42,735 nucleotides of DNA from Tissierellia bacterium (GTDB lineage Bacteria > Bacillota > Clostridia > Tissierellales > Peptoniphilaceae). Where the stretch lies: the NCBI GenBank assembly GCA_030537815.1, contig JAUNVF010000020.1, positions 1 through 42,735 on the forward strand, read 5' to 3'. The notes below the pieces were generated by a model. It saw only the letters and a program-made list of their open reading frames with translations. It had not been told where the DNA came from and ran no database searches. Positions 1 to 42,735 of this stretch are shown here, in pieces; within the stretch, counting starts at the first letter, position 1; each line of letters begins with the position of its first letter. The translations under genes and the position numbers were made by a program.

Positions 1-52
1 CATCGCCTTGCCAAGGCGAGGGTCGCGAGTTCGAATCTCGTCTTCCGCTCCA
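1..52 (+). tRNA. tRNA-Gly (GCC), 5' part outside the window
   Basis: The 3' portion of a tRNA gene is visible. The anticodon stem TCGCC/GGCGA (3-7/15-19) encloses the loop TTGCCAA with anticodon GCC at 10-12. The T-arm has loop TTCGAAT, and the 3' acceptor strand CTTCCGC is followed by discriminator T and an encoded CCA (50-52). The acceptor sequence and GCC anticodon fit tRNA-Gly. The D-arm and 5' acceptor strand lie before base 1. Confidence 0.93.
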
Positions 53-54
53 TT

Positions 55-80
55 AACTCAGAGAAATCTGAGTTTTCTTT
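55..80 (+). terminator. hairpin with T tract after tRNA-Gly
   Basis: AACTCAGA (55-62), a GAAA loop and TCTGAGTT (67-74) form an 8-bp stem followed by a T-rich run. It sits between two tRNA genes. It could end the upstream tRNA transcript or be a processing hairpin, since the next tRNA starts only 7 bases later. Confidence 0.6.
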
Positions 81-86
81 TAATAT

Positions 87-163
87 GTGCCACTAGCTTA
101 GCTGGATAAAGCATTCGGCTACGAACCGAAAGACCGGGAGTTCGAATCTCTCGTGGCACGCCA
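87..163 (+). tRNA. tRNA-Arg (ACG)
   Basis: This is a complete cloverleaf. Acceptor strand GTGCCAC (87-93) pairs with GTGGCAC, followed by discriminator G and encoded CCA (161-163). The anticodon stem TTCGG/CCGAA encloses loop CTACGAA with anticodon ACG at 121-123. The T-loop is TTCGAAT. An ACG anticodon is normally deaminated to ICG and reads CGU, CGC and CGA arginine codons. Confidence 0.96.
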
Positions 164-195
164 AAGACCGTCTGTAATTAAGACGGTCTTTTTTA
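163..195 (+). terminator. rho-independent terminator of the tRNA unit
   Basis: AAAGACCGTCT (163-173) pairs with AGACGGTCTTT (181-191) across a 7-base loop, followed by further T residues. It lies immediately after the CCA of tRNA-Arg. Confidence 0.88.
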
Positions 196-206
196 TTTTA
201 ATTTAG

Positions 207-235
207 TAGACAATATAAATATTATAGAGTAAAAT
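207..235 (+). promoter_or_regulatory. sigma-A type promoter of the methyltransferase gene
   Basis: TAGACA (207-212) and TAAAAT (230-235) are separated by 17 bases, each differing from the consensus by one base. The predicted start, near 242, lies just ahead of the Fur-box-like element. Confidence 0.6.
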
Positions 236-247
236 TTAATTGAGAGT

Positions 248-266
248 GAAAATGATAACCATTATA
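248..266 (+). promoter_or_regulatory. Fur-box-like operator
   Basis: The 19 bases at 248-266 match the classical Fur consensus (GATAATGATAATCATTATC) at 16 of 19 positions by eye. The element lies between the predicted transcription start and the ribosome binding site at 278-286, a position suited to repression. The match is by eye; a PerR or Zur relative could also use such a site. Confidence 0.5.
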
Positions 267-289
267 TCATTATTCACGGGAGGTGGAAA

Positions 290-1126
290 ATGAGTGATAA
301 CAAGATAATCAAGTTAAAAGACGTCGAAGAAACTTTGATGATACCTTTATATGCTAGAAAACTGTCCACAGAATTATTTCCATTTTTATATGAAGACAAA
401 TATTCTACTGAATTAGTAGATAAGATCGACTATGATTTTTCTAAATTAGAGTCTAAGTCCGGTAGTTTTATGCAGAAATTTGGAGCATTACAGGTCGCTA
501 TGAGACAGATGGGAACGCAGTTTGAAGTTTTAGATTATCTTGAGAAAAATCCCAAGGCATCAGTTGTAAGCCTGGGATGTGGATTGGATCATATAGCTGA
601 AAGCTGTGATAATGGACTTTGTAAGATATATAATATCGATTTTGAGGATGTAATTTTCTTGAGAAGTAAGTTATTTTCTTCAAATGAAAGGATTAAAAAT
701 ATAGACGCTGATTTAAATGATATGTCTTGGTTTGACCTGATAGATAAGGATAATGGTGTCGTAATGTATGCGACGGGAGTTTTTTATTATTTTAAGGAAG
801 AGGAGATAAGAAAATTATTTACATCTATGGAGAATAGATTTAAGGGCTCTGTATTAGTTTTTGATACGGCGGGGGAAAAAGCTGTAAAAATGATGAATAA
901 GACATGGATAAAACAGGCAGGTATAGATGAGATGGTCTCTTTCTTTTATGTTGATGATGCTGATGATTTAAGAAAGTGGTTGAAAGATACTGAAATAAGC
1001 AGTAGGGGATATATGTTGGGATACAATGACTTAAAAGACGATAGAATCAGCCCCATATTAAGATTTATGTCTAAATTCTGCGATAAATTCTTTAAGATGA
1101 AGATTATTAAATTATATTTTAAATAA
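290..1126 (+). CDS. class I SAM-dependent methyltransferase, LCM/TcmP-like
   Basis: This 278-residue soluble protein resembles the leucine carboxyl methyltransferase/TcmP family of O-methyltransferases, which move a methyl group from S-adenosylmethionine to carboxyl or hydroxyl groups. The SAM-binding glycine motif is visible as GCGLD (residues 96-100), with an acidic strand-2 motif NIDFED (115-120). The ATG follows GGGAGGTGG at a normal distance. The gene is monocistronic, between a tRNA terminator and a convergent terminator. A Fur-box-like element in its leader suggests control by iron or another metal, so the substrate may be a metallophore or a tetrapyrrole-related compound. That link is inference, and the substrate cannot be read from the sequence. 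Confidence 0.75.
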   Translation: MSDNKIIKLKDVEETLMIPLYARKLSTELFPFLYEDKYSTELVDKIDYDFSKLESKSGSFMQKFGALQVAMRQMGTQFEVLDYLEKNPKASVVSLGCGLDHIAESCDNGLCKIYNIDFEDVIFLRSKLFSSNERIKNIDADLNDMSWFDLIDKDNGVVMYATGVFYYFKEEEIRKLFTSMENRFKGSVLVFDTAGEKAVKMMNKTWIKQAGIDEMVSFFYVDDADDLRKWLKDTEISSRGYMLGYNDLKDDRISPILRFMSKFCDKFFKMKIIKLYFK

Positions 1127-1130
1127 AATT

Positions 1131-1162
1131 ATAAGCCCAAATACTAATGTATCTGGGCTTAT
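1131..1162. terminator. bidirectional terminator
   Basis: ATAAGCCCA and TGGGCTTAT form the base of a hairpin, extended by ATAC/GTAT after one mismatch. T-rich flanks lie on the plus side and A-rich flanks on the other. It separates the convergent methyltransferase and antiporter genes. Confidence 0.8.
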
Positions 1163-1163
1163 T

Positions 1164-2345
1164 TTAGTTTAAATTCTCCGGAAGAATTTCTCCGGCTTTA
1201 GCTAATGTCAGTTTTGTAATTACTGGTCCCAGCAATTCATAGACTACTGTAGCCGACAGTATTATCGCCCTTATCTGAGAACCATGGGGTGCAGGGAGCA
1301 AATGTTCGGCTATTAATGAAAGTCCTATTGCTACTCCAGCTTGAGGTAGAAGGGTGAATCCAAGATATTTGGATACTGTCTTATCTGTCTTAGTTATATT
1401 GCAGCCAATTCTCGCACCTATAACTTTACCTGTCGATCTTGAGAGCATATAAATGATGGCTAAAACGCCAACTGTCGTAAATACTTTAAGGTCGAGATCT
1501 GCTCCTGATAATGTAAAGAACACGATAAATATCGGCGTGCTCATTCCGTCAAGAGCTGTCCTAGCTTGATTTCTATTTGGTGATAGATTACATAATGCAA
1601 GACCAAAGCTCATCATCAATAATAATGAGGATAGGGATAATTTTATAGCTAGATGAGTTAGAATTAAAATAACTGCAAGTATAAATGATGTCAATTGACC
1701 CTGATTTTTAAATCTTTTTATTATCGGAACGAGAATAATGCCACTTACTGCGCCTATTAAAATTGCTCCAATTATTTTGCCTACGGGTATTATTATCATA
1801 TGGAAAAAGGACATAGATGCTCCTGTCAATATAGTTGCTGCAATGGTGGAAGCAATTCCAAATATCATGATACAAAATGCATCGTCTAATGCTACTATTG
1901 GAATAAGGGTATCGACTAAAGGCCCCTTCGCCTTATATTGTTTTATTACCATCAAGGTCGCAGCCGGTGCAGTAGCCGAGCTTATCGCCCCAAGTACCAA
2001 TGCAAAAGGCAAGCTCTGTCCTATTAGTTTGGTAACAGAAAAGACGACTACAAATGCAGTAAATGCTTCAAAAAAAGTTATAATAAATACTTTGCTTCCT
2101 AATGATTTTAAATTCTGATAATTCATTTCTGCACCTATATTATAGGCTATAAAGGAGAGAGCGACTTGTGAGAGAATCTCGAAATCAGTTACAATGCCCT
2201 TGGGAACAAGTTTTAAAACTGATGGGCCAATTATCAATCCAGCTAGTAGATAACCAGTAACATCGGGTAATTTGAATTTGCCGATTATCGCTGCAGTTGC
2301 CATGGCCGCTATTATGATTATCCCAAGATAATATAAACTCTCCAT
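1164..2345 (-). CDS. cation:proton antiporter, CPA2 (KefB/NapA-like) family
   Basis: This 393-residue integral membrane protein is built of about a dozen hydrophobic segments. It has the CPA2 pattern: an early GYLLAGLIIGPS motif in helix 2, helix-breaking glycine/proline segments, and a central acidic pair in VALDDAFCI expected to bind the ion. Such proteins exchange Na+ or K+ for protons across the plasma membrane. There is no C-terminal RCK/TrkA nucleotide-binding domain, which many Kef-type relatives carry. The start codon overlaps the stop of the upstream PII-like gene by one base (TAATG), so the two should be translationally coupled. The PII-like protein may supply the missing regulatory input. 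Confidence 0.88.
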   Translation of the reverse strand: MESLYYLGIIIIAAMATAAIIGKFKLPDVTGYLLAGLIIGPSVLKLVPKGIVTDFEILSQVALSFIAYNIGAEMNYQNLKSLGSKVFIITFFEAFTAFVVVFSVTKLIGQSLPFALVLGAISSATAPAATLMVIKQYKAKGPLVDTLIPIVALDDAFCIMIFGIASTIAATILTGASMSFFHMIIIPVGKIIGAILIGAVSGIILVPIIKRFKNQGQLTSFILAVILILTHLAIKLSLSSLLLMMSFGLALCNLSPNRNQARTALDGMSTPIFIVFFTLSGADLDLKVFTTVGVLAIIYMLSRSTGKVIGARIGCNITKTDKTVSKYLGFTLLPQAGVAIGLSLIAEHLLPAPHGSQIRAIILSATVVYELLGPVITKLTLAKAGEILPENLN

Positions 2346-2680
2346 TAGGCATCATACCCCCTAATGCCTTCAAATGAACTTACCGGTATAGTAAACATAA
2401 TACCTACATCTTCTCTATCTAAGTCGCCTATGACCGTTCTAACGCATCTCTTTGCTGATTCCGCCTTATCCTCCGGCAAAATCATGAGTATCGTCTTATT
2501 GAATGGTCTAAATTTATTTAAGGCTCCTCTAAAATTACCTACCATAGTATCGTGGTTAAATATACTAGCCATTCCCAGGCTCTCAAATATAGTACCACTA
2601 TGGATGTCATTTTTGTGAAATTCTTCAATCAAATTTTCAAATAACTCTGTCTTGTTTATAACAATAAATAAAGCTATCAT
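2345..2680 (-). CDS. PII-superfamily-like regulatory protein
   Basis: This small soluble protein has 111 residues, close to the usual PII length. Its C-terminal segment GIMFTIPVSSFEGIRG resembles the final strand of GlnB/GlnK proteins (G-K-I-F-V-x-P-V-x-x-x-x-x-I-R-T-G). The classical uridylylated tyrosine T-loop is not recognisable. The ATG at 2680 follows AGGAGGTG (2686-2693) at a proper distance. An upstream in-frame start 19 codons earlier would place that ribosome binding site inside the gene, so I reject it. The gene is directly coupled to the antiporter. PII proteins often bind a membrane transporter and gate it in response to nucleotides, so antiporter control is the simplest idea, but it is inferred. 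Confidence 0.68.
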   Translation of the reverse strand: MIALFIVINKTELFENLIEEFHKNDIHSGTIFESLGMASIFNHDTMVGNFRGALNKFRPFNKTILMILPEDKAESAKRCVRTVIGDLDREDVGIMFTIPVSSFEGIRGYDA

Positions 2681-2931
2681 AATACACCTCCTATTTAATT
2701 CTACTCCTTTAAAAATAAAAATCAAGATATGATTCAATAAATTAGCTATATATATTAGAAAATAAACGACAGAGTAAAATAGATTTTGAATTGTAAAAAT
2801 ATATTTGACAGATTAAGATTTATGACAAAATTTCAAATGAATGTGTATAATGGGTATTTCAAAGCATTAAAAATATTTTACTATTAAATAAATAGTGATG
2901 ATTTTAATGTATTTTAAGAAAAAATCATAAT
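2681..2931. other. intergenic region between PII-like gene and tmRNA
   Basis: This roughly 250-base AT-rich stretch must hold the promoter of the PII-like/antiporter operon, but no clear minus-strand promoter stands out. A TTGATT-N16-TAGAAT candidate would start transcription very close to the ribosome binding site. A good plus-strand promoter-like pair is present and listed separately. I see no convincing gene. Confidence 0.5.
2822..2851 (+). promoter_or_regulatory. orphan promoter-like element pointing into tmRNA
   Basis: ATGACA (2822-2827) and a perfect TATAAT (2846-2851) are separated by 18 bases. Transcription from it would run to the right, antisense to the 3' end of tmRNA, with no gene of its own downstream. 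In AT-rich DNA such a match can occur by chance. Confidence 0.35.
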
Positions 2932-2953
2932 AAAAAAACCCCTTAAAAGAGGT
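2932..2953 (-). terminator. terminator of tmRNA
   Basis: Read on the minus strand, ACCTC, a short loop and GGGGT form a 5-bp stem followed by seven T residues, starting right after the tmRNA CCA. Confidence 0.75.
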
Positions 2954-2955
2954 AT

Positions 2956-3312
2956 TGGTGGAGGCGGTGGGTGTCGAACCCACGTCCGAAAATAAATCAC
3001 AGGGAGCTTCTCCGAGTGCATTCAGTCTTTTGTAATTCCCGTCAATAAACTCCGACTGAAAGGATTTTATTTCAGGTAGCTTCATAAATTCCGTCTATGA
3101 CTCAAAGCTTTGTCATATGCGGTTCCCCGCTAAATTTGAGACCGGTTAAAGGCTGCGGGATACCTTTAACAGATCATTAAGCTGCTATTAGGCAGCTAGT
3201 GCAAAATTATTATTATCTGCGTTTAAAATTTAGTTGCCACTTTTTACGCTGCTTGGCGACAGCGACTCGCTACTCCGGGCTCCTTATCCCCGTCGAAACC
3301 AAGCTCGCCCCC
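2956..3312 (-). ncRNA. ssrA: transfer-messenger RNA (tmRNA)
   Basis: This 357-nt gene is read on the minus strand. The 5' end GGGGGCG (3312-3306) pairs with CGCCTCC before discriminator A and an encoded CCA (2958-2956), forming the tRNA-like acceptor. The T-arm motif GGGTTCGACACCC is present, as is the 5' segment GCTTGGTTTCGACGGGG. The tag reading frame runs from the resume codon GCA (3220-3218) to TAA (3190-3188), followed by TAG. It encodes ADNNNFALAA, whose final ALAA is the usual protease-targeting end. The RNA rescues stalled ribosomes together with SmpB. It has its own promoter and terminator. Confidence 0.97.
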
Positions 3313-3320
3313 GTACTCAT

Positions 3321-3349
3321 ATTATAACTAAAAATGTGTATTTAGTCAA
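3321..3349 (-). promoter_or_regulatory. sigma-A promoter of ssrA
   Basis: On the minus strand TTGACT (3349-3344) and a perfect TATAAT (3326-3321) are separated by 17 bases. The -10 box ends eight bases before the mature tmRNA 5' end, so little or no 5' trimming is needed. Confidence 0.85.
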
Positions 3350-3459
3350 TTATCCGTGATATTTTAAAGAAATAAAATAATATAGCTTTTACAATTGGAG
3401 ATAAAATATAATAAAAATTTATTTATCTATTATACCATTGGAATAAGTAAATCTTTTTC

Positions 3460-3483
3460 GTTGAATATGCTATAATTGGGTAT
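3460..3483 (+). promoter_or_regulatory. sigma-B-like promoter upstream of the glycogen operon
   Basis: GTTGAA (3460-3465), 12 bases and GGGTAT (3478-3483) match the general-stress sigma-B pattern GTTTAA-N12-14-GGGTAT at 11 of 12 positions. A sigma-A style TATAAT (3471-3476) lies inside the spacer, so this region may carry overlapping promoters. It implies a leader of about 100 bases before glgB. Confidence 0.45.
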
Positions 3484-3503
3484 ATATACTATAAATTAAA
3501 TGC

Positions 3504-3517
3504 TGGTATACTAGTAT
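3504..3517 (+). promoter_or_regulatory. extended -10 box overlapping a palindrome
   Basis: TGGTATACT (3504-3512) is a good extended -10 element without a clear -35 box. It overlaps the perfect 10-bp palindrome ATACTAGTAT (3508-3517), a possible operator. This would be a second, closer promoter for the glycogen operon. Nothing else is recognisable between 3350 and 3580. Confidence 0.35.
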
Positions 3518-3593
3518 TGAGATTGTATTTTAGTAATGCCAGATTAAGGCTGAAATAATTCCATTTAATTGAAAATTATTAGGGAGGCTGATT

Positions 3594-5498
3594 ATGACAA
3601 GAGGGGATTTGAGATTTGAGTATTCAGAAGATTTATCTTTATATGCCCATTTATACCATGAGGGGACTAATGATAAATCTTATGAATTTTTAGGAGCTCA
3701 TTTTATTGAAAAAGAAGAGGATGAGGGTAAGGTGAGATTTTGTGTTTGGGCGCCAAATGCAAAATATGTCAATTTGATTGGTGACTTTAACGATTGGCAT
3801 GAATTTAATTTACCGATGAAGAGGATATCTGAAAGTGGGATATGGGAGATAACGGTTTCCGGAGTTAAAGTTTTTGATGCCTATAAGTATAGGATTGTAA
3901 CTCCCAATGACGATATCCGATATAAGGCGGATCCTTATGCTTTTCATGCGGAGGAGCGACCGAAATCAGCTTCTAAAATATATGATATAAAGGGTTATGA
4001 GTGGAATGATGATAAGTGGATGAAGAGAAGAAAGAAGACTGATATCTACAATTCACCTATCTCAATTTACGAGGTAAATTTATCGTCTTGGAAAAAGCAT
4101 TTAAATAATGCGAATTACTCTTATCTGGAACTCGCTGAGAATCTCGTTAAATATGTAAAGAGTATGAATTATACTCATGTTGAATTTATGCCATTAACGG
4201 AATATCCTTATGATGGATCTTGGGGATATCAGGCTCTTGGATATTTTGCACCAACTTCGAGATTTGGTACTCCAAAAGATTTTATGTTCTTAGTAGATCA
4301 ATTGCATCAAAATGGAATAGGAGTAATCCTAGACTGGGTTCCCGTTCACTTCTGTAAAGATGATCATGGTCTTGCTAAATTCGATGGTACTTTCTGTTAT
4401 GAGAGTGTTGATTTTTCAAAGGCATACAATGCAGCATGGGATACTTTGAATTTTGACTTCTCTAAAAATGAAGTAGTTAATTTCTTGATTTCTTCTGCTC
4501 TATTTTGGCATGAATACTATCATATAGACGGAATAAGAGTCGATGCTGTGGCTTATATGATTTATACGGATTTCACTAATCCGAGTTTAAAAAATCCCGA
4601 TGGGACAAATATAGATAAAGATTCAATTGAATTTATAAAAAAACTTAATAAAACCGTATATAAATATCATCCTAATACGATGATGATTGCGGAAGAGTCT
4701 ACGGCTTATCCGGGAATTACAGCTCCTGTACATGAAGGTGGACTTGGCTTTAGCTTTAAGTGGAATATGGGATGGATGAATGATATTATAAAATACATGA
4801 ATATGGATCCTGTTTTCAGAAAGGACCATCACAATGCACTAACATTTACAATGACATATGCTTTTTCAGAGAATTATATCCTTCCCTTTAGTCATGATGA
4901 AGTGGTCCACGCTAAAGGCTCAATGCTAAACAAGATGTTTGGAGATTATAATAATAGATTTAAACAATTAAGACTCCTATACTCTTATATGTTTTCACAT
5001 CCTGGTAAAAAACTCATGTTTATGGGTGATGAATTTGCTCAATATGATGAGTGGAATGAATGGGGCGAATTGAATTGGGAACTTTTGGATTTCGAATCTC
5101 ATGGCAAGATGCAATCATATGTTAAAGAAATAAATAGATTATACAAAAAAGAAAAGGCTTTAAATGAAATAGACGATAGTTTTGATGGTTTTGAATGGAT
5201 TGAGCATACGAATAAAGAGGAATCTATTATAGCATATGAGAGAATAGATAAAAAAGGAAATAAGGTAATCTGTATATTTAATTTTACACCTGTCGAGAGA
5301 TTGAAATATCCGATAGGAGTTGATAAGAGCGGAAACTACAGCATAATACTAAATTCAGATCATAATAGATATGGCGGAGATACAAAGAGAAATAAATATT
5401 TCAGATCTATTGATGAACCCATTCATGGAAGAGATTACAGAATCAATGTAGATATTCCTTCTTATGGGGGATTATGGATAAAGAGGAAGATTAGGTAG
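3594..5498 (+). CDS. glgB: 1,4-alpha-glucan branching enzyme
   Basis: GlgB cuts an alpha-1,4 glucan chain and re-attaches it through an alpha-1,6 bond, creating glycogen branches. The 634 residues contain an N-terminal CBM48/E-set domain (about 30-120) with the typical VWAPNA and GDFNDW motifs. A GH13 barrel follows, with nucleophile D317 (in GIRVDAVAY), acid/base E367 (in AEEST) and the HD pair at 434-435 (in SHDEVVH). A C-terminal beta domain closes the protein. The length is usual for the family. The ATG follows GGGAGG by six bases. It is the first gene of the glycogen operon, and the promoters lie in the 280 bases upstream. Confidence 0.96.
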   Translation: MTRGDLRFEYSEDLSLYAHLYHEGTNDKSYEFLGAHFIEKEEDEGKVRFCVWAPNAKYVNLIGDFNDWHEFNLPMKRISESGIWEITVSGVKVFDAYKYRIVTPNDDIRYKADPYAFHAEERPKSASKIYDIKGYEWNDDKWMKRRKKTDIYNSPISIYEVNLSSWKKHLNNANYSYLELAENLVKYVKSMNYTHVEFMPLTEYPYDGSWGYQALGYFAPTSRFGTPKDFMFLVDQLHQNGIGVILDWVPVHFCKDDHGLAKFDGTFCYESVDFSKAYNAAWDTLNFDFSKNEVVNFLISSALFWHEYYHIDGIRVDAVAYMIYTDFTNPSLKNPDGTNIDKDSIEFIKKLNKTVYKYHPNTMMIAEESTAYPGITAPVHEGGLGFSFKWNMGWMNDIIKYMNMDPVFRKDHHNALTFTMTYAFSENYILPFSHDEVVHAKGSMLNKMFGDYNNRFKQLRLLYSYMFSHPGKKLMFMGDEFAQYDEWNEWGELNWELLDFESHGKMQSYVKEINRLYKKEKALNEIDDSFDGFEWIEHTNKEESIIAYERIDKKGNKVICIFNFTPVERLKYPIGVDKSGNYSIILNSDHNRYGGDTKRNKYFRSIDEPIHGRDYRINVDIPSYGGLWIKRKIR

Positions 5499-5514
5499 TT
5501 AGGAGGTTGGTTTA

Positions 5515-6654
5515 ATGAGAAATAGAAATAAGATAGCCGCTATGCTCCTAGCAGGCGGTCAGGGTTCAAGACTTAAAGCGATGACAAAAGATGTCGCTAA
5601 GCCTGCAGTACCCTTTGGGGGTAAGTATAGGATAATAGATTTTGCCCTTAGCAATTCTACTAATTCGGATATAAGGGATATCGGAATACTTACCCAGTAT
5701 AAGCCATTTCTTTTAAATGAACATATTGGGATTGGTTCGAGTTGGGATTATAATAGAAATTATGGTGGATTAAGTATTTTATCGCCATATTCTACAGAAT
5801 CAGGCGGTAGATGGTATGAGGGAACGGCAAATGCTATCTACGAAAATATAGATTATTTAGATAGAATTGGCCCTGAATATGTACTAATACTTTCAGGAGA
5901 CCATATTTATAAGATGGACTATAATGAATTACTTAAATATCATAAGCAAAAAGGTGCAGATGTAACGATAGCAGTTATGGAAGTACCATGGGATGAAGCT
6001 TCGAGATTCGGTATAGTAAATGTCGACGAAGACGATAAGATTGTTGAATTTGACGAAAAACCAGAAAATCCTAAAAACAATATGGCATCCATGGGAATAT
6101 ATATGTTTAATTGGCCGACGCTCAGAGCTGCACTGATAAAAGATAATGCTATTGAAGATTCCAAGCATGATTTTGGAATGAATGTGCTACCGGACCTACT
6201 CAATAATAATAATCCGATGTATGTATGGAAATTTGACGGGTATTGGAAAGATGTCGGAACGGTTAGATCTTATTGGGAGGCTAATCTAGACCTTCTCGAT
6301 CCAAATAATACTCTCGATATATACGATAAGAACTGGAGAATTTATACTAGAAGTAGAAATCTTCCACCGCATTATATCTCGGAAAATGCTAAAGTTAAAT
6401 CTGCATTGGTTAATGAAGCTTGCGAGATATATGGAAATGTCACGAATTCTGTATTATTTTCCGGCGTAATAATAGAAGAGGGTGCAAGTGTGTACAATTC
6501 CGTACTCCTTCCCAATTCTGTAGTTAAGAAAAATGCAATCGTCTACAATTCTGTTGTCTTAGACGGTATAATAATAGAAGAAGATGAGTCGATAGGCAAG
6601 GAAGATGACGATAAGGTCTACTTGATATCAGATGAAGGAATAAATATAGAATAG
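5515..6654 (+). CDS. glgC: glucose-1-phosphate adenylyltransferase, catalytic subunit
   Basis: This enzyme makes ADP-glucose from ATP and glucose-1-phosphate, the committed step of bacterial glycogen synthesis. The 379 residues begin with the nucleotide-binding loop [10 protein letters not shown] and the conserved [19 protein letters not shown] segment. [20 protein letters not shown] and YWKDVGT then follow in order. A left-handed beta-helix of hexapeptide repeats (about 290-375) forms the C-terminus. AGGAGG precedes the ATG. glgD follows after nine bases. In Firmicutes GlgC usually works with GlgD as a mixed tetramer. Confidence 0.96.
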
Positions 6655-6663
6655 GAGGGCATT

Positions 6664-7791
6664 ATGGAAAAATGTATAGGTTTGATAAATAGCGGGGTCA
6701 ATAACGGAGCATTTAGCAGCCTTTGTGGTATTAGACCAGATTATATGTTGCCCTATGGAGGAAGATACAGAATAATAGATTTTGCTCTATCCAATATGAC
6801 AAATCACAATATATCAAATGTGGTGGTTTACGGTGGAAAGCATATAAGGTCAACTCTGGATCATTTGGGAAATGGTCAATCATGGGAGCTAAATAGAAGG
6901 CGTAATGGACTAATGATATTTCCCCCGATTTTTGAGAGCGACCTAGTCGTTCCGACTGATATATCGATATATTTTAATTCACTTAGATTTTACGAGCATT
7001 CTCCATTAAATACTGTATTTATGGATAATCCGATGACGATTATAAAGATGGATATGGACGAGGCATATGATAAATTCATAGAAGAGGATTTAGATGTCTT
7101 AATATTTTATAAGAGGCAAAAAGATACTGAGGGTAAGTATTTGAATGCGAGCAAGGTAATACTTGATGATGCTGGTGAACTCGTAAATATAGGTACAAAT
7201 CTGGGTACGGAAGATGAATTCAATCTGTTTTTGGGGAAAACTATAATTAAGAAAGATGTCTTTATAGATTTGGTCAAGGACTCGGTTGAGAAATCAAATG
7301 CCCATACGATGAGAAAAGCTATAATGAATAATAAAGAACATCTAAAAATTGGAACTTATCATGTAGACGGACATGTGGAAGTGATAAGAGATTTGAGATC
7401 TTATTATGAAGCAAATATGAATCTATTGGTTCCCGATATATACCATGAGATGTTTTTTGGAAGAAATAATATATATACCAAGTCAAAAGACGAGCCTTCA
7501 ACAATATACAAGGACTCCAGCAAGGTGAGCAATTCTCTTCTTGCAAATGGATGTATAATCGAAGGTCATGTTGAAAATTCAATTATATTTAGAGGAGTTA
7601 AGATTGGAAAAGACGCCATAGTCAAGAATTCAATCATAATTCAAAAATCGGTTATAGGTGCAGATTCTATAATCGTAAATGTAATTGTCGATAAATATGG
7701 AGTTGTGGAAGATGGAGTAACTCTAGTGGGTAATCCACTACAACCATATGTTATAGCTAAAGGTAAAACTATAGGAAAGGCAGAAGAATGA
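6664..7791 (+). CDS. glgD: GlgD, non-catalytic partner of ADP-glucose pyrophosphorylase
   Basis: This is a 375-residue paralogue of GlgC with the same fold: an N-terminal nucleotidyltransferase domain and a C-terminal beta-helix. It keeps [16 protein letters not shown] but has lost the nucleotide-binding loop; the GGxGxRL stretch reads as [16 protein letters not shown]-type substrate motifs are also absent. That pattern is typical of GlgD, which is inactive alone but raises the activity of GlgC. AGGAGGG precedes the ATG. The last bases overlap the glgA start (ATGA), so the subunit is translationally coupled to glycogen synthase. Confidence 0.94.
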   Translation: MEKCIGLINSGVNNGAFSSLCGIRPDYMLPYGGRYRIIDFALSNMTNHNISNVVVYGGKHIRSTLDHLGNGQSWELNRRRNGLMIFPPIFESDLVVPTDISIYFNSLRFYEHSPLNTVFMDNPMTIIKMDMDEAYDKFIEEDLDVLIFYKRQKDTEGKYLNASKVILDDAGELVNIGTNLGTEDEFNLFLGKTIIKKDVFIDLVKDSVEKSNAHTMRKAIMNNKEHLKIGTYHVDGHVEVIRDLRSYYEANMNLLVPDIYHEMFFGRNNIYTKSKDEPSTIYKDSSKVSNSLLANGCIIEGHVENSIIFRGVKIGKDAIVKNSIIIQKSVIGADSIIVNVIVDKYGVVEDGVTLVGNPLQPYVIAKGKTIGKAEE

Positions 7792-9206
7792 GAATATTAT
7801 ATGTAGCTTCAGAGGCATATCCATTTATAAAAACAGGAGGTCTGGCAGATGTTGCCGGATCTTTGCCTCTTGCGTTAAATGAAAAGGGACAGGATGTAAG
7901 GGTAGTAATACCATTATTTAATCAAATAGATCAGGAATACAAAGAGGAGATGGAATTTGTAGATTACTATTATGTCGACTTGGATTGGAGACATCAATAT
8001 GTAGGTGTCTACAAATACAAACACGAAAATACAATCTTCTATTTTCTGGACAATGAGCAGTATTTTAATAGAAATAATGTTTACGGAGAGCTTGATGATG
8101 GCGAGAGATTTTTGTTCTTCTCTAAAGCAGTGACCATGCTTCCGAAGATAATAGATTTCAAACCAGATATTATTCATTCCAATGACTGGCATAGCGCTAT
8201 GGTTAATGTCTTTTGCAAGGACTTTGCAAAGGGCGATGAATACTATAGAGATATTAAATTGCTATTTACGATTCACAATTTAAAATACCAGGGGATGTTT
8301 CCACCTGATCTGCTAAAAATTTCAGGACTTTCGCCGGAGTACTTTAGCGAGGATGCCCTAAAGTTTTATGATGTCATAAATTTCATGAAAGGTGGAATTG
8401 TTTTTTCCGATGCATTTAATACGGTTTCAGGTTCTTATGCACTTGAGATAAAAAATTCTTATTTTGGCGAAGCTTTAGATGGAGTTATCAGGAGATATGA
8501 ATACAAATTATCAGGCATTGTGAATGGAATAGATTATAATCTATGGAATCCTGAAACAGATAAATTTATAGATTATCATTTTTCAGCCGATGATCTTGAA
8601 GGAAAGAAAGAAAATAAAATCGCATTACAGGAGATGTATGGCTTACCTGTGAGGGAGGATATCCCAATAATATCGATAATTTCCAGACTTGTCGAGATGA
8701 AAGGGCTGGACCTCGTTTCATATATACTAGATGAATTATTGTACGAAGATATACAATTCGTAGTCTTAGGTACGGGTGATCCCAAATATGAAGATATGTT
8801 AAAGTATTTCCAATGGAAATATCCACAAAAAGTGGCTGCTAGATTATATTATAATAATGATGAATCGCATAAAATATATGCGGGTAGTGATTTCTTGCTC
8901 ATGCCATCTCTGTCAGAGCCTTGCGGCGTTTCACAGCTCATAGCTATGAGATACGGAACTGTGCCGATAGTGAGAGAAGCGGGTGGATTGAAAGATACAG
9001 TTAAGCCCTTCTCAGACTTTAATCAGGACGGTACAGGATTTAGTTTTACTAATATAAATGCACATGATATGCTTTATACTATTAGGAGAGCAATTTCCTA
9101 TTATTATAGCTTAGATTTTGATACAATAAGAAGAAATGCAATGAATACTCAAAATAATTGGGAGGAGTCATCAAAAGCTTATATAGAATTGTATAAGAAA
9201 ATTTGA
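7788..9206 (+). CDS. glgA: glycogen synthase, ADP-glucose dependent (GT5)
   Basis: GlgA extends the non-reducing end of an alpha-1,4 glucan with glucose from ADP-glucose. The 472 residues show the N-terminal loop KTGGLADVAGSLP (about 16-28) that contacts the sugar nucleotide. HSNDWHSA, HNLKYQG and NGIDYNLWNP follow in the N-terminal Rossmann domain. The C-terminal domain has ISRLVEMKGLDL and the acidic ESCGVSQL-type motif, here SEPCGVSQL. The start overlaps the glgD stop by four bases, with AAAGG in front. Confidence 0.96.
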   Translation: MRILYVASEAYPFIKTGGLADVAGSLPLALNEKGQDVRVVIPLFNQIDQEYKEEMEFVDYYYVDLDWRHQYVGVYKYKHENTIFYFLDNEQYFNRNNVYGELDDGERFLFFSKAVTMLPKIIDFKPDIIHSNDWHSAMVNVFCKDFAKGDEYYRDIKLLFTIHNLKYQGMFPPDLLKISGLSPEYFSEDALKFYDVINFMKGGIVFSDAFNTVSGSYALEIKNSYFGEALDGVIRRYEYKLSGIVNGIDYNLWNPETDKFIDYHFSADDLEGKKENKIALQEMYGLPVREDIPIISIISRLVEMKGLDLVSYILDELLYEDIQFVVLGTGDPKYEDMLKYFQWKYPQKVAARLYYNNDESHKIYAGSDFLLMPSLSEPCGVSQLIAMRYGTVPIVREAGGLKDTVKPFSDFNQDGTGFSFTNINAHDMLYTIRRAISYYYSLDFDTIRRNAMNTQNNWEESSKAYIELYKKI

Positions 9207-9214
9207 TACAGATT

Positions 9215-11569
9215 ATGAAACTTTCCGTAAGTCAATTTAAAGATAAATTAATTAGTTATTTATATTCTATAACCGGTAAGGACTTGAGAACTGCCAATAA
9301 TGAAGATATGTATATGGCGATAAGTTATCTGCTTAGAGAGATAATCGGCATGAATTGGGAAGATTCAAAGATAAAATACAATAATTTAAAGACTGTATAT
9401 ATTCTATCCTTTGAATACCTCCCTGGGAAAATGCTGGAGAAGAATTTGCTTTACCTAGGACTAAGAGATATTGCAGAATCGGTTTTAGGAGAATTGGATT
9501 TTAAATTAGAAGATATCCTAGATATTGAAACAGAGCTGGGGATTGGTCATGGAAGCTTGGGCGCGATATGTGATTCATATCTCGATTCTTTGTCGACCAT
9601 GCAATTCCCCGGATTTGCTTATGGAATTAGATATGAAAGAGGACTGATGATACAGAAACTCGTAGATGGAATTCAAATAGAAGAGCCGGACAATTGGTTA
9701 AAGAAGACAAATGTATGGGAGTTAAAGAAATACTATAATTATGATATCGAATATAAGGATTTTCAAGTAAAAGCTCAGTCATTCGACTTTCCTTATATTG
9801 GATATGATAATAAATCAGTTAATACTATGCGCCTATGGAGTGCAGAGCCTAAAAATGATTTAAAATTTGATTCATTTTCTAAAGGCAATCTTCAAGAAGC
9901 ATATGATGAATATATAAAATCAAAGTCGATTTCAGAATTCTTATACCCTGATGACAGCACAAGAAAGGGAAAGAGATTTAGGCTTATGCAGGAATACTTC
10001 TATGTTTCTGCGAGTATAAAAGACATCATAAGAAGATATTTTAAATACAAGGGAAATATACTAAAATTGGGTGATAGGATTTGCATAGAAATCAATGATG
10101 TTCACCCAATATTAGCAATACCTGAGCTTATAAATATCTTGACTGTAGATTATGGTTTGAGTTATGAGATGAGTTTTAAAATCTCGTCAAAATTATTTAC
10201 TTACACCAATCATACAACATTATCAGAGTCATTTGAATTATGGGATATTTCATTGATAGAAGATGTAATCCCTCAATTAGTCAAGCCGATAAGGTATTTA
10301 GACGAATTATCGAGGAAGGAATTCAAGGAAATGGGCATTTCTGATGATGAAGTTTTTGAAATGGCGATTATTCAAAATTCCCATTTGAATTCCGTCAATT
10401 TGGCATCTTTTGTATCTAGGACTATAAATTCGCTATCGGACATGCACCAATACGTATTGTCCAAAGAAAACCTAAGGGGTTATTATAAGTATTATAAAGA
10501 TAAATTTATCGTAAAGAGGGGATCTATAAACCATAGAAGATGGTTACTAAAATCTAATAAAAAGCTGACTGATTTAATAAGTCAAACCATAGGGGATGAT
10601 TTTAAAAGGGATTCCAATAAGATGATTGAATTATTGGAATACAAAAATGACGGGATTTTATTAGATGAATTGGGAAGAATTAAATATGAGAATAAAAGAG
10701 AGGTCGCAGAATATTTAAAGAAAGAGTTGGGAATAAAGATAAATCCTTACTCTGTATTTGACATGCAGCTTTCTAGATTTCACGAGTATAAGAGACAGCT
10801 TTTAAATGCTTTTAAGATAGCTAGCGATTATTTTTTATTAAAAGAGAATTGCAATTATGATATAGTGCCTAGAACTTATTTCTTTGGCGGTAAAGCTCCT
10901 TCTAGTTACTATATAGCAAAAGAGATTATAGCTTTTATCAACTCATTGATGAAGGTCATCAATAATGATAGATTGATAAAAGATAAGATAAAAATAGTAT
11001 TTATTGAAAATTTAAATATATCAAAAACTGAATTTGCGATAAAAGCGGCGGATGTGAACGAAAGTCTTGCAACTGCATCAAAAGAATCAGCCAGTATGAG
11101 TACTTTGAAATTCATGATGAACGGCGCTATCACCATAGGTGTTTCGGATGGACTAAATAAAGAAATATTTTCTGATTTGGGCAGAGGAAATTATTTTGAA
11201 TTCGGTATATCTTCAGAAGAAGTCATGGAAAATGACAGAGGAGGATATAATGCTTATGAATACTATAATCAGTCACCTGAAATAAGAAATCTCATAAATA
11301 GATTAAATAATAAAAGCATGACAGAATTTCAGTATAATTTTAAACCAATATATAATATGCTGATAAAATACAATGATAGCTTTATGGTTTTGAGGGATTT
11401 TCTCTCATATAAAAAGGCTCAGGAAAGACTAGAAAAAAGATATAGAGATGAGGTTGGATGGAACGAGATGGCTTTAATCAATATTGCCAAATCCGGCAAA
11501 TATTCAAGCGATACTACAATGCTTGAATTTGCTGATATGGTATGGAGAATAAACAATGAAAATATATAA
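9215..11569 (+). CDS. glgP: divergent glycogen/starch phosphorylase homologue (GT35)
   Basis: The fold is clearly that of glycogen phosphorylase, which releases glucose-1-phosphate from chain ends with a PLP cofactor. Visible family motifs include SFEYLPGKMLEKNL, YGIRYERGL, TMRLWSAEP, EINDVHPILAIPEL, YTNHTTLSES, FHEYKRQLLN and LKFMMNGAITIG, in which K632 is the expected PLP lysine. The length of 784 residues is normal. Several usually fixed active-site positions differ, however: NHRRW with GS before it replaces NGITPRRW, and the PLP-phosphate loop reads ESASMSTLK rather than EASGTGNMK. I prefer the ATG at 9215. An upstream TTG at 9203 overlaps the glgA stop. Neither has a clear ribosome binding site. 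The enzyme may be altered or a regulator. Confidence 0.85.
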   Translation: MKLSVSQFKDKLISYLYSITGKDLRTANNEDMYMAISYLLREIIGMNWEDSKIKYNNLKTVYILSFEYLPGKMLEKNLLYLGLRDIAESVLGELDFKLEDILDIETELGIGHGSLGAICDSYLDSLSTMQFPGFAYGIRYERGLMIQKLVDGIQIEEPDNWLKKTNVWELKKYYNYDIEYKDFQVKAQSFDFPYIGYDNKSVNTMRLWSAEPKNDLKFDSFSKGNLQEAYDEYIKSKSISEFLYPDDSTRKGKRFRLMQEYFYVSASIKDIIRRYFKYKGNILKLGDRICIEINDVHPILAIPELINILTVDYGLSYEMSFKISSKLFTYTNHTTLSESFELWDISLIEDVIPQLVKPIRYLDELSRKEFKEMGISDDEVFEMAIIQNSHLNSVNLASFVSRTINSLSDMHQYVLSKENLRGYYKYYKDKFIVKRGSINHRRWLLKSNKKLTDLISQTIGDDFKRDSNKMIELLEYKNDGILLDELGRIKYENKREVAEYLKKELGIKINPYSVFDMQLSRFHEYKRQLLNAFKIASDYFLLKENCNYDIVPRTYFFGGKAPSSYYIAKEIIAFINSLMKVINNDRLIKDKIKIVFIENLNISKTEFAIKAADVNESLATASKESASMSTLKFMMNGAITIGVSDGLNKEIFSDLGRGNYFEFGISSEEVMENDRGGYNAYEYYNQSPEIRNLINRLNNKSMTEFQYNFKPIYNMLIKYNDSFMVLRDFLSYKKAQERLEKRYRDEVGWNEMALINIAKSGKYSSDTTMLEFADMVWRINNENI

Positions 11570-13421
11570 TATTCCTGAAGATGAAAAATTGGGCATGATA
11601 TATTCAAAGTCATCGACCGTCTTTAAAGTTTGGGCACCTGCTAGAAATAAGATAAGCCTATTGATATACGAGGAATATAATTCTGTTAGAAGAAGAAAAT
11701 ATCAAATGATTAAAGACGAAAAGGGGATATTTAAAGCTACAGTAGATGGAGATTTAGATGGACATTTTTACACTTATTTAATAGAAGATAAATACGAAGT
11801 AACTGATCCCTATTCAGTTGCTTGTTCAATTAATAGTGAAAAATCTGCCATCGTAGATTTAGCATCCACTGACCCCTTGGGTTTTAGAAATCATAAAGCA
11901 CCTGATAATAATTACAAGGATGCTATTATTTATGAAGTTCATGTCAAAGACTACTCGATAGATATCAGTTCGGGAACTTTGAATAGGGGAAAATACACTG
12001 GTCTAGTTGACAGGAATTCAAATTATAAAGACTATAGTACCGGACTCAAGCATTTAAAAGATCTTGGCGTCACTCATGTGCATCTAATGCCTATAGCAGA
12101 TTTTATAACTGTAAGAGAAGAAAATGAAAAATTTTTTAGCATAGATAATTATAATTGGGGATATGATCCGGAGCTGTATAATGTGCCAGAAGGGACTTAT
12201 GCTACCGAACCGAGAGATCCTAAGAATAGGATAAAAGAACTTAAAGAACTTATTATGGCACTCCATCAAGAAGGCATTTCAGTAGTTTTAGATGTGGTAT
12301 ACAATCATACTTATAGGAGTGCTGATTCAAATTTTAATACCATAATGCCTATGTACTATTACAGATCTTTCAATGGAGGTTTCTCAAATGGATCGGGATG
12401 TGGCAACGAATTTGCTTCCGAGCGGAATCTAGCGAGAAAATTTATAATCGATTCTCTTAAATATTGGCAGAGCGAATATAGAGTTGATGGGTTCAGATTT
12501 GACCTTATGGCATTGATAGATAGAAAGACGATTTACAAAGCGGTAGAGGAACTTAGGAAGGCGGATCCCAATACTTTGATTTATGGTGAGCCTTGGGCAG
12601 CACAAAGCTCTCCCTTGCCATTGGAAGAGATGACGGGCTTCGGCTCGCAAAAAAATAAGAATTACGCTTTATTTAATCCCTTCTATAGAGATGCTTTAAA
12701 GGGAGAGGGAGATAATCCGAATCGAGGATTTCTTCAGGGAGACCATAATTATAAAAATGCTGTAGAAACCGGAATACTAGGATCTATAGATTATGATGAG
12801 ACTCATAAAGGTTTTTGTTCAGAACCAGATGAGACAATTAATTATTATAATTCTCATGATAATCTAATAATAACAGATAAACTAAAATTATGGTTTGGTG
12901 ATATAGTAGAGATACCCGAAATCGCAGCATTAGCTACATCTATAATCATGACCAGTCAGGGAATACCATTTATACATGCAGGAAATGAATTCCTCAGAGA
13001 TAAAAAACTCGTGAGAAATAGTTATAAATCTGATCTTACTGTAAATGGAATTAATTGGTCATTAAAAGAAAAGTATTTTGACTTATTTAATTATACAAAA
13101 GATATTATCGAGATTAGAAAAGAAATGAATTGCTTTAGTTTAAGCGCAGAAGAGATAAGAAAGAATATCAGACTAATTCCTGACTTACCTGATAGGATTA
13201 TAGCCTATGAGATCAATTCAGACTTTAAATATTTGATAGTGCATAATAGCGGATGGGATGATTATATATTAGATTTAAGTAAAATTAAGTCAAATTCCAA
13301 AAAAATAGATAGAGAATTTGAGTATAGTATAATTTTTGATAAAAGCGGGAAAACAAATATGAGACAGAGCACGAAACTCTTAAATACAAAGAGGATATCG
13401 ACAACCATAATAAGGTATTGA
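11556..13421 (+). CDS. pulA: type I pullulanase, glycogen debranching enzyme
   Basis: This is a 621-residue GH13 enzyme that hydrolyses alpha-1,6 branches. An N-terminal CBM48-like domain (about 15-95) has the motif FKVWAPA. The type I pullulanase signature NWGYDPELY lies near residue 200. The expected catalytic residues are D316 (in FRFDLMAL), E345 (in YGEPWAA) and the HD pair at 434-435 (in SHDNLI). No signal peptide is present, so it acts inside the cell on stored glycogen. The ATG lies inside the end of glgP (14-base overlap), eight bases after a GGAG. The product complements the phosphorylase, which cannot pass branch points. Confidence 0.94.
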   Translation: MKIYNIPEDEKLGMIYSKSSTVFKVWAPARNKISLLIYEEYNSVRRRKYQMIKDEKGIFKATVDGDLDGHFYTYLIEDKYEVTDPYSVACSINSEKSAIVDLASTDPLGFRNHKAPDNNYKDAIIYEVHVKDYSIDISSGTLNRGKYTGLVDRNSNYKDYSTGLKHLKDLGVTHVHLMPIADFITVREENEKFFSIDNYNWGYDPELYNVPEGTYATEPRDPKNRIKELKELIMALHQEGISVVLDVVYNHTYRSADSNFNTIMPMYYYRSFNGGFSNGSGCGNEFASERNLARKFIIDSLKYWQSEYRVDGFRFDLMALIDRKTIYKAVEELRKADPNTLIYGEPWAAQSSPLPLEEMTGFGSQKNKNYALFNPFYRDALKGEGDNPNRGFLQGDHNYKNAVETGILGSIDYDETHKGFCSEPDETINYYNSHDNLIITDKLKLWFGDIVEIPEIAALATSIIMTSQGIPFIHAGNEFLRDKKLVRNSYKSDLTVNGINWSLKEKYFDLFNYTKDIIEIRKEMNCFSLSAEEIRKNIRLIPDLPDRIIAYEINSDFKYLIVHNSGWDDYILDLSKIKSNSKKIDREFEYSIIFDKSGKTNMRQSTKLLNTKRISTTIIRY

Positions 13422-13423
13422 TT

Positions 13424-14014
13424 ATGAAATACTCTTTGAAAAATCCTGGAATTTTAAATATATCAGAAGGTGTATTTGGCGGTGACCAAGCTTGGTTTAG
13501 CGATGAAAGAAATCCATTTTCAAAAAGAGGCTGTGGGATAATTGGAGCTGCAAATACTATAATTTATCTGGCATTTACGCGAGATGAATACAGGGCGCTT
13601 TATCCATTTGAATATATCAATAAGAATAATTATATTAGATTTATGAATATACTGAGCTATTATATCAGGCCGAGTATAATGGGAATACCGTCGATAGGAA
13701 TATTGAATAGAGGAATCAATTCCTATACTAAAGAAAAAAATATAATCTTAAATAATCAAAAATTAATTAAATGCAGCAATAAATTGGAGATAATGGATTT
13801 TATAATCAGCGCTTTACAAAAAGATACGCCTGTATTATCTGTAAACTGGAATCATCGGAGAAAAATTCTAAGTTACCATTGGATAACTATAACGAGATTG
13901 GAAATGAAAAATGATTGGAAATTAGGCTTTTCCAGTTGGGGTAAATACTATAGTATGGATTTAAAGGATTTTATATACAATAATCTATACAATGGAATGA
14001 TGTATTATTATTGA
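13424..14014 (+). CDS. C39/papain-like cysteine peptidase homologue, function unknown
   Basis: This 196-residue protein has no close match that I can name. It has a plausible cysteine-peptidase layout: GCGIIGAANTI with C37 at the start of a helix, SYHWITITRLE with H152, and then GFSSWGKYYSMDL near 168-180, which would supply the third residue. No signal peptide or membrane segment is visible, so it is probably cytosolic. I chose the ATG at 13424 because AAGG lies eight bases before it; the TTG at 13418 overlaps the pulA stop. It sits between pullulanase and phosphoglucomutase in a tight operon. A peptidase-like protein is unexpected there, and it might process or bind a glycogen enzyme. That is speculation. 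Confidence 0.6.
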   Translation: MKYSLKNPGILNISEGVFGGDQAWFSDERNPFSKRGCGIIGAANTIIYLAFTRDEYRALYPFEYINKNNYIRFMNILSYYIRPSIMGIPSIGILNRGINSYTKEKNIILNNQKLIKCSNKLEIMDFIISALQKDTPVLSVNWNHRRKILSYHWITITRLEMKNDWKLGFSSWGKYYSMDLKDFIYNNLYNGMMYYY

Positions 14015-14030
14015 CAAATAGGAGGCAGAC

Positions 14031-15719
14031 ATGGACTACAAAAAGAAATATGAAGAATGGGTCAATGGAGATTCTTTTGATCAGGAAACTAAAGATGAAC
14101 TATTGGCAATAAAAGACGAAGATGAAATCGAGGATAGATTTTATCAGAATTTGGAATTTGGTACTGCAGGTCTAAGAGGTAAAATCGGAGCCGGTACCAA
14201 TAGGATGAATAAATACACAGTAGGGCTTACAACTCAGGGATTTGCCGAGGCCATCCTCAAGAGGGGTGAAGATGCTGCTAAAAGAGGCGTGTCTATATGC
14301 TATGATGTCAGACATAAATCTAAGGAATTTGCGGAGCTGACAGCATCGATATTTGCAGCAAATGGAATCAAGGTATATCTCTATAGAGATATAAATCCGA
14401 CGCCTATATTATCTTATACGATAAGGTATTTTAAAAATATCGCAGGAGTTATGGTTACAGCAAGCCATAACCCAAGGGATTATAATGGATACAAGGCATA
14501 CTGGGAGGAAGGTTCGCAGATACTTGAGGATCTGGCAAAGGAAATACTAGATAATATAAATGATTTGGGTGGTTATGACAAGATCAAAAAGATTCCTTTT
14601 GAAGAAGGACTTGAAAAAGGCATTATTGAATATATAAAAGACGAGGTATACGAATCTTATATACAAGATGTTTTAAATTATACGATTAATGAAGATATAG
14701 ATAAGGATATAAAAATCGTATATTCAGCATTAAATGGAACAGGTAGCGTTCCAGTAAAAGATATTTTACACAGAAGAGGATTTAATAATATTTATATAGT
14801 TGAAGAGCAGGATAAGCCCGATCCCGATTTTACTACCGTAGGTTATCCGAATCCTGAAGATCCAAAAGCATTTTCATATGCAATTGAGCTGGGCAAAAAA
14901 CATGATGCCGATCTTTTGTTAGCAACAGACCCTGACTGCGATAGGGCGGCTATAGAAGTTAGAGACGAGGAAGGGAATTACCAATTTTTAAATGGAAATA
15001 AGATAGGGGCACTTCTCATAAATTATATATTGGAACAATTGAGTGAAAAGGGAAAACTACCCGAGAATGCAGTTATTGTCAAGTCTATAGTTACCGGTGA
15101 CTTATCTAAGGCAATAGCGGGAAAATACGGAGTAGAGGTAGTCGAGACATTGACAGGATTCAAGAATATCAGTGGTAAAGCCAATGAATACGATAAGACA
15201 GGAGAAAAAGTATTCTTGTTCGGATATGAAGAAAGTATTGGATACACTTATGGGGATTCTGTAAGAGATAAAGATGCTGTAAATTCATCTATGATGATTG
15301 CAGAGATGGCAGGATTTTATAAGAAGAAAGGGAAAAGTCTGCTCGATGTTTTAAATGATTTGTACGAAGAATACGGCTATTATAATGAAGAGCTTTTATC
15401 TATAGTTCTCGATGGTCTTGACGGTAAGGAAAAGATAGAGAGGATAATGAAAGATTTTAGAAAGAATCCACTTGAGAATATAGGCGATATGAAATTAGTT
15501 AAAGTAATCGACTATTTAAATGACGATACCGGTAATCCAAAGTCAAATGTTTTAAAATGCTTTTACGATGACGGTTCATGGTTTGCACTAAGGCCTTCAG
15601 GAACCGAGCCAAAAATAAAATTATATATTTATACCAAAGCGGATAATTTTGAAAAGAGCGAAGAAAAAATAGAAGATATCAAAAAATCAGGACAGGATAG
15701 AATAGATTCAGTTGAATAG
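14031..15719 (+). CDS. pgcA: alpha-D-phosphohexomutase (phosphoglucomutase/phosphomannomutase)
   Basis: This enzyme interconverts glucose-1-phosphate and glucose-6-phosphate, linking glycogen turnover to glycolysis. The 562 residues carry all four family sites in order. The phosphoserine loop TASHNP has catalytic S145, and the metal loop TDPDCDR has D300, D302 and D304. The sugar-binding loop is GYEESIGY, and the phosphate-binding loop RPSGTEPK lies near the C-terminus. The length fits the long PgcA-type subgroup of Firmicutes. AGGAGG precedes the ATG. It is the last gene of the glycogen operon and is followed by a strong terminator. Confidence 0.95.
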   Translation: MDYKKKYEEWVNGDSFDQETKDELLAIKDEDEIEDRFYQNLEFGTAGLRGKIGAGTNRMNKYTVGLTTQGFAEAILKRGEDAAKRGVSICYDVRHKSKEFAELTASIFAANGIKVYLYRDINPTPILSYTIRYFKNIAGVMVTASHNPRDYNGYKAYWEEGSQILEDLAKEILDNINDLGGYDKIKKIPFEEGLEKGIIEYIKDEVYESYIQDVLNYTINEDIDKDIKIVYSALNGTGSVPVKDILHRRGFNNIYIVEEQDKPDPDFTTVGYPNPEDPKAFSYAIELGKKHDADLLLATDPDCDRAAIEVRDEEGNYQFLNGNKIGALLINYILEQLSEKGKLPENAVIVKSIVTGDLSKAIAGKYGVEVVETLTGFKNISGKANEYDKTGEKVFLFGYEESIGYTYGDSVRDKDAVNSSMMIAEMAGFYKKKGKSLLDVLNDLYEEYGYYNEELLSIVLDGLDGKEKIERIMKDFRKNPLENIGDMKLVKVIDYLNDDTGNPKSNVLKCFYDDGSWFALRPSGTEPKIKLYIYTKADNFEKSEEKIEDIKKSGQDRIDSVE

Positions 15720-15752
15720 ATTTCATGAATTCACTTTTAATGAAAAATCAAA

Positions 15753-15781
15753 GGGCGCCCAATTGGCGCCCGATAATTTTT
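15753..15781. terminator. bidirectional terminator after the glycogen operon
   Basis: GGGCGCC (15753-15759), loop CAATT and GGCGCCC (15765-15771) form a 7-bp all-GC stem with a T-rich stretch on the plus side and A-rich bases on the other. It serves the convergent pgcA and the minus-strand gene ending at 15785. Confidence 0.85.
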
Positions 15782-15784
15782 GAA

Positions 15785-16291
15785 TTAATTAAATTCTCTC
15801 GGAGTTTCTTCTTTAACGATTTTACCTGCATCATTATAGGAAACTCTGTTTACATTGATTAGATATGGTACATCATCTATCTTTCTACATTCTAAAAGAG
15901 TTACAACCTTAGACTTGTCTCCTGTTTCCTTTAAACCTTTTTTCATTATTTTCATAATTGAATAAGGATGCTCAGGTTCTTTTAGAGTAACGAATGAAGC
16001 ATTTTCTTTATTGAATGCCTTTTGGATTATTCCTTCAAAGTCAACTCCCTCAAGACCAGGGATTAGATAGTATTTTGCGTCCTTATCTACAGACTCTTCA
16101 TTCTTAACTTGTACTGTGTCGTATTGGCCTTTAGCTATAGCCATACATGTAGCCATAAATACCCTTACCCCAGCGGATCTATGTCCTGAAATAATTAAAG
16201 ATTCACCGTTTTTGATGGCTTCTTCAATATAATTAGCTTGATCCTCAGTGATAAATCCAGTGTCTACATTCTTTTTCAACATTGCATGCAT
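15785..16291 (-). CDS. protein of unknown function with a degenerate P-loop
   Basis: I do not recognise a named family. The 168 residues start with a helical segment, then an ESLIISGHRSAGVR stretch (about 30-43) that looks like the Walker A region of CpaF/GspE-type secretion ATPases with GKT replaced by AGVR. A hydrophobic helix MATCMAIA follows, and the rest is mixed alpha/beta with no Walker B. ATP hydrolysis is therefore unlikely. The ATG follows AGGAGG by eight bases. The gene stands alone, with a 5' hairpin in its leader. It may be a stand-alone remnant of an ATPase fold that now binds another ligand. Confidence 0.65.
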   Translation of the reverse strand: MHAMLKKNVDTGFITEDQANYIEEAIKNGESLIISGHRSAGVRVFMATCMAIAKGQYDTVQVKNEESVDKDAKYYLIPGLEGVDFEGIIQKAFNKENASFVTLKEPEHPYSIMKIMKKGLKETGDKSKVVTLLECRKIDDVPYLINVNRVSYNDAGKIVKEETPREFN

Positions 16292-16336
16292 GTCAAATAC
16301 CTCCTTGTTTTTTGAAAATCCTCAAAATAGTATAAA

Positions 16337-16378
16337 GGAGTCAATAATTATTTCTCGACTCCAATCGTCTTAATTATA
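16337..16378 (-). promoter_or_regulatory. -10 box and 5' leader hairpin of the P-loop-like gene
   Basis: On the minus strand a perfect TATAAT (16378-16373) is followed by a hairpin with arms GGAGTC and GACTCC (16362-16337) at or just after the expected transcript start. The -35 box is weak. The hairpin could protect the 5' end of the mRNA or bind a regulator. Confidence 0.4.
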
Positions 16379-16438
16379 CAACATATTTGCAATTAAATAA
16401 AGAGTGAAGTATTATTAATATAATATCTTTTTATTTCG

Positions 16439-16467
16439 TTTACATATTCATGACAATAAAGTATCTA
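16439..16467 (+). promoter_or_regulatory. sigma-A type promoter of xpt
   Basis: TTTACA (16439-16444) and TATCTA (16462-16467) are separated by 17 bases. The leader would be only about 50 bases, and no purine riboswitch core can be seen in it, unlike in many Bacilli and Clostridia. Confidence 0.5.
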
Positions 16468-16525
16468 ATTTTCATGCGGATTATTGAAGTGAAAAGATTA
16501 AAAATAAACTTGATCGGAGGAATAA

Positions 16526-17095
16526 ATGGAAGAGCTTAAAAAGTATATAATCGAAAAGGGCACAATTATAAATAATAATATTTTAAAAGTAGACAGTTTT
16601 ATAAATCATATGATTGACCCTCTCTTATTTATGCATATGGGTGAGGAATACTACAAATACTTTAAAGATAGGGGAATCAATAAAATTCTGACGATTGAGG
16701 TTTCAGGCATCGGGCTTGCTGTAGCGGCGGGTTATATATTTAATGTACCTGTTTTATTCGCCAAAAAGACAATATCAAAGACATTGTCTGATGACTGTTA
16801 TGAGACAAAGGTTCATTCCTTTACAAAAAAAACAGATTATACAGTTAGAGTTGATAAGAGATTGATCGACGAGAACGACAATCTACTGATCATAGATGAT
16901 TTTCTGGCTAATGGTGAGGCGATAAAGGGACTTATAGATATTGCAAATCAAGCTGGAGCTGAAGTTAAAGGAATTGGGATCGCGATAGAAAAGGGATTTC
17001 AAAAAGGTGGAAAGAATCTCAGAGAGATGGGATATGATGTAAAAAGCCTTGCTATAATACAAGAGTTCAAAGATGATCAAGTAGTATTCGGTTAG
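16526..17095 (+). CDS. xpt: xanthine phosphoribosyltransferase
   Basis: Xpt salvages xanthine by joining it to PRPP to give XMP. The 189 residues are the normal length. The PRPP-binding loop is clear as LLIIDDFLANGEAIKGL (about 117-133), and KVDSFINHMIDP near the N-terminus is typical of the Xpt subfamily rather than Hpt or Apt. CGGAGG precedes the ATG. The gene is monocistronic, with its own promoter and a strong terminator. Confidence 0.93.
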   Translation: MEELKKYIIEKGTIINNNILKVDSFINHMIDPLLFMHMGEEYYKYFKDRGINKILTIEVSGIGLAVAAGYIFNVPVLFAKKTISKTLSDDCYETKVHSFTKKTDYTVRVDKRLIDENDNLLIIDDFLANGEAIKGLIDIANQAGAEVKGIGIAIEKGFQKGGKNLREMGYDVKSLAIIQEFKDDQVVFG

Positions 17096-17100
17096 GTAAA

Positions 17101-17131
17101 GGGCGATCAGATTTTTCTGATCGCCCTTTTA
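17101..17131. terminator. bidirectional terminator between xpt and sdaAA
   Basis: GGGCGATCAGA (17101-17111), loop TTTT and TCTGATCGCCC (17116-17126) form an 11-bp perfect stem with T residues after it and A residues before it. It ends both convergent transcripts. Confidence 0.93.
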
Positions 17132-17172
17132 TTTAATTTATCTTGATTTTATAGATATAGATTTCATTCCAA

Positions 17173-18057
17173 TTAAACTCCAGTACAGCCTCCGGCACAT
17201 GTTGCACAGAATTTACTTCCCGTTGGAGTAGCGGCTAGACCGCCCAATGCGGTTTCTCTAAGAGATTCGGGAATTGAATTTCCAACCGAGAACATAGATT
17301 CAACCACTTCGTCAAATGGTATTATCGATCTTACACCGGCCATAGCCATATCAGATGAAATGATTGCATTGGTAACTCCCGATGCATTCCTAAGAGCGCA
17401 AGGGAATTCAACGAGACCGGCAATCGGATCACATACTAAACCCAATATATTAATAATTGCAAAAGATGCGGCATGAAAAGATTCTTCGACAGTCCCACCA
17501 TTTAATTCTACAAGAGCTGCTGCAGCCATTGCACTCGCAGTACCCGTTTCTGCTTGGCAGCCACCTTCAGCTCCTGAAATAGTTGCATTCATCGCTATTA
17601 TTCCTCCGATCGCCGATGCAGTGAGTAGTCCATATACCATATCATCATCGCTTAGATTCAGTTTCGCCTGAGTGCTGACTAAAGCTCCCGGCAAAATGCC
17701 CGAAGCACCTGCAGTTGGAGCTGCGACGATTTTTCCCATGGCTCCATTTACTTCCAAAGTTGAAAAAGCCCTGGCCATAGCTTCCAATATATAATCATCG
17801 GATAGAGCCTTGCCGGTTTTTCTATAATTATTTAGTCTTTTCCCATTGCCACCCGTGATACCGGACATAGTTTGAATCGACTTTTCGATTCCCTTTGTTG
17901 AGGATTCTTTCATAACCATATACACTTCATTAAATCTATCTATAAAATATTCTCTATTTTTTCCGCTTTCTTCAATTTCTTTTCTAAGCGTAGCTTCGCT
18001 TATCAATATATTTTCTCTTTTACAAGCTTCTAGCAAATCTGTAGATTTATTATACAT
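17173..18057 (-). CDS. sdaAA: L-serine ammonia-lyase, iron-sulfur-dependent, alpha subunit
   Basis: The 294-residue catalytic subunit converts L-serine to pyruvate and ammonia with a labile [4Fe-4S] cluster. The glycine- and alanine-rich core has the typical segments GKIVAAPTAGASGILPGAL and GGCQAETGTASAMAAAAL. The later cysteines (C in LVCDPIAG, and CATCAGGC at the C-terminus) fit cluster and tail roles in this family. AAGGAG precedes the ATG. It is the second gene of a two-gene operon, ten bases after sdaAB. It would feed serine carbon into pyruvate. Confidence 0.95.
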   Translation of the reverse strand: MYNKSTDLLEACKRENILISEATLRKEIEESGKNREYFIDRFNEVYMVMKESSTKGIEKSIQTMSGITGGNGKRLNNYRKTGKALSDDYILEAMARAFSTLEVNGAMGKIVAAPTAGASGILPGALVSTQAKLNLSDDDMVYGLLTASAIGGIIAMNATISGAEGGCQAETGTASAMAAAALVELNGGTVEESFHAASFAIINILGLVCDPIAGLVEFPCALRNASGVTNAIISSDMAMAGVRSIIPFDEVVESMFSVGNSIPESLRETALGGLAATPTGSKFCATCAGGCTGV

Positions 18058-18067
18058 ATCATTCTCC

Positions 18068-18733
18068 TTATAGAGGTTTTATGCCTAAGATATGTCTAAT
18101 CTCAGGGATGGCCTTAATTGAATTTATAACATCATCATTGTATGGCTGATCGAGTTCCATGACCATTTGCGCTATTGACTCATCTCTAGTCACTCTAAGA
18201 GAGGCTATAGATATGAAATTCCGGGTCAGGACTGTAGATATTTCGGCGATCATTCCAAATTTATCATTATATTCCGCTACAAGAGTGGGATATTCGCCTG
18301 TAAATTTTACATGAATTCCATTAATATCTATTATTTCAATTTTTCCACCGCCAATTGAAGAACCGGTAATGAAAAAGTCACTTTTAGTTTCTCTATCTGT
18401 AAATACTACCTTTACGGTATTTGGATGAACGAATCCCAAATCTGCTAGGGTAAAATTATAATTGATTCCCATCTCAGTAGCCAAAGCCAGTGAGTTAACC
18501 AATCTCTCGTCATCCGGATCCATGCCCATGACGCCACCGACTAATGCCCTATCGCTACCATGGCCTTGGTATGTAGTTTGAAAGCTACCATGTAATTGGA
18601 ATTCGACATCTGTTATATCGCTATCATATATAATTCTCGCCATTTTGCCGATTCTAGCTGCTCCGGCAGTATGAGAACTCGAAGGTCCAACCATTATGGG
18701 TCCCATTATTTCAAAGATATCATATTTTTTCAT
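18068..18733 (-). CDS. sdaAB: L-serine ammonia-lyase, iron-sulfur-dependent, beta subunit
   Basis: The 221-residue beta subunit pairs with SdaAA. It starts with FEIMGPIMVGPSSSHTAGA, the hallmark segment of the family, and ends with an ACT domain (about 147-221: PTLVAEYNDKFGMIAEISTVL onward) that normally senses or binds serine. The ATG at 18733 follows GGAGG by eight bases. A longer reading from a GTG at 18742 would start inside that ribosome binding site, so I reject it. No convincing promoter could be fixed upstream. Confidence 0.95.
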   Translation of the reverse strand: MKKYDIFEIMGPIMVGPSSSHTAGAARIGKMARIIYDSDITDVEFQLHGSFQTTYQGHGSDRALVGGVMGMDPDDERLVNSLALATEMGINYNFTLADLGFVHPNTVKVVFTDRETKSDFFITGSSIGGGKIEIIDINGIHVKFTGEYPTLVAEYNDKFGMIAEISTVLTRNFISIASLRVTRDESIAQMVMELDQPYNDDVINSIKAIPEIRHILGIKPL

Positions 18734-18801
18734 CAAAAGCACCTCCGTAATTATTTTAACATAAGATATCGCCAGTTACCAGAAAAGCAGCAAAACAAAA
18801 A

Positions 18802-18820
18802 CCCGCTCATAATGAGCGGG
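18802..18820 (-). terminator. terminator of pspC
   Basis: CCCGCTCA, a TAA loop and TGAGCGGG form an 8-bp GC-rich stem. On the minus strand it follows the pspC stop by about ten bases and is followed by five T residues. Confidence 0.87.
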
Positions 18821-18830
18821 CAATTTTAAA

Positions 18831-19064
18831 CTAGATTTCATCATCATACCAAGTATTGCTTCTTTGTTTATAATTTGAATTTACATCTGTATCAATTGGT
18901 ATAAATAGAGCTGAAACAAAGTAAACTAACAAGCCAAATCCAGTAAATCCGAATAATAGCCATATAATTCTTATTATATTTGGATCTATATTCAGGTATT
19001 CTCCTAATCCACCGCATAGGCCCATTAAAACTTTATTTCTAGACGATCTTTTTAATTTTTTCAT
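18831..19064 (-). CDS. PspC domain protein, small membrane protein
   Basis: This 77-residue protein consists of one PspC domain: the basic start KKLKRSSRNKVLMGLCGGLGEYLNID and then a hydrophobic helix (about 33-56). A short polar tail closes it. In other bacteria PspC domains take part in membrane-stress responses, either as sensors or as anti-sigma-like partners. AGGAGA precedes the ATG. It is monocistronic with a leader of about 110 bases and a sigma-B-like promoter candidate, which would suit a stress role. Confidence 0.88.
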   Translation of the reverse strand: MKKLKRSSRNKVLMGLCGGLGEYLNIDPNIIRIIWLLFGFTGFGLLVYFVSALFIPIDTDVNSNYKQRSNTWYDDEI

Positions 19065-19182
19065 ATTTTCTCCTTTACAATAAGCTGAATAGATTATGTA
19101 TTTTATCTAGGTCTGAGTCAGATAATTTAATTGTATTTTCTTATACTCAAGCATTAAATAACTCGATTTCTATATTTTTATT

Positions 19183-19207
19183 ATACCTCATTAAAGCTTA
19201 TATAAAC
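19183..19207 (-). promoter_or_regulatory. candidate sigma-B-like promoter of pspC
   Basis: On the minus strand GTTTAT (19207-19202), 13 bases and AGGTAT (19188-19183) match the sigma-B pattern at 10 of 12 positions. The same -10 area also contains TATAAT, so a sigma-A promoter with a weak -35 box is an equal alternative. Confidence 0.35.
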
Positions 19208-19282
19208 TTACAATCTTGTAATAAAGAGATTTATTATTTTAAATTCGCTCTAAATATGTTAATATGTAAATGAGGTGAAAAA

Positions 19283-19786
19283 ATGGAAAAGTTTTTTAAA
19301 ACGCTTGAGGGAGTATTCACTATAAAAGTCTTTGGAGACTTTCAACTATACGAACTCGTATCGACAATTTTTAAATATATTTTTGTATTTATAATTTTTT
19401 ATTTCATCTACAATATAATAAAAATGATATATTTAGATATTTCCGGTGGAGAGACGATGGGCAAGGAATCGGATACATATCTAAAGCTGATTAATAGAAA
19501 GGAACAGCTACCATTTAAAGTAATGGAACATTATTATCTATCAAATAGCGTGCTTATAGGCAGGGAAGATTCAAATGATATAGTCATAAAGGATAGATTT
19601 ATATCGAAGGTCCACGCTCAAATCATAAAAGATGAGGGGATCTACTTTATAGAGGATCTTGGATCTGCAAATGGCACATTTTTAAATGGACAAGAAATTT
19701 CTGATGCAATAGAACTAAAAGACAAAGACATCATCGATATAGGTCAGGTGGAATTTTTATTTGTAGACGGTGGTATATATGACTAG
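19283..19786 (+). CDS. membrane-anchored FHA domain protein
   Basis: This 167-residue protein has one N-terminal membrane helix (about 30-50, rich in F and I) and a C-terminal forkhead-associated domain (about 83-160). The FHA signature IGREDSNDIVI, then SKVHAQI and GSANGTFLNG, is intact, including the R, S and N residues that bind phosphothreonine. It should therefore bind Ser/Thr-phosphorylated partners at the membrane. The next two genes encode an FtsW/RodA glycosyltransferase and a transpeptidase. A phosphorylation signal may thus be brought to the wall-synthesis machine, as in actinobacterial fha-rodA-pbpA clusters. GAGGTG precedes the ATG. Confidence 0.9.
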   Translation: MEKFFKTLEGVFTIKVFGDFQLYELVSTIFKYIFVFIIFYFIYNIIKMIYLDISGGETMGKESDTYLKLINRKEQLPFKVMEHYYLSNSVLIGREDSNDIVIKDRFISKVHAQIIKDEGIYFIEDLGSANGTFLNGQEISDAIELKDKDIIDIGQVEFLFVDGGIYD

Positions 19787-21101
19787 GTCTAGAAATTCCA
19801 AATCATTAGTCAATTTAAGCAATAAGAGCAGAAGAACTATGACCAATACTAGGGACTTGAGAAAATTGATATTATTATTTCAAGTTTTGGCTCTTATAAC
19901 AGTATTGTTTTTACATGATGAAGTTCCCTACAAACATAGGATTATTTTTGCAGGATTTTTGATAATAGGCGTATATGCTGCAAATTATTTTGCGCCGAGG
20001 ATTACTAAGGGCGATAATTATATTTTGCTGATAGCCCTCATGCTTTTTTCTATCGGATCTATAATGATTTACCGCTTGGAACCATCTCTAGCAATCAGAC
20101 AGGTCATTTGGTTGGGAGTAGGGATAATAGCCTATTTTGCAACTTATATGATCCTTAAATATATAAAGGGTTGGGAGAAGAGAGGATTATTGTATTTCTT
20201 TTTAATTTTGGCATTATTTATCATCACTCTGCTATTTGGATCAGTTAGAGGTGGAGCTCAAAACTGGATCGTCATTGGTGGCGAGAGTGGATTTATGATT
20301 CAGCCTGTTGAATTTATAAAGATAATACTCGTCTTTTTAGTAGCTTATAATTATTCTCATTATGAGAAGATGAAAGAAATCAGCATTGCCGGTCATAAGG
20401 TTGGAAATTATCTATTGATGGCTGCCGTTTATCTATTTATTGGAATGCTTTTTTTACAAGCTGAATTGGGTACGGCATTGATATTTTACGCCCTGCTATT
20501 TTTGACTCAATTCATTTACGAGGAAAATAAAAAGCAGATTTTAATCAATCTTGGACTCGCAATAGTCGGTTCGGTAATCGCCTATATGCTATTTGACCAT
20601 ATTAAGATAAGGGTTCACACTTGGCTAGATCCTTGGAAAGATATCGACAACACCGGATATCAGATTACTCAATCTCTATTTGCGATAGGCAGCGGAGGTT
20701 TTTTCGGATCCGGTATAGGAATGGGTAAGCCTGAATTGATACCGAGAGCTTATACAGATTTTATATTTTCGGCTATTTGTGAAGAGATGGGAATTTTTGC
20801 AGGTATAGGCGTTATCATGTTATTTTTGCTATTGGTTTACCGAGGATTTAAAATTGCTTTGTCACAGGAGAATAAATTTTATTCAATCGTGGCATTGGGA
20901 ATATCGATAAATTTTGCTATTCAGGCATTCATTATATTTGGAGGAGTCTTGAAATTGATACCCTTAACTGGCATTACAGTGCCTTTTGTTACTTATGGAG
21001 GAAGCTCGATACTTGCTAGTTTCATAGCTTTGGGAATACTCCAGTATACATCGGGACAGATTCCAAAAATGGAGGTAGATGAAAATGCAAAAAACGAATA
21101 A
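19779..21101 (+). CDS. FtsW/RodA/SpoVE family peptidoglycan polymerase
   Basis: This SEDS-family protein of 440 residues has about ten membrane helices. It polymerises lipid II into glycan strands together with a class B PBP. Recognisable segments include FMIQPVEFIKI and ELGTALIF. GSGIGMGKPELIPRAYTDFIFSAICEEMG and the C-terminal PLTGITVPFVTYGGSS are the most conserved parts. I start at the ATG at 19779, which overlaps the FHA stop by eight bases; a GTG three codons earlier is possible. The partner transpeptidase follows directly. Whether it serves division or elongation cannot be decided here. Confidence 0.92.
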   Translation: MTRSRNSKSLVNLSNKSRRTMTNTRDLRKLILLFQVLALITVLFLHDEVPYKHRIIFAGFLIIGVYAANYFAPRITKGDNYILLIALMLFSIGSIMIYRLEPSLAIRQVIWLGVGIIAYFATYMILKYIKGWEKRGLLYFFLILALFIITLLFGSVRGGAQNWIVIGGESGFMIQPVEFIKIILVFLVAYNYSHYEKMKEISIAGHKVGNYLLMAAVYLFIGMLFLQAELGTALIFYALLFLTQFIYEENKKQILINLGLAIVGSVIAYMLFDHIKIRVHTWLDPWKDIDNTGYQITQSLFAIGSGGFFGSGIGMGKPELIPRAYTDFIFSAICEEMGIFAGIGVIMLFLLLVYRGFKIALSQENKFYSIVALGISINFAIQAFIIFGGVLKLIPLTGITVPFVTYGGSSILASFIALGILQYTSGQIPKMEVDENAKNE

Positions 21102-22488
21102 GAGAATCATAATAGTTCTATATGCATTGGTAATCGTATTTATATTTCTAGTATTATACCTCGCTTATTTTCAAATAGTAAAAGCCGATAAAATAGTAAA
21201 TAATGAATACAATTCACGATTATGGGTCGATGAAACAAAATATATAAGAGGAGAAATAACTGATAGAAATGGCACGGTAATCGCTCAGACAATAGATGGT
21301 GCAGATGGTGAAAAGATTAGAAACTATCCATTTGGAAGTCTATACTGCCATGTTCTTGGATATGCTTCAACCGACTACGGAAAGACGGGTTTGGAGCAAA
21401 GTTATAATAAAGAGCTTTTAAATATAACTAAGAACACTCCGATAGATGAGATTAAAAATCTGGTTATAGAGAATACAAAGGGAAATGATATTAGAACTAC
21501 CCTAGACACTGAACTGCAAAGTTATGCATCAGAATTAATGGAAGGACATAAGGGTTCTGTAATTCTCATGAATCCAAAGACTGGTGAAGTATATGCGATG
21601 GTATCAAAGCCGGGTTTTGATCCCAATAATATATCTGGAGATTGGGACAATCTTATCAATGATAATAGATCGCCTCTATTGAACCGATCTACCCAGGGGC
21701 TATACACTCCGGGCTCAGTTATAAAAGTTATCACTGCGACAGCAATACTAGAGTCTGCGGACAGAGTGGATATGAATTATCATGATGAAGGCAGCACTGT
21801 GGTAGACGGATATACAATAAATAATTTTGAGCATATAGCTCATGGAGATATAAATCTTCAGTGGGCCTTAGTTCATAGTTCAAATGCTTATTTTGTCGAT
21901 AAAGCCCTTGAAGTAGGCCCGGCTAAAATGACTGAAGTTTTTAATAGATTTATGTTTAATCGAGAGATACCTTTTGATTTAAATACAGAAATCTCGATGT
22001 CGCCATTTAAAGAGGACATGACGACTTCTGATTTGGCCGCAGCTGCATATGGACAGGGTAAGACCTTGGTGACACCTTTAAATATGGCATTGTCGATATC
22101 GGCAATAGCTAATGAAGGGAAGATGGTCAAGCCTATTCTCGTTAGTCGGATTATTAAGTCGGACGGTGAATTGGTGAGAAATATTAATACTGAAAGCCTA
22201 TCACAAGCTACATCTGCTGAAGTAGCAAATGATTTAAAAGAATATTTAAAAACGGTCGTCGAGAATTATAGTACGGCTCAAATCCCGGGCCTATCATCCG
22301 GAGGGAAAACCGGAACTGCAGAGACTGGTTCAGGACTGACACATGCATGGTATGTGGGATTTGCTCCGTATGAAGATCCTAAATTTGCCGTTGCCGTCGT
22401 ATTGGAAGAAGATGGCACACTTGGAGGAACCACGGCCGCACCAATCGGTGCGAGATTGATGGAAAGGGCAAATGAGTTGATAGAATAA
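21085..22488 (+). CDS. class B penicillin-binding protein, peptidoglycan transpeptidase
   Basis: This 467-residue protein has one N-terminal membrane anchor (about 7-30). A short linker domain and a transpeptidase domain follow. The three catalytic motifs are in place: SVIK with S211, SSN at 265-267 and KTG at 408-410. It crosslinks peptidoglycan on the outer face of the membrane and is the beta-lactam target. It is shorter than FtsI or Pbp2b, matching the PbpA-type proteins that pair with RodA-like polymerases. The ATG at 21085 sits nine bases after GGAGG; the ATG at 21079 is too close to it. The gene overlaps the FtsW/RodA gene. Confidence 0.93.
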   Translation: MQKTNKRIIIVLYALVIVFIFLVLYLAYFQIVKADKIVNNEYNSRLWVDETKYIRGEITDRNGTVIAQTIDGADGEKIRNYPFGSLYCHVLGYASTDYGKTGLEQSYNKELLNITKNTPIDEIKNLVIENTKGNDIRTTLDTELQSYASELMEGHKGSVILMNPKTGEVYAMVSKPGFDPNNISGDWDNLINDNRSPLLNRSTQGLYTPGSVIKVITATAILESADRVDMNYHDEGSTVVDGYTINNFEHIAHGDINLQWALVHSSNAYFVDKALEVGPAKMTEVFNRFMFNREIPFDLNTEISMSPFKEDMTTSDLAAAAYGQGKTLVTPLNMALSISAIANEGKMVKPILVSRIIKSDGELVRNINTESLSQATSAEVANDLKEYLKTVVENYSTAQIPGLSSGGKTGTAETGSGLTHAWYVGFAPYEDPKFAVAVVLEEDGTLGGTTAAPIGARLMERANELIE

Positions 22489-22490
22489 AA

Positions 22491-22515
22491 CGCTAAGGCT
22501 AAGCCTTAGCGTTTT
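22491..22515. terminator. bidirectional terminator between PBP gene and nadK
   Basis: CGCTAAGGC, loop TAA and GCCTTAGCG form a 9-bp perfect stem flanked by AAAA and TTTT. It is shared by two convergent genes. Confidence 0.93.
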
Positions 22516-22523
22516 CAACTGAA

Positions 22524-23327
22524 TTAAAGGAATTTGTCCTTTATATTTATCCAATACCAATTAGGATTGAAAACTAATTTATTGATAGACTTTAAACCGA
22601 AATTAAATTCTATATGATCGGTATCTTCAAGAGGGATTAAAACCCCGTCATTTATTATCTCCAGATTATTGAGTTCACCTTTTATTGGGACGATTTTTAG
22701 AACTGAATTATCCGGCATCACTATGGAATTAGTAAGCGATCTATAAGCCTTTGAATTTATGGGAGCAATGGGAGATAATTGATAGCCTTTCAGTTCTTGA
22801 TAGAGAACTGAACCTCCAACTGAAAAATTATATGCCGTACTTCCCGAAGGAGTCGAAACTATCAAGCCGTCACCGGCAAAACGCTCGAGATGATATTCGT
22901 CTATATAGACATTTAAATGGCAAATTCTGCTATTGTCACTTTTGATTGCAAATTCATTTAAGGCGAAGAGTTCTTTAAACTTGCCTGACTTAAAGAGTTT
23001 TGCAGAAATAAGTGAAAGCTTAGTTAATTTATATTTTTTATTAATGAAATTATCGATGAAAGAATCTATCTGAGATATCAATATTTCCTGATAAAATCCA
23101 AGATGGCCTGTATTTATACCTACAAATGGTATTTGCGAAAAATTAGAATCGTGTACAGCTCTTAAAAAAGAGCCATCGCCTCCAATGCATATATTTAAAG
23201 ATGCGCTATCTGAAGGATCATCTGTAATATAGAAATCTCTGTCTTTTAATCTCTGTACCAATGTATTTTTGATTTTCATGGATTTTTCATCGCTGTTAAA
23301 ATAAATATTTATAAGATTATCGCTCAT
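22524..23327 (-). CDS. nadK: NAD kinase
   Basis: NadK phosphorylates NAD+ to NADP+, supplying the NADPH pool. The 267 residues have the catalytic GGDGS motif (49-53), INTGHLGF and TPSGSTAYNFSVGG, all diagnostic for the family. The length is normal for the short Firmicutes type. AGAGGTG precedes the ATG at 23327. It is divergent from the pseudouridine synthase gene, with only about 60 bases between them. Confidence 0.95.
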   Translation of the reverse strand: MSDNLINIYFNSDEKSMKIKNTLVQRLKDRDFYITDDPSDSASLNICIGGDGSFLRAVHDSNFSQIPFVGINTGHLGFYQEILISQIDSFIDNFINKKYKLTKLSLISAKLFKSGKFKELFALNEFAIKSDNSRICHLNVYIDEYHLERFAGDGLIVSTPSGSTAYNFSVGGSVLYQELKGYQLSPIAPINSKAYRSLTNSIVMPDNSVLKIVPIKGELNNLEIINDGVLIPLEDTDHIEFNFGLKSINKLVFNPNWYWINIKDKFL

Positions 23328-23352
23328 ATAGCACCTCTATGCCTTTTTGTAC

Positions 23353-23380
23353 ATTATAGCATTAATAAAATACTTTTAAA
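23353..23380 (-). promoter_or_regulatory. extended -10 promoter of nadK
   Basis: On the minus strand TTTAAA (23380-23375), 16 bases and TGCTATAAT with TATAAT at 23358-23353 form an extended -10 promoter. The -35 box touches the ribosome binding site of the divergent pseudouridine synthase gene. Confidence 0.6.
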
Positions 23381-23391
23381 AGGGAGATCAT

Positions 23392-24255
23392 ATGATAGAT
23401 GACAATTTAAAATTCTTTGACGATAAGAATATAAGTGCGAAGAAGATATTGAGAAAAAATTATTTTTCTGAAAAGATGATGGGGCAATTATTCAAAAATG
23501 ATTCTGTTGTCTCAAATGGGAAAATAGTAAAGCCAAATTCAAAAATAAAACCTAATGACGGAATTGAAATAATTATAAGAGATGAGATAAGCAATTATGA
23601 ATCCATTGACTTGGGATTAAAAGTGGATTATGAAGATCAGGATATTATCGTTGTGACAAAACCTGCTGGAATTTGCATGCATTCATATAATCATGAAATA
23701 AATTTAAATAATGGCATATCATATCTATTCGACCAAAGAGAATTAAAACGAAAAATTAGATTTATAAATAGACTAGATATGAATACATCCGGACTTGTCA
23801 TGGTAGCAAAGAATCCTTTTGTTCAGAATTTTTTGAATCGAGAAGAAATAAAAAAATCATTTTGTAGGTCATATATTGCCATAGTCGAGGGAAAATTTAA
23901 TGAGAAAAAGGGAATTTTAAGATATGCTTTAGCTAAGGGCAAGGATGAGATCAAATATGAAATAAAAGATAGCGGAGTAAATTGTGAGATGGAATACGAA
24001 GTCATGAAAGAATACGAATCTCATTCGATGCTTGAAGTAAATTTGATTACTGGTCGCACTCATCAGATTCGGGCAATTTTGTCGGGAATAGGTCATCCTC
24101 TTATAGGAGATGAATTATATGGCGGTTCAATGGAAAAGATTCAGAGGCAATGTCTACATGCTTATGAATTATCATTTATGAGCATGAGGGATATGAGTAT
24201 AAGGGATGTCATCTCTGAGATTCCGGCTGAAATACAACAACTAAAAGGTCTATGA
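23392..24255 (+). CDS. RluA family pseudouridine synthase
   Basis: This 287-residue protein has an N-terminal S4-like RNA-binding segment (about 10-62) and a pseudouridine synthase domain. The catalytic aspartate is D129 in NRLDMNTSGL, and the late motif GRTHQIRAIL with GHPLIGDELYG is intact. It isomerises specific uridines, most often in rRNA. The exact site cannot be told from sequence, and RluC, RluD and YlyB types are all possible. GGGAG precedes the ATG. The structured RNA gene starts directly downstream with no terminator between. Confidence 0.93.
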   Translation: MIDDNLKFFDDKNISAKKILRKNYFSEKMMGQLFKNDSVVSNGKIVKPNSKIKPNDGIEIIIRDEISNYESIDLGLKVDYEDQDIIVVTKPAGICMHSYNHEINLNNGISYLFDQRELKRKIRFINRLDMNTSGLVMVAKNPFVQNFLNREEIKKSFCRSYIAIVEGKFNEKKGILRYALAKGKDEIKYEIKDSGVNCEMEYEVMKEYESHSMLEVNLITGRTHQIRAILSGIGHPLIGDELYGGSMEKIQRQCLHAYELSFMSMRDMSIRDVISEIPAEIQQLKGL

Positions 24256-24256
24256 C

Positions 24257-24285
24257 TTGAAATATTGTCGGCTATATAGTATAAT
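24257..24285 (+). promoter_or_regulatory. sigma-A promoter of the structured RNA
   Basis: TTGAAA (24257-24262) and a perfect TATAAT (24280-24285) are separated by exactly 17 bases. The expected start is near 24292, where the outer stem of the RNA begins. Confidence 0.85.
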
Positions 24286-24291
24286 ATAGAT

Positions 24292-24504
24292 GTTCTCAGA
24301 AGATTGTTAACCTGAATATATTAAACCTACGCTAATTATAAGGGACAGTGAAAGTTCGAGATTGGATGGCAAGCCTTCAACGAAAGGAAGTCAGTAAATG
24401 ATCGACAGCTAACCCACCTTCACATACAGAAGGTCTTTAATTTAGTAGGGTTAGCAATCACTGAGAATGAGACTATTTTAAGATTTTCTTAGATAGTCTT
24501 TTTT
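24292..24504 (+). ncRNA. structured non-coding RNA, raiA-motif-like candidate
   Basis: A roughly 210-nt RNA gene is bounded by its own promoter and terminator and has no reading frame of note. The ends pair: TTCTCAG (from 24293) with CTGAGAA, and GATT with AATC. Inside, GCTAACCC (24408-24415) pairs with GGGTTAGC, enclosing a CCTTC/GAAGG hairpin. A second hairpin CCTT/AAGG lies in the 5' half, next to a possible TTCGA/TCGA contact. This branched shape differs from the long rod of 6S RNA. The size, the closing stem and phrases such as GGATGGCAAGCCTTCAAC recall the raiA motif of clostridia, but from memory only. The class assignment is uncertain; the RNA gene itself is well supported. Confidence 0.72.
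24471..24504 (+). terminator. terminator of the structured RNA
   Basis: GACTAT and TAAGA pair with TCTTA and ATAGTC around a TTT loop with a small internal bulge, followed by six T residues. Confidence 0.88.
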
Positions 24505-24543
24505 AATTTAATTAATGAAATATATCGTTAATTTGGATAAATA

Positions 24544-24568
24544 GTTTAAATGGCCTGTTATCGGGTAT
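24544..24568 (+). promoter_or_regulatory. sigma-B consensus promoter of ytxH-ytxG
   Basis: GTTTAA (24544-24549), 13 bases and GGGTAT (24563-24568) match the B. subtilis sigma-B consensus at all 12 positions. Transcription would start near 24575, before the ribosome binding site at 24594. In B. subtilis ytxGHJ is a known sigma-B operon. Confidence 0.65.
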
Positions 24569-24606
24569 ATAAATTACAGAAAAAAATTAAACAGGGAGTG
24601 ATAAAT

Positions 24607-25269
24607 GTGAACCTTAGAGACATAATTGAAGCAAAGAGAAGAGAGAGAGAAAGAGCATTTAGAAGATCAGAAATGAGGAAACTTAAAAGAGTCGCTGTCG
24701 GAACTATGATTGGAGCTGCAGCTGGAATCTTGTTTGCACCAAAAGCGGGCAAAGAGACTAGAGAAGATCTTAAAAAACTTGCTGAGGGCGGAGTTGAGAA
24801 TGCTCAGAATGTCTTGACAGATACTATTGATACTATAAAAGAAAAGTCAATTGAAGCTGGAGATCAAATAAAAGAAAAATCTAAAGATTTAACAGAAACT
24901 GTCAAAGACAAATACCATGAATTTGCAGATAGGAATATGATTGATATTTCAGACACAAAAGAAGATGCAAAAGATCTTGTTGAAGATGTGAAAAAAGACG
25001 CTAAAAAACTTGCTGGCAGCCTAAAGAGCGATGCTAAAGAAAGCGCCGAAAATGTGAAAGACACTGCTGAAGATGTAAAAGACGAAGCTGAAGCGAAAGC
25101 GAAAGAAGTCAAGAATAAAGCGGAAGACAAAGCTGAAGATGTAAAAAAAGATATTTCCAAAGGTGCAGAAAAAGCTAAGTCGGAAGCTGCAGACAAAGTA
25201 GAAAAAGCAGCAGATAAAGTTAGCGATAAGGCAGATAAGGTTAGCAATAAAGCAAATAGATTCAAATAA
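24607..25269 (+). CDS. ytxH: YtxH-like general stress protein
   Basis: This 220-residue protein has a short basic N-terminus and one hydrophobic, glycine-rich segment (about 29-44, VGTMIGAAAGILFAP). After the diagnostic APKAGKETREDL comes a long tail of about 160 residues rich in A, K, D and E. The tail carries loose 11-residue-like repeats predicted to be helical, similar to LEA or YtxH stress proteins. The start is GTG at 24607, eight bases after GGGAG. A longer ATG reading from 24550 would begin inside the sigma-B-like promoter, so I reject it. Function is unknown beyond a link to stress at the membrane. The tail is much longer than in many YtxH proteins. Confidence 0.85.
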   Translation: MNLRDIIEAKRRERERAFRRSEMRKLKRVAVGTMIGAAAGILFAPKAGKETREDLKKLAEGGVENAQNVLTDTIDTIKEKSIEAGDQIKEKSKDLTETVKDKYHEFADRNMIDISDTKEDAKDLVEDVKKDAKKLAGSLKSDAKESAENVKDTAEDVKDEAEAKAKEVKNKAEDKAEDVKKDISKGAEKAKSEAADKVEKAADKVSDKADKVSNKANRFK

Positions 25270-25293
25270 TATCCAAGAATAAGGAGTGATAAA

Positions 25294-25743
25294 ATGGACA
25301 TGAGTATAACAGTAGGTGATATGTTTACTATACTGTTATCACTAGCGGGAATTGCTGCACTGGTCTTTTTGGCTATATTATTTATGAATCTAGTAAAAAC
25401 CATCAAGTCAATCAATGAGATTATAAAGAATAATGAGTCAGAAATTGATTCAGTTATAAAAAATCTTCCGGCTATAAGCGATAATGTAAGTAAGATTACT
25501 GATCAAGCGAGTACATTGATCGAAGAAGTTCAACCAGATGTTACAGCTATAACATCAAAGGTATCAAGCATTGTAGAAAAAGCTGAGACTGCAACAGGAA
25601 ATGTCACCGATACGGTAGACTACCTGACTACATCAGTCGTCGATACAACAGATAATATAAAATACGGAATCAGCTCCGTCTCAGATTATCTGGCTTTGAT
25701 ATTTGAAGTTATTCAAGTGGTTAAAACTGCAATTAAAAAATAA
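25294..25743 (+). CDS. DUF948/YtxG-like membrane protein
   Basis: This 149-residue protein has an N-terminal membrane helix (about 10-33) followed by a long helical, coiled-coil-like region with repeated S, V, T and D residues. A C-terminal amphipathic segment ends in AIKK. This is the pattern of DUF948/YtxG proteins, which are paired with YtxH in Bacillus; the order here is reversed (H then G). AAGGAG precedes the ATG, 25 bases after ytxH. It probably acts with YtxH at the membrane, by an unknown mechanism. Confidence 0.82.
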   Translation: MDMSITVGDMFTILLSLAGIAALVFLAILFMNLVKTIKSINEIIKNNESEIDSVIKNLPAISDNVSKITDQASTLIEEVQPDVTAITSKVSSIVEKAETATGNVTDTVDYLTTSVVDTTDNIKYGISSVSDYLALIFEVIQVVKTAIKK

Positions 25744-25746
25744 ATA

Positions 25747-25778
25747 TTGGCTCGGTTATCTATGATTGACCGGGCCAA
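25747..25778 (+). terminator. terminator-like hairpin after the ytxHG operon
   Basis: TTGGCTCGGT (25747-25756) pairs with ACCGGGCCAA (25769-25778) with one G-U pair. No T tract follows at once. A second short hairpin with arms GAG and CTC lies at about 25790-25805, before CTTTCTT. Confidence 0.6.
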
Positions 25779-25838
25779 CCATTAGTTTAGAGGGCTTTGG
25801 GCTCTCTTTCTTGATTTATGAGGTAAATTTTGGTAATA

Positions 25839-25847
25839 TGGTATCAT
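25839..25847 (+). promoter_or_regulatory. extended -10 promoter of the lipid kinase gene
   Basis: TGGTATCAT is an extended -10 element with one mismatch to TATAAT. There is no good -35 box. The start would be near 25854, giving a leader of about 20 bases. Confidence 0.45.
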
Positions 25848-25875
25848 AGAAATTAATTTATAGTGAGGTATATTT

Positions 25876-26778
25876 ATGAAAATAAAGTTTGTAATCAACC
25901 CGTCTTCCGGTCTCCAAGATAATGAGAGAAAGACGAATAAGATATTGAGTTTATTGAGAGAGAACCACGATGTGGACTTGTCTTATACTGAGGGAAAAGG
26001 AGACGCAAAAGACGGTGCTATACTTGCTATAAAAGATAAATATGATATGATTATCATATCAGGTGGAGATGGTACGGTTAATGAGGTAGCCAATGCGATT
26101 GGAGAAACTAAATCGCATATACCTGTTGCCATTCTCGCCAATGGAACTGTAAACGATTTTGCCAAATATCTAGAAATTCCTACAAAGGCTGAGGAATTTG
26201 TAGATATGATTGAAAAAGGAAATTATATCGATGTGGATTTGGGATCTATAAATGGTCATTATTTTGCCAATGTAGCAGGAGTTGGGACCATGACGGAAGT
26301 CGCTCACGAAGTCGACAAAGAGTCTAAAGCAGTATTTGGAAAGATGGCTTATTATTTGGAGGGATTAAAGAAATTCCCCGAGATGCTAAAAAAGTCCATG
26401 TGCCTTAAACTCGAAGCGGACTCTTTTGAATACGAGGGAGAGGCTATCTTATGTATTATATCAAACACGACATCGATTGGAGGATTTAAACATCTCGCTC
26501 CAAAGGCGAGAATAACTGACGGGTATTTTGACGTTTTGCTAATTAAGAAGATGGATTTCCTGTCTACTGCTGATGTATTCTTTAAATCGCTGACCGGCGA
26601 TCATGTAGATGATGACAGAGTATTGTACTTTCACACAGATCATCTAAAGGTAACGAGTACAGATGAAGATATAGATGTCGATATAGACGGAGAATATGGC
26701 GGTAAGATACCTTTGGAATTTAAAGTTACACCGCAGCAGTTTAGAGTGATTATAGATTCTGATATAGAAGGAGAGTGA
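25876..26778 (+). CDS. diacylglycerol kinase family lipid kinase (YegS/BmrU-like)
   Basis: This 300-residue protein has the DAGK catalytic domain. The N-terminal NPSSG motif and the ATP-binding loop SGGDGTVNEVANAI (about 60-73) are clear, and the NGTVNDFAK substrate region follows. A C-terminal beta-sandwich contains DGYFDVLLI. Such enzymes phosphorylate diacylglycerol or related lipids to recycle them into phospholipid synthesis. GTGAGG lies ahead of the ATG. Only four bases separate it from the LacI-type regulator gene, so both are probably co-transcribed. The exact lipid is not evident. Confidence 0.9.
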   Translation: MKIKFVINPSSGLQDNERKTNKILSLLRENHDVDLSYTEGKGDAKDGAILAIKDKYDMIIISGGDGTVNEVANAIGETKSHIPVAILANGTVNDFAKYLEIPTKAEEFVDMIEKGNYIDVDLGSINGHYFANVAGVGTMTEVAHEVDKESKAVFGKMAYYLEGLKKFPEMLKKSMCLKLEADSFEYEGEAILCIISNTTSIGGFKHLAPKARITDGYFDVLLIKKMDFLSTADVFFKSLTGDHVDDDRVLYFHTDHLKVTSTDEDIDVDIDGEYGGKIPLEFKVTPQQFRVIIDSDIEGE

Positions 26779-26782
26779 AAAA

Positions 26783-27784
26783 ATGTCGTCACCAACAATT
26801 AAAGATGTAGCTAAACTGGCAGGAGTTTCTATTTCTACTGTTTCCAGAGTTATGAATGAGTCAAAACCTGTCAGTCCCGAATCTAGAAGAAAAGTTGAAG
26901 ATGCCATAAAAAAACTGGATTTTAAACGAAATGAGCTAGCGAGAAGCCTCGTGATGAAGAGATCGAATGTCATTGGGGTCATAGTCAAAGATATAGGAAT
27001 TCCCTATATGGCTCAGATTATCAGAGGAGCGGAAGAAGTAGGTAGAATGTACAAGTACGACATTTTATTATCAAGCTCCTACGGCGATACTGAATTGGAA
27101 AAGAATATAGTCGATTTTCTTTTTAGAAAACAGGCAGAAGCGATTTTACTGATTGCAGAAAATGTAAATCCGGAAGTAGTTGTCAAGCTAAAGGAGAAAG
27201 ACACACCTTATATTCAATTAGATAAATTTTATGAAGGTGATTTCCATACAGTTAGCTTAGATTATTCGAAAGCTTCATATGATATGACGAAATACTTAAT
27301 AGAATTAGGACATAAGAAAATCTTGTTTATAAAGGAATTCACCAATAGCAAGGTGGGTGCTGCAAAATTTGATGGATATAGCAAAGCTATAAGCGAAGCC
27401 GGTTTAGAATCATTTAATATAACTGTCGAGGGAATCGATCTTAGCGATGGCTATGATTTGGGCGATGATGTCATGGAATTAGTCAATAAAGAAGGAATAA
27501 CATCTGTATTTGCAAGTGAAGACACTCTTGCAATAGGTTTAATAAATTATTGCTATGACAGAGGAGTTTCTATTCCCGATGAATTATCAGTTGTTGGATT
27601 TGGAGATGGATATTTAGCATCTATTTACAGGCCGACACTTACGACTGTCCAAGAACCTTATTACGATATCGGAGCAGTTGCTATGAGGAGATTGATAAAA
27701 GCTCTTAAAAAAGAAGAGAAAATCGATAATACTGTCTATATGCCGACGCAGATAATGAAGCGAGAATCAAGTGCTAAAATATAA
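26783..27784 (+). CDS. LacI family transcriptional regulator
   Basis: This 333-residue DNA-binding protein starts with a perfect LacI helix-turn-helix (TIKDVAKLAGVSISTVSRVMN) and hinge helix. A periplasmic-binding-protein-like effector domain (about 60-330) follows. GGAGAG precedes the ATG. It lies behind the lipid kinase, which does not point to a sugar. No obvious sugar operon adjoins it, so it may be a global regulator such as CcpA, or act elsewhere, for example on the glycogen operon. The presence of HPr nearby is compatible with CcpA, but the assignment is open. Confidence 0.9.
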   Translation: MSSPTIKDVAKLAGVSISTVSRVMNESKPVSPESRRKVEDAIKKLDFKRNELARSLVMKRSNVIGVIVKDIGIPYMAQIIRGAEEVGRMYKYDILLSSSYGDTELEKNIVDFLFRKQAEAILLIAENVNPEVVVKLKEKDTPYIQLDKFYEGDFHTVSLDYSKASYDMTKYLIELGHKKILFIKEFTNSKVGAAKFDGYSKAISEAGLESFNITVEGIDLSDGYDLGDDVMELVNKEGITSVFASEDTLAIGLINYCYDRGVSIPDELSVVGFGDGYLASIYRPTLTTVQEPYYDIGAVAMRRLIKALKKEEKIDNTVYMPTQIMKRESSAKI

Positions 27785-27807
27785 TAAAAGCTGTTAATTT
27801 GGAATGA

Positions 27808-27849
27808 CCCCCATAAGTTGGATCAAGAAATTAAACCAACTGAAGGGGG
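27808..27849 (+). repeat. inverted repeat, possible IS end or terminator
   Basis: CCCCC and AGTTGG pair with CCAACT and GGGGG across a 14-base loop with an internal mismatch loop. The sequence begins TGACCCCCATAAGTTGG, which looks like the terminal repeat of IS3-group elements. It could also end the lacI-type transcript, though few T residues follow. Confidence 0.5.
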
Positions 27850-27859
27850 TTGTTTGTGT

Positions 27860-28080
27860 AAAAGAAAAATACAAATAGTTTTAAACTCGTTGTTGCCAAG
27901 AATATCTAGACGGAAAGGGTTATGACATTATGACAAAAATATAAGATTTTTCCACAAGTCTTATTCGAATATTGGAGAACCAATATCGCTGAATAAACAA
28001 ATACCGAAGAATTTTCGACCGTCGGTTTAAGTCCAAATTTATGGCGCAAGCCCAATGTTTGCAAGAGCTTTTTAATTTAA
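27860..28080 (+). pseudogene. decayed IS3/IS150-like transposase fragment
   Basis: No open frame exists here, but translated bits in different frames recall an OrfA of IS3/IS150 elements. One is CQEYLDGKGYD near 27893-27927; the usual form is a V-A-K-E-Y-L-x-G-K-G stretch. A remnant with SPNLWRKPNVCKS lies further on. Stops and frameshifts separate the pieces, and I find no matching right-hand repeat. This 330-base interval (27785-28115) otherwise holds nothing I recognise. Confidence 0.45.
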
Positions 28081-28115
28081 ATATTTTAATAACTCGTTTT
28101 CATATAGATTATTTA

Positions 28116-29015
28116 TTATAAATTTAAAGAGTTTAATACATAGGATCTAAACATTTTATTAACCGGCACATATTGCATATCCGTATTGTATACAAAGTAA
28201 AAAGACCTTTTTAATTCTAAATCCTTAATCTTATAAGTATGGATTAAATCGAGTTCCATTAATTCTTTAGTCTCATGCTCTGAGATAATAGCAGCAGCGA
28301 GATTATTGCTGACCATCTTCATTATTGTCGAAGGATCTTCTATGATTGCAAAAATATTTGATCGATCGATTTTTTTTCCTATCTTTTTAAGCCCATTTTC
28401 AAATAATCTTCTTGTTCCCGAACCCTCTTCTCTCAACATGATTTTATTTTGTAAGACTTCATCTATAGAGATATATCCATTATCAGAATGGACACTCGTT
28501 TCTTTTGATGTTATAAATACCAATTCGTCTTTCATCACTTCATGATAAGATAATTTTGGTGATTCAACTTTCATGCCCACGAATCCAAAATCCGTTTCAG
28601 CTTCCATAAGGGAATTTATTACGGCTTCGGAGTCGTCGTTTATGAGAGAATAACCGATTAAGGGATAATCTTTAGAAAAATTCTTGAGCAGATTAGGGAG
28701 GAAGAATTTTCTGGGAACTGAACTGGCATAAATATTTAAATGGCCCTTTATAGTAATATTAAAAGACTTTAGCTCGACCAGCATATTTTTATAATCATTA
28801 AGCAGTTTTGCGGCATGGCGATAGAAGATCTGTCCGGAAGATGTCAGGCTGACATTTCTTCTGGTCCTTATAAATAGTACGGTATCAAGCTCTTTTTCTA
28901 ATCCTGCTATATGATTTGAGACAGTAGGTTGTGTTACATAAAGAATTTCCGAAGCTTTAGTAAAGCTTTTATTGTCTGCAACTGTTATAAAAGTTTCTAA
29001 TTGTCTAATATCCAC
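28116..29015 (-). CDS. LysR family transcriptional regulator
   Basis: This 299-residue regulator has an N-terminal winged helix (about 1-60: RQLETFITVADNKSFTKASEILYVTQPTVSNHI) and a LysR substrate-binding domain. Its sequence style (early SSVPRKFFLPNLL, REEGSGTRRLFE) is that of the CysL-like group. The start is a GTG at 29015, seven bases after AGGAG. An upstream ATG at 29039 would put the ribosome binding site inside the coding region, so I reject it. It is divergent from ptsH with about 170 bases between and may regulate it or only itself. The effector is unknown. Confidence 0.9.
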   Translation of the reverse strand: MDIRQLETFITVADNKSFTKASEILYVTQPTVSNHIAGLEKELDTVLFIRTRRNVSLTSSGQIFYRHAAKLLNDYKNMLVELKSFNITIKGHLNIYASSVPRKFFLPNLLKNFSKDYPLIGYSLINDDSEAVINSLMEAETDFGFVGMKVESPKLSYHEVMKDELVFITSKETSVHSDNGYISIDEVLQNKIMLREEGSGTRRLFENGLKKIGKKIDRSNIFAIIEDPSTIMKMVSNNLAAAIISEHETKELMELDLIHTYKIKDLELKRSFYFVYNTDMQYVPVNKMFRSYVLNSLNL

Positions 29016-29040
29016 AAATTTTCTCCTCTCTTTCATCAAA

Positions 29041-29075
29041 ATTATATATTAGCACTGATATAATTTCAATGAAAT
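29041..29075 (-). promoter_or_regulatory. lysR promoter with overlapping palindrome
   Basis: On the minus strand TTGAAA (29069-29064) and TATAAT (29046-29041) are separated by 17 bases. The -35 box is part of the 13-bp palindrome ATTTCAATGAAAT (29063-29075), which has the T-N11-A form favoured by LysR proteins. Autorepression is plausible. Confidence 0.6.
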
Positions 29076-29118
29076 ACAATAAATATTTGCAAGTATACAG
29101 GAAGATGGCTTAAAACGA

Positions 29119-29147
29119 TTGATTTATAATCTAATAAATGTTAAAAT
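29119..29147 (+). promoter_or_regulatory. sigma-A promoter of ptsH
   Basis: TTGATT (29119-29124) and TAAAAT (29142-29147) are separated by 17 bases. The start would be near 29154, about 35 bases before the ATG. Confidence 0.6.
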
Positions 29148-29188
29148 AAACCTAAGTCGTTATATTATTTATTAGGAGGTCATTTAAT

Positions 29189-29449
29189 ATGGTTGAAAAA
29201 ACGATTATAGTAAAAAACGAAACGGGTTTACATGCAAGACCGGCAGCATCCCTTGTACAATTTGTCAAGAACTTTCCGGGATCTGTAGAATTGGTAAAAG
29301 ACGGAAAGGTGGCAAATGCTAAGAGCATATTTAATGTGATGTCGCTCGGTATTTCTAAAGGAACGGAAATAATTGTCAGAGTCAGCGGTGAAAATGAAGA
29401 GGAGAATTTAGAAAAACTAGTCAACTTCATCGAAGAACTCAGTGAATAA
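29189..29449 (+). CDS. ptsH: phosphocarrier protein HPr
   Basis: HPr carries a phosphate from enzyme I to the sugar-specific EIIA proteins of the phosphotransferase system. The 86 residues include the active-site H15 in GLHARPA and S46 in AKSIFNV, the site of HPr kinase in Firmicutes that drives carbon catabolite control with CcpA. The length is normal. AGGAGG precedes the ATG. A strong hairpin separates it from ptsI, so HPr may be made in excess over enzyme I. Confidence 0.96.
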   Translation: MVEKTIIVKNETGLHARPAASLVQFVKNFPGSVELVKDGKVANAKSIFNVMSLGISKGTEIIVRVSGENEEENLEKLVNFIEELSE

Positions 29450-29460
29450 AATAATAAATC

Positions 29461-29495
29461 AGAAATAGGATGAAAATCATCCTATTTCTTTTATA
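29461..29495 (+). terminator. hairpin between ptsH and ptsI
   Basis: AGAAATAGGATGA (29461-29473), loop AAA and TCATCCTATTTCT (29477-29489) form a 13-bp perfect stem followed by TTTTAT. ptsI has no clear promoter of its own, so partial read-through is likely. Confidence 0.85.
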
Positions 29496-29539
29496 GAAGT
29501 CCATATATTGGGAAAACCTTTTATAATTAGGAGGAAAAA

Positions 29540-31225
29540 ATGAAATTAAAGGGAATCGTAGCATCAGATGGAATTGCGATAGGACCAGTTTATAAATTTG
29601 AGAAAGTTGAACTGGAAATTCCTCAAGATAAAATAGAAGATGATAAAGTAGAAGAACAATTGGAATTGTTTAACAATTCAGTTAAGTCATATATAAATTT
29701 TTTACAGGAAAAAATAAATGAAAAGGGAAGTCAGTCTGAGATTTTCGAAGCACATATTGGAATGCTTGAAGATCCATTTTTAATTGAGAGTACTGAAAAT
29801 AGAATCAAGGATGAGAAGATGAATGCAGCCATGGCTTTGGATGCGACAGCAAATGAATTCATAGCTATGATGAGTTCTCTCGATGACGAGTACTTAAAAG
29901 AGAGAGCGGATGATTATAAGGATATTAGAGTACAAATCCTCAACAGGATACTTGGGCTAAAATCAGCAGATTTATCGCTCATGAAAAAAGAGGGTATAAT
30001 CGTCGCAAAGGACTTGACGCCCTCTGACACCTCAACTATGAATGCAGATTTAGTTAATGGAATCGTAACCGATTTTGGCGGAAAGACGGCTCATACTTCT
30101 ATAATAGCTCAAACCCTTGGAATTCCAGCATTAGTTGGAATGCAGGATGCCTTTGATAAATTAGAGAATGGCCAGACCGTAATCATAGATACAGAAAATG
30201 GAGTATTGATAGTCGAACCTGACGACGAATTGCTCGCTAAATACAAAGAAAAATATGAAAAATTAGAAAAAGAGCAAAAAATACTAGAGGAGAATATGTT
30301 TAAAAAGGCAATTACAGAAGATGGAAAGGAAATAGATGTCTTTTGTAATATAGGGAATATAGGTGATTTAGACCTAGGATTGTCTCAAGGAGCTGAAGGA
30401 GTAGGTTTGTTCAGAACTGAATTTCTTTATATGGATAATGATAAATTTCCTACGGAAGAAGAACAATTTGAAGTCTACAAAGACGCAGCTGAAAAACTTG
30501 AAGGCAAGGCCCTTACCATAAGGACTTTGGATATAGGTGGAGATAAGGAATTATCCTATTTTGAATTTCCAAAGGAAGATAATCCTTTTCTAGGCTGGAG
30601 AGCTTTGAGGATATGCTTCGATATGCCTGAAGTATTTAAAACTCAATTGAGAGCGATTTTGAGGGCCTCAGCATATGGTAAAGTCTTGATATTGCTTCCA
30701 ATGGTTATAAGCGTCAGTGAAGTCGAAAAATCGGTTGAGATAATCGAAGAATGTAAAGCAGAACTAAAAAAAGAAGGCTTGGAATTTGACGAAAATATAG
30801 AAGTTGGCATTATGATTGAGACACCTGCTTCAGTTTTAATCGCAGATGAATTGATAGAAAAAGTCGATTATTTTAGTATAGGCACGAATGATTTAACTCA
30901 ATACCTACTCGCTGTAGATAGGGGAAATCAAAAAATAGCTGATTTATACAATTCCTATCATCCTGCAGTTCTTAGAAGTATCAAGAGGGTTATAGATGCA
31001 TCGCATAAAGTGGGCAAATGGACTGGAATGTGCGGGGGATTTGCGAGCGATACTAAGGCGACTAAATTATTATTAGGTCTCGGATTGGATGAATTCAGCG
31101 TCGTTTCAGGTAATATAGCCAAAATAAAAGACAATATAAGAAACACATCGATGGAAGAGGCCGAAAAATTTGCAGATAAAATACTAAATATTGATTCTGC
31201 TGAAAAAATTGAAAATAGTTTATAA
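29540..31225 (+). CDS. ptsI: phosphoenolpyruvate-protein phosphotransferase, enzyme I
   Basis: Enzyme I takes phosphate from phosphoenolpyruvate and passes it to HPr. The 561 residues show the N-terminal HPr-binding helices and then the phosphohistidine loop GGKTAHTSI with H185. The C-terminal PEP-binding barrel contains GLFRTEFLYM, NPFLGWRALR and SIGTNDLTQY. The catalytic cysteine is in GMCGGFASD, where the more usual form is GMCGEMAGD. The length is typical. AGGAGG precedes the ATG. Confidence 0.96.
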   Translation: MKLKGIVASDGIAIGPVYKFEKVELEIPQDKIEDDKVEEQLELFNNSVKSYINFLQEKINEKGSQSEIFEAHIGMLEDPFLIESTENRIKDEKMNAAMALDATANEFIAMMSSLDDEYLKERADDYKDIRVQILNRILGLKSADLSLMKKEGIIVAKDLTPSDTSTMNADLVNGIVTDFGGKTAHTSIIAQTLGIPALVGMQDAFDKLENGQTVIIDTENGVLIVEPDDELLAKYKEKYEKLEKEQKILEENMFKKAITEDGKEIDVFCNIGNIGDLDLGLSQGAEGVGLFRTEFLYMDNDKFPTEEEQFEVYKDAAEKLEGKALTIRTLDIGGDKELSYFEFPKEDNPFLGWRALRICFDMPEVFKTQLRAILRASAYGKVLILLPMVISVSEVEKSVEIIEECKAELKKEGLEFDENIEVGIMIETPASVLIADELIEKVDYFSIGTNDLTQYLLAVDRGNQKIADLYNSYHPAVLRSIKRVIDASHKVGKWTGMCGGFASDTKATKLLLGLGLDEFSVVSGNIAKIKDNIRNTSMEEAEKFADKILNIDSAEKIENSL

Positions 31226-31487
31226 AAATCAACTCATTTATATGATTAGAAGAAAAAGTTTTCCTGATGTTAGAATCAAGCGATATATATGTCGAATATT
31301 ATATAGAAAAAACAAAATTTAACATATAAATTGAGATATTTACAGCTTTTAACTGATATAATTCAACTACAAATGATAAATTGAAGAAATAGGTAAATTC
31401 TGTACTTCATGAGCTGTAAATCATCAAATGTATAATTATTAATGAAATAGCGATTGGAAAATGTTTTTGTTGAATTTTAATCCATCG
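31226..31487. other. AT-rich intergenic region with a long-range inverted repeat
   Basis: No gene is evident between ptsI and the opp promoter. ATTTACAGCT (31338-31347) and AGCTGTAAAT (31412-31421) are a perfect 10-base inverted repeat. Between them lies an extended -10 box TGATATAAT (31354-31362). A further short pairing AATTCAA/TTGAA is nested inside. It may be an RNA structure or a paired operator. Confidence 0.45.
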
Positions 31488-31517
31488 TTTACAAATGCTT
31501 ATTAATTATGATACAAT
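31488..31517 (+). promoter_or_regulatory. extended -10 promoter of the opp operon
   Basis: TTTACA (31488-31493), 18 bases and TACAAT (31512-31517) preceded by TGA form an extended -10 promoter. It predicts a leader of about 130 bases before the first ATP-binding protein. Confidence 0.6.
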
Positions 31518-31603
31518 AATACCATATAAAAAATCATTATGTCTTTTGTTTTTTAGAAATAGAATGGCACAAGTGATTTATTAGCATAATAATAGTCACA
31601 TAA

Positions 31604-31629
31604 CCTGACAGGAAGAGATTCTTGTCGGG
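31604..31629 (+). promoter_or_regulatory. leader hairpin of the opp operon
   Basis: CCTGACAGGAA, loop GAGA and TTCTTGTCGGG form an 11-bp stem with two or three G-U pairs, ending 25 bases before the start codon. No real T run follows (TAATATTTTG), so it is more likely a leader element or weak attenuator than a terminator. Confidence 0.5.
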
Positions 31630-31654
31630 TAATATTTTGAAGAGAGGAATAAAG

Positions 31655-32653
31655 ATGGAAAATGAAAAGATACTATCAATAAGAAATCTTTATACCGGCT
31701 TTAGATTTGGAGATGAGTACTTTGATGCCGTTGACGATGTGTCGCTTGATTTGTACAGGAATGAAGTGCTGGCAATCGTAGGAGAATCCGGTTGCGGCAA
31801 GAGTACTATAGCGACATCTATAGTCGGATTGCATGATTATAATTTCACTAGAGTTAGAGGAGAGATCATCTATGATGGAGACAATATTTTAGAATACGAT
31901 GAATCTCAATTAAACAAGATCAGAGGACAGGAGATAGGATTTATATTCCAAGATCCTTTAGCTTCCCTAAATCCATTACATAGGATTGGTGAGCAGATTG
32001 AAGAAGCACTTATATACCATACCGATTTAAACAAAGACGAGAGAAAAGAGAGAACTCTTGAGTTATTGGATCAGGTTGGGATTATTAATCCGGAAATGAC
32101 TTATAAGCAATTTCCTCATCAATTATCTGGAGGAATGAGGCAGAGAGTTCTTATAGCGATGGCACTTTCATGTAAGCCAAATATAGTAATCGCTGATGAA
32201 CCTACTACGGCTCTAGATGTAACAATTCAAGCTCAGATATTGGATCTTCTTACTCAATTACAAAATGAAATAGACGCCGGTATTATTCTTATAACACATG
32301 ACTTAGGAGTAGTTGCTCAGATGGCGGATAGGGTCGCCGTTATGTATGCCGGTCAGATAGTTGAATTGGCAGGAGCCGAAGAGCTATTTGATAATCCTAT
32401 ACATCCATACACAAAATCACTACTCAAGTCTATTCCCCAAGATGACGATGACGACGAGCAACTTCATGTTATTCAGGGCATCGTGCCTTCATTAAAGAAT
32501 CTGCCGAGACAAGGATGTAGATTTGCTCCAAGAATACCTTGGATACCTGAATCAGCACATGAGAAAGATCCCTTACTACATGAAATAGAACCCGGGCATT
32601 TTGTAAGATGCACATGTTGGAAAGATTTTCACTTTGATGGGGAGGAAGTATAA
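31655..32653 (+). CDS. oppD: oligopeptide ABC transporter, ATP-binding protein (OppD-like)
   Basis: This is one of the two ATPases that power peptide import. The 332 residues contain Walker [10 protein letters not shown] (43-51), the ABC signature LSGGMRQR and Walker [15 protein letters not shown]-terminal oligopeptide/dipeptide transporter tail carries cysteines (in [10 protein letters not shown] and RCTCW) typical of OppD. The ATG at 31655 follows GAGG by seven bases. A reading 11 codons longer starts inside the leader hairpin, so I reject it. Its stop overlaps the next start (TAATG). Confidence 0.93.
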
Positions 32654-33618
32654 TGAGCTTATTAGAGATAAAGGATTTAAAAGTACATTTTCCTATCAGA
32701 GGAGGCTTTTTCAACACGATACAGTCGTATGTTAAAGCGGTAGATGGAGTGAACTTTAAGCTGGAAGTCGGTAAGACATATGGCTTAATTGGTGAATCCG
32801 GTTCGGGCAAAACCACTATCGGTAAAGCTATAGTTGGATTAGAAGAACCTACCGGTGGGGAAATTCTCTATAATGGGAAATGTGTAAATAAAAAAAGAGA
32901 TAGAAAAAGAGTAAATTACAATCAAGATGTTCAGATGATTTTTCAAGATGTATTATCTAGTCTCGACCCAAAGAAGAGAGTTAGAGATATAATAGCAGAA
33001 CCGATAAGGAATTACGAGAAACTTTCGCTTGATGAAGAAGTAAAACGTATCAGAGAATTGCTTCATATAGTAAGCATGCCCGATGATACATTATACAAAT
33101 ACCCACATGAGTTTTCAGGTGGGCAAAGGCAGAGAATCGGAGTTGCTAGAGCTATGGCAGTAAATCCGAAACTCATCGTAGCTGATGAGCCTGTATCAGC
33201 ACTTGACCTTTCCGTTCAGGCGCAGGTATTAAATTTTATGAAAGATATACAAAGGCAATTTAATCTGAGCTATCTATTCATATCGCATGACCTAGGAGTC
33301 GTTAAGCATATGTGCGATTATATTTATATCATGTACAGAGGTAGATTTGTGGAGTCAGGAACTAGAGATGATATCTATAATAATCCTAAGCATATTTACA
33401 CAAAGAAATTAATAGCAGCAATTCCAGAAATAAATGCTAAAAATAGGGATGAGCTTAGACAGAAAAGATTGGAAGTAGAAAGAGAATTCGATCTACTACA
33501 CAATAATTTCTTTGATCAAAATGGCAAGGTATATGATTTAAAACAAATTTCAGACACGCATTTTGTAGCTTTAAAAGATGAGGAGGTGCTTAGCGATGTG
33601 GAAAACCGTATTGCGTAG
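32653..33618 (+). CDS. oppF: oligopeptide ABC transporter, ATP-binding protein (OppF-like)
   Basis: This second ATPase has 321 residues, with Walker [10 protein letters not shown] (about 45-53), signature FSGGQRQR and Walker [13 protein letters not shown]. It forms a heterodimer with OppD at the membrane. The start overlaps the oppD stop by one base, preceded by GGAGG. The last codons overlap the permease gene by 23 bases. The C-terminal extension after about residue 265 lacks a clear cysteine motif. Confidence 0.93.
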
Positions 33619-34561
33619 ATTTTTGATAATGATACCGCAATTATTCATACTCAGCATATTGGTATTCGCATTGGGTAAGATGATGCCGGGTGATCCATTT
33701 ACTGGCATGATATCCGGTGATACTAAAGGAGATCAGCTTATCCAGTTAAGAGAAAAATATGGGTTAAATAAACCTACTCATGAGCAATATATAGATTGGA
33801 TAAAGAATATTGTAACAAAATGGGATTTTGGAAAATCCTATACCTATAAGGTACCGGTGGCACAAAAAATAGGAGAGAGGGCCGGAAACACGATAAAGCT
33901 GTCCCTACTGACATTGATACTGACATATCTCATTGCAATACCTCTCGGTATACTTGCCGGGAGATATCATAATTCAAAGATAGACAAAGCAATAGTCGCA
34001 TATAATTTCATCTCATATGCTGTTCCGACATTCGTGCTAGGTTTATTGATGTTATTATTATTTGGATATAAATTGAGATTATTTCCCGTAACGGGATCTG
34101 TTGAAATTGGAGTGCAGCCGGGAACATTTGCTTATTTTAAGAGCAAATTACATCATATGATACTCCCCGCATTTACTGCAGCGATTTTAAGGACGACAGG
34201 GACAATCCAATATCTCAGAAATGAAATTATAGACGCAAAAACTCAGGATTATGTAAAGACTGCCAGGAGTAAGGGAGTACCGATAAATAAGGTATATACT
34301 CATCATATTTTTAGAAATTCATTGCTTCCGGTGGCTGCATTCTTTGGTTTTACAATATACGGACTCTTATCGGGATCTATTTTTATAGAGACCATATTTG
34401 CATATCCGGGCATGGGAGAGCTTTTTATTTCTGCGATTCAAAGTAGAGATTATGCGATAATCAATGCTCTTGTATTATTATTTGGATTTTTATTGCTACT
34501 AGGTTCGTTATTATCTGATATAATAATGTCTATAGTGGATCCAAGAATAAGAATTGATTAG
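33596..34561 (+). CDS. oppB: oligopeptide ABC transporter permease (OppB-like)
   Basis: This 321-residue membrane protein has six predicted helices. It begins with the OppB signature [18 protein letters not shown] and has the EAA-type loop with ARSKGVP (about 228-234) that docks onto the ATPases. The ATG at 33596 follows GGAGG. A reading six codons longer would place that ribosome binding site inside the gene. Together with the next gene it forms the channel. Confidence 0.93.
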   Translation: MWKTVLRRFLIMIPQLFILSILVFALGKMMPGDPFTGMISGDTKGDQLIQLREKYGLNKPTHEQYIDWIKNIVTKWDFGKSYTYKVPVAQKIGERAGNTIKLSLLTLILTYLIAIPLGILAGRYHNSKIDKAIVAYNFISYAVPTFVLGLLMLLLFGYKLRLFPVTGSVEIGVQPGTFAYFKSKLHHMILPAFTAAILRTTGTIQYLRNEIIDAKTQDYVKTARSKGVPINKVYTHHIFRNSLLPVAAFFGFTIYGLLSGSIFIETIFAYPGMGELFISAIQSRDYAIINALVLLFGFLLLLGSLLSDIIMSIVDPRIRID

Positions 34562-34572
34562 GAGGGATCAAA

Positions 34573-35475
34573 GTGAGTAAATTAAAAGAACAGCAATTGC
34601 CAGAAAACGCCTCACAAGTTCCTTCCTTTTGGAGAATTGTGAAGCGAGAGTTTTCAAAAGATAAAGTAGCTATAATTAGTCTTATGATTTTAACTGTGAT
34701 AATCTTAACTGTATTTATCGGAGCATTTTTATATCCTGATGAAAAAGTTTTAAGAGTATCGATTATAGATAAATATTCTCCTCCGGGAGAAAAGTATTTA
34801 CTCGGTGCAGATATAGGGGGAAGACCAATTACAGGACTTCTTTTGATAGGCGCCAGAAATTCGATTTTGATTTGCTTAGTGATCACCTTATTGACAGAGT
34901 TCATAGGGATTTCAATCGGCCTGATTGCAGGGTTTTACGGAGGCTGGGTAGACAATATAATAATGAGAGTTTGCGACTTCATCCAGGTATTGCCGATAAC
35001 GATGATAGTAATCGCTTATATGGTTACAAAGCAAACGAGTACTATATGGGATTTTATATTCGTTATGACCGTATTTTTATGGGTCGGAATTACAAGACTT
35101 GTACGTTCAAAAGCATTGTCTGAAAACAGGAAAGACTATGTCAATGCTTCTCGTACGATGGGTACAAGTGACTTAAAGATAATGTTTGGAGGTATTCTTC
35201 CGAATATAAGTTCTATAATAATCGTAGATTCAATTTTAGGTTTCGCAGGAAATCTCGGTATAGAGACGGGACTTTCCTTCCTGGGTTTTGGTTTACCACC
35301 AAGTACACCTTCATTGGGTACTCTTATAGCTTATGCTAGGAAACCAGAGGTAATATCAGGAAAACCATGGGTTTGGGTACCTGCATCATTGCTTCTTTTA
35401 GTGATGATGTTGAGTATAAATTATGTTGGTCAGGCTATTAAAAGAGCCGCTGACGCAAAACAAAGATTAGGATAA
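34573..35475 (+). CDS. oppC: oligopeptide ABC transporter permease (OppC-like)
   Basis: This 300-residue partner permease has an N-terminal cytoplasmic stretch and then a first helix (about 37-57). A periplasmic-type loop contains YLLGADIGGRP, and the core helices end with GLSFLGFGLPPSTPSLG, typical of OppC/DppC. The EAA loop reads NASRTMGTSDLKI. The start is GTG, six bases after GGAGGG. Order and spacing fit one operon with the ATPases. Confidence 0.93.
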   Translation: MSKLKEQQLPENASQVPSFWRIVKREFSKDKVAIISLMILTVIILTVFIGAFLYPDEKVLRVSIIDKYSPPGEKYLLGADIGGRPITGLLLIGARNSILICLVITLLTEFIGISIGLIAGFYGGWVDNIIMRVCDFIQVLPITMIVIAYMVTKQTSTIWDFIFVMTVFLWVGITRLVRSKALSENRKDYVNASRTMGTSDLKIMFGGILPNISSIIIVDSILGFAGNLGIETGLSFLGFGLPPSTPSLGTLIAYARKPEVISGKPWVWVPASLLLLVMMLSINYVGQAIKRAADAKQRLG

Positions 35476-35488
35476 GGGGGAAATTGAT

Positions 35489-37453
35489 TTGAAGAACAGA
35501 TGGAGAATCTTAGTTGCTTTAATGCTTGTCATGTCCATGATGCTTGTAGCATGTGGTCCTAAGCAGGAAGATGCAACTAAAGATGCGGAGAAGACTGAGA
35601 CAACAGAAACAGCTCCGGAAGAAAACAAAGATGAAGAGAAAAAGGACGAAGAAAAGAAAGAAGACGAAACTTCTGAGGAAGAAAAAGAAGAAAAGACTGA
35701 GGCTAAAGCAGGTGTAACTGACGAAATGACTATTGACGGTTATGCATTGCCATATCCTCAAAAGATTGAAAAAGATGGTGAAGCTATTGAAGGTGGAACA
35801 TTGAATCTAGCTGTAGTAGCTGACTCACCTTTTGCAGGCATATTCCACACTTCACTATACACAGGAAATCCTGACTATGAAGTTATGAAGTACACTCTAG
35901 GTCCATTCATGAAGGCTGGAGAAGATATGGAGATAGTAGATGGTTTTATGACTAAGGTTGAATTTGATCCTGATGCAAAAACTGCTACAATCAAAATAAA
36001 TCCTGACCTTAAATGGTCTGATGGTACTCCTGTAACTGCAGATGACTACGAGTGGCAATTTCTACTTATAGCTCACCCTGATTACACAGGAGTAAGATAT
36101 GACGATGACTACCGTAATATAGTAGGAATTGAAGAATACCATGAGAGCACACCAAATTTTGACGAAGAATCTGATGAGCCTCTAATCTCAGGAGTAACAA
36201 AGCCTGATGAGCATACTGTAGTAGTAGAATTTAAAGAATTTACGCCAAGTATACTTTGGGGATCTGGACTTCCATATAATCCGGAACCGGCTCATCTCCA
36301 AAAGAAAATACCTGTAGCTGATCTTGAAACATCAGATGTTGTTAGAGTTAATCCTGTTTCCTGCGGACCATACTACTTTAAAAATATAGTAGAGGGAGAG
36401 TCTGTAGAACTTGAGGCTAATCCTTATTGGCCAGGTGAAAAACCTAAGGCAGATAGAATTATAATAAAGAGAACACCTAGAGATACTATAGTTGAAGCTA
36501 TAAAGAGCGGTACTTTTGATGTAATTGAAAATATCAATGAAGAAGTTTTTGAAAATATAAAAGATTTATCAAATATAGAATTACTAAGTACAGTTCAAAG
36601 AGTTTATGGATATATTGGATTCAAACTTGGTAAATGGGATGCTGATAAAGGTGAAGTTGTAATGGATCCTAATTCTAAGATGGCCGATCTAGAACTTAGA
36701 AAAGCAATGGCATATGCTATGAATAATGACGAAGTTGCAACTGCATTCTACAATGATTTAAGAATGACTGCAAATACTTTGATTACGCCATTACATCATA
36801 ATTTCCACGATGAGACTATACCGGCATACGAGTACAATCCTGAAAAAGCTATGGAAATATTAGATGCTGCAGGATACAAAGATGTCGATGGAGATGGATT
36901 CAGAGAAGATAAAGATGGAAATCCATTAGTTATCAACTTTGCATCTATGGCAGGAGGAGAAATTGCGGAGCCTCTAGCTCAAACTTATATGCAGTACTGG
37001 CATGACATTGGTCTAAATGTAGAATTGACCGGAGGAAGACTTATCGAGTTTAACGCATTCTATGATGCTGTAGAGAATGACGACGACAGTATAGATATCT
37101 ATATGGCAGCTTGGGGAGCAGGTTCAAATCCAGATCCTTCAGGATTATACGGAAGAAAAGCTCTGTTTAATTACCCAAGATATGCATCTGAAGCTAATGA
37201 TGCTGCTTTACAGAAAATTCAATCAAAAGAAGCTATGGACGCTATGAATGCAGGAGATCATTCAGTATTGTACAATGCTTATAATGAATGGCAAAAGATA
37301 ATGCAGGAAGAGCTTCCTGTAGCACCAACTCATTACAGATATGGACTTACTGTAATAAATAATAGAGTTAAGAACTTTGACTTGACTGTCGGTTCTGACT
37401 TTGGATTCCATGATATCGAATTACTAAGCGATACACCGGAAGTAGCTCAATAG
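35489..37453 (+). CDS. oppA: oligopeptide-binding lipoprotein (OppA-like, SBP family 5)
   Basis: This extracellular receptor of the transporter is anchored by lipid. The 654 residues begin with a lipoprotein signal peptide ending in LVAC, with the lipidated C22. Residues about 25-75 form a linker built almost only of E, K, D and T, which should hold the receptor away from the membrane. The family 5 solute-binding domain follows (PDLKWSDGTPVTADDYEW is typical). The start is TTG, eight bases after GGGGG. The length is somewhat above the usual 540-600 because of the linker. Peptides or similar ligands are likely; nickel is less so. Confidence 0.93.
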   Translation: MKNRWRILVALMLVMSMMLVACGPKQEDATKDAEKTETTETAPEENKDEEKKDEEKKEDETSEEEKEEKTEAKAGVTDEMTIDGYALPYPQKIEKDGEAIEGGTLNLAVVADSPFAGIFHTSLYTGNPDYEVMKYTLGPFMKAGEDMEIVDGFMTKVEFDPDAKTATIKINPDLKWSDGTPVTADDYEWQFLLIAHPDYTGVRYDDDYRNIVGIEEYHESTPNFDEESDEPLISGVTKPDEHTVVVEFKEFTPSILWGSGLPYNPEPAHLQKKIPVADLETSDVVRVNPVSCGPYYFKNIVEGESVELEANPYWPGEKPKADRIIIKRTPRDTIVEAIKSGTFDVIENINEEVFENIKDLSNIELLSTVQRVYGYIGFKLGKWDADKGEVVMDPNSKMADLELRKAMAYAMNNDEVATAFYNDLRMTANTLITPLHHNFHDETIPAYEYNPEKAMEILDAAGYKDVDGDGFREDKDGNPLVINFASMAGGEIAEPLAQTYMQYWHDIGLNVELTGGRLIEFNAFYDAVENDDDSIDIYMAAWGAGSNPDPSGLYGRKALFNYPRYASEANDAALQKIQSKEAMDAMNAGDHSVLYNAYNEWQKIMQEELPVAPTHYRYGLTVINNRVKNFDLTVGSDFGFHDIELLSDTPEVAQ

Positions 37454-37466
37454 AAACAAACTTATG

Positions 37467-37496
37467 TGTGCATAGCCTAGTGCTATGCACATTTTA
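37467..37496 (+). terminator. terminator of the opp operon
   Basis: TGTGCATAGC (37467-37476), loop CTAGT and GCTATGCACA (37482-37491) form a perfect 10-bp stem followed by TTTT. The addB ribosome binding site comes shortly after. Confidence 0.9.
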
Positions 37497-37512
37497 CATA
37501 TGGGGAGTAATA

Positions 37513-38493
37513 ATGTTAAAATTGATAGTTTCCAGAAATATTGATTATGGAATAAAATATATATATGAAAAAATTATAAATAATTTAAAATCCGGCAAGA
37601 TATCTTATTTTTTTGTGCCAGATCAGTATACCCTTTTTTCAGATATAAATCTCATGAATTCTTTGAATATGGAATCCATCGTCGACGTAAAGGTTAAGAG
37701 CTTCACTAGTTTATCGAGCGAAGTGCTTTCAAAATACGGTGGAATTAAGCGAAATATAATAACAGATTCAGGTAAGTCGATGTTATTAAAGAGTATTCTT
37801 CTTAGAAACGAGGAATCCCTGCCTTCGTTTAGAAAAAATTTAAATTCTAAAGGATTTGTCAGCGAATTAATAGATACCATAAAAGAGATAAAAGATTCAG
37901 GAGCCAATGAGTCGATTCTTAGGGAATTGGTATCTTCGGAAAATTTAGATGAAGATTTAAAAGCTAAATTGCTCGAGATTTCTCTTATATTAAATGAGTA
38001 TAATGATAAGATAAGCGAGCATTATATAGATGGGTCAGACCGGCTCGAAATACTTAGTGAAAAGATTCCCGAAGCCTACGAACTCAAAAATATAGATTTT
38101 TTCTTTAGTTATTTTAATGATTTAAATGCCAGGGAAATTGAAGTCATCGAGCAATTATATGAATTGGGAGTCAATATGACATTTTCTCTGATATTAGATC
38201 CCGCATTAATCGATATCGATAGGACTGATATGACTGAGGACGGAGAACTTTTTGAAAGTAGTTTTAATTTTTATAGAAAATTAAAAAGAATTACAGAAGA
38301 TATTGAAATAATTAAATTCAATGACATAAAGAAAGATGAAATATCATTTTTAACTGATAATCTCTTTTCATATAAGCCAAAATCGAATACGGCTGTACCC
38401 GAGTCGATTGAGCTGATTAGAACTGCGAACACAGAAGAGGAAGTGAGATTTACAGCTGAAAAAATCAAAGAGATTGTAATTAAAGATAATTAA
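37513..38493 (+). pseudogene. addB: addB, N-terminal part ending at an in-frame stop
   Basis: This 326-residue segment is the N-terminal helicase-like part of AddB, a subunit of the AddAB helicase-nuclease for double-strand-break repair. FFVPDQYTLFSD, VKVKSFTSLSSEVL and a helical domain match B. subtilis AddB from end to end. The normal P-loop (GRSGSGKT) is replaced by SRNIDYGI, so this part would not bind ATP. The ATG at 37513 follows GGGGAG; a reading 15 codons longer begins inside the opp terminator. It stops at TAA 38491, but the next gene continues the same protein in the same frame. I list it as a broken gene; a true split protein is possible. Confidence 0.8.
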
Positions 38494-38506
38494 AGAAATT
38501 AAGATT
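38485..38506 (+). other. two in-frame TAA codons interrupting addB
   Basis: In the addB frame the codons here read K-D-N-stop-R-N-stop-D-L, with TAA at 38491-38493 and 38500-38502. Against B. subtilis AddB, recalled by eye, the stops replace a tyrosine and a lysine in GYRYKDVAIL with no gap. The area contains three near-copies of AATTAAAGA (starting 38478, 38488 and 38497). I found no whole-copy deletion that restores the frame. Confidence 0.75.
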
Positions 38507-40857
38507 TGAGTATAGTTTTAACTGATGAGTCTGAATATGACGAAATAATTACCAGGGTATTTAATGATGAAAAAATTCCTTATTTTTTAGATAGGAAAAA
38601 ATACTTCATCGAAAATAAGATAGCTAAATATATAATTTCCATATTAAATTTAAAGGCTAGAGATTTAAATCCGGAGGATGTTCTTTATTTCTTAAAATTT
38701 GGAGATAATCATATAGACAGATCGGAAATAGAATTATTTGAGAAATTTATAAATCAAAGAAAAATAAGGGGAAAGATGTATTTTGACGATAAGTATTTCA
38801 CTATATCAGAAAGGTATATTGAGAAATTAAGCCCAGAAAAAAAAGAAGAGATGATAGATTTATATAGAGCTGCAAATAATGTCAGATACTATTTTTTGAA
38901 TCTCATTGTCGATTACTATGAATCCGATAAGATTACTTATATCAATTCGCATATTAAAAATCTGTTTTCTATTCTGACAATGGAGGAGATAAAATCCGTA
39001 ATAGATTCTTTTGCTCTCTCGCAGTCTGAAAACGAGGAATTAAACACCGAAAATAATGGAATATGGGAGAGTTTTATAGATACTGTAAATCAGCTTTCAG
39101 AAATAGCCGGTGATTTGCAAGTAAGCTCTTCGGAATTTGCAAAGATAATAATCGATGGATTTGAGGAACAGAAAATAGGAGTAATTCCCCCCTCACAAGA
39201 TACTGTATTAGTTGGAAGTATTTTAAGGACTAGGGCAAATAAATCAAAGGTCGTCTTTTTAATTGGAATGAATGATTCTTATATTCCTAAAAAAATAAAT
39301 AGATCATCTATATTAACTGATGAAGAAAAAATTGAATTGAAGGAATTGGATTTGAATCTACCGATTAAAGAAATCGAATACCGGCAAGAAGAGATGATTA
39401 GTCTTTACTCAAATCTACTCAGGGCAAAAGAAAAACTATATATATCATCTTCTGCTATGAACAGTTCAAATTCTGTTATGACTAATTCGATATATTATAA
39501 TCAAATCATGAGAATATATCCTAATATAGTTAAAATAAATTCAGAGAGTTTTTTTAAAAATGCAGTATATTCGGGTTCATACTCTATCCAAAGGATGATT
39601 TCACAATTAAGAGATATAAATAATGGAATAAAAAGGATATCTCAAGTCGATAATAGGGAATTGGAACTATATTATTATATCAAGGATAGGGAAAAAGATA
39701 TTGCTTGGGCGATAAATCAAGGCCTTTCAACAAATGAATTAAATAGATTACAAGATGATACTGCAATGGAATTATATAAAAATTTGCGGAGCTTGTCGAT
39801 CTCAAGATTACAGACTTTTTCAAGATGTCCTTATAAGCATTTTATAAGATATGATATAAAACCTGAAGAAGCGGAAAATTATGATATAGATTATTTTGAA
39901 ATAGGAAATATGGCTCATGAAATTATGTCGAGATATATTTCGGATTATAAAATAAATCCTGATAAATTTAATAAATTGAGAAAAGCTGATTTTGATGATT
40001 TAGTAGAAGGGTATTTTGACTATGAATCTGTAAATATAGATGAGCAAAGGGCGGAAGATCCCAAGAATAAAATGATAGTCGATATAGCGAAAAAAAGTAT
40101 TTCTACTGGAGCTTATAATATAACGCGACAGATGAATTTAAGTAATTTTAAGCCTGTTTATGAAGAAGTTAAGTTTGGAGCTGCGCAGAAGTTGCCGGGT
40201 TTCAAAATAGATCTCGGATATAAGATAATAGAATTGGAAGGTATTATAGATAGAATAGATAGACTGGATGATGATACTGGTTCAAGTATAATAGTAATCG
40301 ACTATAAAACTGGATCGCAATCATTTAATCTAAATCTAGCATTGGCAGGAATTGACATTCAATTACCTGTATATATGATGGCGGCTAATTCCATGGGAAC
40401 AAATACTTCTGTAGGATTTTTCTACCTACCTATAAAAGAGGAATTGATTGCTGAAGACAGCGACTGTCCTGAGAGAATTATGGATCTTTTAATTGAAAGT
40501 TTGACTATGGACGGAATTGTAATTAAAGATAGGGATATAATAAGGTCGATAGACAAAGATATTGAAAACAAATCCACTGTAATAAAATTCAGAGGTCGAA
40601 AAAGAGATTATATGGAGAAAGATAATGTATTGACTGAAGAAGGTATAAATAAATTTATGGAATATATAGTAGATGATATAAAATCTAAGGTTAGAAGGCT
40701 TGTTTCAGGTGATATAAAGGCTTTTCCATATATTTTAAACAAGAGAAGTGAATGTGTTAATTGCGATTATAAAGCCATTTGTAAATTTTCTTTAAAAAAG
40801 GACAAGATATACAGGAAGATAGAAAATAGAGATTGGAAAGAATTCAAGGAGGAATGA
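38506..40857 (+). pseudogene. addB: addB, C-terminal part with nuclease and iron-sulfur motifs
   Basis: This 783-codon stretch, in the same frame as the upstream part, holds the rest of AddB. The RecB-type nuclease motif is complete (GIIDRIDRLDDD, then VIDYKTG, residues about 580-607). All four cysteines expected for the [4Fe-4S] cluster remain, one in SRCPYKHF and three in CVNCDYKAIC near the C-terminus. With the upstream part the total is about 1,114 residues, a normal AddB length. The only start is a TTG at 38506, with no ribosome binding site, so independent translation should be poor. The intact motifs argue that the break is recent or tolerated. Confidence 0.78.
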
Positions 40858-42735
40858 TGGAAATTATTAAATATACAAAAGAACAGTCTGATTCTATCCA
40901 TTCCCGAGGCGAAAATCTCTTGATATCTGCGGCGGCTGGCTCCGGTAAGACCATGGTATTAGTAAAGAGGATAATAGATATTTTGATAATTGAAAAGGTA
41001 GAAATCGATAAGATGTTAATAGTTACCTTTACAAATGCAGCTGCAAATCAGATGAAGGATAAAATCAGGGATGAGCTGGAAAAATATCTTGCATCGGGTA
41101 AATACGACAGCAGATTTATTAGGAGACAGCTCAGAAAAGTACAGAGTTCTCATATCTGTACCATGCATTCATTCTGTATAGATATGATTAAGAATTATTT
41201 CCAGCATTTGGGAGTCGATCCCAATTTCAAGATAATAAATCCATCTGCTGAGATCGTATTAAAAGACAATGCCTTGGCAAAAGTGCTGGAAGAAGAATAC
41301 GAAAATCAAAGAGAAGATTTTAAAAATTTTGTCGAGGCTTATGGTGGCAGAAAGGGCGATAGAATTCCTGAAATAATCGACGATATTTATAATAAGATTC
41401 AATCTGAGATAGACCCTATCGGCTGGCTGAAAGAAAATACTGAATTATTAGATATAGAATTAATAAAAGCAGAGATTTTATCATTTATAAAAGACAGGAT
41501 AGATATCTCTATTCAGATGATTGAGGGAGCTATAAATATTGCAAATGAGCCTGATGGTCCATCGGCTTATTTAGATGCTTTGGAAAATGATATTGAGCTT
41601 TTAAATGAGCTTGGGGATTTATCCGAGAAAAAAGAATATTCTCTTTTAATTGATAGGCTTTCCACAATTTCTTTTGCAAGGCTGAGTTCTAAGAAAGTCG
41701 GAGATGAATCGAAAAAAAATACTGCAAAGAAAATTAGAGATGACGTAAAAGAAATAGTATTTGATTTAAAAAAACAATTTGAAACTAAGACCGAAGATAG
41801 AATTTTAAGAGAAACTGAAATCAGCTTAATTTACTTAAAGACTATTGAGAGGATTATAGTAAATTATGACGATCAATTATCTATATTAAAAAGGGAAAAG
41901 AGGTCTCTAAGTTTCCCTGATATAGAACATAATATGGTAAAATTGCTTGAAATTGAAGAGATTAGAAAAAAGATTGCGGATAATATAGAATATATATTTT
42001 TTGACGAATATCAGGATATAAATCCATTGCAGGAATTTATAATCGACAGTATCAAAGGAGATAATAATTTATTTTTTGTCGGAGATATAAAACAATCTAT
42101 CTATAGATTTAGACTTTCTGATCCAGGACTTTTTAGCGATAGGTATAAAAAGTATTCTAAAGCCATAATAAATGGTAGAAATATAGATTTGGATAAGAAC
42201 TTCAGGTCGAGTCCAAAAATTTTAAAATATTTAAATTTTATTTTTGAAAGCTTAATGTCTGAATCACTCGGCGAAGTAGACTATAGACAAAAAGGTCAGG
42301 CTTTGGTACCCGGGAAATTGTCGGAACTAGATAATGGAAGGGTAAATCTAATATTTAATGAAGAAGCAATAAATAAGGAATACGACGATTTAAATCCAAA
42401 TGCTCTTTATATAGCTAAGGAAATAAAAAGATTAGTAAATGAGGGGACTAGAGATTATAGAGATATAGTCATTTTACTTAGATCAGTTAAGGGAAGAATC
42501 GAAGACTATGAAGAAGCTTTTAGAGTTTATTCTATACCATATTTTTCAGATATTTTAAATGTGAGCTTGGAAGACCCGGAAGTATCAATTTTCATAGATA
42601 TTTTAAAGATAATCAATAATTTTAGAAATGATCTGGCTCTTATATCTGCGCTTCTTTCTCCTGTCGGAAAGTTAAATGAAGACGATATAGCTAGAATAAG
42701 GATATATTCAAATAAAAAATCTTTTGCAGAAGCCT
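40857..42735 (+). CDS. addA: ATP-dependent helicase/nuclease subunit A, N-terminal part
   Basis: AddA is the UvrD/RecB-type motor and nuclease of AddAB. The visible 626 residues include Walker A SAAAGSGKT (24-32) and FTNAAANQM. They also include Walker B DEYQDINPLQ (about 383-392), GDIKQSIYRFRLSDPGLF and LDKNFRSSPKIL. The C-terminal helicase and nuclease domains lie beyond the window. The ATG overlaps the addB stop (TGATG) and follows AAGGAGG, so it should be translated well, whether or not addB is read through. No stop interrupts the part seen. Confidence 0.95.
   Translation, partial: MEIIKYTKEQSDSIHSRGENLLISAAAGSGKTMVLVKRIIDILIIEKVEIDKMLIVTFTNAAANQMKDKIRDELEKYLASGKYDSRFIRRQLRKVQSSHICTMHSFCIDMIKNYFQHLGVDPNFKIINPSAEIVLKDNALAKVLEEEYENQREDFKNFVEAYGGRKGDRIPEIIDDIYNKIQSEIDPIGWLKENTELLDIELIKAEILSFIKDRIDISIQMIEGAINIANEPDGPSAYLDALENDIELLNELGDLSEKKEYSLLIDRLSTISFARLSSKKVGDESKKNTAKKIRDDVKEIVFDLKKQFETKTEDRILRETEISLIYLKTIERIIVNYDDQLSILKREKRSLSFPDIEHNMVKLLEIEEIRKKIADNIEYIFFDEYQDINPLQEFIIDSIKGDNNLFFVGDIKQSIYRFRLSDPGLFSDRYKKYSKAIINGRNIDLDKNFRSSPKILKYLNFIFESLMSESLGEVDYRQKGQALVPGKLSELDNGRVNLIFNEEAINKEYDDLNPNALYIAKEIKRLVNEGTRDYRDIVILLRSVKGRIEDYEEAFRVYSIPYFSDILNVSLEDPEVSIFIDILKIINNFRNDLALISALLSPVGKLNEDDIARIRIYSNKKSFAEA

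Follow-up and report, generated by a model that had tools for sequence, protein, structure and literature searches.

The glycogen operon in the window (the whole stretch of 42,735 nucleotides analysed here, from a Tissierellia bacterium) holds, directly after glgA, a gene for a phosphorylase homologue with altered residues at catalytic positions, here called GlgPx. The question it raises is whether such a protein is still a working phosphorylase and, if it is not, what it is kept for. Few enzymes have been studied as well as glycogen phosphorylase. From comparisons of sequences we lean towards the reading that GlgPx is an operon phosphorylase that lost catalysis and has been kept as a pseudoenzyme, probably as an alpha-glucan-binding accessory.

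The phosphorylase slot of the glycogen operon

The genes of the operon run in the order glgB-glgC-glgD-glgA-GlgPx-pulA-orf198-pgm, all on the plus strand:

3594..5498, plus strand: glgB, branching enzyme; NF008967 above cut-off
5515..6654, plus strand: glgC; NF003670 and TIGR02091 above cut-off
6664..7791, plus strand: glgD; TIGR02092 above cut-off
7788..9206, plus strand: glgA, glycogen synthase; NF001898 and TIGR02095 above cut-off
9215..11569, plus strand: GlgPx, degenerate GT35 phosphorylase homologue of 784 aa between glgA and pulA; ORF, PF00343, TIGR02093
11556..13421, plus strand: pulA, type I pullulanase; TIGR02104 above cut-off
13418..14014, plus strand: orf198; no Pfam or NCBIfam family at 1e-3
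14031..15719, plus strand: pgm, phosphoglucomutase/phosphomannomutase family gene; four PGM_PMM domains

The GlgPx frame is intact from its ATG at 9215 to the stop that ends at 11569 (the mechanical ORF list opens it at a TTG at 9203). Eight bases lie between the glgA stop and this ATG, and the end of the frame shares 14 bases with the start of pulA. Lying downstream of glgA and upstream of a debranching-type gene, GlgPx corresponds in place to the bacterial GlgP of glg operons (GT35, EC 2.4.1.1), to which it is homologous over its whole length; published accounts give the operon order as glgBCDAP-amy-pgm in L. acidophilus (PMC4282360) and as glgC-D-A-P-amy in C. difficile (PMC11423593). Whole-domain homology places GlgPx within GT35, PF00343 matching residues 92-779 of 784 with 706.8 bits and TIGR02093 scoring 760.9 bits against a cut-off of 552.9. 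A score above the TIGR02093 cut-off speaks for the simplest alternative, namely that GlgPx is an ordinary working glycogen phosphorylase and its changes are tolerated variation, which the residues of the active site lead us to regard as very improbable.

Residue changes in the window's protein

Residues of GlgPx were mapped by phmmer against human liver phosphorylase, by multiple alignments, and by aligning a sequence profile of three close orthologues to one of 11 canonical enzymes; this profile-profile alignment spans 779 columns with a probability of 100%. Positions such as N133 carry rabbit/human phosphorylase numbering. The segments concerned, all placed by these alignments, are:

9545..9562, plus strand: GHGSLG, residues 111-116; canonical GNGGLG; N133H, G135S
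10205..10216, plus strand: TNHT, residues 331-334; H377 kept as H333
10520..10543, plus strand: GSINHRRW, residues 436-443; canonical NGITPRRW; N484G
10769..10795, plus strand: LSRFHEYKR, residues 519-527; canonical VKRIHEYKR; K568S (S520), with R569 and K574 kept
11084..11110, plus strand: ESASMSTLK, residues 624-632; canonical EASGTGNMK; loop 675-678 changed

The main substitutions described in the initial annotation hold. GNGGLG has become GHGSLG in all three kinds of alignment, the substrate asparagine of NGITPRRW is lost, and in the PLP-phosphate loop the canonical GTGN of positions 675-678 has become SMST. The PLP lysine (K632 = K680) and the KRQLLN segment are retained, as had also been said, and so is E672, as E624. 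The claim that the equivalent of H377 is N392, on the other hand, is wrong: residue 377 is the His of YTNHTVL, which GlgPx keeps in TNHTTL, and the segment GSHAVNGV (residues 448-455), which had been matched to HLNSVNLA, aligns to VSRTINSL at 400-407. His450, moreover, is present in only 17 of the 58 canonical rows and is therefore not diagnostic. The change at K568 had been absent from that annotation.

Several of the changes in GlgPx are ordinary ones. P488H and R649N are also found in canonical operon enzymes, G677S in canonical enzymes of other families, and Leu in place of Tyr at position 90 in canonical bacterial rows of the multiple alignment; the first three of these, together with the retention of the PLP lysine, R569, K574 and H377, would suit a working phosphorylase. 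Against this, all 58 canonical rows agree at N133, G135, N484, K568, G675 and T676, and GlgPx is altered at each of them, so that it departs from bacterial GlgP at the very positions of the donor, phosphate and PLP loop that are invariant there. Among the 51 intact slot proteins described below, N484 is present in 2 and K568 in 5.

The slot gene in the window's family and beyond

The window's family was surveyed in 130 genomes, the slot gene being sought with GlgPx at E 0.001 and glgA with GlgA at E 1e-60. GlgPx matched in 76 genomes, four of them with weak partial matches only, and a GlgA homologue was found in 81. A degenerate GT35 gene lies directly after glgA in 52 of these 81, the window's genome included; the GlgPx-type change is not private to the window's species. 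All 52 slot genes have glgA directly before them and 51 have pulA after them, the remaining locus (L051) ending at a contig end. The frame is open over about 700-790 codons in 49 of the 52, with 25-66% identity to the window's GlgPx, and broken in L075, L076 and L087, where the gene falls into two frames through either an assembly error or a real loss. Fourteen of the 29 GlgA-bearing genomes for which no slot gene was listed were examined, and none had a GT35 gene beside glgA.

With 29 of the 81 GlgA-bearing genomes lacking it and three of its 52 copies broken, the slot gene is dispensable. The broken copies, and the empty place beside glgA in the 14 genomes examined, are also what might be expected if GlgPx had become redundant once a second phosphorylase had taken its place and were now slowly decaying. 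We consider such decay improbable, given the many copies that remain open at these lengths and identities and the selection described below.

Outside the family, two of the loci examined in another family of the same order (f18, genus g75), L128 and L129, have a slot protein of the GlgPx kind. In nine operon loci belonging to further families of this order the GlgP is canonical; its gene follows glgA immediately in six of them and sits between glgB and glgC in the other three (L138-L140). A class-wide search of 393 genomes with a genus-g3 slot protein as query retrieved at least 30 loci, 3 from the window's family and 27 elsewhere; the 27 outside the order are all canonical in signature, and glgA adjoins 20 of them. 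Because some true slot proteins score as low in that list as canonical enzymes do, degenerate copies elsewhere are possible. In a scan of named genomes with the window's protein, the 36 loci found (L172, L174 and L178 being split or partial) were canonical wherever the signature columns were covered.

Loss of catalytic and PLP positions in the slot clade

The loss was counted over 13 catalytic and PLP positions (133, 135, 377, 484, 568, 569, 574, 672, 675-678 and 680), leaving out the broken frames L075, L076 and L087, the contig-end fragment L086, the possible foreign copy L041, and rows with identical C-terminal 300 residues. Canonical rows keep all 13 in 57 of 58 cases and 12 in one, while the 51 intact slot proteins keep between 0 and 7, the column assignments being less sure in the most divergent of them (L077-L079, L128, L129). 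The window's protein keeps 5, its orthologues L084 and L085 keep 6 and 7. Set against 13 of 13 in 57 of the 58 canonical rows, the changes in GlgPx are not chance, and with 5 of 13 it falls outside GT35 as judged by the conserved donor, phosphate and PLP-phosphate residues. Most of the slot clade is without K680, R569, E672 and H377. The loss of conserved catalytic residues that marks a pseudoenzyme is thus present, more weakly in the window's GlgPx than in the clade.

The PLP lysine itself is kept in only 11 of the 51 slot proteins, so PLP is not an essential feature of the slot family; that the clade goes on to lose this lysine is a further point against an ordinary phosphorylase. The earlier suggestion that GlgPx is a PLP-bound regulator like GlgD may still apply to the window's protein, and fits few of its relatives. 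It could also be argued that GlgPx is still an enzyme of altered specificity or chemistry, a PLP-dependent GT35 protein with another donor or acceptor in the window's subclade and a PLP-free one with a rebuilt pocket in others. All three rows of the window's subclade keep the PLP lysine, which speaks for such an enzyme, but N484, the loop 675-678 and, in part, K568 or G135, which are tied to donor, phosphate and PLP, have changed, and the losses of K680, R569, E672 and H377 extend over most of the clade. We judge an altered enzyme unlikely.

Among 153 canonical-invariant columns, the 13-column donor/PLP set is kept at 0.18 as against 0.50 overall (subclade-weighted), and no random set out of 20,000 fell to that level. 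For the acceptor side we used ten positions that we take to be contacts: E88, N133, Y280, R292, D339, H341, E382, H571, A610 and Y613. This set, named after some of its members had already been seen to be kept and hence a lead and not a blind test, is kept at 0.65, which exceeds the donor set (P 0.002); its excess over the invariant columns as a whole is not clear (P 0.066). In the 51 slot proteins E88 and Y280 are each kept in 50, R292 and Y613 in 49, H341 in 47, H571 in 45, D339 in 41, E382 in 13, N133 in 8 and A610 in 2. With donor, phosphate and PLP positions lost and several presumed acceptor-side contacts kept, the idea of another acceptor, also put forward earlier, looks less likely.

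Selection and descent

Of 30 pairs, 17 were usable (dS <1.3), and in these the NG86 dN/dS of the slot gene ranges from 0.05 to 0.21, much like that of pulA, although the pairs share sequences and are not independent. Values so far below 1 in close pairs point to selective maintenance of the clade and argue against slow decay, for which the faster divergence of GlgPx than of glgC, glgA and pgm would speak. In the window's own pairs dS is saturated, and dN is 0.26 for GlgPx as against 0.25 for pulA. The earlier argument against decay therefore stands for the slot-protein family, by purifying selection in the 17 usable pairs, and for the window's GlgPx rests on the open frame and a dN like that of pulA.

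The pocket was compared over 38 positions, some of which are simply retained, so that part of the conservation reported here is retention. In the genus-g3 slot proteins (28 rows) it is conserved at 0.70 as against 0.55 for the average column (P 0.001), and in the window's subclade (3 rows) at 0.72 as against 0.63 (P 0.09). A genus-g3 pocket conserved in a new form is hard to square with decay. The genus-g3 excess would also suit an altered enzyme, but retention explains some of it, and the excess in the three rows of the window's subclade is weak.

In quick trees the slot proteins come together as a single clade (SH-aLRT 99 with 76 rows, 100 with 39 rows), and this clade groups with the operon enzymes of other families (SH-aLRT 96 and 94); synteny agrees with descent of the slot gene from an operon enzyme. 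Joining the slot clade to the enzymes linked to malQ instead was disfavoured and not firmly rejected (p-AU 0.056). Rate covariation singled out no partner for GlgPx, the partial correlation being 0.26 with PulA and 0.19 with GlgD, while that between GlgD and PulA was 0.35.

A canonical phosphorylase beside malQ

The initial annotation had proposed a search for a second, canonical phosphorylase, and the window's genome (84.6% complete) proved to have one other GT35 gene, which is canonical (C60, 972 bits) and adjoins malQ, encoding 4-alpha-glucanotransferase (TIGR00217, 370.9 bits, cut-off 205.65), the two genes overlapping by 35 bases. GlgPx is thus both encoded with the glycogen genes and paralogous to a catalytic member of its family, as would be expected of a GlgD-like protein. 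The interpretation first offered survives in part, in its case against decay and its second phosphorylase, and loses the evidence drawn from H377. In the window's family, 37 different loci with a stand-alone canonical gene were examined. A malQ homologue was present at 21 of them and a homologue of glgA, glgC or glgD at none, within the stretches retrieved; many of these have only about 1.5 kb of flank, so that a gene missing there is not evidence of absence. No canonical copy was found in two carriers of the slot gene, G027 (86% complete) and G060 (91% complete), which counts against the reading of a pseudoenzyme beside an active paralogue. In three further carriers, G011, G015 and G078, the canonical enzyme matches in pieces or lies at the end of a contig.

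Two of these merit separate mention: the stand-alone canonical matches G011:C22 and G015:C247 come in two pieces, as if the frame were broken, in genomes that both carry the slot gene. G011 also holds an extra GT35 gene (L041, G011:C21) of mostly canonical signature and without glg neighbours; the genome is listed with 4% contamination, and the gene is perhaps a foreign sequence.

A possible role for GlgPx

It is probable that the window's GlgPx is not a working phosphorylase, and highly probable that the slot clade as a whole is not; the fold is presumably retained. The window's member is among the less eroded of the slot proteins, so that it may still bind PLP, and with K680, R569, K574, E672, Y573 and H377 all kept it may even be active. 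In the pathway that we propose, a glycogen-operon phosphorylase ancestral to GlgPx would have lost phosphorolysis, selection would retain its product as a pseudoenzyme, and the active phosphorylase encoded beside malQ would degrade the glucan. GlgPx itself would most likely still bind alpha-1,4-glucan chains, since the presumed acceptor contacts E88, Y280, R292, H341 and Y613 are kept, and it might then serve its operon neighbours (GlgA, PulA) as a glycogen-binding accessory or regulatory subunit, or else work together with the active phosphorylase; we put the chances of a glucan-binding accessory role at about even. A more specific version is tentative and to us falls a little short of an even chance. 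In it, a single conversion of the operon phosphorylase would have given a PLP-independent scaffold or regulator that binds glycogen and has a conserved pocket, rebuilt in part, and this protein would now be an established component of the operon in much of one family and in a related lineage.

Such a fate would have parallels. GlgD is described as a regulatory subunit of GlgC in some bacteria (PMC10395257). GlgPx, too, is encoded in the glycogen operon and is paralogous to a catalytic enzyme of glycogen metabolism, and its proposed mode of action would be alike; GlgD, however, belongs to a different protein family, and GlgPx is not known to form a complex with a partner or to affect one. The plant beta-amylase homologues BAM7 and BAM8, according to another paper, are inactive in vitro and work as transcription factors (PMC12892837). 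They resemble GlgPx as alpha-glucan enzymes that would have lost activity and been kept for another role, and differ from it in being transcription factors of the beta-amylase family in plants. In the structure of a barley enzyme the acceptor occupies subsites +1 to +4 (PMC5391026), and further papers were drawn on (PMC3737437, PMC12208373, PMC11465516, PMC6411801, PMC11046441). None of the matches listed in our literature search concerned a degenerate GT35 protein in a glycogen operon, most subscription papers lying outside its scope.

The family model names GlgPx a 'glycogen/starch/alpha-glucan family phosphorylase'. If the clade is inactive, not only would that name be wrong for many species, but so would metabolic models that place phosphorolysis in the glg operon. 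The series from the window's member, with its PLP lysine, to genus g3, without it, would then preserve in nature the steps by which a phosphorylase gives up catalysis as selection continues to act on its fold, and would suggest that bacterial glycogen metabolism has a non-enzymatic component. Relatives of the slot protein are kept intact by selection in dozens of species, which suggests a former enzyme that now has a different, perhaps glycogen-binding, job.

Other genes of the operon

Mean distances in 49 operons are 1.26 for GlgPx, 0.78 for GlgD, 0.75 for pulA, 0.46 for pgm, 0.44 for glgA and 0.36 for glgC; pulA (11556-13421 in the window, with its counterparts in the slot operons) evolves faster than glgC, glgA and pgm. 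The product of orf198 (198 aa) has no Pfam or NCBIfam match at 1e-3, its best Pfam match lying below that family's cut-off. Homologues occur in the glg operons of L077, L078, L079, L081, L082, L084, L085 and L098, and since the operon of L098 is without GlgPx, orf198 is not tied to it. Further homologues adjoin the stand-alone canonical phosphorylase at six loci (L017, L018, L021, L024, L028, L033). The gene sits between pulA and pgm in some operons and travels with glycogen genes.
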